Assembly: GCA_013334925.1 (NCBI GenBank)
Contig: JAAXWP010000002.1
Location: 62,001-126,000, forward strand
DNA: 64,000 nucleotides
Reading direction: 5' to 3'
Source of the DNA: Chlorobiaceae bacterium
GTDB taxonomy: Bacteria; Bacteroidota; Chlorobiia; Chlorobiales; Chlorobiaceae
Part shown: one piece after another, positions 1 through 64,000 of the stretch
How positions within the stretch are numbered: position 1 is the stretch's first letter
Layout of the letters: every line of letters starts with the position of its first letter
The notes under the pieces: model-generated
Seen by the model: the letters and a program-made list of their open reading frames with translations, nothing else
The model's database searches: none
What the model was told of the DNA's origin: nothing
Position numbers and translations under genes: made by a program

Positions 1-2
1 AA

Positions 3-515
3 ATCCTCGATGCTTCGATCCCCTGTCTCGGCATCTGCCTCGGCCTCCAGGTGATGGTCAAGGCCTCGGGCGGGAGCATTGAACCTTGTGCACTGAAAGA
101 GACCGGCTTTCATGAACCCGATGGAGAGCCGTATACGGTATCCCTGACGCCTGAAGGCCGAAATGACCGACTCTTCAAAGGTCTGGCGGATCGGCTGAGA
201 GTGTTTCAGCTGCATGGCGAAACGGTCGTCCCCACACCAGAAATGTCATTGCTGGGCACCGGAAAAGGATGCCGCTTCCAGGTTCTGAGAATCGGCGGCA
301 ACGCCTGGGGACTCCAGTGTCATTTCGAAATGACCCGCAGCATGTTCGAAACGTGGACTGAACTCGATCCCGACCTCAGGGCGATGGACAGAAACACGTT
401 GCTTGCCGATTTCGACCGTATCGGCCCAGAGTACACGAACACCGGTCGAACCCTGCTCCTGAATTTCCTGGAGGCGGCCGGACTTGTTGATGTGTTGCCC
501 GAATCGGCATCATGA
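3..515 (+). CDS. Class I glutamine amidotransferase (GMP-synthase-like), 5' truncated by window edge
   Basis: Open frame from base 3 (ILDASIPCLGICLGLQ...) with nucleophile-elbow GICLG and downstream QLHGE / LQCHFE; stop just overlaps the next gene. Confidence 0.85.
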   Translation: MLDASIPCLGICLGLQVMVKASGGSIEPCALKETGFHEPDGEPYTVSLTPEGRNDRLFKGLADRLRVFQLHGETVVPTPEMSLLGTGKGCRFQVLRIGGNAWGLQCHFEMTRSMFETWTELDPDLRAMDRNTLLADFDRIGPEYTNTGRTLLLNFLEAAGLVDVLPESAS

Positions 516-1900
516 AGACGATCTCCCCTCAGGTTGACCCGAGACGAGTACGTGCGCTGAACTCCGTACCCGACAGAACAGGACCGGTCATGTACTGGAT
601 GTCGCGTGACCAGCGCGCGCGGCACAACTGGGCACTGCTCCATGCGTGCCAGAAAGCGAACGAACTCGGCCAGCCGCTCGAGGTGGTGTTCACCCTGGCT
701 CCGAACTTTCTGGACGCTCCGTTTCGCCATTACGATTTCATGTTCAGGGGACTGCAGGAAACGGAATCCGCGCTTCGAGCGCTCGGTATCCCGATGAACG
801 TCCTTTCAGGAGAGCCCGGAACTCTTCTGCCAGCTTATGCCACCGAACGTCGGGCCGGAGCGATTATCACCGACTTTTCTCCCCTGAAGCTCACCAGAAG
901 CTGGAAAACAGCGATCGCAGAACGACTGGAATGCCCGTTGTACGAAGTCGATGCCCACAACATCGTCCCCTGCTGGTTGGCGTCGACGAAACAGGAGTTC
1001 GCAGCCAGGACCATCCGCCCGAAGCTTCACGCCCTCCAAGAAACCTTCCTGACTCCGTTTCCCGATCCCGAAGCACATTACCAGCCATCCTCGCTCATCA
1101 GTCCAACGGTGGACTGGTCAATGATTGCCGACGGAATCCGTGCAAACCGCTCGATCGGGCCGTCAGACGCTCTGCCACCTGGTGAAAAGGCCGCAGCAAA
1201 TCGACTCCGTCAGTTCATCGCCCGTAGCCTTCAGGAGTATGCTGAAAAGAGAAATGACCCGAACAGCGGTTGCGTATCACAGCTCTCCGCCTACCTCCAC
1301 TTCGGCCAGATCAGCGCGCAGCATGTGGCCCTGTCGGTCATGCAGAGCGGATCTTCTGTTGCCGATCGTGACGCGTTCATCGAAGAGCTCTTCGTCAGAA
1401 GGGAGCTCTCCGATAATTTCTGTTTCTATAACCCCGATTACGACACCTTCAACGGTATTCCTGCATGGGCCAAAGCGACCCTTGCCGACCACGCTGAAGA
1501 TCGACGGGATTACCGCTATTCACTCGAAGATTTCGAAGCTGGAAGGACACACGACCCTCTCTGGAATGCCGCACAGAAGAGCCTCGTCGGAACCGGGCTC
1601 ATGCATGGGTACCTGAGAATGTACTGGGCGAAGAAAATTCTCGAATGGAGCGCCAGCCCGGTTACGGCATTCGAAACAGCCGTACTGCTGAACGACCGTT
1701 ACGCACTCGACGGGCGTGATCCCAATGGCTACACCGGCATCGCCTGGTCGGTCGGAGGTCTGCACGACCGCCCGTGGTTCGAACGGCCGGTCTATGGCAA
1801 GATCCGTTACATGAACGCCTCCGGCTGCGCCAGAAAGTTCGATGTCCAGCGATACATCCGGGAGATCGGCAGGCAAGACACGCTCTTTCCGGATACCTGA
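512..1900 (+). CDS. phr: Deoxyribodipyrimidine photolyase, class II CPD type
   Basis: 462 aa; RVRALNSVPDRTGPVMYWMSRDQRARHNWAL N-terminus and DGRDPNGYTGIAWSVGGLHDRPWFERPVYGKIRYM C-terminus typical of class II photolyases. Confidence 0.93.
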   Translation: MKTISPQVDPRRVRALNSVPDRTGPVMYWMSRDQRARHNWALLHACQKANELGQPLEVVFTLAPNFLDAPFRHYDFMFRGLQETESALRALGIPMNVLSGEPGTLLPAYATERRAGAIITDFSPLKLTRSWKTAIAERLECPLYEVDAHNIVPCWLASTKQEFAARTIRPKLHALQETFLTPFPDPEAHYQPSSLISPTVDWSMIADGIRANRSIGPSDALPPGEKAAANRLRQFIARSLQEYAEKRNDPNSGCVSQLSAYLHFGQISAQHVALSVMQSGSSVADRDAFIEELFVRRELSDNFCFYNPDYDTFNGIPAWAKATLADHAEDRRDYRYSLEDFEAGRTHDPLWNAAQKSLVGTGLMHGYLRMYWAKKILEWSASPVTAFETAVLLNDRYALDGRDPNGYTGIAWSVGGLHDRPWFERPVYGKIRYMNASGCARKFDVQRYIREIGRQDTLFPDT

Positions 1901-2274
1901 CGGCTCTACCTGCACACTTGAAGGTGTTGCCGGGAAGATCTTCATGCAAAGGCTGCCCTACCAGCCTTCTGACTGACTGTCTGCTGGTCGATACGGCCAT
2001 TTTCGAAAAACGACAGGTGATCAGACCGATGACTTGCAGGGGGCCACTGCAGTGAGAGATAACCTCCTCTTCAGAAATGTTTCAACGTATCCCCGTTACC
2101 CGGTTCCCGCACCACCGGTGGCTGACAGACAGGCTCAAACCCGACTGATCACGACGCGTTACACAGTGAACCGGTTACTGCCGGAAACACGACGGGCCAG
2201 GTGATCCGGTATTCCCGGTCAGCACCTGGCCTGTCAGAAAGGCGGTATATAAAATCGAACGAAAAAAACGGATC

Positions 2275-4653
2275 TCAGGCCAGCGTGAGGTCGATGGTCC
2301 TCCGGGTCATGTCGACCTCATGCACCTTGACCTTCAGGCGCTGTCCGATCTGAAGCCTGCGTTTCTTGCGTTTGCCGACCAGCGAATAGCTCGATTCGTC
2401 GTACTCGTAATAGTCGTCGTTGAGGTTACGCATGTGCACCAGCCCCTCGATCGCGAAATCCACCATCCTGACATAAATGCCATACTCGGTAGCGCCCGAT
2501 ATGACGCCGGAATAGACCTTGCCGAGATGAGTCGACATGTACTCGACCTGTTTGAGCTTGATCGATTCGCGTTCAGCTTCGACAGCGACCTTTTCCCGCT
2601 CGTTCGAGATCTGGCATACGGACTGGATGCGGCCGGCGATTTCAGTCAGACGCTGTGGAGCGATCTTCTTGCGCTTTTTGCGCAGTCCTTCATACTCGAA
2701 CAGCAGACGATGCACGATCAGGTCGGGATAACGTCTGATCGGCGAAGTGAAGTGGGTATAGTGCTCGAAACCAAGTCCGAAATGGCCTGCGTTTTCAGGC
2801 GAGTAGACCGCCTTGGACATGGAACGCAGCACCAGTTCGTTCACCAGGAACTCGACGTTCGTGCCACGCACTTTCTGGAGCAGTTCCCTGAGCGCCTTGG
2901 AGGAAACGGTCGCGCTTTCACGCCCCTTGCGATCGAGTTTGAGGTCGAAGCCGATTTTCCTCACGAAGTTGGCGAGTACCGAGACCTTCTCCATCTGCGG
3001 TGCACCGTGGATGCGGTAAATGACCGGATGCGGAACCTTGTCGTTCTCGGCAAAGACCGTCGTCAGGTATTCGGCGACTTTCCTGTTTGCAAGAAGCATG
3101 AACTCCTCGATGAGCCGATGGCTGGAGAGACGCTCCTTCTTGATCACTTCAACCGGCTCGCCCTTGCTGCCCAGCTTGAAGCGAACCTCTTCGGTCTCGA
3201 AATCGATACCACCACCGCCGAATCGCTGTTCGCGCAGCGCGGTACTGATCGAGTTGAGCAGCTTCAGCTCCTTGGCATAATCTCCCTTGCCGGTATCGAT
3301 GATCTGCTGAACATCTTCATAGGTGAAACGGCGTTTGGAGTGAATCACCGTCTTGCTGAACTCGTGCTTTTTCACCTCTCCTTTGGCGGTCAGGGTGAAA
3401 AAGATCGAAAACGCCATACGGTCCACACCGGGATTGAGGCTGCAGACTTTCTCCGACAGATGCGATGGCAGCATCGGTATGACCCGGTCCACCAGATAGA
3501 CCGAAGTCGCCCGCTTGAGCGCCTCACGGTCCAGATCGGAATTCTCGGGAACATAATGCGACACGTCCGCGATATGGACGCCGACCCTGTACAGGCCCCT
3601 TGACAGAGACTCGATCGAAAGGGCGTCGTCGAAATCCTTCGCATCGACCGGATCGATGGTGAATACCGTCTTGTCACGAATGTCGAGACGGTCCTCCAGA
3701 TCGGCATCGGTGATCTCTTCCCTGATTCCCGAAGCGAATTTCAGCAGTTTCTCATCGAAGGTTTCGTCGATACCAAGCCCCCTGGCGATGGCACTTACCT
3801 CGACGTTGGATTCGCCAGCCGCGCCGAGAATCTCGATAACCCTGGCCTGCAGGGCTCCGTTTTTCTGAAACTGAAGATCGCCAGCCAGCACCTTGTCGCC
3901 GGCCTTGGCTTTCGCCGCAGCCTTGATCGGGATGTGAATCTCCGGCAGGATCTTGCGCTGGTCCGGTTTGAGCAGGAACCGGCGATTTTCACGATGCAGG
4001 GTACCGACCACCGTCGTCAGGCGGCGGGTGATCACCTGGGTCACGATACCTTCGCAACGCTGATGGGGCGACTGCCTGGATACGTAAGTGTCAGGGACTT
4101 TCGTTACCAGCACCTCCACCTCATCCAGGTGCAATGCGTCGCCGAGCTTGTCAGCCGACACGAATACATCGTCATCGAAACCATCCACATCGACGAAACC
4201 GTAACCATTGGGATGGGTCGTGAGTTTTCCGGTGTAGGTCTTGTCGACCTTGTAGCGCTCTTTTCCAGGAATCGGGAACGGCTCCTTCTGGACCAGATGC
4301 TCCTCATAGGTATCAGCCTCGAATCCGGCCCAGCCGTAGCAGCGGTCACTGTCTTTGTCGATGACGCCGTCCTCCTGCAGCTTGTGCAGGACATACCAGA
4401 AACCGGGAAGCTGGCGAGACTCGCCATACCCCATCTTTCTGGCCAGTTCCACCGAACGGAAACGTTCGTTTTCGTGATCGGTCAGAAAGGATATGATCTC
4501 GGCAGCCAGTGAGCTTTCACCGCGTTTGAACAGGAATTCGTTGATCAGGATATGATCGTTCGCCCGGACTTTATCATCGGCGTGCCTGCTGGCCGGCCTG
4601 TTTTTCTTTTTTTTCGGGGGGCGAGTCTTGAAAGTCTTTCGTTGTCTTGTCAC
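2275..4653 (-). CDS. rnr: Ribonuclease R (RNB domain, S1 domain)
   Basis: 792 aa; [46 protein letters not shown]-terminal S1 domain. Confidence 0.96.
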
Positions 4654-5126
4654 TCAATTGCTGTTGATTGTTACAAATAGTCTCATAAAGTTCTCTGAAG
4701 AAAACTGTTTCGGGCGTCATCGTCTCCCAATTCGATATGCATCGCCCCTCAGGGAGTTCACGGTGATAAAAGCGGAAAACATCATATCACCATCCCTGTT
4801 TTCAAAGGATTTTAAGGTCAATGCATTTCAAAATCACGTATAAATAGACAAATGCATCGATGCTTTACAAAGCAAACACATGTGACCTGATAGAACTTAA
4901 TATACGCAATTCCGGAATGCTTTAACGAAAAGCTTGACGCAGTGAGCGCCAGGAAAAAAAGCCTCAGCCTTGATCTGAGACAACAGCCTCCGGTAGTCGC
5001 CGGGACAATAAATTCGTAAATTTATTGCAGGCTGTTGCAGGGCTGTCTATCTCTCGTATCGCCGTTTGGGAAATGTAGTGCTGCAACCACAACCGGGTAC
5101 CACACGGCTCATCGTCTGGAGGAAGC

Positions 5127-5342
5127 ATGGGTCAGAGCGACAGGCTTTGCAAAAACTGCTGTTACTGGCAGAGAACCGTAGCGGAGGATATTCAGGAAGG
5201 CACCTCACAGGAAACCCTTGGGATTTGCAGACTCATTCCACCGGCAGTACTTGAATCCGGCACCAGATGGCCAATGACAAAAGAGAGCGACTGGTGTGGT
5301 GAGTTCGATCATCTCGGTCCGGACGCCGCCAACGAATTCTGA
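5127..5342 (+). CDS. Small Cys-rich putative metal-binding protein
   Basis: 71 aa LCKNCCYWQ...GICRLIPPA...RWPMTKESDWCGEF; Cys spacing typical of small zinc/iron-binding proteins; not verified. Confidence 0.45.
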   Translation: MGQSDRLCKNCCYWQRTVAEDIQEGTSQETLGICRLIPPAVLESGTRWPMTKESDWCGEFDHLGPDAANEF

Positions 5343-5538
5343 ATCTTTTCGTTTTGAAGCTGGCCTGGATGGTTCATGTATTCCTGACCATCTGAGAAAA
5401 TACCTGAATCATCCAGGTTGCCTTACCCGGGGAGCCTTACCCCTGGAACATCACAAGGCCCCGGCCCGCATACTGATGCGTGAACCTCATGATAACCGGC
5501 ATTTCACATAGCCCCGATAGCTGATCGAACAGCTGCAC

Positions 5539-6015
5539 TTATTTCCAGGCAGAACCTTCCCGCAATGATCGCCCTTCAGATGATCGACAGGTCGGGCAGA
5601 TCACACGAAACACGACATTTTTCCCAAGCAGTTCAAAACCACTTGCATCAGCCTGAGGCAGGCAACCATGATCCGGCAACGGATCATCGATATCGAACAT
5701 TGCACCACACGAAACACAGTGCATATGACTATGAGAGCCCATATTGGCGTCGAAACGCCTGACACCGGTGCGCGATTCGACGATATCGATCAATCCGGTC
5801 TGATAAAAGGTCATCAGGGTTCGGTTTATCGTATCGAACGACAAGCCGGGAAAATCGTCTCTAAGCGCCTGAAAAACATCATCGGTCGACGGATGAGCCC
5901 CCGACTCCATCAGATAGCGATAGATCGCAACCCTCTGGAGGGTAATCTTCATCCCATGCTCACGGCAATGGCGGGTGAAAGACTCGATATCTGCTGTTCG
6001 TATAGACTGACTCAT
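5539..6015 (-). CDS. Fur/PerR-family transcriptional regulator
   Basis: 158 aa; RHCREHGMKITLQRVAIYRYLMESGAHPSTDDVFQAL, HMHCVSCGAMFDID and VICPTCRSS zinc-site Cys pairs. Confidence 0.9.
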   Translation of the reverse strand: MSQSIRTADIESFTRHCREHGMKITLQRVAIYRYLMESGAHPSTDDVFQALRDDFPGLSFDTINRTLMTFYQTGLIDIVESRTGVRRFDANMGSHSHMHCVSCGAMFDIDDPLPDHGCLPQADASGFELLGKNVVFRVICPTCRSSEGRSLREGSAWK

Positions 6016-6138
6016 GAATTCTCAATAAGGTGATGTCAACAAGGCAATTAACGATTGCTAACACCCATTTCGTTCCACCGCGCCCTGAACAGCACGTCAT
6101 CCATGAGGTTACGTGAACCCAATTTTTAAGAATGATTT

Positions 6139-6153
6139 GTAATTAAGAATTAC
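6139..6153. promoter_or_regulatory. Putative Fur/PerR operator
   Basis: Perfect inverted repeat GTAATT-AAG-AATTAC between the divergent regulator and peroxiredoxin genes. Confidence 0.55.
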
Positions 6154-6242
6154 TCTTATTTAATTGACAAAAAGCGAGGAAATCACTCAAATGAGAACCA
6201 TAACCAATACGTAATACATCATCGAAAAAAAAGGAGAACATC

Positions 6243-6914
6243 ATGTCAAATCACGAACAGGAACAGTACGTTTACGAACAGCTTTCGATGCCTCTGCTGG
6301 GAGATGAATTTCCCGAGATGCATGTTCAGACCACCCATGGGGCCATGAATATTCCGGAAGATCTCAAAGGATCCTGGTTTGTTCTGTTCAGCCACCCTGC
6401 AGATTACACTCCGGTATGCACGACCGAGTTTCATGCATTCCAGGAACGGGTAGCCGACTTTGATGCACTTGGTTGCAAGCTCATCGGCATGACGGTGGAC
6501 CAGGTATTTTCTCACATCAAATGGGTGGAGTGGATCAAAGAAAACCTTGACACCGAGATCACGTTTCCGATCGTTGCGGCTAACGACCGTATAGCCCTGC
6601 AGCTCGGAATGCTGCATCCCGGCAAGGGGTCGAATACCGTGCGTGCCGTATTTGTCGTGGATCCCGAAAGCAAGGTTCGACTGATCCTGTACTATCCGCA
6701 GGAGATTGGCCGGAACATCGACGAAATTGTCCGTTCGGTAAGGGCTCTTCAGGTATCGGACAAGAACAGAGTTGCCATTCCGGCTAACTGGCCGAAGAAT
6801 ACCCTCATCAGGGACAGAGTTATCATTCCTCCGGCAAACAATATCGAAGACGCGAAAAAACGCCCTTCGCAATACGACTGCTATGACTGGTGGTTCTGCC
6901 ATCGGGAACTCTGA
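6243..6914 (+). CDS. Peroxiredoxin (Prx6/1-Cys type, AhpC/TSA)
   Basis: 223 aa; [21 protein letters not shown] catalytic motif and Prx6-like C-terminal domain. Confidence 0.93.
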
Positions 6915-6935
6915 AGCAGCCCCGGACTGAAAGGG

Positions 6936-6981
6936 TCAAACGAAAAAAGCATGGAATCACAACCATGCTTTTTTCGTTTGA
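6936..6981. terminator. Bidirectional Rho-independent terminator
   Basis: Perfect inverted repeat tcaaacgaaaaaagcatgg-aatcacaa-ccatgcttttttcgtttga. Confidence 0.85.
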
Positions 6982-7072
6982 ATACTGCAGAAACAGCCTG
7001 TGCCGGCTACGCCTGAATGACGATCATCCGGAACAAAATGACCTCAGGCCCGTGCCCGGAGAAAAAGGGAAA

Positions 7073-7570
7073 TCAGCCAGCCTTCTGTTCCGCTGCGAGA
7101 GCTCCGTCAACCAGATGCTTCACATCGACAATATCCTGAGGCCGACCTGCGGCCATTTTCGCCTCGATCAGATGTCGCCTGCTTATGAAATGGACCATGA
7201 CGCCATCGATGGTCATTGACTCCCGCTCGGCCCAGGCCGCTTCAAACGATACCCCCCTGAGCGTGAGCATATCGTCGATCCTCATAGGAGGTCGCCCCAT
7301 CTGGTAAAAAAAACCGGGTTGACAGAAATCCTCATATGACATACCTGCCAATGGTGCTTTAAGCTCCTGGAGAACACTGAAAACCGCCTTTGCGTTCTCG
7401 GGATCCGATGCGGTCCAGATATCGATATTCCAGGTGTATCGTGGTCTCGAATACCACATGACGGCGCAACCGCCAAAGATGAGGTAGCGCACGTGGTGAC
7501 GTGCGAACAGAGTCAGGACCTCTTTTACTTCAGCCCTTTCGAGAATTGAATGTTTGAATCGATCTTTCAT
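7073..7570 (-). CDS. Nucleotidyltransferase-fold protein (MNT/DUF6036-like)
   Basis: 165 aa; YLIFGGCAVMWYSRPRYTWNIDIWT resembles GG...RxTxDhDhh. Confidence 0.65.
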   Translation of the reverse strand: MKDRFKHSILERAEVKEVLTLFARHHVRYLIFGGCAVMWYSRPRYTWNIDIWTASDPENAKAVFSVLQELKAPLAGMSYEDFCQPGFFYQMGRPPMRIDDMLTLRGVSFEAAWAERESMTIDGVMVHFISRRHLIEAKMAAGRPQDIVDVKHLVDGALAAEQKAG

Positions 7571-8042
7571 GACTAACCTGATGGTTCAAACGGCACTGCA
7601 CATTCCTATATTTTTCAGTCGTCAGAATTACATGGCCTCCGGGATCGGGGCGATTCGTCTGGACAACAGACCACAGGTATCTGACAAATGCCAAAGTAAA
7701 CTGTTCAAAAACCGGAACCGAGCCAATTAAAAGGTATTGACCTGAAGACAACACCCCGACGCTTAGGCTCAGCGTCGGCAAATGCGACCCGGTGTGGCGG
7801 CTCCCAAATCATTATGCAAAAGCCGTGCCAGCCATGCACTAGCGAGCCACTCCCTGAGCTTGTTCAGCGTCAGCAAAGGTTTGACAAGGCAAAAAACTTA
7901 CCGATATCCGAATGACGAACATCATACCGGACTGCTCAACTCATCTCACAATGAGAACTGGGCTTCACAATTAAACAATGCATTCTGCGGGTGCCTGTGG
8001 CGATGAGATCTTGAAATTCATGACGTTACCACTGGAGATGGA

Positions 8043-8996
8043 TCAGTGAAGTTCTCTGCGGGCAAGGACGACTCCGGGAATCAACGGTAACCATAGCGTA
8101 AAACCTCGCAGCAGGAGTGTCGCGGCAAGTGCTCTGTCGACCGGAACACCGAGCATGAACAGGAGTGCGACAGCGGTGACCTCGAACGATCCCAATCCCA
8201 GCGGAATCAGGCTGAGTAAAGCGACGATCGAAGCCACGATGAAACTGGGAAATGCCACGGCCATGGAAACATGACTACCCACGGCCTGCAGCATCACCCA
8301 AAGGGTTGCGGAATCGAGGAGGAAAACAGCGGTCTGAAACAGGGTCGCTTCAATGAGCGGCAATGGACGGCGGACCAGGTCATCCGGCACACCGGAATAG
8401 GTTTTCAGCATGCCTGCCAGATGAGGCAACCGTGTCATCAGGGCGGGCAGCGGACGATCATCACCAAGGCGATTCAGCAGCAGTACGACAACGGGAATCG
8501 ATACCGATACCACCAGAAATATTCCCCCCAGCAGTACCATCCAGCTTTTGAGGTCGTGGTAACTCCAGAACATGAAAAACGCGGCCGCAGCCACCAGTAC
8601 ATAGGCGATGTAGCTGGAAAGAATGCCAAGCAGCATGACACCCATCCCCTGCTTTCCTGAAACGTTGCGCTGCCGAAACGAATTGACGATGAAGGCAATG
8701 CCGCTGATCCCTCCCGAAGGCAGCGCCTGATCGGCAAAAAGTTTGGCAACAGCGAGCGGAATGAGCTGAAGCAAGGGATAATGCACCCCGCTGTAATGAA
8801 ATCCCCGATACCAGACCAGCGCCAGGGACACATAGGTGCAAACCTGCAGCAGCAAAGCCATGAGAAACCAGAAGGGATCGATTCCCCGTAACAGATCAAA
8901 AAACCTGATCAGCTCGGCACGATGGATGACGAGCAGGATCAGGCCGGAGAGCAGCAGAATTCCGGCAAACAGACTGCTGAAAGCCCCCTTTTTCAT
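8043..8996 (-). CDS. Lysylphosphatidylglycerol synthase TM region / UPF0104 flippase-like membrane protein
   Basis: Start at MKKGAFSSLFAG (ATGA overlap with upstream ATPase stop); multi-TM, LPSGGISGIAFIVNSFRQRNVS and LIPLGLGSFEVT motifs. Confidence 0.8.
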   Translation of the reverse strand: MKKGAFSSLFAGILLLSGLILLVIHRAELIRFFDLLRGIDPFWFLMALLLQVCTYVSLALVWYRGFHYSGVHYPLLQLIPLAVAKLFADQALPSGGISGIAFIVNSFRQRNVSGKQGMGVMLLGILSSYIAYVLVAAAAFFMFWSYHDLKSWMVLLGGIFLVVSVSIPVVVLLLNRLGDDRPLPALMTRLPHLAGMLKTYSGVPDDLVRRPLPLIEATLFQTAVFLLDSATLWVMLQAVGSHVSMAVAFPSFIVASIVALLSLIPLGLGSFEVTAVALLFMLGVPVDRALAATLLLRGFTLWLPLIPGVVLARRELH

Positions 8997-11557
8997 TGTC
9001 TGGCCGCTGTTCGTTGAAAAAGCCTCGAAAGCGAGCGTTTGGTCATTTCGGATACGATGATATAGGCGATAACGATAGCCATGATTGCCAGGAGAACGTT
9101 CACGGGTAACGGCACGAATCCCATAAATCTGCCGAATGCGGAATATGGAAGCAGCAGCGTGAAAACCGATACGATCACGGCACTCATCGAGAGAAAACGG
9201 CCGGGAAAACTCTGAAAGAACGGCTTGAACGTTCGGATAACGAACAGAATGAAGAGCTGGGTCAGGAGAGACTCGACAAACCACCCGGTCCGGAACAGCT
9301 CGGGGTAATCGCCCACAAGCCACCACAGGATCGAGAAGGTGAGCATATCGAATGCCGTGCTGACCAGGCCGAAAACAATCATGAAATTCCTGACAAAACC
9401 GACATCCCAGCGGTGTGGCGTGGTTTCCCACTCCCGGTCAACCCGGTCACGGGCTATGCCCATTGCAGGAATATCGGCCATGAAATTGTTCAGCAGCACC
9501 TGTTTTGCCAGCATGGGAAGAAATGGAAGAACAAGCGAGGCGATCGCAAGACTGATCATGTTGCCGAAGTTCGCGCTGGTCGAAATGAAGATATATTTGA
9601 GGGTATTGGCGAAGGTATGACGCCCCTCGTCGATACCTTGTCTGACCAGCTCGAGTTCGTGCCTGAGCAGCACGAAATCAGCGGCTTCCCGAGCGACATC
9701 GACCGCATTGTCGACCGATATGCCTACATCTGCAGCCTGCAGCGCCGGAACATCGTTGATACCGTCACCAAGATACCCGACAACATGTCCGGCTTTGCGA
9801 TAGGCAAGTATCACGCGCTCCTTCTGGTTCGGATCGACCTCGGCAAACACCACATCGGTCGAAACAAGATGCCAGAGCGCCTCGTCTCGCATTCTGGTCA
9901 GCTCCGATCCGGTAATGACCCGACCTGCCGTCATCCCGACCGTATCGGCGACATGACGGACGACATACCGGTTGTCTCCGGAAATGATGGTCGTCCGCAC
10001 ACCCAGCTGCTGCAGTGCGGCAAGCGCTGCGGCAGCCTCCGGCTCGGGTGGATCGAAAAAGAGCAGGAATCCGATAAAAACCATCTCCGCTTCGTCATCG
10101 CATCCATAGCGTTCCCTTACCTCGATCCGCTTTACGGCCAGGCCGAGAACACGGTAGCCTTCCGAACTCCAATCGGCAAACCGTTTGCGGATATCCGCAC
10201 GCATCTGCTTGTCCATCTGCACCTCACCATCTGCAGAGTCGACCAGGGCACAGCGTGAAAGCACGGCATCCAGGGCGCCTTTGGTCACCAGCACGGCGGT
10301 ATCGGCTCCATCGGCAATCAGCACGACGCTGAGGCACTTGCGGACAAAATCGTAGGGAATCTCGTACAGCTTGCCATATCCGGTAAAGCTCAGGTTCGCC
10401 GTTTTCGCTGATTCGACAATGGCCGCATCGAGAGGATTGGCCATACCACTCTGGAATGTCGCATTCAGCCCTGCGTAATTCAGCACTGCCGGGGACTCCT
10501 GTCCTCTCGAATCAGGGAAACGGTCGAGCCTGACCACGCCCCTGGTCAGCGTACCCGTCTTGTCCGTACAGAGAACATCCATGCTGCCAAGGTTCTCGAT
10601 GGCATTGAGACGGCGGACAATAACCCCTTTTGAGGCCATGTTGATGGCGCCTCGCGAAAGGGTCACCGCAAGAATTGCAGGAAGCAGTTCGGGTGAAAGT
10701 CCGACGGCAAGCGCAACCGCGAACAGAAGCGTGTCGGCAGCCGGCTTCTGCAGCACCAGGTTGACCACGAGCACCGAGAACACCACCAGAATCATGATGC
10801 GCAACAGAAGTAACCCGAAATGTTTCAGTCCGCGTTCGAACTCGTTTTCCGGCTCGTTGCGGGAGATCGACTCAGCGATGCGACCGAAAATCGTCTGACG
10901 GGCTGTCTCGACCACCAGCATGGTTGCCGTACCGCTTCGAACCGAAGTTCCCATGAACAGACAGTTGCTTCGCCCCGGTACGGGCGCATCCTGAGGCACC
11001 GCTCCGGCATGTTTGATGACCGGAAAAGTTTCACCGGTCAGGATTGCCTGACTGGCGTAACAGTCGAGCGAATCGAGAACGATGCCGTCTGCCGGTACGA
11101 GGCTCCCGGCAGAGAGCAGTACGATATCACCCGGAACCACCGAGGTGGTCGGAATTTCGAGCTCACTGCCTCCACGGCGGACTTTCGAGCGGGAAGCGAC
11201 GCGGCTCCGCAGTTTTTCAACGGCATCAGACGCCCGGTACTCCTGTATGGTGCTCAATACGGCGCTGAGCATCACGATGCCCAGGACGATCACGGCATCA
11301 GCCCAGTCACGAAGCACCACCGACACCGTGGCGGCGAATATGAGAATTAAAAGGAGAGGACTTCTGAATCGATCGAGAAAAAGTCGAAGGAGTCCATGGC
11401 GTCTCGACTCCTGCAGATCGTTTGACCCGATGCGTTTCAGTCGTGCCTCAGCCTCCTCCGGTAGAAGCCCCTGAGCCGAACTCTGCAAAGTGCGCATAAG
11501 CTCCTCTGCGGGAACACTCCAGTAGGATGCGGTTGTTTTCAGTGGTGAGGCGTCCAT
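8993..11557 (-). CDS. P-type ATPase, Mg2+-importing-like (MgtA/P3B family)
   Basis: 854 aa; DKTGTLTRG phosphorylation site, GDGINDVPAL hinge, MgtA-like C-terminal membrane domain. Confidence 0.88.
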   Translation of the reverse strand: MDASPLKTTASYWSVPAEELMRTLQSSAQGLLPEEAEARLKRIGSNDLQESRRHGLLRLFLDRFRSPLLLILIFAATVSVVLRDWADAVIVLGIVMLSAVLSTIQEYRASDAVEKLRSRVASRSKVRRGGSELEIPTTSVVPGDIVLLSAGSLVPADGIVLDSLDCYASQAILTGETFPVIKHAGAVPQDAPVPGRSNCLFMGTSVRSGTATMLVVETARQTIFGRIAESISRNEPENEFERGLKHFGLLLLRIMILVVFSVLVVNLVLQKPAADTLLFAVALAVGLSPELLPAILAVTLSRGAINMASKGVIVRRLNAIENLGSMDVLCTDKTGTLTRGVVRLDRFPDSRGQESPAVLNYAGLNATFQSGMANPLDAAIVESAKTANLSFTGYGKLYEIPYDFVRKCLSVVLIADGADTAVLVTKGALDAVLSRCALVDSADGEVQMDKQMRADIRKRFADWSSEGYRVLGLAVKRIEVRERYGCDDEAEMVFIGFLLFFDPPEPEAAAALAALQQLGVRTTIISGDNRYVVRHVADTVGMTAGRVITGSELTRMRDEALWHLVSTDVVFAEVDPNQKERVILAYRKAGHVVGYLGDGINDVPALQAADVGISVDNAVDVAREAADFVLLRHELELVRQGIDEGRHTFANTLKYIFISTSANFGNMISLAIASLVLPFLPMLAKQVLLNNFMADIPAMGIARDRVDREWETTPHRWDVGFVRNFMIVFGLVSTAFDMLTFSILWWLVGDYPELFRTGWFVESLLTQLFILFVIRTFKPFFQSFPGRFLSMSAVIVSVFTLLLPYSAFGRFMGFVPLPVNVLLAIMAIVIAYIIVSEMTKRSLSRLFQRTAARQ

Positions 11558-11713
11558 GGCTCCCTGTTCTCAAGGATGATGTACAGCAACATTAATCGGC
11601 AGTCAAAGCTTTTTGTTCCTTCCCGTAATCGCCTGTTGCCAGAGAGACGGTGCAGGTACAGGGCATGCCGGTCCGCTTCATCGAATGAAGCAGCTTGTAC
11701 CTATATTGAAGCA

Positions 11714-13102
11714 ATGGAACACATCTCGTCAGAAAACCCGGGTACATCCGTACGAGCGAACATGTCGAATCTCAGCATACTTATCGTAGATGACGAAGCC
11801 AATATCAGGAAAACCCTCACCGTTTTCATGGAATCCCGTGGTCATCGGGTTCGCAATGCAAGTTCATATCACAGTGCGCTTGTCGAAGCTGGAATCACGA
11901 GATTCGACCTGGCCTTCGTGGATCTGAGACTTGGGACCGAAAACGGACTCGATCTCATTCCAGAGCTTTCAAGAAACTGTCCCTGGATGAAAATAATCGT
12001 CATCACCGCATATGCATCGGTAGATACGGCAGTTCAGGCCATGAAACGCGGAGCGACCGATTACCTCACCAAACCCTTCACTCCATCGCTGCTCGAAAAG
12101 GTCATAGCTCAGGTCGAAACCCGCTTCCATGCGGAAACCCGGCCGGATTCAACAGGAAAACCTGTCGATGCAGCAGATCCGGAATCACCTTTCAGTTCAA
12201 AGGATCCGTCGATGCAGCACCTCATGGAACTGTCGAGACAGGTCGCGACTACCGGAGCGGTCATACTGCTGCAGGGAGAGAGTGGGACGGGCAAAACCAT
12301 GATGGCCCGGGCGATACACCACATGAGCCCACGGGCCCGGAAACCGTTCCTGGTTATCTCTTGCCCCACACTGAGCCGTGACCTCCTCGAAAGCGAGCTG
12401 TTCGGACATACCAGAGGCTCATTTACCGGCGCCGTCCGGGACAATCCCGGAAGAGTGGCGGCATGTGAAGGTGGTACGCTGTTTCTTGACGAAATCGGAG
12501 ACATGCCATTGTCAATCCAGCCAAAACTGCTTCGGTTCATTCAGGACAGAGAGTACGAACGTCTCGGTGAACAGATCACCAGAAAAGCGGATGTTCGAAT
12601 TATCGCAGCCACCAATACCGATCTGCAGAAAGCTGTCGAAGAGGGGCGTTTCAGGGAAGACCTCTTTTATCGCCTGAACGTCGTACAGATCAAAATGCCC
12701 TCGCTGGCAGAACGCCCCAATGACATCGTTCCGCTTGCCGAGAGCCTGCTTGCCGAGTTCAATGCACAACATGGCAAGACTATCCCCGGATTCAGCACCG
12801 GGGTGCTTCAGCTCTTTCGTCAGTACCCATGGCCCGGCAATATCCGGGAGCTTCGCAATGTGATCGAACGGGGAGTAGTTATCAGCAACAACCGAGAGAT
12901 CGATACAGACCTGCTGCCCGAATCGATGTGCTGCAAAAAAAATCCCCTGAAGATCGGCGACCCGGTCTCCCTCGATGCCATAGAGGAGCACCATATCCGC
13001 AAGGTCCTCGCGGATTGCCATTCGTTCCAGGATGCCGCTGAAATCCTTGGTATTGACCAGGCGACCCTTTGGAGAAAGCGAAAACAGCTCGGCATCCGCT
13101 GA
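11714..13102 (+). CDS. Sigma-54-dependent response regulator, AlgB-like
   Basis: REC domain (ILIVDDE...DLAFVDLRLG...), AAA+ GESGTGKT, GSFTGA, C-terminal HTH AAEILGIDQATLWRKRKQLGI; alternative start at 11762. Confidence 0.88.
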   Translation: MEHISSENPGTSVRANMSNLSILIVDDEANIRKTLTVFMESRGHRVRNASSYHSALVEAGITRFDLAFVDLRLGTENGLDLIPELSRNCPWMKIIVITAYASVDTAVQAMKRGATDYLTKPFTPSLLEKVIAQVETRFHAETRPDSTGKPVDAADPESPFSSKDPSMQHLMELSRQVATTGAVILLQGESGTGKTMMARAIHHMSPRARKPFLVISCPTLSRDLLESELFGHTRGSFTGAVRDNPGRVAACEGGTLFLDEIGDMPLSIQPKLLRFIQDREYERLGEQITRKADVRIIAATNTDLQKAVEEGRFREDLFYRLNVVQIKMPSLAERPNDIVPLAESLLAEFNAQHGKTIPGFSTGVLQLFRQYPWPGNIRELRNVIERGVVISNNREIDTDLLPESMCCKKNPLKIGDPVSLDAIEEHHIRKVLADCHSFQDAAEILGIDQATLWRKRKQLGIR

Positions 13103-13408
13103 TTCGACAGACCGTCTCTGTCGCGTTGCATAATGCAAAGACAGCACTCCCTTCCATTGGCACCTTGCAATGCCTCAACAGATTTCCCCAAAATCATCAG
13201 TAGCGCCAACTCATTATTCCCCAGCACCTTAGAGCCCACATCATTTCTGGCCTGAATTTTGACCACTCTCCGCTGTACAGAGGCAACCACGGCAGCATCT
13301 GTGGCGCAGGGCTGATTTTCTGGTGATCCGGCACACAGAGCGCGCGTGATCACAAAACGCATTTCGCCGTAAACCAGTCCTGCGATTTTTCAACGACAGC
13401 GTACCTAC

Positions 13409-15391
13409 ATGACTATCATCAGCGGACTCAAACGGACGAAAAGGTTATTCATCGGAGGTTCCAGAGACTTCAGGGACAGCCGCATCTTCCACTCGATATC
13501 ATTGTCTGCATTCCTGGCCTGGGTGGGACTTGGTTCCGACGGCCTCTCATCATCCTGTTATGGTCCTGCCGAAGCCTTCAAGGCGCTTCAGGGCCACCCG
13601 ACCCTGGGTATCTTCGTAGCTATCGCCACAGGGCTCACCATTCTGATCATCGCTTCCAGCTACTCCCATATCATCGAGCTCTTCCCATCCGGAGGTGGAG
13701 GATATCTGGTCGCGAGCAAGCTGCTCTCCCCCGAGGTGGGCGTCGTTTCAGGCAGCGCCCTGCTCATCGACTACGTCCTGACCATCACCATCTCGATCGC
13801 CAGCGGTGCCGATGCCATTTTCAGCTTTCTCCCACACTCGCTCTATGAGTACAAGATCTGGTTTGCCGTCGCCGGTGTGATCACGCTGCTCATCCTGAAC
13901 CTGAGAGGTATCAAGGAGGCCGTACTGCCACTGGTACCGGTTTTCCTGCTGTTCGTGCTCACCCATCTGATCGCCATCGCCTATGCCATAGGCACCCACC
14001 TGATGAACGCAGGCGCTGTCTATCATGAAACCAGTGCCGAACTTACCCGATCGTTCCATTCGCTGGGCCTGTTCGGGGTACTTTTCCTGATCCTTAAAGC
14101 CTACAGCCTCGGCGCAGGAACCTTCACGGGCATCGAAGCCGTCAGCAACGGGCTTCCCGTCCTGCGTGAACCAAGAATACACACGGCAAAAAAAACCATG
14201 CAGCTGATGGCATGGTCGCTGTCGATCACCGTCATGGGGCTGATCACCGCTTACATCTTCCTCGATGTCAGTGACACTCCGGGCAAGACCCTCAATGCGG
14301 TGCTGTTTGAATCGATCACGGCATCCTGGAACGGCATGGCCTCGACATCGTTCGTGTGGATCACCCTGCTGTCGGAAGCCGTCCTGCTGTTCATCGCAGC
14401 CCAGACCGGCTTTCTTGATGGCCCCAGGGTGCTGGCAAACATGGCTCTTGACAACTGGCTGCCGAAAAAATTCGCAACCCTCAGCGATCGGCTGGTCACC
14501 GAACGAGGCATTCTGGTCATGGGTCTTGCATCGTTCGTCATGATGATCGCCTCCCAAGGTTCGGTTGACTTTCTCATCGTGCTTTACAGTATCAACGTCT
14601 TCATCACCTTCACCCTGTCACAGCTCGGTATGGTCAGGCACTGGTGGATCGAGCGCAAATCCGAAAAAGAGTGGGTCCGGAAAATACTGATCAACGGCAT
14701 AGGCCTTATCCTTACCACCTTTATCCTGCTTTCGGTGCTGTTGCTCAAATTCAACGAAGGAGGATGGATCACCATGGTGATCACCGGCCTTCTGGTCGCG
14801 CTCGCCTTTTTCATCAAAGGCCATTACAACAAAACCTACGAAACCCTGAAACGACTTGACATCATTGTCGAAGCCGCTGTCATATCGGGAACGGATATCG
14901 GAGAAAAAACGCTCCCCGAACCGGTCTGTGATCCAAAGGCCAAAACTGCGGCCATTCTCGTCAACGGATTCAACGGTCTCGGCCTGCATACCCTCTTCAG
15001 CATCTCGCGACTGTTCAGCGGTATCTATAAAAATTTCATATTTGTAGAAGTGGGCCCCGTCGATGCAGGTAACTTCAAGGGGGCTGATGAGATCGGGCAT
15101 CTGAACGAGTATGTGAAAAGCGAAAGCGACAAATATGTCAGGTACATGAAGGAGCATGGCTATTATGCAGAGGCATTCACCGCCATCGGAACCGATGTGG
15201 TCGACGAAATCAGCAAACTGGTACCGGCTATCACCGCCAGGTACCCGGACATCGTATTTTTCGGCGGTCAGCTCGTCTTCACCAGAGAGTCGCTCCTGGA
15301 TCGCTGGCTGCATAACTACACGGTTTTCGCCGTCCAGCAGAATCTCTATAACCAGGGAATCCCGTTCCTGATTCTGCCGATCCGGGTATGA
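13409..15391 (+). CDS. APC-superfamily permease, KimA-like, with C-terminal cytosolic domain
   Basis: 660 aa; SLSAFLAWVGLGSDGLSSSCYGPAEAF and SGGGGYLVASKLLSPEVGVVSGSALLIDYVLT characteristic of this APC branch. Confidence 0.8.
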   Translation: MTIISGLKRTKRLFIGGSRDFRDSRIFHSISLSAFLAWVGLGSDGLSSSCYGPAEAFKALQGHPTLGIFVAIATGLTILIIASSYSHIIELFPSGGGGYLVASKLLSPEVGVVSGSALLIDYVLTITISIASGADAIFSFLPHSLYEYKIWFAVAGVITLLILNLRGIKEAVLPLVPVFLLFVLTHLIAIAYAIGTHLMNAGAVYHETSAELTRSFHSLGLFGVLFLILKAYSLGAGTFTGIEAVSNGLPVLREPRIHTAKKTMQLMAWSLSITVMGLITAYIFLDVSDTPGKTLNAVLFESITASWNGMASTSFVWITLLSEAVLLFIAAQTGFLDGPRVLANMALDNWLPKKFATLSDRLVTERGILVMGLASFVMMIASQGSVDFLIVLYSINVFITFTLSQLGMVRHWWIERKSEKEWVRKILINGIGLILTTFILLSVLLLKFNEGGWITMVITGLLVALAFFIKGHYNKTYETLKRLDIIVEAAVISGTDIGEKTLPEPVCDPKAKTAAILVNGFNGLGLHTLFSISRLFSGIYKNFIFVEVGPVDAGNFKGADEIGHLNEYVKSESDKYVRYMKEHGYYAEAFTAIGTDVVDEISKLVPAITARYPDIVFFGGQLVFTRESLLDRWLHNYTVFAVQQNLYNQGIPFLILPIRV

Positions 15392-15435
15392 GCAAAGCCT
15401 GACCGCACCAGCCGGCAACAACAGCTACTGAACAC

Positions 15436-17250
15436 ATGATCACCCTTCGGCACAAACTCGCTTTAGGATTCGGTGGCCTCCTGGCCATCCTCGCCCTCAT
15501 GGCGTTGCTGACCGTGCAACAGATCGACCGGCTTGGGAACGCGATCGATGTCATTCTCAAACAGAACTACAGGAGTGTCACGGCCAGTCAGGAGATGAAA
15601 GAGGCTCTGGAAAAGATGGACCGTGGCCTCCTGTTTGCCCTGACCCAGGAGCACGATGCCGACCGGCGAGCGATCAGCGACAACGAACGAAGATTCAGAA
15701 AGGCGCTCACGGTTGAGCTCGGCAACATCACGCTCCCCGGCGAGAAAGAGAAAGCCGAAAGAATCGCCGCCCTGTTTGAACGCTATATCAGGGCCTATCG
15801 GGAAGTTGCCGACGAATCGGCTTCCGTCGGAAAGAGAAAGAGCACCTACTTCACGACGATCCTGCCCCTGCTGACAGAGATCAATGCGCTGGCACAGGAG
15901 ATCCTGGAGATGAACCAGGCGAACATGAACGATGCGAACCGATCGGCGAGACTCATGGCCGAATCGGCACGCAACCGTATCGTGATGGCGGTTGTCGCCT
16001 GCACACTGGTTGCCCTGGTTTTCAGTTACCAGTCACGGCTCTCGATTCTCAAACCGATCGGAAAACTTATCGATTCGGCAAATAAGATCAGGGAAGGCAA
16101 TCTCGACCTGGTGCTCGAAACAGGTTCCAGCGATGAAATCGGCCAGTTGTCTGCCGCTTTCAACGAAATGACCGCAGCGCTTCGAAAAGCCCGTAAACTG
16201 GATGACGAAAAACTGCACCGGACCAGACGGGCTACCCAGGAGGTCATGAACATGCTGCCGACGCCGATCGCCATCTTCGATCCGGAGGGTCGAGTAGATG
16301 TGGCCACGCAGTCCGCGATACGCAATTTCGGGCTGAAACCCGGAACGAAAGCGGACAGCCTCGATTACCCATGGCTTCCTGCCCTGCTCCAGAGAGCGGC
16401 TCAGGAAGGTGGCGTCGTGGAGATCGACGGTAATGGCTATATCCAGAAGTTCGTCAGCAATCGGGAGTTCTTTTTCCGACCCGCGGCAGCAGCCATTCCG
16501 CCACCGCCCGACTCGAACGGTGTGAGCGGAACGGTTCTGCTGATGCACGACATGACCCAGGCTCACGAGCAGAAAGAGCTGAAACGGGGTGTCGTCTCGA
16601 CCGTATCGCATCAGCTGCGAACTCCGTTGACCTCCCTCAGGATGGCCATTCACCTGCTTCTCGAGCAGCGTATCGGCGCCCTGAATGCGAAACAGGCAGA
16701 ACTGCTCAACACTGCCGGTGAAGACAGCGACCGGCTGGCGGATATCCTTGACGACCTGCTCGACCTGAACAGGATCGAATCCGGCAGGTCAAGGCTGAGC
16801 CTCATACCATGCCGCCCCGAATCACTGGTCAGAAACGGTATCGGGCCCTTCATGGCGGAAGCTGCCGAAAAAAAGGTGAACCTTACCGTCGATGTGCCGA
16901 CAGACCTTCCCGACGTCACCGCAGATGCCGCCAGTATCGGGCATGTCTTTGCCAACCTGATGGCAAACGCCATCAGGTTCACGCCATCGGGAGGCACCAT
17001 CTCCGTCAGGGCGGAAGCGGAACTATCGGGTATACGATTCTCGGTGGCCGATACCGGCGAAGGCATCGCACCGGAACATCTCAAACACCTCTTCGACCAG
17101 TTCTATCGGGTTCCCGGCCAGGATGAAAAATCAGGCATCGGCCTCGGACTCTCCATCGTCAAAGAGATCGTCACCGCCCATGGCGGCAATGTAGGGGTCG
17201 AAAGCCGGCGAGGAAAAGGATCGGTGTTCCATTTCACGCTTCCGGCGTAA
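15436..17250 (+). CDS. Membrane sensor histidine kinase, KinB-like (HAMP-PAS-HisKA-HATPase)
   Basis: 604 aa; VSTVSHQLRTPLTSLRMAIHLL, NLMANAIRFTP, GIGLGLSIVKEI. Confidence 0.9.
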   Translation: MITLRHKLALGFGGLLAILALMALLTVQQIDRLGNAIDVILKQNYRSVTASQEMKEALEKMDRGLLFALTQEHDADRRAISDNERRFRKALTVELGNITLPGEKEKAERIAALFERYIRAYREVADESASVGKRKSTYFTTILPLLTEINALAQEILEMNQANMNDANRSARLMAESARNRIVMAVVACTLVALVFSYQSRLSILKPIGKLIDSANKIREGNLDLVLETGSSDEIGQLSAAFNEMTAALRKARKLDDEKLHRTRRATQEVMNMLPTPIAIFDPEGRVDVATQSAIRNFGLKPGTKADSLDYPWLPALLQRAAQEGGVVEIDGNGYIQKFVSNREFFFRPAAAAIPPPPDSNGVSGTVLLMHDMTQAHEQKELKRGVVSTVSHQLRTPLTSLRMAIHLLLEQRIGALNAKQAELLNTAGEDSDRLADILDDLLDLNRIESGRSRLSLIPCRPESLVRNGIGPFMAEAAEKKVNLTVDVPTDLPDVTADAASIGHVFANLMANAIRFTPSGGTISVRAEAELSGIRFSVADTGEGIAPEHLKHLFDQFYRVPGQDEKSGIGLGLSIVKEIVTAHGGNVGVESRRGKGSVFHFTLPA

Positions 17251-17308
17251 GCCCGGGGAAAGCCCCAACGTTCATCGTCCGCGATCAGTGAGCGTTTACC
17301 GCCATACC

Positions 17309-18604
17309 TCAGTCATCGTCGTGCTCTCGTTCGCTGCGCCCACCTTCCCGACCGTGTTCATCGGCACTCCGGTGACAGCGGATACAATTCTGGAAATTAC
17401 TTATCCCTTCTTTGAGGTGTTCAGCCGCAATCCCCGAACGCGAGTGTTCATGACATCCATAGCAGGTGTAGCTTCTGAAATTTGACGGCTCGGTATGGCA
17501 GGTGCGGCAACCGGTACGATGATCTCCGTCGAGCCTGAAGTAGCGGTCGTGATCGAACCTGGCCGGTTTCCAGCGTTCGGTTCCGTGACAGCTTCCGCAG
17601 CTCGCCTGCAGATCGCTGTGCAGGGTATCTTTGGGGCGCTCCTTACCATGACAGCTCACACACTGCTTACCTGACGCCGCCGCACTGCGATGATCGAACG
17701 TCGCCGGCTTCCAGCGTCCGGTTCCGTGACAGCTTCCGCAACCCGTCTGCAGATCGCTGTGCAGGGTATCCTTGGGGCGGTCACCCACATGACAGCTCAC
17801 ACACTGCTTCCCTGACGCTGCCGCACTGCGATGATCGAACGTCGCCGGTTTCCAGCGTCCGGTTCCGTGACAGCTTCCGCAGCTCGCCTGCAGATCGCTG
17901 TGCAGGGTATCTTTGGGGCGGTCACCCACATGACAGCTCACACACTGTTTCCCTGACGCTGCCGCACTGCGATGATCGAACGTCGCCGGCTTCCAGCGCA
18001 TCGTCGAATGGCACCCTGCGCAGTTCATGTTGATCTGGCGATGTATCGAATCATCAGGTTTTTCCTTTGCGTGGCATGCCAGACAATTCACCGACGTTCC
18101 GCCCTGAAGCATACGATGGTCAAACAGAGCGGATCTCCAGTTTCGGGTATCGTGGCACTGTGCACAACTGCTGCCGAATTGCCGGTGGAGCGAATCCTTG
18201 GGCCGGGATTCGGAATGACAGGCGTTGCATCCGTTCCGGATCGATGCCGGTAAAAGATCATGGCTGAAACTCCTGAGAGATTTTTTCGCATCAGGTCCCT
18301 TGTGATCGGTATGACACTCAAGGCATGAAGAAGGTGAGAGTCCGCGATGAAATGAAACCTTTTTCGATGCGCCCGGCAGCAGTGCACCTGAAACCGACCT
18401 GCTGTCGATCGAATCGGGTCGGTGACATTCGACACATTTCGACGCGGCAGCCCCCCCGAAAGGTACATGACACGCAAGACAATTGTGTTTCAGCTTTTCG
18501 TGGCCGCCCAGCAACGGCCCGGGGTTCAGAGTCAGCTCCGGAAAAGCCAGAAGCACAGCCACAAGCAGGACGGAAAATGCCAGGAAAGCAGTCAGTGGTC
18601 TCAT
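17309..18604 (-). CDS. Multiheme c-type cytochrome (16 CXXCH motifs)
   Basis: 431 aa, N-terminal membrane/signal segment; 16 CXXCH counted; three tandem 47-aa repeats. Confidence 0.9.
   Translation of the reverse strand: MRPLTAFLAFSVLLVAVLLAFPELTLNPGPLLGGHEKLKHNCLACHVPFGGAAASKCVECHRPDSIDSRSVSGALLPGASKKVSFHRGLSPSSCLECHTDHKGPDAKKSLRSFSHDLLPASIRNGCNACHSESRPKDSLHRQFGSSCAQCHDTRNWRSALFDHRMLQGGTSVNCLACHAKEKPDDSIHRQINMNCAGCHSTMRWKPATFDHRSAAASGKQCVSCHVGDRPKDTLHSDLQASCGSCHGTGRWKPATFDHRSAAASGKQCVSCHVGDRPKDTLHSDLQTGCGSCHGTGRWKPATFDHRSAAASGKQCVSCHGKERPKDTLHSDLQASCGSCHGTERWKPARFDHDRYFRLDGDHRTGCRTCHTEPSNFRSYTCYGCHEHSRSGIAAEHLKEGISNFQNCIRCHRSADEHGREGGRSEREHDDD
17563..17999 (-). repeat. 141-bp tandem repeat (about 3 copies) within multiheme cytochrome gene
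   Basis: GATCGCTGTGCAGGGTATC recurs at 17611, 17752 and 17893 (141-bp period); unit RWKPATFDHRSAAASGKQCVSCHVGDRPKDTLHSDLQASCGSCHGTG. Confidence 0.9.
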
Positions 18605-18608
18605 ACCG

Positions 18609-19214
18609 TCACCTCCAGTTCAGAAAAAACGCGATGGACAGGATATGTGCGAGTGTCAACGCCAGAAGAAACGAAACCAGTGGCATGTGAATTGTCCTCC
18701 ATTGTTCCATTGTCTTCACGGTCACCAGATCCCAGAAATATGGCTGATCTACCCTGAAGTCATCAGTTTCCGGAGAGTCTGCAAGACCAAGCTGCTTTTT
18801 CTTCATACGGACCTCTTCTCTCAGCTTTCTGAGCAGGTATTGCCCGACATGACCACTTGCCGTCACCACGAGCATCAGAGTGGTGGCCGCCCAGGGGATC
18901 AACGCGTTGAAATGCACGCCGGAATGTACCATGATCATGAGCGTTCCCACCCATCCTGCGTTACAGTGAATACGCAGAAAGAATTTCATCGTTCCGCTGG
19001 TTACCAGCTTCTGTTTGCGGGCGGAATAGACGAATGAAAATACCAGGAATACCGTACCGACAGGACCCAGATAACGACCGATCCAGGAAAGACCCGCAAC
19101 ATGAAGCAGATAATCGATTGACAGGGCGGCTGCAAGAAGCAGCAGGTAGGATAGAGTGAGCGGAAGGGCCCGCTGAATGAGCACGGATTGCCACATGAGT
19201 CGACAGATATTCAC
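18609..19214 (-). CDS. Cytochrome b-like multi-TM protein, putative quinol/electron-transfer partner
   Basis: 201 aa, several TM helices with IHCNAG, VHSGVHF, SGHVGQY, RTIHMPL histidines; adjacent to multiheme cytochrome. Confidence 0.65.
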   Translation of the reverse strand: MNICRLMWQSVLIQRALPLTLSYLLLLAAALSIDYLLHVAGLSWIGRYLGPVGTVFLVFSFVYSARKQKLVTSGTMKFFLRIHCNAGWVGTLMIMVHSGVHFNALIPWAATTLMLVVTASGHVGQYLLRKLREEVRMKKKQLGLADSPETDDFRVDQPYFWDLVTVKTMEQWRTIHMPLVSFLLALTLAHILSIAFFLNWR

Positions 19215-19286
19215 CAGTTATTGAAACCATGGCAACAAGATATCTGTGGCAACTTAAAGTGGCCTGAAACGAAGCTTAAAAAACAC

Positions 19287-20765
19287 TTAATTCTCAGTGA
19301 GCGGGAAGGTGAGCTGAAATACCGTACCGTGGTTTTCACGACTCGTCACGGCTATGTCTATGTGCTGGAGATCGGCAAGTCTTCTGACAATCGAAAGACC
19401 AAGACCTGAACCGCCGGTGTTCGAACTTCTCGATTCGTCGACCCGGTAGAATCTCTTGAATATGCTCTCCAGTTTCGCTTCGGGAATACCGATGCCATGA
19501 TCCTCGATCACACAAACCGGTCGACCATTCAGGCTATCGATCCGTAACGAAACTCCGGATCCGTCCGCAGAGTACTTGATTGCGTTGGAAAGCATGTTTT
19601 CAAGCATGATCTCGAGCATGGCCGGATCAGCAGCCACATTACCTGCATAGCCGATCGAAAGATCGAGCGTTATGTTCCGCACGGCAGCAATCGGGGTCAT
19701 TCTCGATATCACGGTTTCGATCAACTGGCCGGGATAGAGTAAAACAATATTCGGGCTCGTCGTATCGCTTTCGCAACGGGCAAGCAAAAGCAGCTGGTCG
19801 ATGAGTCGGGCCATACGGTTCAGCTCATCGAGACAGTAACGGATCCGCTCCTCGTAATGCCCTGTGTCACGGGGCTTCCGGACCAGGACATCAAGCGTGC
19901 CTTTAACGACGGCCAGTGGGGTTTTCAGCTCATGCGATGCATCTGCCGTGAATTGCTTTTCGCGCTGGAAAGCATCCTGGAGACGATCGAGCAGTGCATT
20001 GATGGTGACGCTCAGGCGATAGAGCTCGTCCTGATTGGATGGCAACGGCATACGCAAGCCAAGGTTTGCCTGACTTATCGATTCTGCCGTCGAGATAACC
20101 TCCTCGACCGGCTGAATGCTTTTGCCGGCAATCAGACGGGTTACCACAAAAAGCGTCAGAATGACAATGGGGTAGGAAACGAGGACGATATACTTCATGT
20201 CGCGCAACACGATCATGGCACTTTTGAGTGGAACAGCCACGATCAGGTATCCTTCGACCGCTCCGTTACGGCCCACGAGTGGCACCTGCACCTGACGGAG
20301 TGTCGATTGCCCAAGTTCCGAGGTGAAATAACGCACTCCTGCGTAGGAGGGTCTGAAGGTAAGCACGTTCTGTGCGAGGTTTGCCGTCTTGCTGACCACT
20401 CGCCCTGCATTGTCCACGAGCTGGACATACTCCGGATCGATCTCGGCGACTTTCCTGACCTTATGACGGCTTTGATGTCTGCCCTCACGGGCTTCGTCAA
20501 GCCCCATCTCTTTAAGCCGATCGAAATCACACACATCGAGCTCGTGGACATGTGAATCAGAGAGGGTTTCATTCACCTCGTGCCGCAACTCCTCATCGAA
20601 ATGATTGTATACCACTCCGTCAACGGTGAGGAAAATGACCGTAAACACAACAGCCATAAGAATCGCCGATGTTCCGGTGTAATAGAGCGCTATGCGGTTA
20701 CGCAGGCTCATAGCCGGTAACCTCCGGCTTCCATTGATAACCCCGGTACCCGACCGTAGACGCAT
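19287..20765 (-). CDS. Sensor histidine kinase (HAMP, HisKA, HATPase)
   Basis: 492 aa; ADASHELKTPLAVVKGTLDVL, NMLSNAIKYS, GGSGLGLSIVRRLAD; start overlaps the RR stop. Confidence 0.92.
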   Translation of the reverse strand: MRLRSGTGVINGSRRLPAMSLRNRIALYYTGTSAILMAVVFTVIFLTVDGVVYNHFDEELRHEVNETLSDSHVHELDVCDFDRLKEMGLDEAREGRHQSRHKVRKVAEIDPEYVQLVDNAGRVVSKTANLAQNVLTFRPSYAGVRYFTSELGQSTLRQVQVPLVGRNGAVEGYLIVAVPLKSAMIVLRDMKYIVLVSYPIVILTLFVVTRLIAGKSIQPVEEVISTAESISQANLGLRMPLPSNQDELYRLSVTINALLDRLQDAFQREKQFTADASHELKTPLAVVKGTLDVLVRKPRDTGHYEERIRYCLDELNRMARLIDQLLLLARCESDTTSPNIVLLYPGQLIETVISRMTPIAAVRNITLDLSIGYAGNVAADPAMLEIMLENMLSNAIKYSADGSGVSLRIDSLNGRPVCVIEDHGIGIPEAKLESIFKRFYRVDESRSSNTGGSGLGLSIVRRLADLQHIDIAVTSRENHGTVFQLTFPLTEN

Positions 20766-21445
20766 CAGGCCTCCCTGACGTTACTCTTCACTATATAGCC
20801 GATCCCCCTCATGGTCTGAATGAGACCATCGCAACCCGCAGCTTCGAGTTTGCGCCGGAGAAAATTGATATAGACATCGATAACGGAGGTATCGGAATAG
20901 AAATGGATATCCCACACATGCTCGATGATACGGCTTCGTGAACAGGGACGGTCCTTGTTGCGCACCAGGTATTCGAGAAGGGAGAACTCCTTCGGTGTCA
21001 GAGTCAATTCAAGGTCATTGCAGAAGACCTGGTGTGTTACCGGATTGATGGTGAGCGGCCCGGCGGAGAGAACCTCTCCGCCCTGACCTGCACTCCTGAG
21101 TTGCACCCGTATACGGGCAAGCACCTCTTCGAATTCAAAAGGCTTCCTGATGTAGTCATTGGCTCCGCTCTCAAGGCCAAACACCACATCTTCAAGTGTA
21201 TCCCTGGCGGTAAGAAACAGAATCGGTACGCTGGAAGATGACTGGCGGATATGCCGGCAGACATCGATTCCGCTGAGCCCGGGAATCATCCAGTCCACCA
21301 TGATCAGGTCATAGTCATTGGTCATGGCAAGATCGAGGCCACTTTTGCCATCATAAGCGACATCGACAGCATAGCACTCCTCCTCGAGGCCCTCCTTGAG
21401 AAACCTGGCGATTCCCGGTTCATCTTCGATAATGAGCAGTCTCAT
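20765..21445 (-). CDS. OmpR/PhoB-family response regulator
   Basis: 226 aa; MRLLIIEDEPGIARFL, MVDWMIPGLSG, winged-helix LTPKEFSLLEYLVRNKDRPCSR. Confidence 0.94.
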   Translation of the reverse strand: MRLLIIEDEPGIARFLKEGLEEECYAVDVAYDGKSGLDLAMTNDYDLIMVDWMIPGLSGIDVCRHIRQSSSSVPILFLTARDTLEDVVFGLESGANDYIRKPFEFEEVLARIRVQLRSAGQGGEVLSAGPLTINPVTHQVFCNDLELTLTPKEFSLLEYLVRNKDRPCSRSRIIEHVWDIHFYSDTSVIDVYINFLRRKLEAAGCDGLIQTMRGIGYIVKSNVREA

Positions 21446-21457
21446 GCACGATTCCGT

Positions 21458-21994
21458 TTAATCACGATCTCCATCACGATCTGATTTGCCATCCCCATCT
21501 CCGAAAAGTAATGCGAGAACCGCCCGGCTCTCTTTGCCGTTACGGGCAGCAATCTCCTTCAGGGTCATCGATTTGTCAACTGCTGATATCCCCTTTGCCG
21601 AAAGCAGGCCCGCAAGTTCTTCGGGAGTTTTCTTTGCCACCAGAGCAACCGTTTCCAGAGAGGAGGACTCCAGTGCAACTGCAGCAGCCATCACGGTGTG
21701 CTTTCCGCCTTCCTCTTTTTCACCGAACACCGGTAAAAGAGAGCTCACGGTGACCAGTGCTGCAACACCTATGATGACGAGCGCCGGTTTTCTTGAAAAG
21801 TAACCGGTGAACGCCTTCCAGTTTGCAAGCAGGTGAAGGGCAACACCGCCAACGAGCAACCAGCCAAGCCATTTGTGTACCGGCTCTACCGCTCCCATTT
21901 CAATATCAAAAAAAATCAGCAGTCCGGTAACAGCGGAAATGATAAACGAGCCGATAGCCAGCGGTGTCGCCCAGGTTTTAATCGATGAATTCAT
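21458..21994 (-). CDS. DUF4405-like membrane protein with acidic C-terminal tail
   Basis: 178 aa; VEPVHKWLGWLLVGGVALHLLANWKAFTGYF; tail GDGDGKSDRDGDRD. Confidence 0.65.
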   Translation of the reverse strand: MNSSIKTWATPLAIGSFIISAVTGLLIFFDIEMGAVEPVHKWLGWLLVGGVALHLLANWKAFTGYFSRKPALVIIGVAALVTVSSLLPVFGEKEEGGKHTVMAAAVALESSSLETVALVAKKTPEELAGLLSAKGISAVDKSMTLKEIAARNGKESRAVLALLFGDGDGKSDRDGDRD

Positions 21995-22101
21995 AGCCTT
22001 CTCAACATTCTGTGGTTTATGATGTTTGCGTCGATCCTCCAGTGCGGAAAACCAACGATCAAAAGTAAGACCATCATGTTTAAAGAGGCCTTAGCCCTGG
22101 A

Positions 22102-22121
22102 TTAAAATTCCCTTAAAATTC
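22102..22121 (-). promoter_or_regulatory. Putative OmpR-family RR direct-repeat box upstream of the DUF4405-RR-HK operon
   Basis: TTAAAATTC-cc-TTAAAATTC, 11-bp period, about 110 bp upstream of the 21994 start. Confidence 0.45.
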
Positions 22122-22225
22122 TGGTGCAGGCTGACCGCTCCGTCTGGTGCATCCAGCAGCCATGACGGAGGGCTTGCACAGAAGGCTGACAAAATGGACA
22201 AACGGTCCGGTCAATCTGCCAGAAT

Positions 22226-22756
22226 TCAGAATGTCCTCACCGGCCGGACATAATTGTTGTCGAGTTTGTATCCGAGGTTTCTTTCACCTGACCGGAAGCT
22301 CTGATCCCAGGCATCGTTTTTGTCGCTTTCGCTCGAGGACCAGTAGTAATGGCGATCCCTGAACCCGCCAATGGCAAAACGGTTGACATACAGTCTGGTC
22401 AATTCTTCCATGTTCGGAAGGCGCCAGTCCCTGAAACCGCCACCACGGTACTCCCTGCATGCTTTCACAGCCTTCTCCCAGGTGTAGCCGGCACCCAGAT
22501 CCTCTTTTGCCGCAATAAGTCCATGAGTCTGGCCAGCAACATAATTTCGATCCCCCTGCCTGAAAATGTATGCCACCTTGCCACCACCAAAACTGTCACC
22601 GACCTTGAGATCAGCCGTTGCTGACGGTGCAGCTTCAGGTGTTACCGCAGCGTATGCTTTCGGAACCGTTACCGGCACCAGCAAAGATCCCGTAAGGCAG
22701 AGCCCGGCCATCGTTTTACCGGCCCTGGAAAAAACTGAACGCATGACTGTTGTCAT
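22226..22756 (-). CDS. Secreted DUF1566/Lcl-C-domain protein
   Basis: 176 aa, signal-like N-terminus; GFRDWRLPNMEELTRLY ... YYWSSSE ... YVRPVRTF. Confidence 0.75.
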   Translation of the reverse strand: MTTVMRSVFSRAGKTMAGLCLTGSLLVPVTVPKAYAAVTPEAAPSATADLKVGDSFGGGKVAYIFRQGDRNYVAGQTHGLIAAKEDLGAGYTWEKAVKACREYRGGGFRDWRLPNMEELTRLYVNRFAIGGFRDRHYYWSSSESDKNDAWDQSFRSGERNLGYKLDNNYVRPVRTF

Positions 22757-22970
22757 AATACACCCCCGTTGATTTGAATTTTCCGGCCATCTGATTCCAT
22801 GCTGCCTGAACTGGTCCCGAGCTGAACTGGGAACCCCGGGTTCACGACAGTTGCAAACACCTGATGGCCGGTGATTGAAAATTTGAGTGAACTTACTCCT
22901 TAATAATAAGTTCCGAATCTTAAACCATTATTAACGATTGTTAAAATTTGTCTAAAAAAGCACACAGCAC

Positions 22971-23005
22971 AAAAAAAAAGCCCCTCATCTGAAGGGGCTT
23001 TTTTA
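22971..23005. terminator. Rho-independent terminator
   Basis: aaaaaaaaagcccctcatctgaaggggcttttttac. Confidence 0.8.
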
Positions 23006-23099
23006 CATGACAAGCGCGATAACCCGTCACCAGGTATTCATGTTTCAGAAAGCGATCGCACGGATAACCGGTTACTCAGGACAGGTTAAGTCAGGAACA

Positions 23100-23381
23100 T
23101 TATTTGCCGGGCTCTTTCATCTCTTCCGGTTTTGCCGTCTCTGTTTTTTTGACTGAGCTCTTTTTAACGGTTTTTTTCTTGACTGACGCTTTGGGTTTTG
23201 GCTTTGCTTCGGGCTTTACCGCAGGCTTCATCTCGGCTGCAGGTGCCGGTGAAGCCGGAGCGGCCGGTGCTACGGGTGCAGGTTTAGCTGGCGCGGCAGT
23301 CTCGGCTGCAACCGCAATACCACTGACTGCACCTGACATAAAAAGGGAAACGATAACTCCTGCAATGAGTCTTCTGTTCAT
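23100..23381 (-). CDS. Small exported Ala/Pro/Lys-rich protein
   Basis: Start MNRRLIAGVIVSLFMSGAVSGIAVAAE signal peptide; PAPVAPAAPASPAP...KPKPKASVKKKTVKKSSVKK. Confidence 0.65.
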   Translation of the reverse strand: MNRRLIAGVIVSLFMSGAVSGIAVAAETAAPAKPAPVAPAAPASPAPAAEMKPAVKPEAKPKPKASVKKKTVKKSSVKKTETAKPEEMKEPGK

Positions 23382-23610
23382 GATAGATCTCCTTGTTAAG
23401 GGTACACATCGTTGTAGATGAAATGACAACAAAGGAGAGGGGGGGGCTCCGGAAGTTTATACGCATGAGGTGTCATTTTCTTTCAAAAATTCAGATCACA
23501 GTCACCATTTTAATCCACAGAATAGCAAGCGGCATCATTGAATTCCTGAAAAAGAACAGCATCAAACGATTTGATTACAAGCACCTTTACAAAAAGAACC
23601 AGAACCTTGT

Positions 23611-24417
23611 TCAGAGGGAATAGAACGTATCATAGACCTTCCCGCCAGGCTTTTTATCGATCGTTTTCTTGTTGATCGCTCGACCGGCGCGCTTCTGATA
23701 TCTCTTTTCCCAGGGTTGAATGGAACTCGCTGTGAACGCAAGCTTTCCGGTTTTTACGCCGGTGATCTTGAGGTATTTGCCGGGTTCGAGCGATGTCCCT
23801 GCATTGATTTCGGTATCGTGAATATCTACTGTCCAGAACCGTTTTTTGTAGTCCATGACCACCAGAACTCCGAGGGGTTCAACCCGGCGTATGACTTTGC
23901 CGCCAAGCCACCCTTTTCTGGCCTGTGTCCATCGCTGTTCATTGGCGTATACAAGAGTGTCATAACCGTTGACGTTCTCGATCAGATAACGGTGTATGAG
24001 CTTGCCGACGTCAAACAGGTTCAGCAAACCGCTGAGCAGCAGACTCAGCAGAAGCGAACCGGCAATGACACGGATGGTCGGGTATCGATAGCCTTTCCTG
24101 GTATGCCTGAATCCATAGTAGGAGACCAGAATGAAGAGCAGCAATGCTGTGAGCCACAGGTAGGGGATGCTGACAAAGATATTTTCGACGATCGGCTGCT
24201 GAGCAAGAAACAGTGCGATGTTTCGGTGATCGACAACAAAATCCTGATCCACAAAGACATAGATGGCCGTAGCCATCGAGATGCTGCCGGTTATGACCGA
24301 GATAACCGCCAGGATCCAGAAAATGGAGCGCTTCAGAATAAAATGCCAGCGTGGAATCGGGACCACCTTCCTGCGCTCTATTTCGTCGAGTATCAGATCG
24401 GTACTGAACTGTGCCAT
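23611..24417 (-). CDS. Multi-TM protein of unknown function, candidate ECF-sigma partner
   Basis: 268 aa; 10 bp downstream of the ECF sigma gene; about 30-aa cytosolic N-terminus then TM helices. Confidence 0.55.
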   Translation of the reverse strand: MAQFSTDLILDEIERRKVVPIPRWHFILKRSIFWILAVISVITGSISMATAIYVFVDQDFVVDHRNIALFLAQQPIVENIFVSIPYLWLTALLLFILVSYYGFRHTRKGYRYPTIRVIAGSLLLSLLLSGLLNLFDVGKLIHRYLIENVNGYDTLVYANEQRWTQARKGWLGGKVIRRVEPLGVLVVMDYKKRFWTVDIHDTEINAGTSLEPGKYLKITGVKTGKLAFTASSIQPWEKRYQKRAGRAINKKTIDKKPGGKVYDTFYSL

Positions 24418-24427
24418 ACAACTGCCA

Positions 24428-25021
24428 TTATCTCTTTTCCAGAATACTTTTCATCTTTTTCTTTGCACGATTGATCAGGGTGGCAACCGTCCCTTCCGGC
24501 ATCTGAAGAATGTCAGAAATCTCCAGATACGATTTCTCTTCAAAAAACTTCAGGACGATAACGTCCCGATACCTGGTGTCGAGAGCATCGACAGCCGCCT
24601 GAATTTCCTTTGGACTGTAGCGGCCCTCATCGGCATCGTCGACACCGAGATCACCGACCATGTTTTCAAGCAGAAAAAAGTCCGCCTCCCTGTCTAATAC
24701 GGCGGGACGTATCTTTTCCTTTCGAAAAAAAGTGATTATTTCGTTGTGAGCTATCCGGTAGATCCAGGAAGAGAAGGGAAAGGAGTGATCATAATCATTG
24801 AGATGGAGGTAGGTCTTGATGAATATTTCCTGGAGAAGATCCTGTGCGGAAGCGGTGTTCCGGCATCCCAGCCGGACGATATAACGCATGAGCGGAGCCT
24901 CGTAGCGACTGACGATCGCAGCGAACGCATGCCGGTCTCCCAGTGTCAGGCGAACCAGTTCCTGGTCACTGCACGAAGATTTTGAATACTGAACGGAGTC
25001 GCTGGACATTACGCGTGACAA
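24428..25021 (-). CDS. ECF-type RNA polymerase sigma factor
   Basis: 197 aa; region 2 DLLQEIFIKTYLHLNDYDHSFPFSSWIYRIAHNEIITFFRK; region 4 VIVLKFFEEKSYLEISDILQMPEGTVATLINRAKKKM. Confidence 0.92.
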   Translation of the reverse strand: MSRVMSSDSVQYSKSSCSDQELVRLTLGDRHAFAAIVSRYEAPLMRYIVRLGCRNTASAQDLLQEIFIKTYLHLNDYDHSFPFSSWIYRIAHNEIITFFRKEKIRPAVLDREADFFLLENMVGDLGVDDADEGRYSPKEIQAAVDALDTRYRDVIVLKFFEEKSYLEISDILQMPEGTVATLINRAKKKMKSILEKR

Positions 25022-25123
25022 TCCCGGAATTTCACCAAGCAGACCTCATGAAACACAATTAACAAACCCATACGGAAGTACGACCTTCGCCATGTTCTCC
25101 CCCTTCTTTTCTTTCTGTTCCTG

Positions 25124-25642
25124 TTACAATAAACGGCTTGTCTGACGATACCGCAACACCACGACAAGGTAAAGCACAATGAGAAGATTGAGCGCAACAA
25201 ACGTGAATTTCATCCAGGAGAAACCTTTCGAGATCTCATAGAGTTCGATGGGCAGATAGATCCCGCCACTTGCCAGTGCAAACCATTCTGCCCATTTTTT
25301 TTCATACCAGAGCCCGAACGCTTCGATGAACCGTGCCACGGAATAGAGTGACGCAAGCATGGCAAGGTCACGGAGCCTCGTATCGGTAGCTTTTGAAAGG
25401 AGCTGGCTAAAAATAGCCGGGTACCGTTTTGCGGGATTCAGATGCAAATGAGCGATCAGTTGCCCGGCATAATCCTGCAGATCGTGATGTATCAGTGCCA
25501 GAAGGGAAAACCCGGCCACGAGCACCAAAAGACCCTTAAGCGCTTCAAAAAGGGCTATCGCCCTCAGACCTCCTGATTTCTCCCGATTCAACGTAACCAG
25601 AGCAATGGATTGTTCGACAAAGCCTGACAGACCCGCTTGCAA
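25124..25642 (-). CDS. DUF2127-family membrane protein
   Basis: 172 aa; LRAIALFEALKGLLVLVAGFSLLALIHHDLQ ... EKKWAEWFALASGGIYLPIELYEI. Confidence 0.75.
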   Translation of the reverse strand: MQAGLSGFVEQSIALVTLNREKSGGLRAIALFEALKGLLVLVAGFSLLALIHHDLQDYAGQLIAHLHLNPAKRYPAIFSQLLSKATDTRLRDLAMLASLYSVARFIEAFGLWYEKKWAEWFALASGGIYLPIELYEISKGFSWMKFTFVALNLLIVLYLVVVLRYRQTSRLL

Positions 25643-26022
25643 CAGGGGTCCAGTTTACCCATATGTATTATTTTTAAACGGCCTTTCAATGAACTGAATT
25701 GCAAAAACACGGTAAATCAAGCATCTCCAGCAGTCAATGACACAGAACGGAGCTGTTCTGTCAACCTTACCGGTAACCGTCACACATACCTGCCACCGTA
25801 ACGGAACTGCTTGTCGGGCGGCTCGTGTTGATCCGTTATGTGCATAAGGGAAAAGCTGAAAAGTGTCGTGAGCGGTCCGGGCACATGTCGAACGGGATAC
25901 AGAAACCTGAGTGTAAAAAGATGACATGAAGCGTTCGGGTACTGACCAATGCAGGTATCGGGTTGCGGAGCAGGTTTTCAGTGGCGACCATAAAAATTTA
26001 TTGCTTTTTCACACCCAGAAAA

Positions 26023-26200
26023 TTAACAATCGTAATACACGAACATGAAAGAACGAATAAAAAAGGAATAAAATATCAACATATTCCACCGCAACAACTT
26101 ACCTATCAAAATCACACCAGACCATTAACAATCGTAATATCATTTCCACCATTAACGATATTTAACAAACATACTTGAACGACCCATAAACAATTGTTAT
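26023..26200. promoter_or_regulatory. Cluster of four TTAAC-N4-GTTAA-like sites upstream of the PSR-like operon
   Basis: TTAACAATCGTAAT (26023), TTAACAATCGTAAT (26125), TTAACGATATTTAA (26152), TAAACAATTGTTAT (26187). Confidence 0.5.
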
Positions 26201-26369
26201 AAAAAGTCTTATCATCACAATGAAGCATTGCATGATCAAAAATCGAAATGTATATTCATTTCGATCCGCCAGAATGCACATAGCAAATCCGCATCCCTTT
26301 TTCATCATATAACTCATTCCTGAACAAGGAATCACTATAATACTTCATCCGTCTGAAGGGGGAGATTTT

Positions 26370-29162
26370 ATGTATAAAAACATTTCTCGTCGCCAGTTCC
26401 TCAAGGTTGCGGGCGTCATGGGAGGTATGTCTCTGTTACGCCCTGTCTGGAGTCTCGGTCAGGCATCCGTGGCATCGGATATCGGCTCTGCTGGCGGATC
26501 GGTGACGTGGGTACCAAGCATCTGCAATTTCTGCTCGTCGTTCTGTGACATCAAGGTCGCGACCAGGGAAACCGACGGAATCAGACGCGCCGTCAAAATT
26601 GAAGGAAATCCCGAAAGCCCGCTGAACCGTGGACGAATCTGTGCCCGCGGTCAGGCCGGCCTCAGGCAGACCTACGACCCTAACCGCCTCAAGCAGCCAT
26701 TGATCCGTGTAAAAGGGAGCAAACGTGGCGAATGGAACTTCAGGGCGGCCACCTGGGAAGAGGCTTATGCGTTGATCGCCGACAAACTCGGAAAAGTCAA
26801 TCCCTGGGAGATCAGTCTCGTTGGCGGCTGGACCGCCTGTGTCTCCTATATGCACTTCAGCCTTCCGTTCGTCCAGACCCTTCAGATACCCAACATCGTC
26901 GCATCTCCTCTTCAGCATTGTGTTACCGCCGGACACCTCGGCACCGACCTGGTCACGGGCAACTTCAACGTACACGACGAAGTGCTGGCGGATTTTGAAA
27001 ACGCACGATACATCCTTTTCAGCCTGAACAATGCATCGGTAGCCGCGATTTCGACCGCCCGAGCCGTCCGGTTCGGCCAGGCGAAGAAAAACGGTGCCAA
27101 AGTGGTCTGTCTTGACCCGAGAATGGGTGAACTCGCATCGAAAGCAGACGAATGGATTCCGGTCAGACCAGGTACCGACCACGCCTTTTTTCTGGCGCTG
27201 CTCCATACGCTGCTCAGAGAAAAACTCTACGACGCAAGATTCGTTTCAAGCCATTCAAACGCACCGTTCCTGGCATACAGAGACGAAAGCGGAAACGTGC
27301 ATCTTGCCGCAGATGCCGGCAATAACGGCAAAACGACGGCATACTATGTCTACGATTCGGTCAGCCGCGGTGTACGTGCCGTTCCGGCTTACAGCAACAC
27401 CAACGAACAGGCCTCAGGTGGCGGACGCATCGAACCGGCACTTAACGCCCCTGAAGGCCTCAGCTGGAAAGGCAAGTCGGTCAAAACCGTTTTCGACTTC
27501 TTTATCGAAGAATCAGCTCCGTTCACACCTGAATGGGCCGCTGAGATTACGGATGTCCCGGCCGAAACCATTCGCCGGATCGCCATCGAGTTTGGCCAGG
27601 CCCGACCGGCTCTGGTCGACCCCGGCTGGATGGGTGCACGGTATCATCATCTGATCGGCCAGCGCCGGCTCCAGGCCATCATTCAGACGCTTGTCGGTGG
27701 CATCGACAAACCAGGAGGCTGGCTGATGAGTGGCGAGCACCATCACAAGTCGGCGAAGTCCTGGGAAGCGATCCGTAGCGGCAAGAACGAAACAAACGTG
27801 CCTCCGGTCGAGCGTCCGGGCATGGGCTTCGCGTTCGGACTGCTCGACATTTTCGGAAATCCCGCTTCCTGGCAGCATGGCAAACCGGCGTTCTCTTTCG
27901 CCTGGGCCATGGAACAGCAGAAACAGGGAAAACCGTCCGCGTTCCTGCCGGCGATGGCCGACACCGGTCTGCTCGAAGCAGTTAAGGGCGAACTCAGTTT
28001 CAACGGCGAACCCTATCGCATCAAGGCGGTTATTCTCAACGCCGCCAACCCGATACGCCACTATTTCCCGGCAAAGCGATGGGAGGAGATCCTCTCCAGC
28101 GATAACCTGGATCTCGTCGTAGCCATCGACGTTCTGCCATCGGATACCACCATGTATGCCGATGTGATCCTGCCGAACCACACCTACCTGGAACGGAACG
28201 AGCCGCTGCTCTACCCCCTCGGTCCGAATACCGGCCTCGGGTACACAACCCGCCTGAGGGCGATCGATCCGCTTTACGATACCAGGGACACTTCGGATAT
28301 CCTTTGCGAAATTGCTGCGAGAATGGGCAAACTCGAGCCGTACCTCGAGGGTATCGCCGAGTATGCCGGACTCGACGTCCAGCTGCTTAAACGCGAGGTT
28401 GCAGCAGCCCGACAGGCGCGCAAACCACTGAACGAAGCGTTCCTCAGAACTGCGTACGAAGCCATGGGCCGATTTGCCGGAGAGATGACCGGCAGGGAGA
28501 TGAGCGCCACGGAGGTGGAATCCGTGATTCGAACGAAAGGGGTGCTCATGCTCAAGGATGCCGATGCCGTTCTTGCCGATTGGAACCTGCCCGGTAAATT
28601 GCCGGCGCCAACCATGTCCGGTCGAATGGAGCTGTTCAGCCCCATTCTGCAATCCTTTGCCGAAAAGGCTGGTCCAAGCCCACTGTTCAACCCTGTGCTC
28701 GGCTATGTGCCCAGAGTGGTCAGCGACAACGGTGATAAAACGACACTGGCAGACAACGAATTCTACTTTACCTACGGGAAGGTACCGGTGGTCTCACACG
28801 CATCGACGAACAACAACAATGCCCTGCTCGCTGCAGTCACCAATCCCAAGAAAGGGGCATTCATCGGCTTGTGGATGAATGCAGGAAAGGCAGCCAGACT
28901 CGGTCTCACCGATGGCCAGTCGGTCGAGGTCACCAATCTCAGATATGGCCCGAAAGTGCAGGCGACCCTTTTCACGACGGAGATGATCCGTCCCGATACG
29001 GTGTTCCTGCCATCGGCGTTCGGCAGCAAAAACAGGAAACTCAGCGTTGCCGGAGGCAAGGGCACGGCACTGAACGAGCTCATGCCTTACAGTATAGAGC
29101 CGATTGCCGCGTCGTTCATGTCCCAGGAATTCACGGTCAGCGTCAGGCCGATCAACAGTTAA
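26370..29162 (+). CDS. Tat-exported molybdopterin oxidoreductase catalytic subunit (PsrA/PhsA-like, polysulfide-reductase-like complex)
   Basis: 930 aa; SRRQFLKVAGV Tat motif, CNFCSSFCDIK...GRICARGQAG [4Fe-4S] site, molybdopterin-binding regions. Confidence 0.9.
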   Translation: MYKNISRRQFLKVAGVMGGMSLLRPVWSLGQASVASDIGSAGGSVTWVPSICNFCSSFCDIKVATRETDGIRRAVKIEGNPESPLNRGRICARGQAGLRQTYDPNRLKQPLIRVKGSKRGEWNFRAATWEEAYALIADKLGKVNPWEISLVGGWTACVSYMHFSLPFVQTLQIPNIVASPLQHCVTAGHLGTDLVTGNFNVHDEVLADFENARYILFSLNNASVAAISTARAVRFGQAKKNGAKVVCLDPRMGELASKADEWIPVRPGTDHAFFLALLHTLLREKLYDARFVSSHSNAPFLAYRDESGNVHLAADAGNNGKTTAYYVYDSVSRGVRAVPAYSNTNEQASGGGRIEPALNAPEGLSWKGKSVKTVFDFFIEESAPFTPEWAAEITDVPAETIRRIAIEFGQARPALVDPGWMGARYHHLIGQRRLQAIIQTLVGGIDKPGGWLMSGEHHHKSAKSWEAIRSGKNETNVPPVERPGMGFAFGLLDIFGNPASWQHGKPAFSFAWAMEQQKQGKPSAFLPAMADTGLLEAVKGELSFNGEPYRIKAVILNAANPIRHYFPAKRWEEILSSDNLDLVVAIDVLPSDTTMYADVILPNHTYLERNEPLLYPLGPNTGLGYTTRLRAIDPLYDTRDTSDILCEIAARMGKLEPYLEGIAEYAGLDVQLLKREVAAARQARKPLNEAFLRTAYEAMGRFAGEMTGREMSATEVESVIRTKGVLMLKDADAVLADWNLPGKLPAPTMSGRMELFSPILQSFAEKAGPSPLFNPVLGYVPRVVSDNGDKTTLADNEFYFTYGKVPVVSHASTNNNNALLAAVTNPKKGAFIGLWMNAGKAARLGLTDGQSVEVTNLRYGPKVQATLFTTEMIRPDTVFLPSAFGSKNRKLSVAGGKGTALNELMPYSIEPIAASFMSQEFTVSVRPINS

Positions 29163-29180
29163 CCCGAGACCCAGATACAC

Positions 29181-29780
29181 ATGGCCCGTTATGGAATGAT
29201 CATGGATTTGCGGACCTGCGTCGGATGCCAGGCCTGCATGGCTGCATGCGCCACCGAAAACCAGACACCGTTCTGGAGCGGAAAATTCCGCACGCACGTC
29301 GAGGATAAAACCAGAGGCGCTTTCCCCGATGTAACGAGGGAGTTGCTGCCAAGACTCTGCATGCACTGTGATAACACCCCATGCCTGTCGGCATGCCCCA
29401 CTGGCGCAACCTTCATGAACAGGGATGGTGTCGTACTGGTCAATTTCGACCGATGCATCGGCTGTTATGCCTGCTGCGTAGCCTGTCCGTACGATGCCCG
29501 ATATCCCTATGACCGTGAAGATGTCGACAGAGAGCACGAGCTGTATGGCAAAACCGTCACGCATGAAATGCCGCACGTCGACAAATGCACCTTCTGCACA
29601 CACCGGGTGTCGGAACATCGCGAACCGGCTTGCGTCAGCACCTGCCCGACCAATACCCGCATCTTCGGCAATCTCGACGATGCAGCGAGCGAAGTGCACA
29701 AGCTGGCAGTCAGCGGAAAAGCCCGTGTGCTCAACGAGGGCCTGGGAACTTCACCGAAAGTAATGTACATCCCATCGTAA
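29181..29780 (+). CDS. Four-cluster ferredoxin-type electron-transfer subunit (PsrB-like)
   Basis: 199 aa; CVGCQACMAAC, CMHCDNTPCLSAC, CIGCYACCVAC, CTFCTHR...CVSTC. Confidence 0.93.
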   Translation: MARYGMIMDLRTCVGCQACMAACATENQTPFWSGKFRTHVEDKTRGAFPDVTRELLPRLCMHCDNTPCLSACPTGATFMNRDGVVLVNFDRCIGCYACCVACPYDARYPYDREDVDREHELYGKTVTHEMPHVDKCTFCTHRVSEHREPACVSTCPTNTRIFGNLDDAASEVHKLAVSGKARVLNEGLGTSPKVMYIPS

Positions 29781-29794
29781 AGGAGGATATCCAT

Positions 29795-30709
29795 ATGACG
29801 TTCGTTCATCAGGAAGTATGGCACTGGCAGATCGCGACCTACCTGTTCCTGGGAGGTCTGGGCGGCGCCACTTTCGCCATCAGCGCCGTTCTCCACCTCT
29901 TTGAAGGTTGTGACCGGAAAATGCTTTCCGTCGCCATCATGTCGTCGATCGCCTTTCTGGTCATCGGCACCATTTTTCTGCTCGCCGACATGCTGCAGCC
30001 CCTGAAAGCCATCTATGCACTGACCAATCCACGATCATGGATCTTCTGGGGTGTCATCTTCATCAATTTCTACTTCGTTTCGGCCATTGCCTATGTCATC
30101 CCTCTTCTGGAGACCTGGCCGCAATTGCTGCCGATCATCCGGAAGATTCCCCAGCCTGTCCTGAGTCTTCTGGAGCGCTTCAACAAACTTGCTGCGCTGA
30201 CCGGTTCAGCCGCTGGATTTCTGGTCGCGATCTATACCGGTCTGCTCATTTCAGCCGCACCAGCGATCAGTTTCTGGAATACGCCAGCCCTTCCACTGCT
30301 GTTTGTCATTTCAGGGTTTTCGACCGGTGCCGCCTATCTCCTGCTGCTGTCGACTTTCTCGAAAAATGAGAGCGCATGGAAAATCACGGCAAAACTTGAA
30401 CAGCTCGACGCAGTCCTCATCGTCAGCGAGCTGATCATCCTGGGCGCCTATTTCAATTTCGCCCTCTTCCTGCCAACCGGAGCCAGGGCCTCGGCCGAGT
30501 ATCTGTTCCACAGCCCGGTATTCCTCGTCGGGTTCTTCATTGCAGGCCTGATTGTGCCACTGGCCATCGAAACCTATGGCATCTTCTTCAGCGGGCATTC
30601 AAAAAAATCGGGATCTCTTCTTGTCGCCGCCAGTGCACTGGTACTTGTCGGCGGATACCTGCTGCGTATCTACGTCCTCAAGGCAGGCATTTTCCAGTAC
30701 CCGTGGTAA
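29795..30709 (+). CDS. NrfD/PsrC-family membrane quinone-interacting subunit
   Basis: ATG at 29795 after aaggagg RBS; MTFVHQEVWHWQIATYLFLGGLGGATFAISA typical NrfD start. Confidence 0.9.
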   Translation: MTFVHQEVWHWQIATYLFLGGLGGATFAISAVLHLFEGCDRKMLSVAIMSSIAFLVIGTIFLLADMLQPLKAIYALTNPRSWIFWGVIFINFYFVSAIAYVIPLLETWPQLLPIIRKIPQPVLSLLERFNKLAALTGSAAGFLVAIYTGLLISAAPAISFWNTPALPLLFVISGFSTGAAYLLLLSTFSKNESAWKITAKLEQLDAVLIVSELIILGAYFNFALFLPTGARASAEYLFHSPVFLVGFFIAGLIVPLAIETYGIFFSGHSKKSGSLLVAASALVLVGGYLLRIYVLKAGIFQYPW

Positions 30710-30791
30710 TCAGCAAATCCGATTCCCCAACACATCAGGACCGGGAAGCGAGCCGATCGCATCGCTTCCCGGTCGAGACTCAGAACCGCCC

Positions 30792-31382
30792 ATGTCATCT
30801 TTGCATCAACAAGCCGGCATCTTCAGGTTCCTGAACCGTGCCTTCGCCTACCCTAACGAGGCTTTTTTGCCTGAACTGCGTAACACCTCCCTTGCGCTTG
30901 CGAAACTTGCCGAACCGCCCATAAACATTATCGCTGCATTTGAACGCGAGCCGCTTGAGTCATTACAGGCAGAATATACCCGACTGTTCATCAACGGTTA
31001 TCCCGATACCCCCTGCCCTCCCTATGAATCGGTCTACCTCGAACATCAGATGCATGGAAAGGCAACCATGGATGTACAGAAAGCCTATCGCGAGTGGGAT
31101 CTGAGCGTCGAGGCCGGTCTGGTCGATCATCTCTCCACAGAATTTGAATTTCTCGCGTTTCTCGCCACTGCACACGCTTTGCAGTCACCAATCTCTGAGG
31201 AAGCCGAAAAAAGCATCAGGGAATTCCTTGGGAAACATCTCTGCAGATGGCTTCCCTCGTTCATCGCCGACCTGAAAAATTCAGCGCGCATCGATGCCTA
31301 TACCCGCCTGGCTTTGTGGATGGAATCGCTTATGCCCTCTTATTGCGCTGAGAAGAGCACGTCTGCGCAAACAGGCTCCTGA
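30792..31382 (+). CDS. TorD/DmsD-like molybdoenzyme chaperone
   Basis: MSSLHQQAGIFRFLNRAFAYPNEAF...LQAEYTRLFINGYPDTPCPPYESVYLE. Confidence 0.88.
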   Translation: MSSLHQQAGIFRFLNRAFAYPNEAFLPELRNTSLALAKLAEPPINIIAAFEREPLESLQAEYTRLFINGYPDTPCPPYESVYLEHQMHGKATMDVQKAYREWDLSVEAGLVDHLSTEFEFLAFLATAHALQSPISEEAEKSIREFLGKHLCRWLPSFIADLKNSARIDAYTRLALWMESLMPSYCAEKSTSAQTGS

Positions 31383-31545
31383 GCAGATGCTCCGGCAATT
31401 CGAACCATTTGGCAGCTTTTTCCGGTTATAGTTTGTATAATCGAAAAAATACTATATCGTTATTTAGTAGTATTCTGATCGGGAGTCTGCTGAAACTCGC
31501 CTGTGGTTTGAAGTTTACTGAACCCATATTATTCAATCAGTCACG

Positions 31546-32382
31546 ATGAACTATCTGGAATTCACCGCCATTCTGGCGGGAGGCTCTTTTGCTGCCGGCG
31601 TGCTGGGAGCCCTGACCGGTCTGGGTGGTGGCGTGGTGATCGTACCGCTGCTCACACTCGGGCTTGGCATCGACCTGCGCTACGCAGTTGGCGCTTCACT
31701 GGTCGCGGTCATCGCAACCTCTTCGGGCGCTGCCGCCGCATACGTCAAGGAGGGATATACCAATATCCGGATCGGTATGTTTCTGACCATCGCAACGACA
31801 ATCGGCGCGCTCTGCGGAGCGTTACTGGCGGGAATCCTCTCGACAAAAATCATCGCCATCATCTTTGGCGTTGTACTCATCTACTCGGCGTATCTGTCGA
31901 GCAAAGCGAAGGAAGATCATTCTGACGACTCCAGCCCGGACCCGCTTGCCGTCCGTCTGAAGCTGAACAGTTCATATCCCACACTGAGTGGGGAAAAACA
32001 GTATGCAGTTCATAACGTAGGTGCCGGATTCGGCCTCATGGGCCTTGCCGGCATACTTTCAGGACTCCTCGGCATAGGCTCCGGGGCCGTGAAGGTGCTT
32101 GCCATGGACCATGCCATGCGGCTGCCCTTCAAGGTTTCCACGACCACCAGCAATTTCATGATCGGTGTAACCGCCGCAGCGAGCGCAGGAGTCTATCTTA
32201 TGAGAGGATATATCGATCCGGGCATAGCGATGCCGGTTATGCTGGGTATTCTCGGCGGATCGCTGCTCGGCGCCCGCCTGCTGATGAAGTTTCATCCGAA
32301 GGTGCTTCGCCTGGTCTTCGGCGTGGTCATCATGGCCCTGGGAGTTGAAATGATCTACAACGGCTTTACCGGAAAAATCTGA
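31546..32382 (+). CDS. TauE/SafE-family sulfite/sulfonate transporter
   Basis: 278 aa; GVLGALTGLGGGVVIVPLLTLGLG and LGIGSGAVKVLAMDHAMRLPFKVSTTTSNFMIG. Confidence 0.9.
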   Translation: MNYLEFTAILAGGSFAAGVLGALTGLGGGVVIVPLLTLGLGIDLRYAVGASLVAVIATSSGAAAAYVKEGYTNIRIGMFLTIATTIGALCGALLAGILSTKIIAIIFGVVLIYSAYLSSKAKEDHSDDSSPDPLAVRLKLNSSYPTLSGEKQYAVHNVGAGFGLMGLAGILSGLLGIGSGAVKVLAMDHAMRLPFKVSTTTSNFMIGVTAAASAGVYLMRGYIDPGIAMPVMLGILGGSLLGARLLMKFHPKVLRLVFGVVIMALGVEMIYNGFTGKI

Positions 32383-32383
32383 T

Positions 32384-32776
32384 ATGAAACAGAAAGCACT
32401 CTGGACTGACAACAGCATCCAGGAGATCATGGGCAATCTGCTCATCCTTGGCGTCGTCATTTCGGCATCGATAGCGATTGTGGGAGGCTCGATATTCCTG
32501 TTCAGGCATGGTGGCGAACAGCCGAGCTACCATATTTTCCATGGAGCACCAGCCCAGCTGCGATCATTGAGCGGAGTAATCGAGCAGACGCGGACCTTTC
32601 ACGGCAGGGGGATCATCCAGCTCGGATTGATGGTTCTTATCATGACCCCGATAGCCAGGGTGATCTTCTCGGTATTCGCTTTCCTGAAAGAAAAAGATTA
32701 CCTCTATGTCACGGTCAACCTGATCGTGCTCGGTTTTCTTCTGTTCAGTCTTTTTGGTGGCATAGCCATCAGATGA
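32384..32776 (+). CDS. DUF1634 membrane protein, TauE-linked
   Basis: 130 aa; starts 1 bp after the TauE stop; TM-rich GRGIIQLGLMVLIMTPIARVIFSVFAFLKEKDYLYV. Confidence 0.8.
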   Translation: MKQKALWTDNSIQEIMGNLLILGVVISASIAIVGGSIFLFRHGGEQPSYHIFHGAPAQLRSLSGVIEQTRTFHGRGIIQLGLMVLIMTPIARVIFSVFAFLKEKDYLYVTVNLIVLGFLLFSLFGGIAIR

Positions 32777-32815
32777 ACCGGCCAGATGAGTACGGGCTCA
32801 GACCGGAGCGGCTTC

Positions 32816-33460
32816 TCAGAACGATCGCATCGCCCGTACGCTCGCCCTGGCGCTCTTTTCAACGGCCAGAGACACTCCGCTGTTCAGATTGACTCCCCAG
32901 GCCTGTCCTGCGTTCTGTTCGGAAGAGCTCCAGTACAGCCCGCTGGCAAATTTCACCAGGGACGCCCTGTTCTGGCAAACCTTCTCCAGCTCCTCCTTGC
33001 TTGGCAGATACCAGTCATCATAGGTTGAACAGTCAACTGTGGTATTGTACGAAAGACAAAGACTGGCAGCGCAGGGACCACGACCTGACTGTCCAATGAT
33101 TTTACGGGAATTGGTCTTGCCTGCATTGAGCGCGGCACAGGTTCCGGTCGCCTGATCGGGCATACTGCTCCAGACGATCTCCTTACCGACATCCTCGGTA
33201 GAAATGACCCGCCCATGCAATTGCCCCGGAACATAACCAGGATCCCCTGGCTGCAGGATATAGGCGACTATACCACCTCCATACAGGTCGCCGACAGTCA
33301 GAACGCCGGCAACATCATCACGATCTTCTGCAGATTGCGCTGAGTACGCAGGCAGGCTCGTGAACAGTAGAAGCGCCAAACTGGCAAGGCCAGCGAACAT
33401 AAGGGTAAAATTGAACCGGAAACGAAAGAGGAAGAAAGCAATACGAGGTAGGTTGTTCAT
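32816..33460 (-). CDS. Secreted DUF1566/Lcl-C-domain protein, paralog of the 22226 gene
   Basis: 214 aa; VGDLYGGGIVAYILQPGDPGYVPGQLHG..., YDDWYLPSKEELEKV, LYWSSSEQNAGQAW, ASVRAMRSF. Confidence 0.78.
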   Translation of the reverse strand: MNNLPRIAFFLFRFRFNFTLMFAGLASLALLLFTSLPAYSAQSAEDRDDVAGVLTVGDLYGGGIVAYILQPGDPGYVPGQLHGRVISTEDVGKEIVWSSMPDQATGTCAALNAGKTNSRKIIGQSGRGPCAASLCLSYNTTVDCSTYDDWYLPSKEELEKVCQNRASLVKFASGLYWSSSEQNAGQAWGVNLNSGVSLAVEKSARASVRAMRSF

Positions 33461-33831
33461 GATCCCGAAGGCGAAAGCGTGGTATTGATCTTGATAAAAA
33501 TGTAAAGCACTGAAAAGTAACCTGTATTTTCATCAACTCAAATATATAACCGGGATATAAATCCTGTTTTCCATCGAAAGCATCTCAAAGAACCATGCAA
33601 ACCGCCCGTCACTGTCAAATCGACAGCCGAGTGACGCATTTCCTCTCGCTATGCAACCCGTCAGATCGACAGGATTTCTGAGCAGCTGTGTCAATGCATT
33701 TCATAACAGACAGTTACACACCGCCCTCCACTCTGGCATCCTGTTTGCAGTAATGGTTGCAAAATTCAGGTTTTTCTTTCCCGCGCCCCGGTGAAAAACC
33801 GCACTTCAGCAGTAATATCTCTTGGCACGGC

Positions 33832-34932
33832 ATGCACTCCCAAACGTTCTGGTCGTTCATACGCAACCTCGTCGCACAGGAACTCTATCTGCACAACGGA
33901 CCTGACCTCACCAGACCCGTCAGTATTCATGCCATGATCAACGAACGCTGCAACTGCCGTTGCAGACATTGTGAACTATGGCGCATGGATGAGTACACAG
34001 AAGAGGCCTCGATCGAAAAGTGGAAGCAAGGAGTGCTGAGCATCAGGGAGTTCACCGGCCCCTGCACCGTCCATTTCAGTGGCGGCGAACCGCTTCTCAA
34101 GCAAGGGTTTATCGATCTTGTTCGTTTTTGTCACGAACACGATATCGGAGCGGCTATCACCACGAACGGTCGGCTTATCAACGAAATCTCTGCCTCTGAA
34201 CTGATTGCGGCAAAACCTTCATGTCTCAATATTTCGGTGACATCTCACCTTGCAGCAGTGCATGACCGGATAAGAAACGTCAACGGCCTTTTCAAAATTA
34301 TCAGACAAGGTCTCGGCCTCATCCGTTCTGAACAGGCAAGGCAGGGAGTCGAATTCCCGGTTTTCATCAAAACCACGGTGATGTCCGATAATTTCAGAAC
34401 TCTTCCGGAACTGGTCTCCTGGGCGGTTGAAGCAGGCGCGGACGGGGTGAGTTTTCAGCCACTGGGAAGATGGTCGAAAGAGACGTATCGGGAACTCTGG
34501 ATTGGGCAAACCGAGCTGCCTGAACTTGAAGAGATGCTGACACGCCTGATTTCAATGAAACATGACGGCATGCCGATCCTCAACAGCGATGAATCACTGC
34601 GCCTCATCAGCGCCGGATTCAGGGAAGAGAGTGCTTTCAGGTCTCGTTTTCCTTGCCGTATAGGCCTCCAGCAGCTCTATATCCTTCCTGACGGTGAGGT
34701 GAAACTCTGCCCGCAGTTACCCGGTATCGGAAACATTTTCACCAGATCGGCCAGAGAAATCTGGAAAAGTCCACGGGCAAGAGTTATCAGAGATGCGTCC
34801 ATAAGATGCAAGCGACATTGCCTGTTCACCTGCCGTTCCGACAAAACAGTCGGCAGCCGTATCGGGCAGGCAATGGCCATGCTGAGTGGACAGCAGACGG
34901 GAGTACCCCATTCCATGAACAGCCATGGATAA
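33832..34932 (+). CDS. Radical SAM protein with SPASM-like C-terminal Cys cluster
   Basis: CNCRCRHC (CX3CX2C), FSGGEPLL, C-terminal CRIGLQQLYILPDGEVKLCPQLPGIGNIF...CKRHCLFTC; ORF track extends to a TTG at 33757. Confidence 0.85.
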   Translation: MHSQTFWSFIRNLVAQELYLHNGPDLTRPVSIHAMINERCNCRCRHCELWRMDEYTEEASIEKWKQGVLSIREFTGPCTVHFSGGEPLLKQGFIDLVRFCHEHDIGAAITTNGRLINEISASELIAAKPSCLNISVTSHLAAVHDRIRNVNGLFKIIRQGLGLIRSEQARQGVEFPVFIKTTVMSDNFRTLPELVSWAVEAGADGVSFQPLGRWSKETYRELWIGQTELPELEEMLTRLISMKHDGMPILNSDESLRLISAGFREESAFRSRFPCRIGLQQLYILPDGEVKLCPQLPGIGNIFTRSAREIWKSPRARVIRDASIRCKRHCLFTCRSDKTVGSRIGQAMAMLSGQQTGVPHSMNSHG

Positions 34933-35004
34933 GCCATCCTGCTTTATAAAAACCGATCGCAGGATGCTCTCCATAAGATCTGAAAAACCAGACACCGGCG
35001 CTGT

Positions 35005-36114
35005 TCACTGACAAGACTGATGGCGTCTTGTTTTCCTGAAGGAAGCTTGTGTTCTCTCTTCGGCCGTTACCGACGGGTGTTCATTTCCGACAAGACAGAT
35101 CGCCATCCCCAACTGCAGAGCGATAGACTCCAGTTGCTTTCTCAGGTAATCCGGAAAACCTCCGGAACATGCAGATGCAACTACCAGGCAGCCAAGCAGT
35201 CGCTCTCTGAACCTGATAGGAATGACGGCAAGTGTCTCGGGTTTTTCATTAAGAAAGAAACGGTTCTCCGTAATCGGCAGTTCGGTTAACCCTGAATACA
35301 GAGCCCTTGAGGTAGTCAGAAGCCGATACGGCAGACTTCCGGCACGATAATGACGGCCTTTCTCGCCAGGTGCGCTGCCCAAGCCCTGGTGAACAGCAAG
35401 ATCCATGCGCTCCTCCTGTGGTTTTGCAAGGTAGATACCTCCGGATGAGAGATCGGAGATTCTGAGCGCGACTTGCAGACCATGGTCGAGCACCTCGTCG
35501 AGTGACTCAGCGTCACGAAATTTCGATATGAATTCAAGCTCTTCAGTAAGCAGCTTCTCCGATCGGTCACGTAGTATGGCACTTACAATCATGTTTCCGG
35601 ACAGCCTCAACAGATCGAGCCGCCCCATATCCCACTGCATGAAGTGTCTGACCGCGGTTATTCCGATGAATCCGAATACCTGCTCATCGGCGACAAGAGG
35701 CACAAATGCGAAAGACCTGATGTTCCGCCGTGAAAGAAGTGCCCTTTCCGTGACTGCACCGGCAGGCAGAAGGTCAATATCAGAAATGCTCAATGACTCA
35801 CTCCTCATCAGATAGCCTCGCAGAAACGGATAGAGATCCAGAGGCAATTCCCGAACCTGATCGAACGCACCGTATTCCAAATCGGAATACCATTCGTGGA
35901 TCAGATCGAGATGAAGGCGATCCGCTCCCAACCGATAGACCACACTGCAATCTGCACCGAAATAACGCCCTACAAGCCCCATTGCCTCATTCAGCGCTTC
36001 ATCGAGGCCATGCTTTCCGGAATGCAACGGTAACCATGACAGCCTTGACATCAACCGCAGAAAACTCCCTTCTCCTGATCCATCCAGCATGGCATCATCA
36101 ACATATTTGTTCAT
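35005..36114 (-). CDS. Tandem GAF-domain protein without an obvious output domain
   Basis: 369 aa; two GAF-like segments (SFAFVPLVADEQVFGFIGI; TLAVIPIRFRERLLGCLVVASA). Confidence 0.65.
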   Translation of the reverse strand: MNKYVDDAMLDGSGEGSFLRLMSRLSWLPLHSGKHGLDEALNEAMGLVGRYFGADCSVVYRLGADRLHLDLIHEWYSDLEYGAFDQVRELPLDLYPFLRGYLMRSESLSISDIDLLPAGAVTERALLSRRNIRSFAFVPLVADEQVFGFIGITAVRHFMQWDMGRLDLLRLSGNMIVSAILRDRSEKLLTEELEFISKFRDAESLDEVLDHGLQVALRISDLSSGGIYLAKPQEERMDLAVHQGLGSAPGEKGRHYRAGSLPYRLLTTSRALYSGLTELPITENRFFLNEKPETLAVIPIRFRERLLGCLVVASACSGGFPDYLRKQLESIALQLGMAICLVGNEHPSVTAEERTQASFRKTRRHQSCQ

Positions 36115-36499
36115 TCAGATCTTCGTTGTCGGTACTGCGTGCGCCCCTCACATCCAAGTGCATGAAAGCCGCGGTCAACTGAAAGGATGCAGCACCTTAT
36201 GTTGCATATGACTTGCATTACCGGCACCATTGCGGGTAACAGTCTTCGAGATTATGCATGACAAAAAAAATGCCACTCAACGATGATGACGGTAAACGTA
36301 CATGGGGAACAAAGTTGACGCAATCGGGGCGAGTAACGGAAAATGATAATTACTGTCAGATTGCGAGAGAAGATGCAGCGGCTCTCTCAGTGCGATGTAA
36401 TACTGGCGTCACCTGGCAGCAAAAATCGCTGGAAAACGGCAGTATCACATAACGAACGTGCGTTTTACACACGACATGAAGGAAAATAATTCGTCAAAT

Positions 36500-37864
36500 C
36501 TACAGGCTGTATACTTTCAGCCTTCGATACAGGGTTGCCTCGCTGATATCGAGCAGCTCCGCTGCAGCACGCCTGTTTCCACGAGTCCTTTTCAGGGCTT
36601 TGCGGATCGCCTCCCGTTCATGAAAAGCGACACTGGCCGGGTATTCAGCTGCCTCGTGATCAGGTTCATCGAACGAAAACTGATCGATGTTCAGGATTTC
36701 GGCTCCGATGACCATGCCTGAGGTCAGCGTAATCGCCCGGCGAATTACATTTTCCAGTTCGCGGATGTTGCCTGGCCATTCGTATGCACACAGTACGTCC
36801 ATGGCTGAAGCGGAAATTCTTTTTTCAGGATAACCCTCCCCAGTCAGCTGACGCATGAAATGATCGCATAATGCGGGAATATCCTGGGTGCGTTCCCGTA
36901 AAGGGCTGGCGTGAATGGTGATTGCGTTCAGACGATAATAGAGATCCTGTCGGAACTGACCTTTCCTGACCGATTCTGCAAGATTGATGTTTGTCGCTGC
37001 CACGATCCTGATATCGACAGGATGCAGCCTGATATCGCCAACCGGCTTGACGGCACGCTCCTGAAGCGTCCTGAGCAGCTTCGCCTGCAACGGCAGGGAG
37101 AGTTCTGCCACCTCGTCCAGAAACAGAGTACCGCGATCAGCAGAACGAATGAGGCCGGTTGTCGTACGATCAGCCCCGGTAAACGCCCCCTTGATGTGCC
37201 CGAACAGTTCACTCTCGATTATGTTCTCACTTATTGCGGCACAATCGACCGGAACGAACACCTCCTTTTGTCTCGGACTGTGATGATGGATAGCCCTTGC
37301 AATGACCTCCTTGCCGGTTCCGCTCTCTCCCTGAAGCAGGATCGTCGTATCCGTAGGGGCAATTTTCAGAAGAAGACTTTTCAGCTTCATCATTTCGGGC
37401 GACTCGCCGACCAGCCCCTGATAACTGAATGCTCCAGCGCCTGCAACCGATGCGCCCATATCTGCCGATCCATGCCTGTTGCGGGAGGACACCGAAACAG
37501 GCTGGACGATGGACGATGGAGATACTATTCGAGCGAGCTGATCGGCCGACAGAGTTTCCAGCCCGGTCAGGGTTGCGTTCAGCTCAAGGTCATCACTGAA
37601 AAACATGGCACGAACATGCCGGTTTCGCTCCAGAAAGCCATGCAGTACCTGCAACTCATCGATAACGGAGCCTCCATTCAAAGCGACAAGTACGAGATCC
37701 ACACGGCCGGTGTCTGCTATCAAAGCAAGATCCTTGACGGACTCTGTCCATACCAGCCTGAGATCCGGTCGATCAATGATACAGGAACTTCGCCCCGCAC
37801 TTTTCCGTCGATCCCCGACGATAACAAGAGTTGCACGTTTCATCTGGGGGGTAATTTTCATCAC
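36500..37864 (-). CDS. Sigma-54-dependent Fis-type activator with degenerate receiver-like N-terminus
   Basis: 454 aa; GESGTGKE, ELFGHIKGAFTGAD, C-terminal HTH NRRAAAELLDISEATLYRRLKVYSL; VDLVLVALNGGS lacks phospho-acceptor Asp. Confidence 0.88.
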   Translation of the reverse strand: MMKITPQMKRATLVIVGDRRKSAGRSSCIIDRPDLRLVWTESVKDLALIADTGRVDLVLVALNGGSVIDELQVLHGFLERNRHVRAMFFSDDLELNATLTGLETLSADQLARIVSPSSIVQPVSVSSRNRHGSADMGASVAGAGAFSYQGLVGESPEMMKLKSLLLKIAPTDTTILLQGESGTGKEVIARAIHHHSPRQKEVFVPVDCAAISENIIESELFGHIKGAFTGADRTTTGLIRSADRGTLFLDEVAELSLPLQAKLLRTLQERAVKPVGDIRLHPVDIRIVAATNINLAESVRKGQFRQDLYYRLNAITIHASPLRERTQDIPALCDHFMRQLTGEGYPEKRISASAMDVLCAYEWPGNIRELENVIRRAITLTSGMVIGAEILNIDQFSFDEPDHEAAEYPASVAFHEREAIRKALKRTRGNRRAAAELLDISEATLYRRLKVYSL

Positions 37865-38525
37865 TGTTGTTTACCGATTGGCGACTCACGCCATGATTAC
37901 CGTAAAAAAAGGGCTTCTGGCGCATGCGTTCAAAGCTGTTCAGCGCAAGATCGCCACTCCCGCAACAATGATTAGAGCAAATTCAATGCCAATAACTCAT
38001 AAAACCACCGCATATAGTGAAAAATCAACCTCTTATATAGGTTATCACAGAAAACCGAGTGTGTTATGAATTCCGGATATATCCTGCGATTTCTCAATAC
38101 GAGACTCCTGAAAAGTTTCCATCCTCAAAGCTGATCATTTCTCTCTCATGCATCTGACGATTGCCGCTCAATAAGGTTGAGCACCCGGAACCAGCGATCA
38201 GTCGTGCAAACTCCTCTGCGACGCTCCCCCGAATAAGCCGAGCGGCTTAACATTCTCAAATTTCACTACCTGCGATCACTTGCCCAATGGAGCAGGCACC
38301 TGCAAATAAAATGCATATCCGGGCATTAGTCTTATTATTTTTACCAATAACCATCATTAAGTTAGTTTTTTTCACTAATATCAATTAACAGCTTTAATTA
38401 TCAAACTTACACCAACCAACAAACAACTGTAGGAGAATCAAAACGGACCAGGTAATCGCAAAGGTTCACTTTCTGCATTTGCGTACAGAGTAATCAAGAA
38501 GACACGAACAGCAACCGTCCAAGCC

Positions 38526-38879
38526 ATGAAAAAAATTGAAGCCATCATTCGGGCAAGCAAGTACGAAGAGGTCAAAAAAGCCCTTCATGAAATCGACATC
38601 GATTTCTTCACCTGGTGGGATGTAACAGGGCAGGGCAACGATCAGAAGCACAAAAAGGAAATTTACCGCGGCACGATCAGAGATACCTCATACATCTCGC
38701 GTCGCTGCCTGTCGATCGTCGTTCGAGACATCAATCTTCAGAAAACCATCGACTGCCTCCTGAGAACGGCCGGTACCGGAGAGGTAGGTGACGGAAAAAT
38801 CTTTGTATCGACCATCGAGCAATCCTACAGAATCCGCACCGGAGAGAGCGGTGACGACTCTCTCTACAACAGGGATTAG
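38526..38879 (+). CDS. glnB: PII nitrogen regulatory protein, Bacteroidota/Chlorobi-type
   Basis: 117 aa; MKKIEAIIRASKYEEVKKALHEI, TGEVGDGKIFVSTIEQSYRIRTGESGDD; directly upstream of amt. Confidence 0.92.
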   Translation: MKKIEAIIRASKYEEVKKALHEIDIDFFTWWDVTGQGNDQKHKKEIYRGTIRDTSYISRRCLSIVVRDINLQKTIDCLLRTAGTGEVGDGKIFVSTIEQSYRIRTGESGDDSLYNRD

Positions 38880-38924
38880 CGTTCACGGGCAGGGGTTTCA
38901 ACAACACAGCAATCACAACAAATC

Positions 38925-40475
38925 ATGTCTAAAAAACTGATCTTCGTCCTGGCAGGAATATTCCTGATTCTGGGTGTCACATTCGGAGGTGACCTGTTTG
39001 CATATACGAATCCTGATCCATCCGGTGCACATGTAGGCGCTACGGCAGATATCACTGCAGCCAAGGCTGGTACACCGACCGCCACAGAAATCACTGATCA
39101 GATCGGCAAGAACAAGGTGGCAATAAACATGGTGTGGGTGCTTCTCACCGGTTTTCTTGTCATGTTCATGCAGGCTGGCTTCGCCATGGTGGAAGCAGGA
39201 CTCACTCGTGCAAAAAACGCAGCACACACCATGTCCATGAACATGATGATCTATCCGATCGGCATGCTCGGCTTTTTTATCAGCGGTTTCGCGCTCATGT
39301 TTGGCGGTATCGGAACCCTGGGTCTGCTTGGCGGCTACGAGGGACTTAACCAGGAGTTCACGATCAACCTGTTCGGTCACACGTTGGGTCTTTTCGGTAT
39401 GAAGGGCTTTTTCCTGAGTGGGGTCTATGATGTTGGCGTATTCACGCTTTTCCTCTTTCAGATGGTCTTCATGGATACGACAGCCACTATTCCGACCGGA
39501 TCGATGGCTGAGCGCTGGAAGTTCTCTGCTTTCGTCGTTTATGGTCTTTTCCTCGGAACGATCATCTATCCTCTGTACGGCAACTGGGTCTGGGGCGGCG
39601 GATGGCTGGCCACGCTCGGAACAAACTTCGGGCTTGGTCACGGACATGTGGACTTCGCAGGTTCTTCGGTCGTTCATATGACCGGTGGCGTGCTGGCACT
39701 GGTCGGCGCAATCATCATCGGCCCAAGGATTGGCAAATACAACAAAGACGGCTCACCTAACGCCATCCCTGGCCACAACATTCCGATGGCGATTGTCGGA
39801 GCCTTCATCCTTGCTTTTGGATGGTTCGGTTTCAACCCCGGGTCCACCCTTGCCGGTACCGACCTTCGCATCAGTGTGGTCGCGGTCAACACCATGATCG
39901 CATCGGCAACCGGAGCCATGGCCTCGATGCTCTACATGTGGTGGTTCAAAACAAAAAAACCCGACCCGACGATGATGATCAACGGCTTGCTTGCTGGTCT
40001 CGTTGCCATCACGGCACCATCGGCATTCGTGAATGTACAGGCCGCGGCCCTGATCGGTCTTATCTCAGGCGTACTGGTGATCGAAGCTGCGTTCTTTATC
40101 GAAAAGGTGCTGAAAATCGACGACCCGGTAGGCGCTGTGGCGGTTCACGGTGTCAACGGTGCCTGGGGTTGCATTGCCCTCGGCCTCTTCGCCGATGGAA
40201 CTTATGGTGATGGCTGGAACGGTGTTCCTGGTACCGTGACTGGTTTGTTCTATGGCAATCCCGGCCAGTTCGTCGCCGAGCTTATCGGAGTCGCAACAAA
40301 CATCGTGTACGTCGGCATCATCGGGTTCACCGTATTCAAGCTGATCGACATCACCATGGGTAACCGCGTCAGCGCACAGGACGAACTCGATGGACTGGAC
40401 ATCCCTGAAATGGGTGTCGAAGGTTATTGCGGAATCAAGCTGGACAAGAACTCTGAAACTCCGTTGTCGAAATAA
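38925..40475 (+). CDS. amt: Ammonium transporter (Amt/MEP/Rh)
   Basis: 516 aa; signal peptide then NMVWVLLTGFLVMFMQAGFAMVEAGLTRAKNAAHTM; DFAGSSVVHMTGG; DDPVGAVAVHGVNGAWG. Confidence 0.96.
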   Translation: MSKKLIFVLAGIFLILGVTFGGDLFAYTNPDPSGAHVGATADITAAKAGTPTATEITDQIGKNKVAINMVWVLLTGFLVMFMQAGFAMVEAGLTRAKNAAHTMSMNMMIYPIGMLGFFISGFALMFGGIGTLGLLGGYEGLNQEFTINLFGHTLGLFGMKGFFLSGVYDVGVFTLFLFQMVFMDTTATIPTGSMAERWKFSAFVVYGLFLGTIIYPLYGNWVWGGGWLATLGTNFGLGHGHVDFAGSSVVHMTGGVLALVGAIIIGPRIGKYNKDGSPNAIPGHNIPMAIVGAFILAFGWFGFNPGSTLAGTDLRISVVAVNTMIASATGAMASMLYMWWFKTKKPDPTMMINGLLAGLVAITAPSAFVNVQAAALIGLISGVLVIEAAFFIEKVLKIDDPVGAVAVHGVNGAWGCIALGLFADGTYGDGWNGVPGTVTGLFYGNPGQFVAELIGVATNIVYVGIIGFTVFKLIDITMGNRVSAQDELDGLDIPEMGVEGYCGIKLDKNSETPLSK

Positions 40476-40495
40476 TCGATTCACTGCATACCTGA

Positions 40496-40522
40496 CAAAC
40501 CGCCCGAACCACGGGCGGTTTG
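40496..40522. terminator. Rho-independent-like terminator after amt
   Basis: Perfect hairpin caaaccgcccg-aacca-cgggcggtttg. Confidence 0.8.
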
Positions 40523-40573
40523 TTTGATGGCCTCCAAACAATCAATAATCCGACCAACTAACGAAACGAGACT

Positions 40574-41323
40574 ATGGTACTTGATCTGGCAGGATATGAA
40601 CAAAAAACCCGTAATGCGATACGCGCTTTCTGGGGCAATCAGGAGGCCATTTGTGCAAACCAGCCAGATGCACAGGAAAACCAGCCGGTGACATGGCGCA
40701 ACTACCGGCCAGGCAAGAACATGGATGGGTTTCTGGATCTGATCATCGATATCGTCGAGGCCAATGGTCTCAAAGATGCGGAAATTCACCGGAAAAGCGG
40801 CATGCTGACTCTTCCGGGTTTTTTTCGACCAACCAAGTTCTGGGACCTCCTGGTCATCCATAAAGGTCAGCTGATTGCGGCTATCGAGCTGAAAAGCCAG
40901 ATCGGACCTTCGTTCGGCAATAATTTCAACAGCAGGATCGAACAAACCGTAGGAAATGCATATGATTTCTGGGCCGCATACCGGGAAGGCCTGTTCGGCA
41001 GCCAACCCCGTCCCTTCATCGGATGGCTTATCGTAGTCGAAGACGCGCCTGAATCCCACGCTTCGATCAAAGACAAATCGCTGCATTTCCCGATAAACGA
41101 TGAGTTCAGAAACGTCTCCTATCTCAGGAGGTATGATCTTTTCTGTCAGAAACTCATGCGGGAACAGCTGTTCACCGCAGCCGCCGTCATTTCAAGCCCG
41201 AAAGAAGCGATCTCCAGCGGGGAGTTCTCTTCGGTCACCCCGATGACCAGCCTGAAAGCCTTCATCACCGCACTTGCCACCCATATGACCAATGAAGCCC
41301 ACCGAATGAGCGAGATTGCTTAG
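40574..41323 (+). CDS. Type II restriction endonuclease, PaeR7I/XhoI family
   Basis: 249 aa; GKNMDGFLDLIIDIVEANGL, LTLPGFFRPTKFWDLLVIHKGQLIAAIELKSQIGPSFGNNFNSR, PRPFIGWLIVVEDAPES closely match PaeR7I as I recall it. Confidence 0.9.
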   Translation: MVLDLAGYEQKTRNAIRAFWGNQEAICANQPDAQENQPVTWRNYRPGKNMDGFLDLIIDIVEANGLKDAEIHRKSGMLTLPGFFRPTKFWDLLVIHKGQLIAAIELKSQIGPSFGNNFNSRIEQTVGNAYDFWAAYREGLFGSQPRPFIGWLIVVEDAPESHASIKDKSLHFPINDEFRNVSYLRRYDLFCQKLMREQLFTAAAVISSPKEAISSGEFSSVTPMTSLKAFITALATHMTNEAHRMSEIA

Positions 41324-41523
41324 AGAGCGGCTCGAAACATTAAGGACACAGCATTGGTTGTGTATTAATAAGCCGGCTTTTGCAAGTCGCAGGAAAATTC
41401 AAGGAGAAAGACCCGGCATCCTGAATGGAGGGCGACATCTGAAAAAAACCTGCCAGACGAATGATCGATACCTTTGGCGAACAGAGTAACCGGTAGCCTT
41501 CAATAATCGACAGAACAGCATTC

Positions 41524-41877
41524 ATGGACTCCAGAGAACTGATCGACCGTTATCGCGCAGCCTGGACCGATGGTGATTTCACTGCTGCACGAAACTGCCT
41601 TGCTGATGATCTCGATTTCAAAGGCAGCATTGATACCTTCTCGAACGCCGATGATTTCATCGAAGCCCTTAAACGATTTATGCAGATAGTCCGGAAAGTA
41701 ACCCCTCTGCAGAACTGTTATGACGATGATGGCGGCGCACAGCTGTACGACTGCCATACGGACACCCCTGCCGGCGTAATACGCACAGCTGAGTTTTTCA
41801 GGGTATCTGGTGACAGAATCACTTCAATCCGCCTTGTCTTCGATGCCACGCTTCTGCGCGCATCCATGACATCGTGA
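41524..41877 (+). CDS. SnoaL/NTF2-fold protein
   Basis: 117 aa; LIDRYRAAWTDGDFTAARNCLADDLDFKGSIDTFSNADDFIEAL. Confidence 0.7.
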   Translation: MDSRELIDRYRAAWTDGDFTAARNCLADDLDFKGSIDTFSNADDFIEALKRFMQIVRKVTPLQNCYDDDGGAQLYDCHTDTPAGVIRTAEFFRVSGDRITSIRLVFDATLLRASMTS

Positions 41878-42013
41878 AGCCGCTTCAAATTCCTGCTATC
41901 TCATTGAAAATCCATAAAAAACAATAGATTACAGTTCAAGAGACCGCTTCGTACGACAACGGCACCCTTGCCAGGGAGCCGCCGTTCCTTCATATCCATG
42001 TTCTGTACTGGCC

Positions 42014-43717
42014 ATGTTCAAACCAAAACTGTTCACGGTTCTTCCTGAGCTCGACAGGAATCAGCTCTCGAAGGACATCGTTTCAGGCATTCTTGTCGGT
42101 ATTGTCGCCCTGCCGCTTGCCATTGCGTTCGCCATCGCATCGGGCGTATCGCCAGAGAAAGGCCTTATCAGCGCTGTCATCGGCGGCTTTCTCATCTCAT
42201 TCCTTGGCGGAAGCAGGGTACAGATCGGCGGCCCTACCGGAGCCTTTATCGTCATCCTGTATGGCATCGTCGAACGCTATGGAGTCAACGGTCTCATGAT
42301 CGCGACCATCATGGCCGGAGTCATTCTCATCATCATGGGTTTTGCCCAGTTCGGCTCCCTGATCAAGTTCATTCCGTATCCCGTCATCGTGGGATTCACG
42401 AGCGGAATAGCCATCATCATTTTCTCGAGCGAGATCAAAGACTTTTTCGGTCTCGACATTCCGAAGGTACCCGCAGAGTTCATCGAAAAATGGGTAGCCT
42501 ATGCAACAGCGCTGCCGACGACGAAACCGGCAACCCTGCTGACCGGGATGACAGCCCTCCTGATCATCATTTTCTGGCCAAAAATCTCGAAAAAAATTCC
42601 GGGGCCATTGGTCGCGCTGGTGGTTACAACCGCCGGTGTCCATCTCCTGCACCTCGATGTCGATACCATCGCCTCGCGGTTCGGCGACATTCCGTCGACG
42701 TTACCAGCCCCGACATTTCCAACTTTTGATTTTGCGACCGTACGGAACCTGATCATGCCAGCTACGACCATAGCCATGCTCGGAGCAATCGAGGCCCTGC
42801 TTTCGGCAGTCGTCGCTGACGGCATGATCGGTGGCCGCCACAAATCGAATATGGAACTGATCGCACAGGGCGTAGCGAACATAGCTTCACCACTCTTTGG
42901 TGGCATACCGGTAACCGGTGCCATCGCACGGACCGCGACAAATGTGAAAAATGGCGGAAGAACGCCGATTGCAGGTTTAGTTCATGCGGTCACCCTGCTC
43001 TTCATCATGCTGCTTTTCGGCCCATGGGCCAGACTCATCCCTATGCCGACGCTCGCCGCCATCCTTATTGTCGTGGCATGGAACATGAGCGAGCACCATG
43101 TGTTCCGTCAGCTGCTCAAGAGCCCCAGAAGCGATGTCCTGGTACTGCTCACCACCTTTGGCCTGACGGTTCTTTTCGACCTGACCATCGCTATCGAGGT
43201 CGGCATGCTGCTTTCGGTGATCCTCTTCATGCAGCGCATGGCAAGCCTTGCCAACGTAGGAGTCATTACCGGTGAGCTCAAGGATGAAGAGGAGACTGAA
43301 GATCCGAATACCATCGTCACCAGAACCATTCCTCCTGGAGTTGAGGTGTTCGAAATCAGCGGACCGTTTTTCTTTGGTGCCGCATCGAAATTCAAGGATG
43401 CCATGCATATTGTCGGCAAGGCACCGGCAATTCGCATCATCAGGATGCGCAAAGTCCTGACCATCGATGCGACGGGGTTGAACATGATGCAGGAGCTGCT
43501 TAACGACAGCAAAAAAACCGGCACGACACTGATCCTTTCGGGAGTGCATGTACAGCCGCTCTTCGCCATGCAGCAATATGGTCTTGCTGATGCCGTGGGA
43601 GAAGAGAACATATTCGGTAACATCGACGATGCGCTTGATCGCGCCAGGGAGCTGCTTGGACGTCCCCGTCAGGGACGCCCCAAAGAGTTCGTTCCGACTG
43701 TCCGACGGGAATCATAA
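42014..43717 (+). CDS. SulP-family anion permease with STAS domain
   Basis: 567 aa; [39 protein letters not shown]-terminal [23 protein letters not shown]. Confidence 0.93.
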
Positions 43718-44032
43718 TAAAAAAAGAGTGGATTCAGCGTCAAATCGATATAGCTGTAAACCACAAATATCAGTATTGTCGCAAAAATAATGTAGCTTTT
43801 ATTTGCGCTGTTTTACTGCAACCTCGTCAGTAAGCACGAGCTGCGGAATTATTGCTCCGGCGTCAGACATATCAATCATTTTCAGCACCATGTGCCCGCT
43901 GCGGTCACGCTTCTCACGGCTTATCGTGAGAAAAATGACAGATCCTGAAACATATGTGTCTTTAAGATTCTTTGTTCGCTGAAGAAATAACCCTGGTATT
44001 GAAGGTATACTATCCGACTGAATACGGTACCG

Positions 44033-47000
44033 ATGCTCACGAACAACTCCCGAACGACCGGCGGCAAGGACGAGGTTTCGATTCTCAATCTGCTCGAATC
44101 TCTTGCCGATGCGGCATTGCTGATAAGGCCGGAAGGTATCATTCTTGATGCCAACTCACTGTTCTCTTCGAAATTCGGCAGACAACCTGACCAGTGCAAG
44201 GATCTCAACATCTATGACCTGATCACCAACGACCTGAAAGCACCTCAGCTTGCAGATACGTTTCGCATTAAATGCTCCGTCGTGCTTGATTCGGGACAAC
44301 GCCTGGTCTTCGAAGACAGCTCGAACATCCTGAAAATTTCCATAAGTCCGGTAAGAACTGACGATAGCCGGCTCTCAAGCCTTTTCATATTGCTTCAGGA
44401 CATCTCGGAACAAAAACAGGCTGAACGGACCCTGCAGAAAGAGCGGGACCTGAAATCGGCATTGCTCGACTCCATTCCCTGCTCGGCAACCATCCTGGAT
44501 TCAAATCTCCGTCTTGCCGCCTGGAACAGATATGCGCAGGAACTTGTATTCAGCAGCTCTTCACACCATCAGCCGAAAGCAAGCACCACAGATTTTTTCG
44601 ATCCTGGAGACATGGAGGCACTCAGGGAAAAATATCAGAACACCTTGCTGACCGGAAGCGACGACCTCTGTGAAATACCGGTCAAACCGCCGGGCAGCAG
44701 GCACCCCCTCTGGTTGCTGGTTCGGTCAAAACGCATTTTCATCGACAACAACCCATGCGTCGTCTCCATCGGCATCGACATCTCCGAACGGAAACAGCTC
44801 GAGCAGGAGTTGCTGGAAAGCAAGCTGAAATATGGTTACGCACTCGATGCCGCCCACTCAGGCATCTGGGAATGGATCATCGCAACCGACGAGGTGATCT
44901 GGTCAGAACAGATATGGGGACTCTATGGACTCACCCCCAACAGCAGGCAACTGGACAGCAAGCTTTGCCTGAATGTCATCCATCCTGAGGATCGTGACCG
45001 GGTAAGTGAGTTGTACAGACAGTCCGCAAGCCGACAGGAAACGGTATCCGTCGAGTACAGGACGTTGCATCCTGATGGCACGATCCACTGGCTGATCTCC
45101 CATGGCATCCCCTTGCGAGATGCCAACAAAAATGAATGTCGGTATATCGGTACAATTATCGACATCACCGAACGAAAACAGATTGAACTCGAGCTGCTTG
45201 AAAGCAAACGGAAACTGACGTTCGCTCTCGAGGCGACAAACACCGGTGTATGGGAGTGGGATATCAAGGCCGACAAGGTCATCTGGACCGACAGCATATG
45301 GAAACTTTACGGGCTTCAACCCGGCAGCATGCAACTGAGCCACGGCCTGTGTGAAACCAATATCCACCCGGGTGACCGTGACCTTGCGTTCCGGCGTGTC
45401 ATGTCTGCCGTGGACAGCTGCACCGATATCAATGTCGAATATCGTGTCATCCACCAAGACGGTTCGATCCATTGGCTGCTGTGCCGAGGCGTCCCCATTC
45501 CTGTTGCAGATGGCGAGACGGCCTGCTATATCGGAACGGTTTCAGATGTTACCGGGCAAAAAAACCTGGAGGCGGCGCAGAGGAAAATCCAGGCAAAGTT
45601 CAACTTCATCCTCGAAAAAAGCCATCTTGGCGTCTGGGACCTGAACCTGTCGACAGGAAAAATCAAACGAACGCCTGAGCATGCACGCATTTTCGGATAC
45701 GACAACGCAGACGTCGACTGGACGATAGAGGTATTCTTCGAACATTTAATACCCGAAGACCGTGAACGTATCGGTATCGCAGTCAAACAAGCCCTGGCAG
45801 CCCGGCAGAACGACACATTCGAATGCCGGATACGCACCGCAAACGGAGAGATCCGCTGGATCTGGGTCTTCGGGGCCTTCGAGAACGAACGGAATGGCAA
45901 GACGGGACATGTATCCGGTATCGTTCAGGACATCACCGAACGAAAGCGAACGGAGCTGTTGCTTAAAGAGAGTGAACTGAAATTCAGGAACATTTTCGAG
46001 TTCTCCCCTGTAGGCATCGGGATCGTTGACATTGCCAACCGCAGCGTTTTCGATGTGAACGCATCCTGGCTGCGCATTTTCGGCTGCACAAAACAGGAGG
46101 TCATCGGACGGGATTTGAACAACATCGGCATCGACATCCATGAGGAAGACCGGGAAGACATCACCACGACGCTCCGATCGCAGGCCAAGATCCTGAACAA
46201 ACGGCTTCAGCTTCGCAAAAAAAACGGCGATTTGCTGAACATTCTCTTTTCCGCCGAATTCATCACCCTGAACGATGTTTCACGATTGCTGGTGATGGTG
46301 AGCGACGTCACCATACAGGAACTGCAACAGGCGAACATTTCACAGCTCGAGCAGGCCGTCGCCGAGCGAACCATACAGCTCCAGCAGGAGGTCGATCGTC
46401 TCCAACGCTTCCTGAACATGATTTCTCATGAATACCGTACGCCATTGGCAATAATCAGAGGAAATCTGGACCTCATCGACCTGAAGCAACAGATCGGAGA
46501 CTTTTCGAATACGCGCGAATTGCTTAAAATCAAACGAGCGATCGACCGTCTCGTTGAGGTGATGGAGGTGTCGATTCATGAGAGTCGCATCCTTGAATCG
46601 AGACAGACGAAACCCATGATGCCTATACGAATACATCCCCTTGTCTCTTCGCAACTGGATGCATTCCGCGCCATGTGGCCCGAACGTCTTCTCGATTTTT
46701 CCGACAGTATGGACAATGCCGAAATATTCGGTGAACCGGCACAACTCAAGATTGCACTGTTCAACCTTCTGGATAACGCGAGAAAATATTCTCCTCCAGA
46801 ATCACCAATAGCGATGCAAGGCTGCATCGAAGATCGCGAAGTCGTCATCACCATACGAAATCGTGGAGAACATATCACGAACGCCCAGGGAGAGTCCTAT
46901 TTCGAAAAATACCGGCGAGGCAGCAATACCGCCAACACTGCAGGAGCCGGTCTCGGACTTTGGCTTGTCAGGGATATCGTAAGCCAGCACCATGGCCGGG

Positions 47001-47086
47001 TGACCCTGACCGGCGACGGATCATTCATAGAGGCCAGTATGAGACTCCCCCTCGCCGATGAACAACGATCATCTGTCGAGGCATGA
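44033..47086 (+). CDS. Multi-PAS sensor histidine kinase
   Basis: 1017 aa; repeated PAS/PAC units (DITERKQIELELLESKRKL etc.), HisKA FLNMISHEYRTPLAIIRGNLDL, HATPase AGAGLGLWLVRDI. Confidence 0.92.
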   Translation: MLTNNSRTTGGKDEVSILNLLESLADAALLIRPEGIILDANSLFSSKFGRQPDQCKDLNIYDLITNDLKAPQLADTFRIKCSVVLDSGQRLVFEDSSNILKISISPVRTDDSRLSSLFILLQDISEQKQAERTLQKERDLKSALLDSIPCSATILDSNLRLAAWNRYAQELVFSSSSHHQPKASTTDFFDPGDMEALREKYQNTLLTGSDDLCEIPVKPPGSRHPLWLLVRSKRIFIDNNPCVVSIGIDISERKQLEQELLESKLKYGYALDAAHSGIWEWIIATDEVIWSEQIWGLYGLTPNSRQLDSKLCLNVIHPEDRDRVSELYRQSASRQETVSVEYRTLHPDGTIHWLISHGIPLRDANKNECRYIGTIIDITERKQIELELLESKRKLTFALEATNTGVWEWDIKADKVIWTDSIWKLYGLQPGSMQLSHGLCETNIHPGDRDLAFRRVMSAVDSCTDINVEYRVIHQDGSIHWLLCRGVPIPVADGETACYIGTVSDVTGQKNLEAAQRKIQAKFNFILEKSHLGVWDLNLSTGKIKRTPEHARIFGYDNADVDWTIEVFFEHLIPEDRERIGIAVKQALAARQNDTFECRIRTANGEIRWIWVFGAFENERNGKTGHVSGIVQDITERKRTELLLKESELKFRNIFEFSPVGIGIVDIANRSVFDVNASWLRIFGCTKQEVIGRDLNNIGIDIHEEDREDITTTLRSQAKILNKRLQLRKKNGDLLNILFSAEFITLNDVSRLLVMVSDVTIQELQQANISQLEQAVAERTIQLQQEVDRLQRFLNMISHEYRTPLAIIRGNLDLIDLKQQIGDFSNTRELLKIKRAIDRLVEVMEVSIHESRILESRQTKPMMPIRIHPLVSSQLDAFRAMWPERLLDFSDSMDNAEIFGEPAQLKIALFNLLDNARKYSPPESPIAMQGCIEDREVVITIRNRGEHITNAQGESYFEKYRRGSNTANTAGAGLGLWLVRDIVSQHHGRVTLTGDGSFIEASMRLPLADEQRSSVEA

Positions 47087-47157
47087 CAATCGATAGTTCA
47101 CCAGCCACAACACGGTCTGGAAATCCACTAACTGTAAGCATATCAGGTATATTGCAC

Positions 47158-47883
47158 ATGACGGACGATAAAAAAATCATAGTTGTCGAAGATGATCGCG
47201 ATTTCCGGGAGAGCATGGTCGAGTACCTTGCCCTTGCCGGTTTCGATGTCACTGGTGTTTCATCGGCACTGGATTTTTACCAGAGTATCGCTCGGGAACA
47301 ATACGTTCTCGTCATTCTCGATATTGGCCTGCCGGATCAGAACGGCTTCGTGCTTGCAGAGTACATCAGAAAAAATACCAACATGCGCATCGTCATGCTG
47401 ACGGCGCAATCTTCTCTGGACAGCAAGGTCACCGCCTATCGATCGGGTGCAGACATGTACCTGGTCAAGCCGATCGATTTCTCGGAACTGGCCGCATCCC
47501 TGCAAAGCGTACTTGGACGACTCGACACCATCAACCAGACAGGCAGGGAAAAACCATCGGCAGCAGTGAACCTTCAGCAAGCGGCTACCTGGAAACTTCT
47601 GTGTCATGATCATCTTCTGATTACCCCTCGGGGAAGCCAGGTGGCGCTGACCGCAAAAGAGTTCGATCTTCTCGAAAAACTGGCATCATATCCCAACATG
47701 GTCGTCGAACGTCAGAACCTCCTGAAAGCCCTGGTCTATGAGAATGACGATTTCGGCAACCGTGCGCTTGACGCTCTGATTCATCGCCTTCGCCGGAAAA
47801 AAGATGAACTGGACGACCGGATACCCATCAAGACATTTCATGGTTCGGGGTACAGCTTTTCGGCTCCCATCGTCATCGAATGA
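47158..47883 (+). CDS. OmpR-family response regulator
   Basis: Start MTDDKKIIVVEDDRDFRESMV; LVILDIGLPDQNGF; winged helix LTAKEFDLLEKLASYPNMVVERQNLL. Confidence 0.92.
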   Translation: MTDDKKIIVVEDDRDFRESMVEYLALAGFDVTGVSSALDFYQSIAREQYVLVILDIGLPDQNGFVLAEYIRKNTNMRIVMLTAQSSLDSKVTAYRSGADMYLVKPIDFSELAASLQSVLGRLDTINQTGREKPSAAVNLQQAATWKLLCHDHLLITPRGSQVALTAKEFDLLEKLASYPNMVVERQNLLKALVYENDDFGNRALDALIHRLRRKKDELDDRIPIKTFHGSGYSFSAPIVIE

Positions 47884-48034
47884 GCAGGTAGTATCCTCCC
47901 TGACAAACGTTGTGCCGTGATTGTCTTGCAGCCTCCTCATGACACAACGGAGCGTCGGTGTTCTGATCGAGCCCCGGAAACCCGAACACGGTTTCTCCTG
48001 AATCGAAGGTCAACCCCCAAACCGGAGAACAATC

Positions 48035-48400
48035 ATGTCAAAAGCAGCCCTTTCCATTCGCTGGTTTGCCGTATATCTCTTTCTGCTGGGAGCTTCGCTC
48101 ATGATGTTTCCGAACCTCATGCTCTCCATATTCGCGTTTCCCGGAACAACCGAAGTCTGGATCAGGGTCGCCGGCGTCCTGGTCTTCAATATCGGGCTCT
48201 ACTACCGGGCGGCAGCTCCGGCTGAACAGCGCTCTTTTTTCCTGGCCACCATCTTCGCACGATCATTCGTGCTCATCGCCTTCACCGCCTTCGTCATCCT
48301 CGGTTATGCCAGACCGATGCTCATCGCTATTGGCTCCATCGATTTCGCAGGTGCGATCTGGACCCTGACCGCACTCAGGAACCGAAGTCCTGCTGCATGA
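48035..48400 (+). CDS. Small membrane protein of unknown function
   Basis: 121 aa, about four predicted TM helices. Confidence 0.65.
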   Translation: MSKAALSIRWFAVYLFLLGASLMMFPNLMLSIFAFPGTTEVWIRVAGVLVFNIGLYYRAAAPAEQRSFFLATIFARSFVLIAFTAFVILGYARPMLIAIGSIDFAGAIWTLTALRNRSPAA

Positions 48401-48450
48401 CCAGCTGATATCTATCTGAACGCCACGTCACACCACACAACTGCCACACT

Positions 48451-48488
48451 GTCGACCATATCGTCGAACAATCGACGGTCCGGTCGAA
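48451..48488 (+). promoter_or_regulatory. Tandem upstream activator palindromes (UAS) for the 48651 gene
   Basis: GTCGACCATATCGTCGAA (48451-48468) and ATCGACGGTCCGGTCGAA (48471-48488), 20 bp apart. Confidence 0.6.
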
Positions 48489-48576
48489 GAATCAGGCACT
48501 CACCATCTACTTAACAAGCTCGCCATATTCAGTTAACTGTTTTAATCAGATAGGGTTACAACTCAAGCCCCCGACA

Positions 48577-48592
48577 TGGAATGATTCTTGCA
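48577..48592 (+). promoter_or_regulatory. Putative sigma-54 (-24/-12) promoter
   Basis: TGGAATGATTCTTGCA, correct GG-N10-GC spacing, 59 bp before ATG at 48651. Confidence 0.6.
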
Positions 48593-48650
48593 GAATTAAC
48601 GACGCACGATTACCTGCAACCTTCACGAATCGAACTTCAGGGAGATTGTC

Positions 48651-49004
48651 ATGAACACACCTCTTCGGATCATGTTATTTGCAACGCTTATAAGCGCCCT
48701 TGCTCCAACCTGTCAGCTTCTGGCTCGTGGGGGAGGAGGTATGGGTGGAGGCATGGGAGCCGGAAGCGGTTACGGTTCAATGAACCGTTACGGCAACACG
48801 GCTCAAGGCATGGAGCTTAACGGCAACGGACGACGGGCAACAGATACGGATGGCGACGGTGTCGTCAATGGACAGGATCCGGACTACGTCCGTCCACAGG
48901 ATGGAACCGGTCGCGGCGCAACCGATTATCAGGGATCCGGCACAGGATCGAGATTGCTCGATGGCACCGGACCTCATGGTAAACCTGCACCGGCAGCACC
49001 TTAA
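48651..49004 (+). CDS. Small exported Gly-rich protein with DGDG / NGQDPDY / PQDGTG motif
   Basis: 117 aa; signal peptide; TDTDGDGVVNGQDPDYVRPQDGTGRGAT...DGTGPHG. Confidence 0.75.
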   Translation: MNTPLRIMLFATLISALAPTCQLLARGGGGMGGGMGAGSGYGSMNRYGNTAQGMELNGNGRRATDTDGDGVVNGQDPDYVRPQDGTGRGATDYQGSGTGSRLLDGTGPHGKPAPAAP

Positions 49005-49164
49005 GCATATTCCTGTCATCGGATTGAGCTGGCGGCTGCAGGGGAAAACGCTCCTTCCTGCCGTCGCTGGCTTACCGTTTTTTATTCACCTATGATGCAC
49101 GGCGTGAATAATCGCTTACATCTTCGGCATTTACCTATATTTTGCTGACAAGCTCTTTCGGATC

Positions 49165-51261
49165 ATGCATCGCAGATTGCCTATGCCGGAAAGAAATCAC
49201 TCCCATTCCCGAGTGCTGAACATCCCGCCGAAATTTCTGGCAGGGCTGTTTATCGTGGTTATCGGACTGTTTTCCGGTACAGCACTGTATCAATACCACT
49301 CCAGAAAGGCGGAGCTGGAACATCTGCTCCACGAAGAGTCATCGATATTGATCCATGCGCTGACCGATGGCACCGAAAATGCCTTGCTGGGTTACCGGGA
49401 AAACTCGTCACTGGTCACTGGCGGACTGGTCGATCAGTTGCGACTGATCGAACGAATGGATCGTCGAAAACCGCTTACCTCGGCAGAACTGACCGAGATT
49501 GCCGGCGGCAACAGCATGTATCGGATCACGGTCATCGATCGAAACGGCAAACGGATCGCCTGGAATACCCCTCCCGACCATACTCCGGAGTTTCAGACCT
49601 GCAATCCAGCCGCCATACTGGAGCCATTGTTGACCGGAAAAACAGATATCCTCAATCTTGGCCTCAGAGAGAGCACATCGGGAAGAGGGCCGCGTCTCGT
49701 CGTAGCCGTTGCGCGTTCCAGAGGCGGCGCCATTGTAGGAAATGTCGATGCATCGCGGCTGGTGAACCTGAGAAAACAGCTTGGACCAGGCAGGCTCATC
49801 CAGCGGATCGGCGCAAACAACTCTGCGATTGACTACATCATATGGCAGGACTCGACCGCCATCATCTCGGCCACTCCCAATGTCACTGATGCGAGTTCGA
49901 TGCAGGATGACCCGACCCTGTCGAAAGCACAGCGACAAAACAGAACGATCGCCAGAACCATTAATTTCAACGGTCGAAAAGTCTATGAAATCATCAACCC
50001 GTTTATTTTCCAGGGAAACGAAATGGGGGTTCTGCGAATCGGGATGAAAACCGATCATATCGATGAAGCCACAAATCGACTGCGCACTCGACTCATCATG
50101 CTGCTCACCCTGGCACTGCTGGGTGTTGTTGCCGTCATCAGTCTCATGGTTTCCCGCCGCAACGAAGCACTCATTTCGACAGCATACCAGCGTGAACAAC
50201 GATTCTCTGCAGCCATTCTCGAAAATATGGCTGATGCCGTGATTTCGATCGATCCATCCGGAAGGATCACCCTGCTCAACAGGGCAGCCGAACAACTCTT
50301 CAGCATCGAAGGACAAGACGTCACTGGTCAGAACATCGGGGATATAGTCCCGGAATGCGGACGCATCTTTATGGAACTGACCGGTTCCGCGACCTCCATC
50401 ATCAACCGCGAATTCAATTGCACCGTCAACGATCACACCCTCGTCATCGCAGGAAATTTCAGTCCGCTTCCGGAGATTGACGCTGACCGGTCGAATGGAC
50501 GTGGAGCCAGAAAAAGGAGCGATATTGCGGGCGCCATGGCCGTGCTTCGAGACGTCACCGAACAGCGATTGATGCAGCGGATCATCGAACGTCAGGAAAA
50601 ACTGAGCGCCATGGGAGAGCTGGCCTCGGGTGTCGCTCATGAAATCAGAAACCCGCTCAACGCCATCGGTGTCCTGGGGCAGCGTCTCGATATCGAGTTC
50701 ACGCCGACAGGTTCCGAAGAAAAAGAGTACCACCATCTCGTCCGATCGATCGTTTCAGAAGTTCGCCGTGTCGATTCCATCATCCGGCGCTTTCTGAAAT
50801 TTGCACGTCCGCCGCAGCTTGTGCTGCTCGATACCGCTCTCGACAGCTGGCTTCAGGAATACCGTCCGGTGCTCGAGGGCGAGGCCGAAACCAAAGGCAT
50901 ACATCTGATCATGCAGTGTCATGCATCGTGCAGCCTCCCCGTCGACCGGGAGCAGTTGCAGCAGGTTCTGTTCAATCTGGTACGCAACGCTGTCGAGGCA
51001 TCTCCACACGGCAGCACGATCACGCTCTCGACAGGAAAATCCGCAGACAGAGCGTTCATAAAGGTTAAAGATAGCGGCCATGGAATTGATGAGGGAACAT
51101 TGTCAAAAATCTTCAATCTCTATTTCACCACGAAAAAGGATGGCACAGGCATGGGGCTGAGTATCGCCAACCAGATCGTGCAGGCTCATGGCGGCATGAT
51201 CGAGGTGGATAGCCAGCCCGGTTATGGCAGCCGGTTCACCATTGTACTGCCTTTGAGCTGA
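49165..51261 (+). CDS. Membrane sensor histidine kinase, NtrB/ZraS-like
   Basis: 698 aa; two TM segments flanking a periplasmic domain, PAS, MGELASGVAHEIRNPLNAIGVLGQRL, GTGMGLSIANQI. Confidence 0.92.
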   Translation: MHRRLPMPERNHSHSRVLNIPPKFLAGLFIVVIGLFSGTALYQYHSRKAELEHLLHEESSILIHALTDGTENALLGYRENSSLVTGGLVDQLRLIERMDRRKPLTSAELTEIAGGNSMYRITVIDRNGKRIAWNTPPDHTPEFQTCNPAAILEPLLTGKTDILNLGLRESTSGRGPRLVVAVARSRGGAIVGNVDASRLVNLRKQLGPGRLIQRIGANNSAIDYIIWQDSTAIISATPNVTDASSMQDDPTLSKAQRQNRTIARTINFNGRKVYEIINPFIFQGNEMGVLRIGMKTDHIDEATNRLRTRLIMLLTLALLGVVAVISLMVSRRNEALISTAYQREQRFSAAILENMADAVISIDPSGRITLLNRAAEQLFSIEGQDVTGQNIGDIVPECGRIFMELTGSATSIINREFNCTVNDHTLVIAGNFSPLPEIDADRSNGRGARKRSDIAGAMAVLRDVTEQRLMQRIIERQEKLSAMGELASGVAHEIRNPLNAIGVLGQRLDIEFTPTGSEEKEYHHLVRSIVSEVRRVDSIIRRFLKFARPPQLVLLDTALDSWLQEYRPVLEGEAETKGIHLIMQCHASCSLPVDREQLQQVLFNLVRNAVEASPHGSTITLSTGKSADRAFIKVKDSGHGIDEGTLSKIFNLYFTTKKDGTGMGLSIANQIVQAHGGMIEVDSQPGYGSRFTIVLPLS

Positions 51262-51288
51262 ACGACATTCATCGCATCAACACACGTT

Positions 51289-52650
51289 ATGGGTATGGAC
51301 TACACGATTCTCGTTGTCGAGGACGAACAGCTGCAACTGGAAAGCCTCTCCGGATTTCTGGCAAAACAGGGATACCGCGTTCTGAAAGCCTCGCATCCTG
51401 AACAGGCGATCACCATTGCGAAAGAGCAGGCCGTAGATCTGGTGCTTTCAGATTTCAGGATGCCGGGCATGAACGGCATTGAACTTCTTGGAAAACTCAA
51501 GGAGATAAACCCTGCCATCCAGGTAGTCATCATGACGGCATTCGGTACGATCGAATCGGCGACAGAGGCCATGAAACTGGGCGCGACCGATTACATCACC
51601 AAACCGATCGACCTCTACCGGCTGCAGGCCATGCTTCGAATAATCGTGGAACACTCACAGCTGCAGAGCGAGAACCGTCTTTTACGTCAGCAGTTATCTG
51701 ATCAGTTCAATTTCAGCGGCATCGTCTCCGAATCACCGGAAATGAACCAGGTGCTCAATGTGGCCGGCAGAGTCGCCGACAGCAGCGCTGCCGTGCTCAT
51801 CACCGGTGAAACGGGAACAGGCAAGGAGCTCGTGGCAAGAACCGTTCATTTTGCAGGTTTGCGCCGCGAAGGTCCATTCCTCGCCGTCAACTGCGCTGCC
51901 CTGCCGGAGAATCTGCTTGAAAACGAACTGTTCGGACATGAAAAAGGAGCCTTTACCGGGGCTGACCGTCAACGCAAAGGACGCTTTGAACTGGCGGAAG
52001 ATGGAACGCTGTTCATTGATGAAGTCGGTGAGATCCCTGTTGCCCTGCAGGTAAAACTGCTGCGTGTTCTGCAGGAAAAAGTGTTCGAGCGGATCGGCAG
52101 CAGCGAACCGATCAGAACAAATGCGAGAATAGTTGCTGCAACAAACCGAGATCTCGAAGCCATGGTACGTGACGGCACATTCCGTGAGGACCTCTTCTAT
52201 CGTCTGAATGTCGTCTCGATTCGGATTCCGCCACTGCGGGACAGGCGAGAAGACATTCGTCCGCTTGTCGAAGCGTACATTCGCAAATTTGCGGCGGAAA
52301 ACAACAAACGGATCGCGGGCATTTCACGGGAAGCCATGGATGCGCTTATGAAATATGACTATCCCGGCAACATACGTGAACTTGAGAACATCATTCAGCA
52401 ATCCATCGTCCTGTCCAGAACGGAAACCATCATGCGCTCCGACCTTCCCGGACGGGTGCTCGAACTGCCGAAAACGAGAACGTCGTCATCGGGAAACGAA
52501 TCACTGATCGAAAAGGTGGAAGCATTCGAACAGGCCATGATAACCGAGGCGATGAACCAGACCGGCCGTGTACAGACCAGGGCTGCGGAGCGTCTTGGAA
52601 TCACGGAACGTCATCTGCGCTACAAGCTGAAAAAGTACGGGATGAAATGA
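51289..52650 (+). CDS. Sigma-54-dependent response regulator, NtrC/ZraR-like
   Basis: 453 aa; REC, GETGTGKE, ELFGHEKGAFTGADRQRKG, C-terminal Fis HTH AAERLGITERHLRYKLKKYGMK. Confidence 0.94.
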   Translation: MGMDYTILVVEDEQLQLESLSGFLAKQGYRVLKASHPEQAITIAKEQAVDLVLSDFRMPGMNGIELLGKLKEINPAIQVVIMTAFGTIESATEAMKLGATDYITKPIDLYRLQAMLRIIVEHSQLQSENRLLRQQLSDQFNFSGIVSESPEMNQVLNVAGRVADSSAAVLITGETGTGKELVARTVHFAGLRREGPFLAVNCAALPENLLENELFGHEKGAFTGADRQRKGRFELAEDGTLFIDEVGEIPVALQVKLLRVLQEKVFERIGSSEPIRTNARIVAATNRDLEAMVRDGTFREDLFYRLNVVSIRIPPLRDRREDIRPLVEAYIRKFAAENNKRIAGISREAMDALMKYDYPGNIRELENIIQQSIVLSRTETIMRSDLPGRVLELPKTRTSSSGNESLIEKVEAFEQAMITEAMNQTGRVQTRAAERLGITERHLRYKLKKYGMK

Positions 52651-52660
52651 ACTGCTTCGG

Positions 52661-52698
52661 CCCGACCGTTTGGTCTTCATTTCGACCAACTGGTCGAA
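52661..52698 (+). promoter_or_regulatory. Tandem upstream activator palindromes (UAS) for the 52882 gene
   Basis: CCCGACCGTTTGGTCTTC (52661-52678) and TTCGACCAACTGGTCGAA (52681-52698, perfect 8-bp arms), 20 bp apart. Confidence 0.65.
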
Positions 52699-52785
52699 TT
52701 CAATCCCATACAGCTGTTTGCCGCCAAGAGGAAAACAACACTTAAGCTATTGATATAGAATCAGTTAAATAAAGCTACGAATTCC

Positions 52786-52801
52786 TGGCACGCAAATTGA
52801 A
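52786..52801 (+). promoter_or_regulatory. Putative sigma-54 (-24/-12) promoter
   Basis: TGGCACGCAAATTGAA, 81 bp before ATG at 52882; -12 element reads TTGA rather than TTGC. Confidence 0.6.
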
Positions 52802-52881
52802 AATGGTATATCGAGGGCAGAAACCTGCATAAGAGTGCCCCCGATCAATCATTATCAACCTTTCATTCACAGGAGTATGCC

Positions 52882-53196
52882 ATGAAAAAGTTTTTGAAAC
52901 TCACCGCCATGGCCGGAATGCTGCTGGGCACGATGCCAGCCGCTCAGGCACTTGCCGCTGGTAATCCCCTTTCGTCGCTCTTCAACCTGGGCTTCGTCGA
53001 TCTGAATGGCGACGGAATCAACGACAATGCTCCTGATGCCGATGGTGATGGTATTCCGAATGGTCAGGATCCCGATTACATCGCGCCACAAGATGGCACC
53101 GGTTACCGTAACGGCGCAACGACCGCTCCCGGAACCGGAACCGGAACAGGCATATGTGATGGCACCGGTCCCAAAGGTGCTACACGGGGACGCTGA
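52882..53196 (+). CDS. Small exported protein with DGDG / NGQDPDY / PQDGTG motif, paralog of the 48651 product
   Basis: 104 aa; signal peptide; DLNGDGINDNAPDADGDGIPNGQDPDYIAPQDGTGYRNGAT...DGTGPKG. Confidence 0.8.
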   Translation: MKKFLKLTAMAGMLLGTMPAAQALAAGNPLSSLFNLGFVDLNGDGINDNAPDADGDGIPNGQDPDYIAPQDGTGYRNGATTAPGTGTGTGICDGTGPKGATRGR

Positions 53197-53223
53197 CATG
53201 CAGTATCGCTGACGATCAAGATA

Positions 53224-53247
53224 AAGGAGCGTCACCTGACGCTCCTT
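53224..53247. terminator. Hairpin terminator/attenuator
   Basis: aaggagcgtca-cc-tgacgctcctt. Confidence 0.65.
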
Positions 53248-53288
53248 CAATTCTTATCGGTCAACTCAACAGAAATAACAAAAGCACC

Positions 53289-53624
53289 ATGAAAACGCTG
53301 CCTTGCGCCATCATCGCCCTGCTGCTGACCATACCCGGCCAGCAGGCGTCGGCAGAAGAAAACTTCGCGAGAAAACCTGGCCCTGAAAAGATCGAAACCA
53401 TCGCTGCTATCGACATCGAAAAATCGAGAAGAGTACACTTTGTCGACGAAGATGGGGACGGCATCAATGATGTCGTTCAGCAACGGGCATTGTTTCAGGG
53501 AAGCGTGCGTCATGATGGCGACTATCAGGAAAATCAGGGCCTCTTCATGAATGGAGAGAGCGGAATGAACGGACAGAATGGGTCCAGCAGTCAGAAATAT
53601 TCAGGGAAGGGTTTCAGAAAATAA
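53289..53624 (+). CDS. Small exported protein with one DEDGDGIND motif
   Basis: 111 aa; signal peptide; VHFVDEDGDGINDVVQQ ... GESGMNGQNGSSSQKYSGKGFRK. Confidence 0.65.
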   Translation: MKTLPCAIIALLLTIPGQQASAEENFARKPGPEKIETIAAIDIEKSRRVHFVDEDGDGINDVVQQRALFQGSVRHDGDYQENQGLFMNGESGMNGQNGSSSQKYSGKGFRK

Positions 53625-53648
53625 TCGGTTCAACTTCAGTTATCAGAC

Positions 53649-54803
53649 ATGAAACGAGCAATCGCCCTCATCTTTATCACACTCTGGCCATCGGTGAGCA
53701 TGGCGAACTGGCAGGCCAGGGCATCTGTCGAAACCAGTGTCGAAAACAACGTTTTTCGCAACAGCGACAATGAACACGATATCGTATCCGAAACCACGCT
53801 TTCTCTGAGCAGAACCTGGGCATGGAAGCCATGGAGTGCAGCCATCTCATACGAAGGAAGTTATGTCGGATTCATGGATCATGGCTCACATGATTATCTC
53901 TTTCATCAGGCTGGAATGTCCATGCAACGAAATCTGGAGCATGACGGATTCCTGCGCGGAGGTTTTCGTACGGCAATGAGATCGGATGGTGATGCCTATG
54001 AGCTCTATGACTATCGAGAATATCAGCTCTTCATCGATGCGAAGTTGCCTGTTAATGATCGACTGACGGTATTTACCGGTTACCATCTGCGCCAGCGAGC
54101 TTACGATGAACTCGATGAACTCGACAACATCGAGCACCGACTCTACGCAAGACTTCGCCATACATCAGTCAAAGGTCTGACACTGACACTCTCGTCTGAA
54201 CTGGGATTCAAAAGCTACCAGACCACAGATGGAAGCGAAAGCATCATCACCGGAAGCGGCTCCCGTTCCCGAAAAATCGTCACCACCGCCTCGAACGAAA
54301 CCACGCTGACAGCCGGTCAATGGATCAAGGAGCTGAATGCCACACGTCCAATCATTGACGAAAAGACCGGTTTGAGATTGTCGGTCGTGCATCGGAGCAA
54401 TTTCGGAGACCAGGCCATGGCGATCAGTGGCCTGAACGCCGATCAGTATACCGAAACCGATCTTTTCGATGACCCCTACAGCTACGAAAGTCTTGAACTG
54501 CGTGGCATGGTGTCAAGAGTGCTGCCCTATGGAGTCACCGCTCGCATCGGATTCGATTACGCCAACAAGGACTATCAGGATGCTGCACTGGATGCCATCG
54601 GTAATCCCCTGCCAGGTGAACCGATGAGACGTGACCGTCAATATTCGCTCTGGGCCCGCATGGAAAAATCATTCACCGTGAACGCATGGCACACAAACCT
54701 GAACCTCTACGGACAGTACCGGCACATCAGGAACAGCTCGAATGACTCGTATTACGACTACCGTGCAACAAGCTTTACCGCAGGTGCCGAACTGAATTTC
54801 TGA
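53649..54803 (+). CDS. Putative outer-membrane beta-barrel protein
   Basis: 384 aa; signal peptide; alternating amphipathic strands, aromatic C-terminus ending AGAELNF. Confidence 0.7.
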   Translation: MKRAIALIFITLWPSVSMANWQARASVETSVENNVFRNSDNEHDIVSETTLSLSRTWAWKPWSAAISYEGSYVGFMDHGSHDYLFHQAGMSMQRNLEHDGFLRGGFRTAMRSDGDAYELYDYREYQLFIDAKLPVNDRLTVFTGYHLRQRAYDELDELDNIEHRLYARLRHTSVKGLTLTLSSELGFKSYQTTDGSESIITGSGSRSRKIVTTASNETTLTAGQWIKELNATRPIIDEKTGLRLSVVHRSNFGDQAMAISGLNADQYTETDLFDDPYSYESLELRGMVSRVLPYGVTARIGFDYANKDYQDAALDAIGNPLPGEPMRRDRQYSLWARMEKSFTVNAWHTNLNLYGQYRHIRNSSNDSYYDYRATSFTAGAELNF

Positions 54804-54875
54804 ACCGCATGCAAACGCTTACCGAACGGGTTACGGTAAGCACTCTATCGACCAATAACCCATAACCTGGAGGAG

Positions 54876-55241
54876 ATGATTATGAAACAGAAAAAGATGT
54901 TGCTGGCGATGCTTGCCGTATCACTCTCATTTGACGCAGGAGTGACCATCGCCGCAGAAACGGGAGGTGTTCAGGTGCAACAACAGGAGCAGATCTATGG
55001 CAGCCAGCTCATGACGCAACAGGAGCGGATGGAATACCGCTCAAGCATGAGGTCGGCAAAAACACTGGAAGAACGGGAACGCATCCGCAACGAACATCAT
55101 GAAAAGATGAAAGTCCGAGCCCAGGAGCGTGGAGTCACCCTGCCGGACCAGCCGCCTGCCGGCGGTGCCGGAATGGGACCGGGAGCTGGCGGAGGCTGGG
55201 GTACTGGTGGCGGAGGCAGAGGTATGGGCCCGCGCCGTTAA
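54876..55241 (+). CDS. Small exported protein with charged helical core and Gly-rich C-terminus
   Basis: 121 aa; QIYGSQLMTQQERMEYRSSMRSAKTLEERERIRNEHHEKMKVRAQERGVTLPD then GAGGGWGTGGGGRGMGPRR. Confidence 0.7.
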   Translation: MIMKQKKMLLAMLAVSLSFDAGVTIAAETGGVQVQQQEQIYGSQLMTQQERMEYRSSMRSAKTLEERERIRNEHHEKMKVRAQERGVTLPDQPPAGGAGMGPGAGGGWGTGGGGRGMGPRR

Positions 55242-55245
55242 CTGT

Positions 55246-55284
55246 CATCCCTGGAGCGACGCGGTTGGGGTCGCTCCAGGGATG
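55246..55284. terminator. Rho-independent-like hairpin
   Basis: catccctggagcgac-gcggttggg-gtcgctccagggatg. Confidence 0.75.
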
Positions 55285-55307
55285 GTATTCTCAATGACGA
55301 CATGCCA

Positions 55308-56612
55308 TCAGTTAAAAACGACCAGGATTCCGGGATTCTTCAACCTGATTTTGAGCCATTCCCTGATTTTTTCTTTACTCGAACGATCGAGTGGCTTCAG
55401 AGAAGAGACCAGGACGCAGGTCCGGGATACTGGTTGAGTCCCGGTACTGTCAGCAAACTGATATGAATCGGCAAAAAAACAACCTGAAATTTCCGGATAT
55501 AGCGGCTTCAACTCTCGCAGCAACTGCAGACCGGTAGATTTTTGCGCGCGGAGACTATCCAGTTTCAGCCTGCTTCGCTGCAGATCGGCAGACAGACGGG
55601 AAATTTCGAATTTCAACTGATCGGATTCCCTGAACTGTTCAGAATTGTCCCCAATCACCAGCCCCTGTTCGAAGTCCAGAGTTACCTGTTCAAGACCGAA
55701 ATCCTTTGCGCGCTTTGTCAACTGCAATTTATCGGCATCTGTCAATGGTTTACCCCCGTAGACCATTGAAATAACACGATGGTCGGGATCGACGGCATAT
55801 CTGAAAAGATAGTCACCCCCGAAATAGCTCACGCTTCTGATGAATCGACCTGCATTTTCCGTAAAACGCTCCTTCTGCACCAGAAGGTAACCGAAATACA
55901 CGCTGGGTATCAGGGTAACCAGTATCACGACCGTGATCAGTCGATTGATATGTCGTTTTTTCGCTTCATCGATGTCCGTTCTGATTGGAAAACGCATCAA
56001 CCTGGAAAAAGCCACCGTTGCGAGTGCAATAAATACGGTATTTATGGCGAACAGATAGAACGCACCCAGAAAAAAGGCGATTTGTCCAGTCGCAAGGCCG
56101 TAACCGGCAGTGCACAGGGGAGGCATGAGTGCGGTGGCGATGGCGACTCCTGGTACGATGTTTCCTTTCAGTTTGGTTGTAAGGGATATCGTCCCGGCCA
56201 ATCCTCCGAAAAGCGCTACCAATACATCATAGATCGTGGGGCTCGTCCGGGCAAGCAGTTCCGAATGGGCGCTGGAGAGTGGACTGATGGCAAAATAGAG
56301 GGTCGAAGTTACCAGACTCACGAGCACCGCAAAGATATAATTCTGGAATGCCAGTCTCAGCAAGTGGAAATCATGGGTTGCCAGCCCATACCCCATTCCG
56401 TTGATCGGACCCATGAGAGGTGAAATCAGCATGGCGCCGATAATCACAGCTGTCGAGTTCATGTTGAGCCCAACCGATGCAAGAATGATCGCTGAAATGA
56501 GCACCCATATGCGAGCGCCTTTGAACGAGATATCCGACTCAAGCGTCTTCCGGATGTCATCGCTGCTCTCTGCGTCCTGCCTGATCGCAAGGTTACGAAG
56601 TAAACTGATCAT
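55308..56612 (-). CDS. DUF389-family membrane protein
   Basis: 434 aa; ARIWVLISAIILASVGLNMNSTAVIIGAMLISPLMGPINGMGYG. Confidence 0.88.
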   Translation of the reverse strand: MISLLRNLAIRQDAESSDDIRKTLESDISFKGARIWVLISAIILASVGLNMNSTAVIIGAMLISPLMGPINGMGYGLATHDFHLLRLAFQNYIFAVLVSLVTSTLYFAISPLSSAHSELLARTSPTIYDVLVALFGGLAGTISLTTKLKGNIVPGVAIATALMPPLCTAGYGLATGQIAFFLGAFYLFAINTVFIALATVAFSRLMRFPIRTDIDEAKKRHINRLITVVILVTLIPSVYFGYLLVQKERFTENAGRFIRSVSYFGGDYLFRYAVDPDHRVISMVYGGKPLTDADKLQLTKRAKDFGLEQVTLDFEQGLVIGDNSEQFRESDQLKFEISRLSADLQRSRLKLDSLRAQKSTGLQLLRELKPLYPEISGCFFADSYQFADSTGTQPVSRTCVLVSSLKPLDRSSKEKIREWLKIRLKNPGILVVFN

Positions 56613-57208
56613 GCTCCTGTTGAAATAAGTTAGACTTCTTTTGATGCAAAATAGACATTAAGTCAGTCATGAAACCGCCATACACTCTCCGTGATAGACT
56701 TTTTCAGCCCCAATCCATCACGAGCTGGCATGACTTCAGTAATGGCTCCGGCAAGATACCGTATCAACCTCCGTTCCGCAGCCATGTTCCAACCAGTGTC
56801 GCGCCACGCTCAGATTGACATCCGGAAAAAACCTTGCGCGACCCAATGACTGATCCCTTTCCAGTCCATGGCTACCACAGATATCGGACAAGAAATTCAG
56901 CCAGTCCAGGTCCATTAACGATCACAATCACCAAAAAACAAGGACTATTCATTCTCATTTTCATCACCTGCCGCTGCTGTATCACCCACAGTCTCATCTC
57001 AATACCGCACCAAATACATCAACCACCATACAGACACATACTAACAACTTGTATAACAGGTAGTTACAAACCCGAATACAACCGGCAAAACCACATGCGC
57101 CGTCTCAAAATCAAGAAGACAAACTCAATCTTATTTAACACACTTAACCAAAAAAGAAAACCATTATCTTATTGATATATAATAGGATAAAAAGAAATAA
57201 AATACATC

Positions 57209-57224
57209 TGGCACGCATATTGAT
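57209..57224 (+). promoter_or_regulatory. Putative sigma-54 (-24/-12) promoter of GT2 synthase gene
   Basis: TGGCACGCATATTGAT, 14/16 identical to the 52786 element; shared TATTGATATA about 39 bp upstream. Confidence 0.6.
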
Positions 57225-57267
57225 GTAAGAGCAGTAGAGAATCTTTCAACCCCTAATCTCTACTGCA

Positions 57268-58638
57268 ATGTCACAGAAAATAGGTACATTACACCCGATT
57301 GATTTCCGTGTTACCGGCACGCCGAAATCGAAAAGCGCTTACGCAACGGTAACCGCAAAATTCATCTACGCTTTGATCTTCGCAATCAGCTGGATGGCAC
57401 TTTCCGTCTGGATCTCCGCTCCATGGTATGACTCGCTCGGAGCTGAGATTGGCGTCGTTCCGGCCGGATTCCTGATCACCTTCATCGCCATCGTCCCAGG
57501 CTTCATCAATGCGTTCGTCTTCGTGTCGACCATTCTCGACAAACGGCCTCAGATCGGCAATATCGCCAAATACCCTCCGGCTACCGTCCTGGTTGCTGCC
57601 TACAACGAAGAGGCCTCGATCGGTGAAACCGTGGAAAGCCTTTTCAATCAGAACTACCCTGGCGATCTGAAGGTTATCGTCATCAACGACGGATCGAGCG
57701 ATAAAACCGCCTGGATCGTCAGAACGCTGACCCGCAAGTACGAGAACCTCGAACTGATCGACCTCGAAAAGAACGCCGGCAAAGCCAATGCCCTCAACCA
57801 GGGGCTGAAGGCCTGTTCGACCGACATCGTCATCACGGTCGATGCCGACTGCACCGCTCATGTCGATGCCATAAAAACCATCGTCGGGCGTTATCTGACC
57901 GATCCGGAAACCACGACTGCTGTGGCCGGTTCGATCATGGTCAGGAACCCGAAACAGAGCTGGATCACCAAGGCTCAGGAGTGGGACTATTTCCTCGGCA
58001 TCTCGATCACCAAGAGAATCCAGTCCATGTTCCAGGGCACGCTCGTCGCTCAGGGAGCCTTCTCGCTGTACGATCGCAGAACCCTGGTCGAGCTTGGCGG
58101 CTGGCCGGAGATGGTCGGTGAAGATATCGTGCTGACCTGGAAGATGCTGGACGCAGGTTACCGCGTTGGCCATGCCGAAAACGCTTATGTCTACACCACG
58201 ACCCCATCGACGCTCAAGCAGTTCGCACGTCAGCGCCGCCGCTGGTCGAGAGGCCTCATGGAAGCTTTCAAGGCAAACCCGCGAATTCTGTTCAGGCCAA
58301 GACTGACGATGATGTTCATCTGGTGGAATACACTCTATCCGCTGATGGATATCGCCTTCACGTTCGGATACATCCCGGGTATGATCCTGGCTCTGTTCGG
58401 CAAGTTCTGGATCGTCGGTCCCATGACCCTCTGCATCCTGCCGCTGACCATCCTGATGAACTCGGTCATGTACCAGCGCTGCAAGTCGTCACTCGAAGAG
58501 AAGCAGCTCACGACCCCGACCGACAAACTGGGACTGCTTATCTACAGTTTTGCCTATCCGATGTTCCTGCAGCCGGCCTGTGTCGTCGGATACTTCTCCG
58601 AGTTCATGAACATGAAGAAAACCTGGGGAACGAAGTAA
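57268..58638 (+). CDS. Processive membrane glycosyltransferase family 2 (PgaC/HasA-like)
   Basis: 456 aa; VLVAAYNEEASIGETVESL, TVDADC, GEDIVLTWKM, RQRRRWSRG, flanking TM helices. Confidence 0.9.
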   Translation: MSQKIGTLHPIDFRVTGTPKSKSAYATVTAKFIYALIFAISWMALSVWISAPWYDSLGAEIGVVPAGFLITFIAIVPGFINAFVFVSTILDKRPQIGNIAKYPPATVLVAAYNEEASIGETVESLFNQNYPGDLKVIVINDGSSDKTAWIVRTLTRKYENLELIDLEKNAGKANALNQGLKACSTDIVITVDADCTAHVDAIKTIVGRYLTDPETTTAVAGSIMVRNPKQSWITKAQEWDYFLGISITKRIQSMFQGTLVAQGAFSLYDRRTLVELGGWPEMVGEDIVLTWKMLDAGYRVGHAENAYVYTTTPSTLKQFARQRRRWSRGLMEAFKANPRILFRPRLTMMFIWWNTLYPLMDIAFTFGYIPGMILALFGKFWIVGPMTLCILPLTILMNSVMYQRCKSSLEEKQLTTPTDKLGLLIYSFAYPMFLQPACVVGYFSEFMNMKKTWGTK

Positions 58639-58692
58639 CCTGAATCGAATATCGATGCAATAACGATTACCTCCATCAGACAAACCACTCCC

Positions 58693-59622
58693 ATGAAAAA
58701 GCTCGTATCGTTCATCCTCTGTGCCGTCATGCTGCAGTCCCTCTCCGGAGAGGCTGCAGCCCGACAGGCTGTCTCGCTGCCAAGCGTCTTCATCTCCTCG
58801 GACAGCGACGGTTTCTCGTCCCAGAAATACCGTGCAGGTTACTACCCGGTGTACGAACACGGATGGTCTTACACCGGTATCGAATTCCAGAAAAACTACT
58901 ACGACCAGCACGATTGGGATGCTGCGGGAAGCGAACTGCGCCTGACAACAAAAAAGCTGAACCCGCGTAACGCATTGGGCTACACGGCCACCGTAGGCCT
59001 CAACACCATTGGTGACCATCACCTCGTCACCGCAGACGCAGACTGGGCGTTCAGGATTGCCGACAAAACCCGGGGAGAACTGATCTTCAGCCGAGACCGC
59101 ATCGAAACCGAAAGCGCCCTTGAAGATGGCAACAACTACACGCTCGCCGGGTTCAGCCTGGAACAGCAGCTTGCCGACCGCCTGACCGTGATCGGCATGG
59201 GTGGCAATATGTGGTTCGCCGATTCGAACACCAGGCCGTTCGTCAGGTTCAGAGTGGTCTATGACCTCATACCGAAATACGGAATCACCGCACAGCTCCG
59301 CCACCGGCAGTACTGGGATACGGACGTGAATGTCCCAAGGGAGTACTTCAACCCGGAGCGCTATCGTGAAACCATGGCGGCCGTTGGCATCCGCAGAAGA
59401 ATAGAGGGCTGGACTCTTGCCGGAACAGCCGGGTACGGATATCAGAAAGTGAACAGTGATTCGAGCACACCGACGCGGCTCTTCGAGGTCAGCGTCACCA
59501 GCCCGATCGCCGGAAAAACATTCTTCCAGGCATCAGCCGGTGAGAGCAAAGCCGCTGAATTCCACGGTCCGGACTACCACTACCGCTATCTGTCGGCTTC
59601 GCTCTTCTTCTCGCTCGACTGA
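58693..59622 (+). CDS. Putative outer-membrane beta-barrel protein
   Basis: 309 aa; signal peptide; beta-strand pattern; ends YHYRYLSASLFFSLD. Confidence 0.68.
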   Translation: MKKLVSFILCAVMLQSLSGEAAARQAVSLPSVFISSDSDGFSSQKYRAGYYPVYEHGWSYTGIEFQKNYYDQHDWDAAGSELRLTTKKLNPRNALGYTATVGLNTIGDHHLVTADADWAFRIADKTRGELIFSRDRIETESALEDGNNYTLAGFSLEQQLADRLTVIGMGGNMWFADSNTRPFVRFRVVYDLIPKYGITAQLRHRQYWDTDVNVPREYFNPERYRETMAAVGIRRRIEGWTLAGTAGYGYQKVNSDSSTPTRLFEVSVTSPIAGKTFFQASAGESKAAEFHGPDYHYRYLSASLFFSLD

Positions 59623-59634
59623 TACCAGCGAATT

Positions 59635-59672
59635 CAGGCCCCCCTCGTAAACACTACTGCAAAGGGGGCCTG
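59635..59672. terminator. Rho-independent-like hairpin
   Basis: caggcccccct...agggggcctg. Confidence 0.65.
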
Positions 59673-59754
59673 AAAACGCGCGCCATGATACATCCGATTC
59701 CTGCAGGCCCCCTTCCAGCCATGAAAACTTCTGCATCCCTGAGCTCAGACCTCG

Positions 59755-62421
59755 TCACTCCAGGGATGTTTCATCTTGTCTGCAAGATTGCGGAACTTGC
59801 TCCGAATGGCGTATGCAGGACTGCAAAGCTGTAGAGGTTTCTGCCAAAACCATACGCAAGTGCTCCAGCCAGTCGTCACCTTCCGGCCAACGACCTGCAC
59901 GGAATATATCATCGAGATTTTCCGCGAGCAGTTGAAGTTTCAATGCACCGATTGTGGCAGACACTCCTTTGAGTGAATGACTCGCACGCATGGCCATCGA
60001 TACATTATCGATAGTTCCTGCTGTTTCAAGCTCCGCAACGAGCCGTGGACCATCCTGCTGAAACTCATGTACAAACCAGTCAGCCAATTCACTACCCCCG
60101 GTTGCCACGATATGTCCGATAACCGACGGATCGAGCAATACACCTGGCAAACCGGACAAATCGGAACTATGGGTACATGATACCTGACGATGATATCCAG
60201 AATGATGGTCTGGAGCAGAATGAGCATTCAACCGGTTCAACCAGAACGCAACGGTCGAAATCAGATCCTGCTTCGAGAGCGGCTTTCCGATACAGGCATT
60301 CATACCGCTGTCCATCACGCTCTCTATGGTCTCGCGCCCGCTGTTACCGGTAACGGCGACGATCGGTATGTCCGCGAATGCTTTGAACCTCCGAAATGGC
60401 TCTCCGCTCCTGATCTTTCTGGAAGCTTCGACACCATTCATGACCGGCATTTCCATATCCATGAGAACGATGTCGAACTCCATACGTTCGAGAAGTTCAA
60501 GCACCTGCCGGCCATTTTCAGCCTGAGTCACGATGCATCCCTCATTTTCAAGAATAATGGTGATGAATTTTCTCGAAATGGCATTATCGTCAGCGACCAG
60601 AACACGACACCCGGTCAGCAATGATTCGTTCTGAATCCGCAAGCTCACCCGGTCAGTGAAGAAATAGCGATCAAAGAGCCCCGCAAGACCATCGGCAGTG
60701 AGTGGTTTGGCGACAAATTCATTCATGCCAATCTGAACTGTTCGTCTCACAGCAGCCTCCTTCGATAGTGCTGTAACCCCTACGATCACTGCGTCACGAT
60801 AATGCAGCAGCATTGCGGGAGTCATATTGAGCCCTGAACGCAAAAGCCTGACTGTTTCATCGCCATGTAAACCCGGCATCTCGATATCCATCAGGATCAT
60901 ATCATACCGGCACTTTGCCGCCATTTCAAGACATTGCCGTCCACTCTCGGCCACATCGACCTGACAATTGAACGCCTTCAGGCATTCTGCATGCACTCTC
61001 CGGTTCACCTGCTGATCGTCGACAACCAGTATGCGTTTGGTCGCAAGGAGCTGTTTTTTGATCGACTGAACAGTTTTGGATTCATAGCGAGGCAGAACAA
61101 TGGTAAACTCTGTCCATCGATTTTCAACCGAATCGCAGATGATCGTACCGGAAAAAGATTCCACGACGCGGCGGCAGAACGACAACCCGAGCCCATTGCC
61201 ATCGTGCTTTCCCGAACTGTAAAAACGGTTGAATATTTTTTCGCGCATCGCCACAGGAACCCCCGGACCATTATCTCTCACCCTTATTACATTACCGACC
61301 TGAGTGGTATCAGCAGAGATGTCTATCCTGAAATCCTTTTTCCCACTGTAGTAAAGCGCATTGCTGATCAGGTTGAACAGGACATAGACAAACTGGTCCT
61401 TATCGCCGAAGAAGTCAAAATCCCCTCGAATTTCCGTAAAAATCATTGACCTCTCGTCAGGGCTCCTGTAACTATAGGTATCCAGGGCCGCCCTTATGGT
61501 CTGGCGAATCGGATATCTCCTGAAATTCTGCTGATCGACCTCCCGTTCACGCAGATTGGAGAGAATGGAATCGATCATCCGGTTTCCGGACTTCACCGTA
61601 TCGAGGCCATCGAGAACCACCTTGTGAATACTCACCAGGTCGTTTTGCTTCAGCATGAATTCGCGTGACTTGCCGTCAGATCCGGAAGGCAAGGACGGAA
61701 GCAGTGCCTGAATGTTTTCCATGCTCAGGGCAATGGCGTTGAGCGGATTTCTCATCTCGTGAGCGATCGATCCTGAAAGACTTTTCATGAGCGAGAGCCT
61801 TGCCTGCTGACTTGCCTGTTTCCGGTGATTCAGAAACAGACCACCGAAATAGCATATGATGAAAATCGGAAGATATGCATCATCGAAATATCGATACCAT
61901 ACCTGTCCATCGGTCAACAGTATCAGCAGCCATGCCAGACCATAGGCTGCCAGGATCATCAAAGAAACAATCAGCCAGTCATAGAAAATGATGATAAAAA
62001 ACAGCAGACAACCCAGGGTGGCAAGCACCCAGATGAAAGCGCCTTCATTTTTCAGAAACATGAAGAACGAAAAAAAGGGAAGGGTATAGAAACCTCCGGC
62101 AAAAAAGTACCAGGGATAATACGATTTCAATCTGAATGGCAGGAATCGGAAGAATACCTGTGGAAGAACAAAAAGTACCCCGACGAGATACAGCACAATG
62201 CTGTTGTAATGTTGTGGATAAACATATTCCATAACCAGAAAGAGAAACGGAAATCCAACCAGTCCAACAAGACCTATGAAGGGCGTGTTCGGCTCCGAAT
62301 AATCGACAATTTCAATCGCCGTTTTCCTGAGCCTTTCCAGCAGTTTCGACTCGCTGAATATCTGGAACATGTAGTGGGGGGGGGAGTAGTTCGATTTAAG
62401 AACAGGTTTTAGGAGTGTCAA
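59755..62421 (-). CDS. Hybrid sensor histidine kinase (TM-HisKA-HATPase-REC-REC-Hpt)
   Basis: 888 aa; SLSGSIAHEMRNPLNAIALSMENI, HDGNGLGLSFCRRVVES, two receivers (MILMDIEMPG; IVLMDMEMPV), Hpt AMRASHSLKGVSATIGA. Confidence 0.92.
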   Translation of the reverse strand: MTLLKPVLKSNYSPPHYMFQIFSESKLLERLRKTAIEIVDYSEPNTPFIGLVGLVGFPFLFLVMEYVYPQHYNSIVLYLVGVLFVLPQVFFRFLPFRLKSYYPWYFFAGGFYTLPFFSFFMFLKNEGAFIWVLATLGCLLFFIIIFYDWLIVSLMILAAYGLAWLLILLTDGQVWYRYFDDAYLPIFIICYFGGLFLNHRKQASQQARLSLMKSLSGSIAHEMRNPLNAIALSMENIQALLPSLPSGSDGKSREFMLKQNDLVSIHKVVLDGLDTVKSGNRMIDSILSNLREREVDQQNFRRYPIRQTIRAALDTYSYRSPDERSMIFTEIRGDFDFFGDKDQFVYVLFNLISNALYYSGKKDFRIDISADTTQVGNVIRVRDNGPGVPVAMREKIFNRFYSSGKHDGNGLGLSFCRRVVESFSGTIICDSVENRWTEFTIVLPRYESKTVQSIKKQLLATKRILVVDDQQVNRRVHAECLKAFNCQVDVAESGRQCLEMAAKCRYDMILMDIEMPGLHGDETVRLLRSGLNMTPAMLLHYRDAVIVGVTALSKEAAVRRTVQIGMNEFVAKPLTADGLAGLFDRYFFTDRVSLRIQNESLLTGCRVLVADDNAISRKFITIILENEGCIVTQAENGRQVLELLERMEFDIVLMDMEMPVMNGVEASRKIRSGEPFRRFKAFADIPIVAVTGNSGRETIESVMDSGMNACIGKPLSKQDLISTVAFWLNRLNAHSAPDHHSGYHRQVSCTHSSDLSGLPGVLLDPSVIGHIVATGGSELADWFVHEFQQDGPRLVAELETAGTIDNVSMAMRASHSLKGVSATIGALKLQLLAENLDDIFRAGRWPEGDDWLEHLRMVLAETSTALQSCIRHSEQVPQSCRQDETSLE

Positions 62422-63184
62422 AACCAGCCGCCGTAAAACACACCATTCATCCTCTCGAAATCAATACAATATATATTTTACAATACATTAAAACACGCAT
62501 ATTTTTCGCACATCATTAAGTCAAGCGACCGTATACCTTTATGGCCCTCCATGTATTGCAGACCCTGCAGACAAAAGCACCAGGCGATCACAGCACCCGC
62601 TTGACATGACAACAATCCGATCGGGTTCGCTTCGGGCAGATGGACAGATCGACACATCCCTGAAACTTTGCCTGAAATATGGGCCTTTGTATCTCCATCG
62701 CTCTGGACCTGACCATGGAGATCACATGATCGACCTGCAGACGGCAGCGTCTCATACTCTCGAGAAAGCCTTCGAAGGTACCGGTTTGTCCGGGCCTGGA
62801 CTCGTAAGCTCTGAGGCTGGGTGGCGTCTTGCCGTCTATGGTCCCAACCAGCTGCGCTTTCACCAGACGCCATCCTCATGCTGCAATATCACCATCACAG
62901 ATAAGGCTGTCAAGGAGGAGTGCGACGGTCCATCGATTCTTTACAGCAGCCCCGATCGACGACGCAAACTGAGGAAACCGGTGTCCAGACGCTTCTCCTG
63001 CAGAAAAAAAACCGGAACTTCGAACGGCATCGGATCGTCCGCAACGCGCTGTTCATTAATGAAATAGTGAAACCGATGGTTCAGACCGTGTTGCAGGCCA
63101 AACCTGGACGTTTTGGTTGTACCGAAAAATCCGCTTGATTATAAGCATAAGTGAATCGACAACTTATCATGAGGAGTACCCAGC

Positions 63185-64000
63185 ATGAAATTCACCTTCC
63201 AGAATCCTGTCCAGATCATTTTTGGCGCCGGAACGCTCGACCGGCTCGGCGAAGCGGTCCGAGCTCACGGCACAAAGGCCCTCGTCGTCACGGGCGGCGG
63301 CAGTGTCAAACGCAATGGCACCTTCGACCGTGCGGTCGCCAGCCTGAACGCTGCCGGTGTTTCGGTGGTGGAATGCTCGGGTGTGGAACCCAATCCGCGC
63401 CTGTCGACGGTGGTGCGAGGTGCCGACCTGGCGCGCAGGAAGGCATGCGACGTGGTCGTTGCCCTCGGCGGCGGCAGCACCATGGATGCAGCCAAGGTCA
63501 TGGCTGCCGTCGTCTTTTTCGAGGGCGACCCGTGGGAGATGTTCCCGCACGGTCAGGCAAACCGGAGGCTTCCGGACCGTGCCCTTCCGATCGTCACCGT
63601 TCCCACCCTTGCGGCGACCGGTTCCGAGATGAACGCAGGGGCCGTCATCACCAATGAAAAGACCACCATCAAATCGTTCGTCACCGCAGGATGCCTCTAT
63701 CCCAAGGTCGCCGTCGTCGATCCCGAACTGACGGCGAGCGTACCGAAGGACCAGACCGCTTATGGCGTCTGCGATCTGATCACACACGTGACCGAATCCT
63801 ACTTCAACGGTGTTGACGGCACTCCCCTGCAGGATCGTATTGTCGAAGGGATTATTCTCACCGCCATGGAGTGGGGCCCAAAGGCAGTTGCAGATGGCAA
63901 TGACATCGAAGCCCGTGCACAGGTGCAGTGGGCCTCGGTCGTCGCGCTGAACGGATGGGCGCAGGTCGGAACGTTCGGCCCCTACCCGGTGCACATGATC
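63185..64000 (+). CDS. Iron-containing alcohol dehydrogenase, truncated by window end
   Basis: MKFTFQNPVQIIFGAGTLDRLGEAVRAHGTKALVVTGGGSVKRNG ... VVALGGGSTMDAAKVMAAVVFFEGDPWEMF. Confidence 0.92.
   Translation, partial: MKFTFQNPVQIIFGAGTLDRLGEAVRAHGTKALVVTGGGSVKRNGTFDRAVASLNAAGVSVVECSGVEPNPRLSTVVRGADLARRKACDVVVALGGGSTMDAAKVMAAVVFFEGDPWEMFPHGQANRRLPDRALPIVTVPTLAATGSEMNAGAVITNEKTTIKSFVTAGCLYPKVAVVDPELTASVPKDQTAYGVCDLITHVTESYFNGVDGTPLQDRIVEGIILTAMEWGPKAVADGNDIEARAQVQWASVVALNGWAQVGTFGPYPVHMI

Follow-up and report, generated by a model that had tools for sequence, protein, structure and literature searches.

The window analysed here, a 64-kb stretch of a Chlorobium genome (a 2.73-Mb draft in 101 contigs), carries on its minus strand an open reading frame of 431 amino acids (positions 17309-18604; apo-protein of 47 kDa) with 16 CXXCH motifs, or 26.9 residues per heme. 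The motif count and Pfam matches above cut-off to Cytochrome_C7 (PF14522, 1.2e-19), Cytochrom_CIII (PF02085) and Cytochrom_c3_2 (PF14537) point to a multiheme c-type cytochrome (hereafter MHC) with class III/c7-like modules; the 16-heme cytochrome of a preliminary description, drawn up from the letters of the DNA, was thus correctly recognised and can now be placed on the minus strand. A hydrophobic helix at residues 3-21 by hydropathy (18542-18598), without an obvious cleavage site, likely serves as an inner-membrane anchor. The same region (helix 2-20) is the sole confident part of the AlphaFold model: structure prediction of the heme chain, a check proposed beforehand, returned a mean pLDDT of 57.8 and was otherwise unusable, and the model was kept out of the fold search. 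The genome also encodes dsrA, which fits the expectation for a sulfur-oxidising green sulfur bacterium, and elsewhere in the window (26370-30709) co-directional genes for a molybdopterin oxidoreductase, an iron-sulfur protein of the DsrO/TtrB kind and a membrane subunit that appears NrfD-like look like a polysulfide/thiosulfate-reductase-like complex.

The anchor and hemes 1-5 form an N-terminal cap (18140-18604) whose heme spacing of 15/37/32/21 is near-invariant across Chlorobiaceae. It is followed by four units of two hemes each and by a C-terminal cap (17309-17572) of three hemes, spaced 30/15/26, with an acidic, His-rich tail. Units 2 (17855-17995), 3 (17714-17854) and 4 (17573-17713), delimited by Tandem Repeats Finder and in-frame comparison, are near-identical copies of 47 amino acids, with DNA identities among them of 95.7, 92.9 and 90.1% and variation at 15 of 141 sites, which supports the recent tandem duplication or homogenisation already suspected. 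Six of the changes in unit 4 are grouped within 8 bp, the basis for considering gene conversion. Tandem Repeats Finder reports this as the only tandem array in the 64-kb window (17550-17998, period 141, 3.2 copies, 92% matches, score 777). The near-identical 141-bp, two-heme units first placed at 17611/17752/17893 are therefore real and belong to the same array, read in a different register from the coding units at 17573/17714/17855; a fourth, older member of 48 amino acids, diverged to about 43% identity (unit 1, 17996-18139), belongs to the array as well. The longest exact in-register repeat in the gene is 61 bp, so ordinary reads should resolve the array.

A ribosome-binding-like GGAGG stands immediately 5' of the MHC ATG, and a gap of 4 bp separates this ATG from the end of a gene for a five-helix inner-membrane protein (IMP; 18609-19214, minus strand), whose likely start is Met7, near 19196. 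The IMP matches no Pfam family above cut-off. Its AlphaFold model (pLDDT 85) has helices at 3-39, 43-67, 76-100, 105-141 and 157-198, and its sequence holds two HX13H motifs (H83/H97 and H176/H190), an SGHVG at 120-124 and W172. Across 52 homologues eight columns are invariant, namely the four His, S-G-G and W172; the latter lies four residues before H176, and the equivalent position on TM3 is not Trp. A fold search with the IMP model gave nothing significant, with cytochrome b561, b6f and NOX entries only at E >1, and a few homologues match Ferric_reduct, cytochrome b561 or DUF4405 weakly. We regard the IMP as a putative di-heme-b protein. Further upstream, co-directional on the minus strand, lie genes for a sensor histidine kinase (19287-20765), nearest to the CusS/CopS heavy-metal type (TIGR01386, 7e-73), and for an OmpR/CopR-type response regulator (20765-21445; TIGR01387, 2.7e-63), both scoring under the curated cut-offs (246 bits against 292.6 and 213.5 against 279.2, respectively), and then one for a DUF4405 membrane protein (21458-21994; PF14358, 1.3e-8) with an HX13H of its own (H40/H54), possibly a second b-heme protein. 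The order DUF4405, response regulator, kinase, IMP, MHC is shared by the window and several relatives.

An IMP homologue that carries SGXXG and both HX13H motifs lies directly upstream of MHC in nearly all loci, and the pair occurs in Chlorobi, Bacteroidota, Nitrospirota, Magnetococcales, Burkholderiales and Chloroflexi; within Chlorobiaceae, 71 of 86 genomes have the IMP. A search of viral contigs gave no match, and plasmids gave distant matches only (<60% identity). In three proteobacterial loci (L074, L088, L100) the gene before IMP encodes an FAD/NAD/2Fe-2S reductase, which suggests coupling to NAD(P)H; in L069 this position is taken by a cytochrome b561 and in L105 by a pyridine nucleotide oxidoreductase. 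The conserved pairing, the IMP motifs and these reductase and cytochrome neighbours make passage of electrons through the inner membrane the favoured role. One non-Chlorobi locus (L085, 1-6630) has genes for IMP, a 10-heme cytochrome, a TPR protein, 20-heme and 9-heme cytochromes and a probable outer-membrane barrel in a row; the C-terminus of its 9-heme protein has a motif resembling the Chlorobium C-terminal cap. In a record titled as a Bifidobacterium breve MAG (L099) the IMP and MHC genes are Flavobacteria-like, and the bin is probably mislabelled.

The number of hemes differs widely among relatives, and it does so in steps of two. Complete homologues share the spacing 14-15/37/32/20-22 for hemes 1-5 and 30/15/26 for the last three, with n repeats of about 25-28/20-23 between, so that the caps stay fixed at five and three hemes and n, the number of units of about 47 amino acids (46-49), runs from 0 to 6 across Chlorobiaceae. 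Among 63 complete Chlorobiaceae genes, most of them from draft MAGs in which repeat number can be miscounted, 8, 9, 10, 12, 14, 16, 18 and 20 hemes were found in 3, 1, 19, 7, 16, 11, 4 and 2 genes, respectively, an even number in 62 of the 63. In the nine-heme exception (L072, probably G075) one CXXCH has apparently been lost, and in L054 (probably G084) the array is broken by a frameshift, through decay or a sequencing error. Some genomes hold two MHC copies of unequal length, with 16 and 10 hemes in G012 (L004, L019) and 14 and 10 in CAITSZ (L042, L071). The isolate C. ferrooxidans DSM 13031 has 18 hemes, and the single-contig genomes G001 and G024 have 10 and 16, the latter with near-identical units.

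On trees built from the caps and the IMP, with the repeats left out, parsimony requires at least 21 changes of heme number among 44 genes and at least 32 among 63. Sister genes differ with 16 versus 14 hemes (G024 and G025; cap DNA 94.5% identical), 10 versus 12 (G035 and G039; 95.9%) and 12 versus 16 (G042 and G076; 94.2%), and two further sisters (L043 and L090; 87% protein identity) have 14 and 8. Heme number thus shifts repeatedly and in a lineage-specific manner, in whole two-heme units and even between sister species. The variation that had been suggested for strains was found among related genomes, where the closest pairs are sister species whose cap DNA is 94-96% identical; since heme number varies from 8 to 20 among the relatives, the contrary picture named at the outset, one repeat number and diverged repeats in all related genomes, does not hold.

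The makeup of the arrays fits a tandem gain and loss of units, through unequal recombination or slippage. For 52 of 101 repeat units the nearest unit lies within the same gene, while for 40 of 44 non-repeated core units (hemes 4-5) it is the core unit of a different genome. Among the 40 genes that hold more than one unit, 18 have at least one pair of units at least 90% identical. Between the sisters G056 (16 hemes) and G034 (14 hemes), units 2 and 3 of the former both match unit 2 of the latter. A higher-order period of 276 bp (93%) in the single-contig G024, equal to two units, indicates that blocks above one unit duplicate too. Gene conversion may add to these changes. Arrays can also stay stable: C. 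ferrooxidans and L035, each with an 18-heme gene, have five diverged units that are still in register.

The units are also under constraint. In 157 of 157, one His stands between the two CXXCH and another follows the second, and the number of extra His rises with the number of hemes with a slope of 1.00 (r 0.98), a relation partly expected from the homology of the units. Pooled over 37 pairs of similar adjacent units, dN/dS is 0.16. With the hemes and His kept throughout and dN/dS this low, the units look like functional modules of two hemes each and not like decaying repeats. The extra His are candidate axial ligands, and their stoichiometry would fit bis-His ligation of hemes that are predicted to be covalently bound.

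From these features we think it probable that MHC and the IMP form a conserved pair for electron transfer, in which MHC is the periplasmic, membrane-anchored cytochrome and would act as a fast-evolving, modular heme chain. The IMP would take electrons across the inner membrane or out of it, probably in a quinone-linked manner, and MHC would carry them through the periplasm; heme attachment, b-heme binding by the IMP, periplasmic location, the direction of flow and a chain-like arrangement of the hemes should be taken as predictions. The fixed five-heme and three-heme caps bracket the array of two-heme units. Because a unit brings two CXXCH and two candidate ligand His, slippage or unequal recombination that duplicates one in tandem or deletes one, in frame, would gain or lose two complete hemes in a single step.

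One hypothesis on the number of units sees the array as a periplasmic wire of tunable length, in which this number is selected to bridge a lineage-specific gap between the IMP and an outer partner. If the hemes were packed as in MtrA, one unit would span about 1.8 nm and 8-20 hemes about 6-17 nm. We hold this to be rather unlikely, and a considerably better chance, somewhat short of even, is given to the same IMP-MHC module with an effectively neutral heme number, in which slippage lets the array drift and every length of about 8-20 hemes would work, for instance because MHC would store electrons, or carry them through the periplasm while docking loosely, and would not be a wire of fixed distance. 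The very many changes of heme number, the lack of a significant association between it and the presence of the candidate outer partner, and the occurrence of both contraction (8 hemes) and expansion (20) among close relatives are in line with neutral length, whereas the purifying selection on the unit sequence, the retention of both hemes and both His in every unit and the persistence of five diverged in-register units in the 18-heme genes speak against it. Selection and retention do show that the units are functional; that their number matters does not follow.

The partner that the wire hypothesis would call for could be a protein of the Cyc2 type, a fused outer-membrane cytochrome-porin with one heme. 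A profile of Cyc2-like one-heme cytochrome-porins, searched in the 86 Chlorobiaceae genomes, matched 63, including the window's own genome. Cyc2-like and IMP/MHC genes occur together in 59 genomes, IMP alone in 13, Cyc2-like alone in 4 and neither in 10 (Fisher p 1.6e-4, with shared ancestry ignored), where G009 was scored as IMP-positive through its cytochrome because its contig stops before the IMP. About 610-650 bp ahead of IMP, and in its orientation, G024 and G025 carry a Cyc2-like gene together with a small cytochrome c. We infer that the Cyc2-like protein may be the outer partner of IMP-MHC. A link between heme number and the presence of the Cyc2-like gene, which had seemed strong at the level of the genus (of 5 genomes that lack the gene, 4 have 10 hemes), was dropped, as it is not significant across the family (Mann-Whitney p 0.077) or on independent phylogenetic pairs (median p 0.5-0.63). 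In the window's own genome the Cyc2-like gene, on contig C31 (L124, 457-1749; L113, 1-2517), is a few kb from a long multi-domain class-I-type cytochrome c, possibly a second electron-transfer locus.

Other outer-membrane routes were sought as well. The 5-kb flanks of Chlorobiaceae loci contain neither a porin nor an extracellular multiheme cytochrome, and matches to MtrB-type porins in Chlorobiaceae were discarded as short C-terminal ones within frames of 800-1100 amino acids. The window's own genome was searched by individual queries: an MtrB-type porin (PF11854) gave only a partial match under the cut-off, a 20-heme partner protein of another bacterium found the window's MHC gene as its sole match, and the search for a second large c3/c7-type multiheme cytochrome returned only a multi-domain class-I-type cytochrome.

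Known systems offer partial parallels. In PCC3 and PCC4, porin-cytochrome systems of iron oxidisers, the inner-membrane proteins have WX3HX13H on TM3 and again on TM5, SGXXG on TM4 and five TM helices in all (He et al. 2017, PMC5566968), and PCC3 cytochromes, with internal heme-bearing repeats and a variable heme number on record, have been proposed to span the periplasm (PMC5566968, PMC10734462); their extracellular members have 10-35 hemes and their periplasmic ones 21, 24 or 27, with a median of 26 residues per heme (PMC5566968; Gallionellaceae survey PMC10734462). Judged from the published motif description, the Chlorobium IMP resembles these proteins in its five TM helices, HX13H on TM3 and TM5 and SGXXG on TM4, and MHC resembles PCC3 cytochromes in its few residues per heme (26.9 versus a median of 26), internal heme-bearing repeats and variable heme number. 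However, the Chlorobium IMP is shorter (201 versus about 300 amino acids) and lacks the first conserved Trp (TM3), no porin or extracellular multiheme cytochrome neighbours the locus, and MHC has 8-20 hemes in steps of two. With PCC4 (PMC5566968) the locus shares an IMP and periplasmic multiheme cytochromes and the absence of an extracellular one, but PCC4 has a porin and separate 4-, 5- and 10-heme cytochromes in place of a single gene of variable length. Cyc2, which co-occurs and lies near the MHC locus in G024 and G025, is a separate one-heme protein.

It is very improbable that MHC belongs instead to the MtrA/DmsE-type decaheme or HmcA-type 16-heme systems with their usual partners. The family profile matches the sixteen-heme HmcA with its class-III-like modules (PDB 2e84, the top PDB match, 1.1e-18) and MtrA in 6r2q (9e-8), and the ten hemes of MtrA in MtrCAB (PDB 6R2Q) form an 80 A chain (PMC7198977), a structural precedent for a wire. 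Yet the scores against the DmsE family (TIGR03508, 56.2 bits) and HmcA (NF045713, 30.8 bits) are far from the curated cut-offs of 192.2 and 400 bits, the heme number varies, and the partner is the IMP, with no MtrB or Hmc operon partners seen. MtrA sits inside the MtrB barrel whereas MHC has an N-terminal anchor and no MtrB partner, and HmcA, a longer protein, belongs to the Hmc complex found in sulfate reducers. Chain 6r2q_A is listed as a cystathionine beta-synthase, a name that looks wrong, as 6R2Q is the Shewanella baltica Mtr complex.

That collapsed or expanded repeats in draft assemblies imitate the variation is barely credible: several MAG contigs do stop inside the MHC gene or array (L005, L036, L053, L058/L078, L062, L064, L065, L067, L091), so that some draft heme counts are uncertain and can be truncated, but the single-contig G001 and G024 and the isolate C. 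ferrooxidans also differ in heme number, the longest exact repeat of the window gene is short, and the single contig of G024, with 16 hemes and near-identical units, shows that the variation is no assembly artefact.

Variation of heme number in multiheme cytochromes is known, mostly described over broad protein clusters. We found no report in the open-access literature of such variation for the MHC gene in green sulfur bacteria. What appears new here, as a variant of the PCC3 theme, is a quantised change by two hemes between close species, in one gene and in a porin-less green sulfur setting: one largely syntenic gene, its caps fixed and its partner conserved, changes by two-heme modules between sister species. 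If the array were a tunable wire, the instability of its repeats would be an evolutionary tuning device for electron-transfer distance. With its 8-20 hemes the family provides a natural length series in which one can ask if the number of hemes affects the rate, the distance or the storage in electron transfer. At the same time, a widespread and unannotated IMP-MHC module is now placed in the green sulfur bacteria, whose route for electrons between the photosystem and the outside is unsettled.
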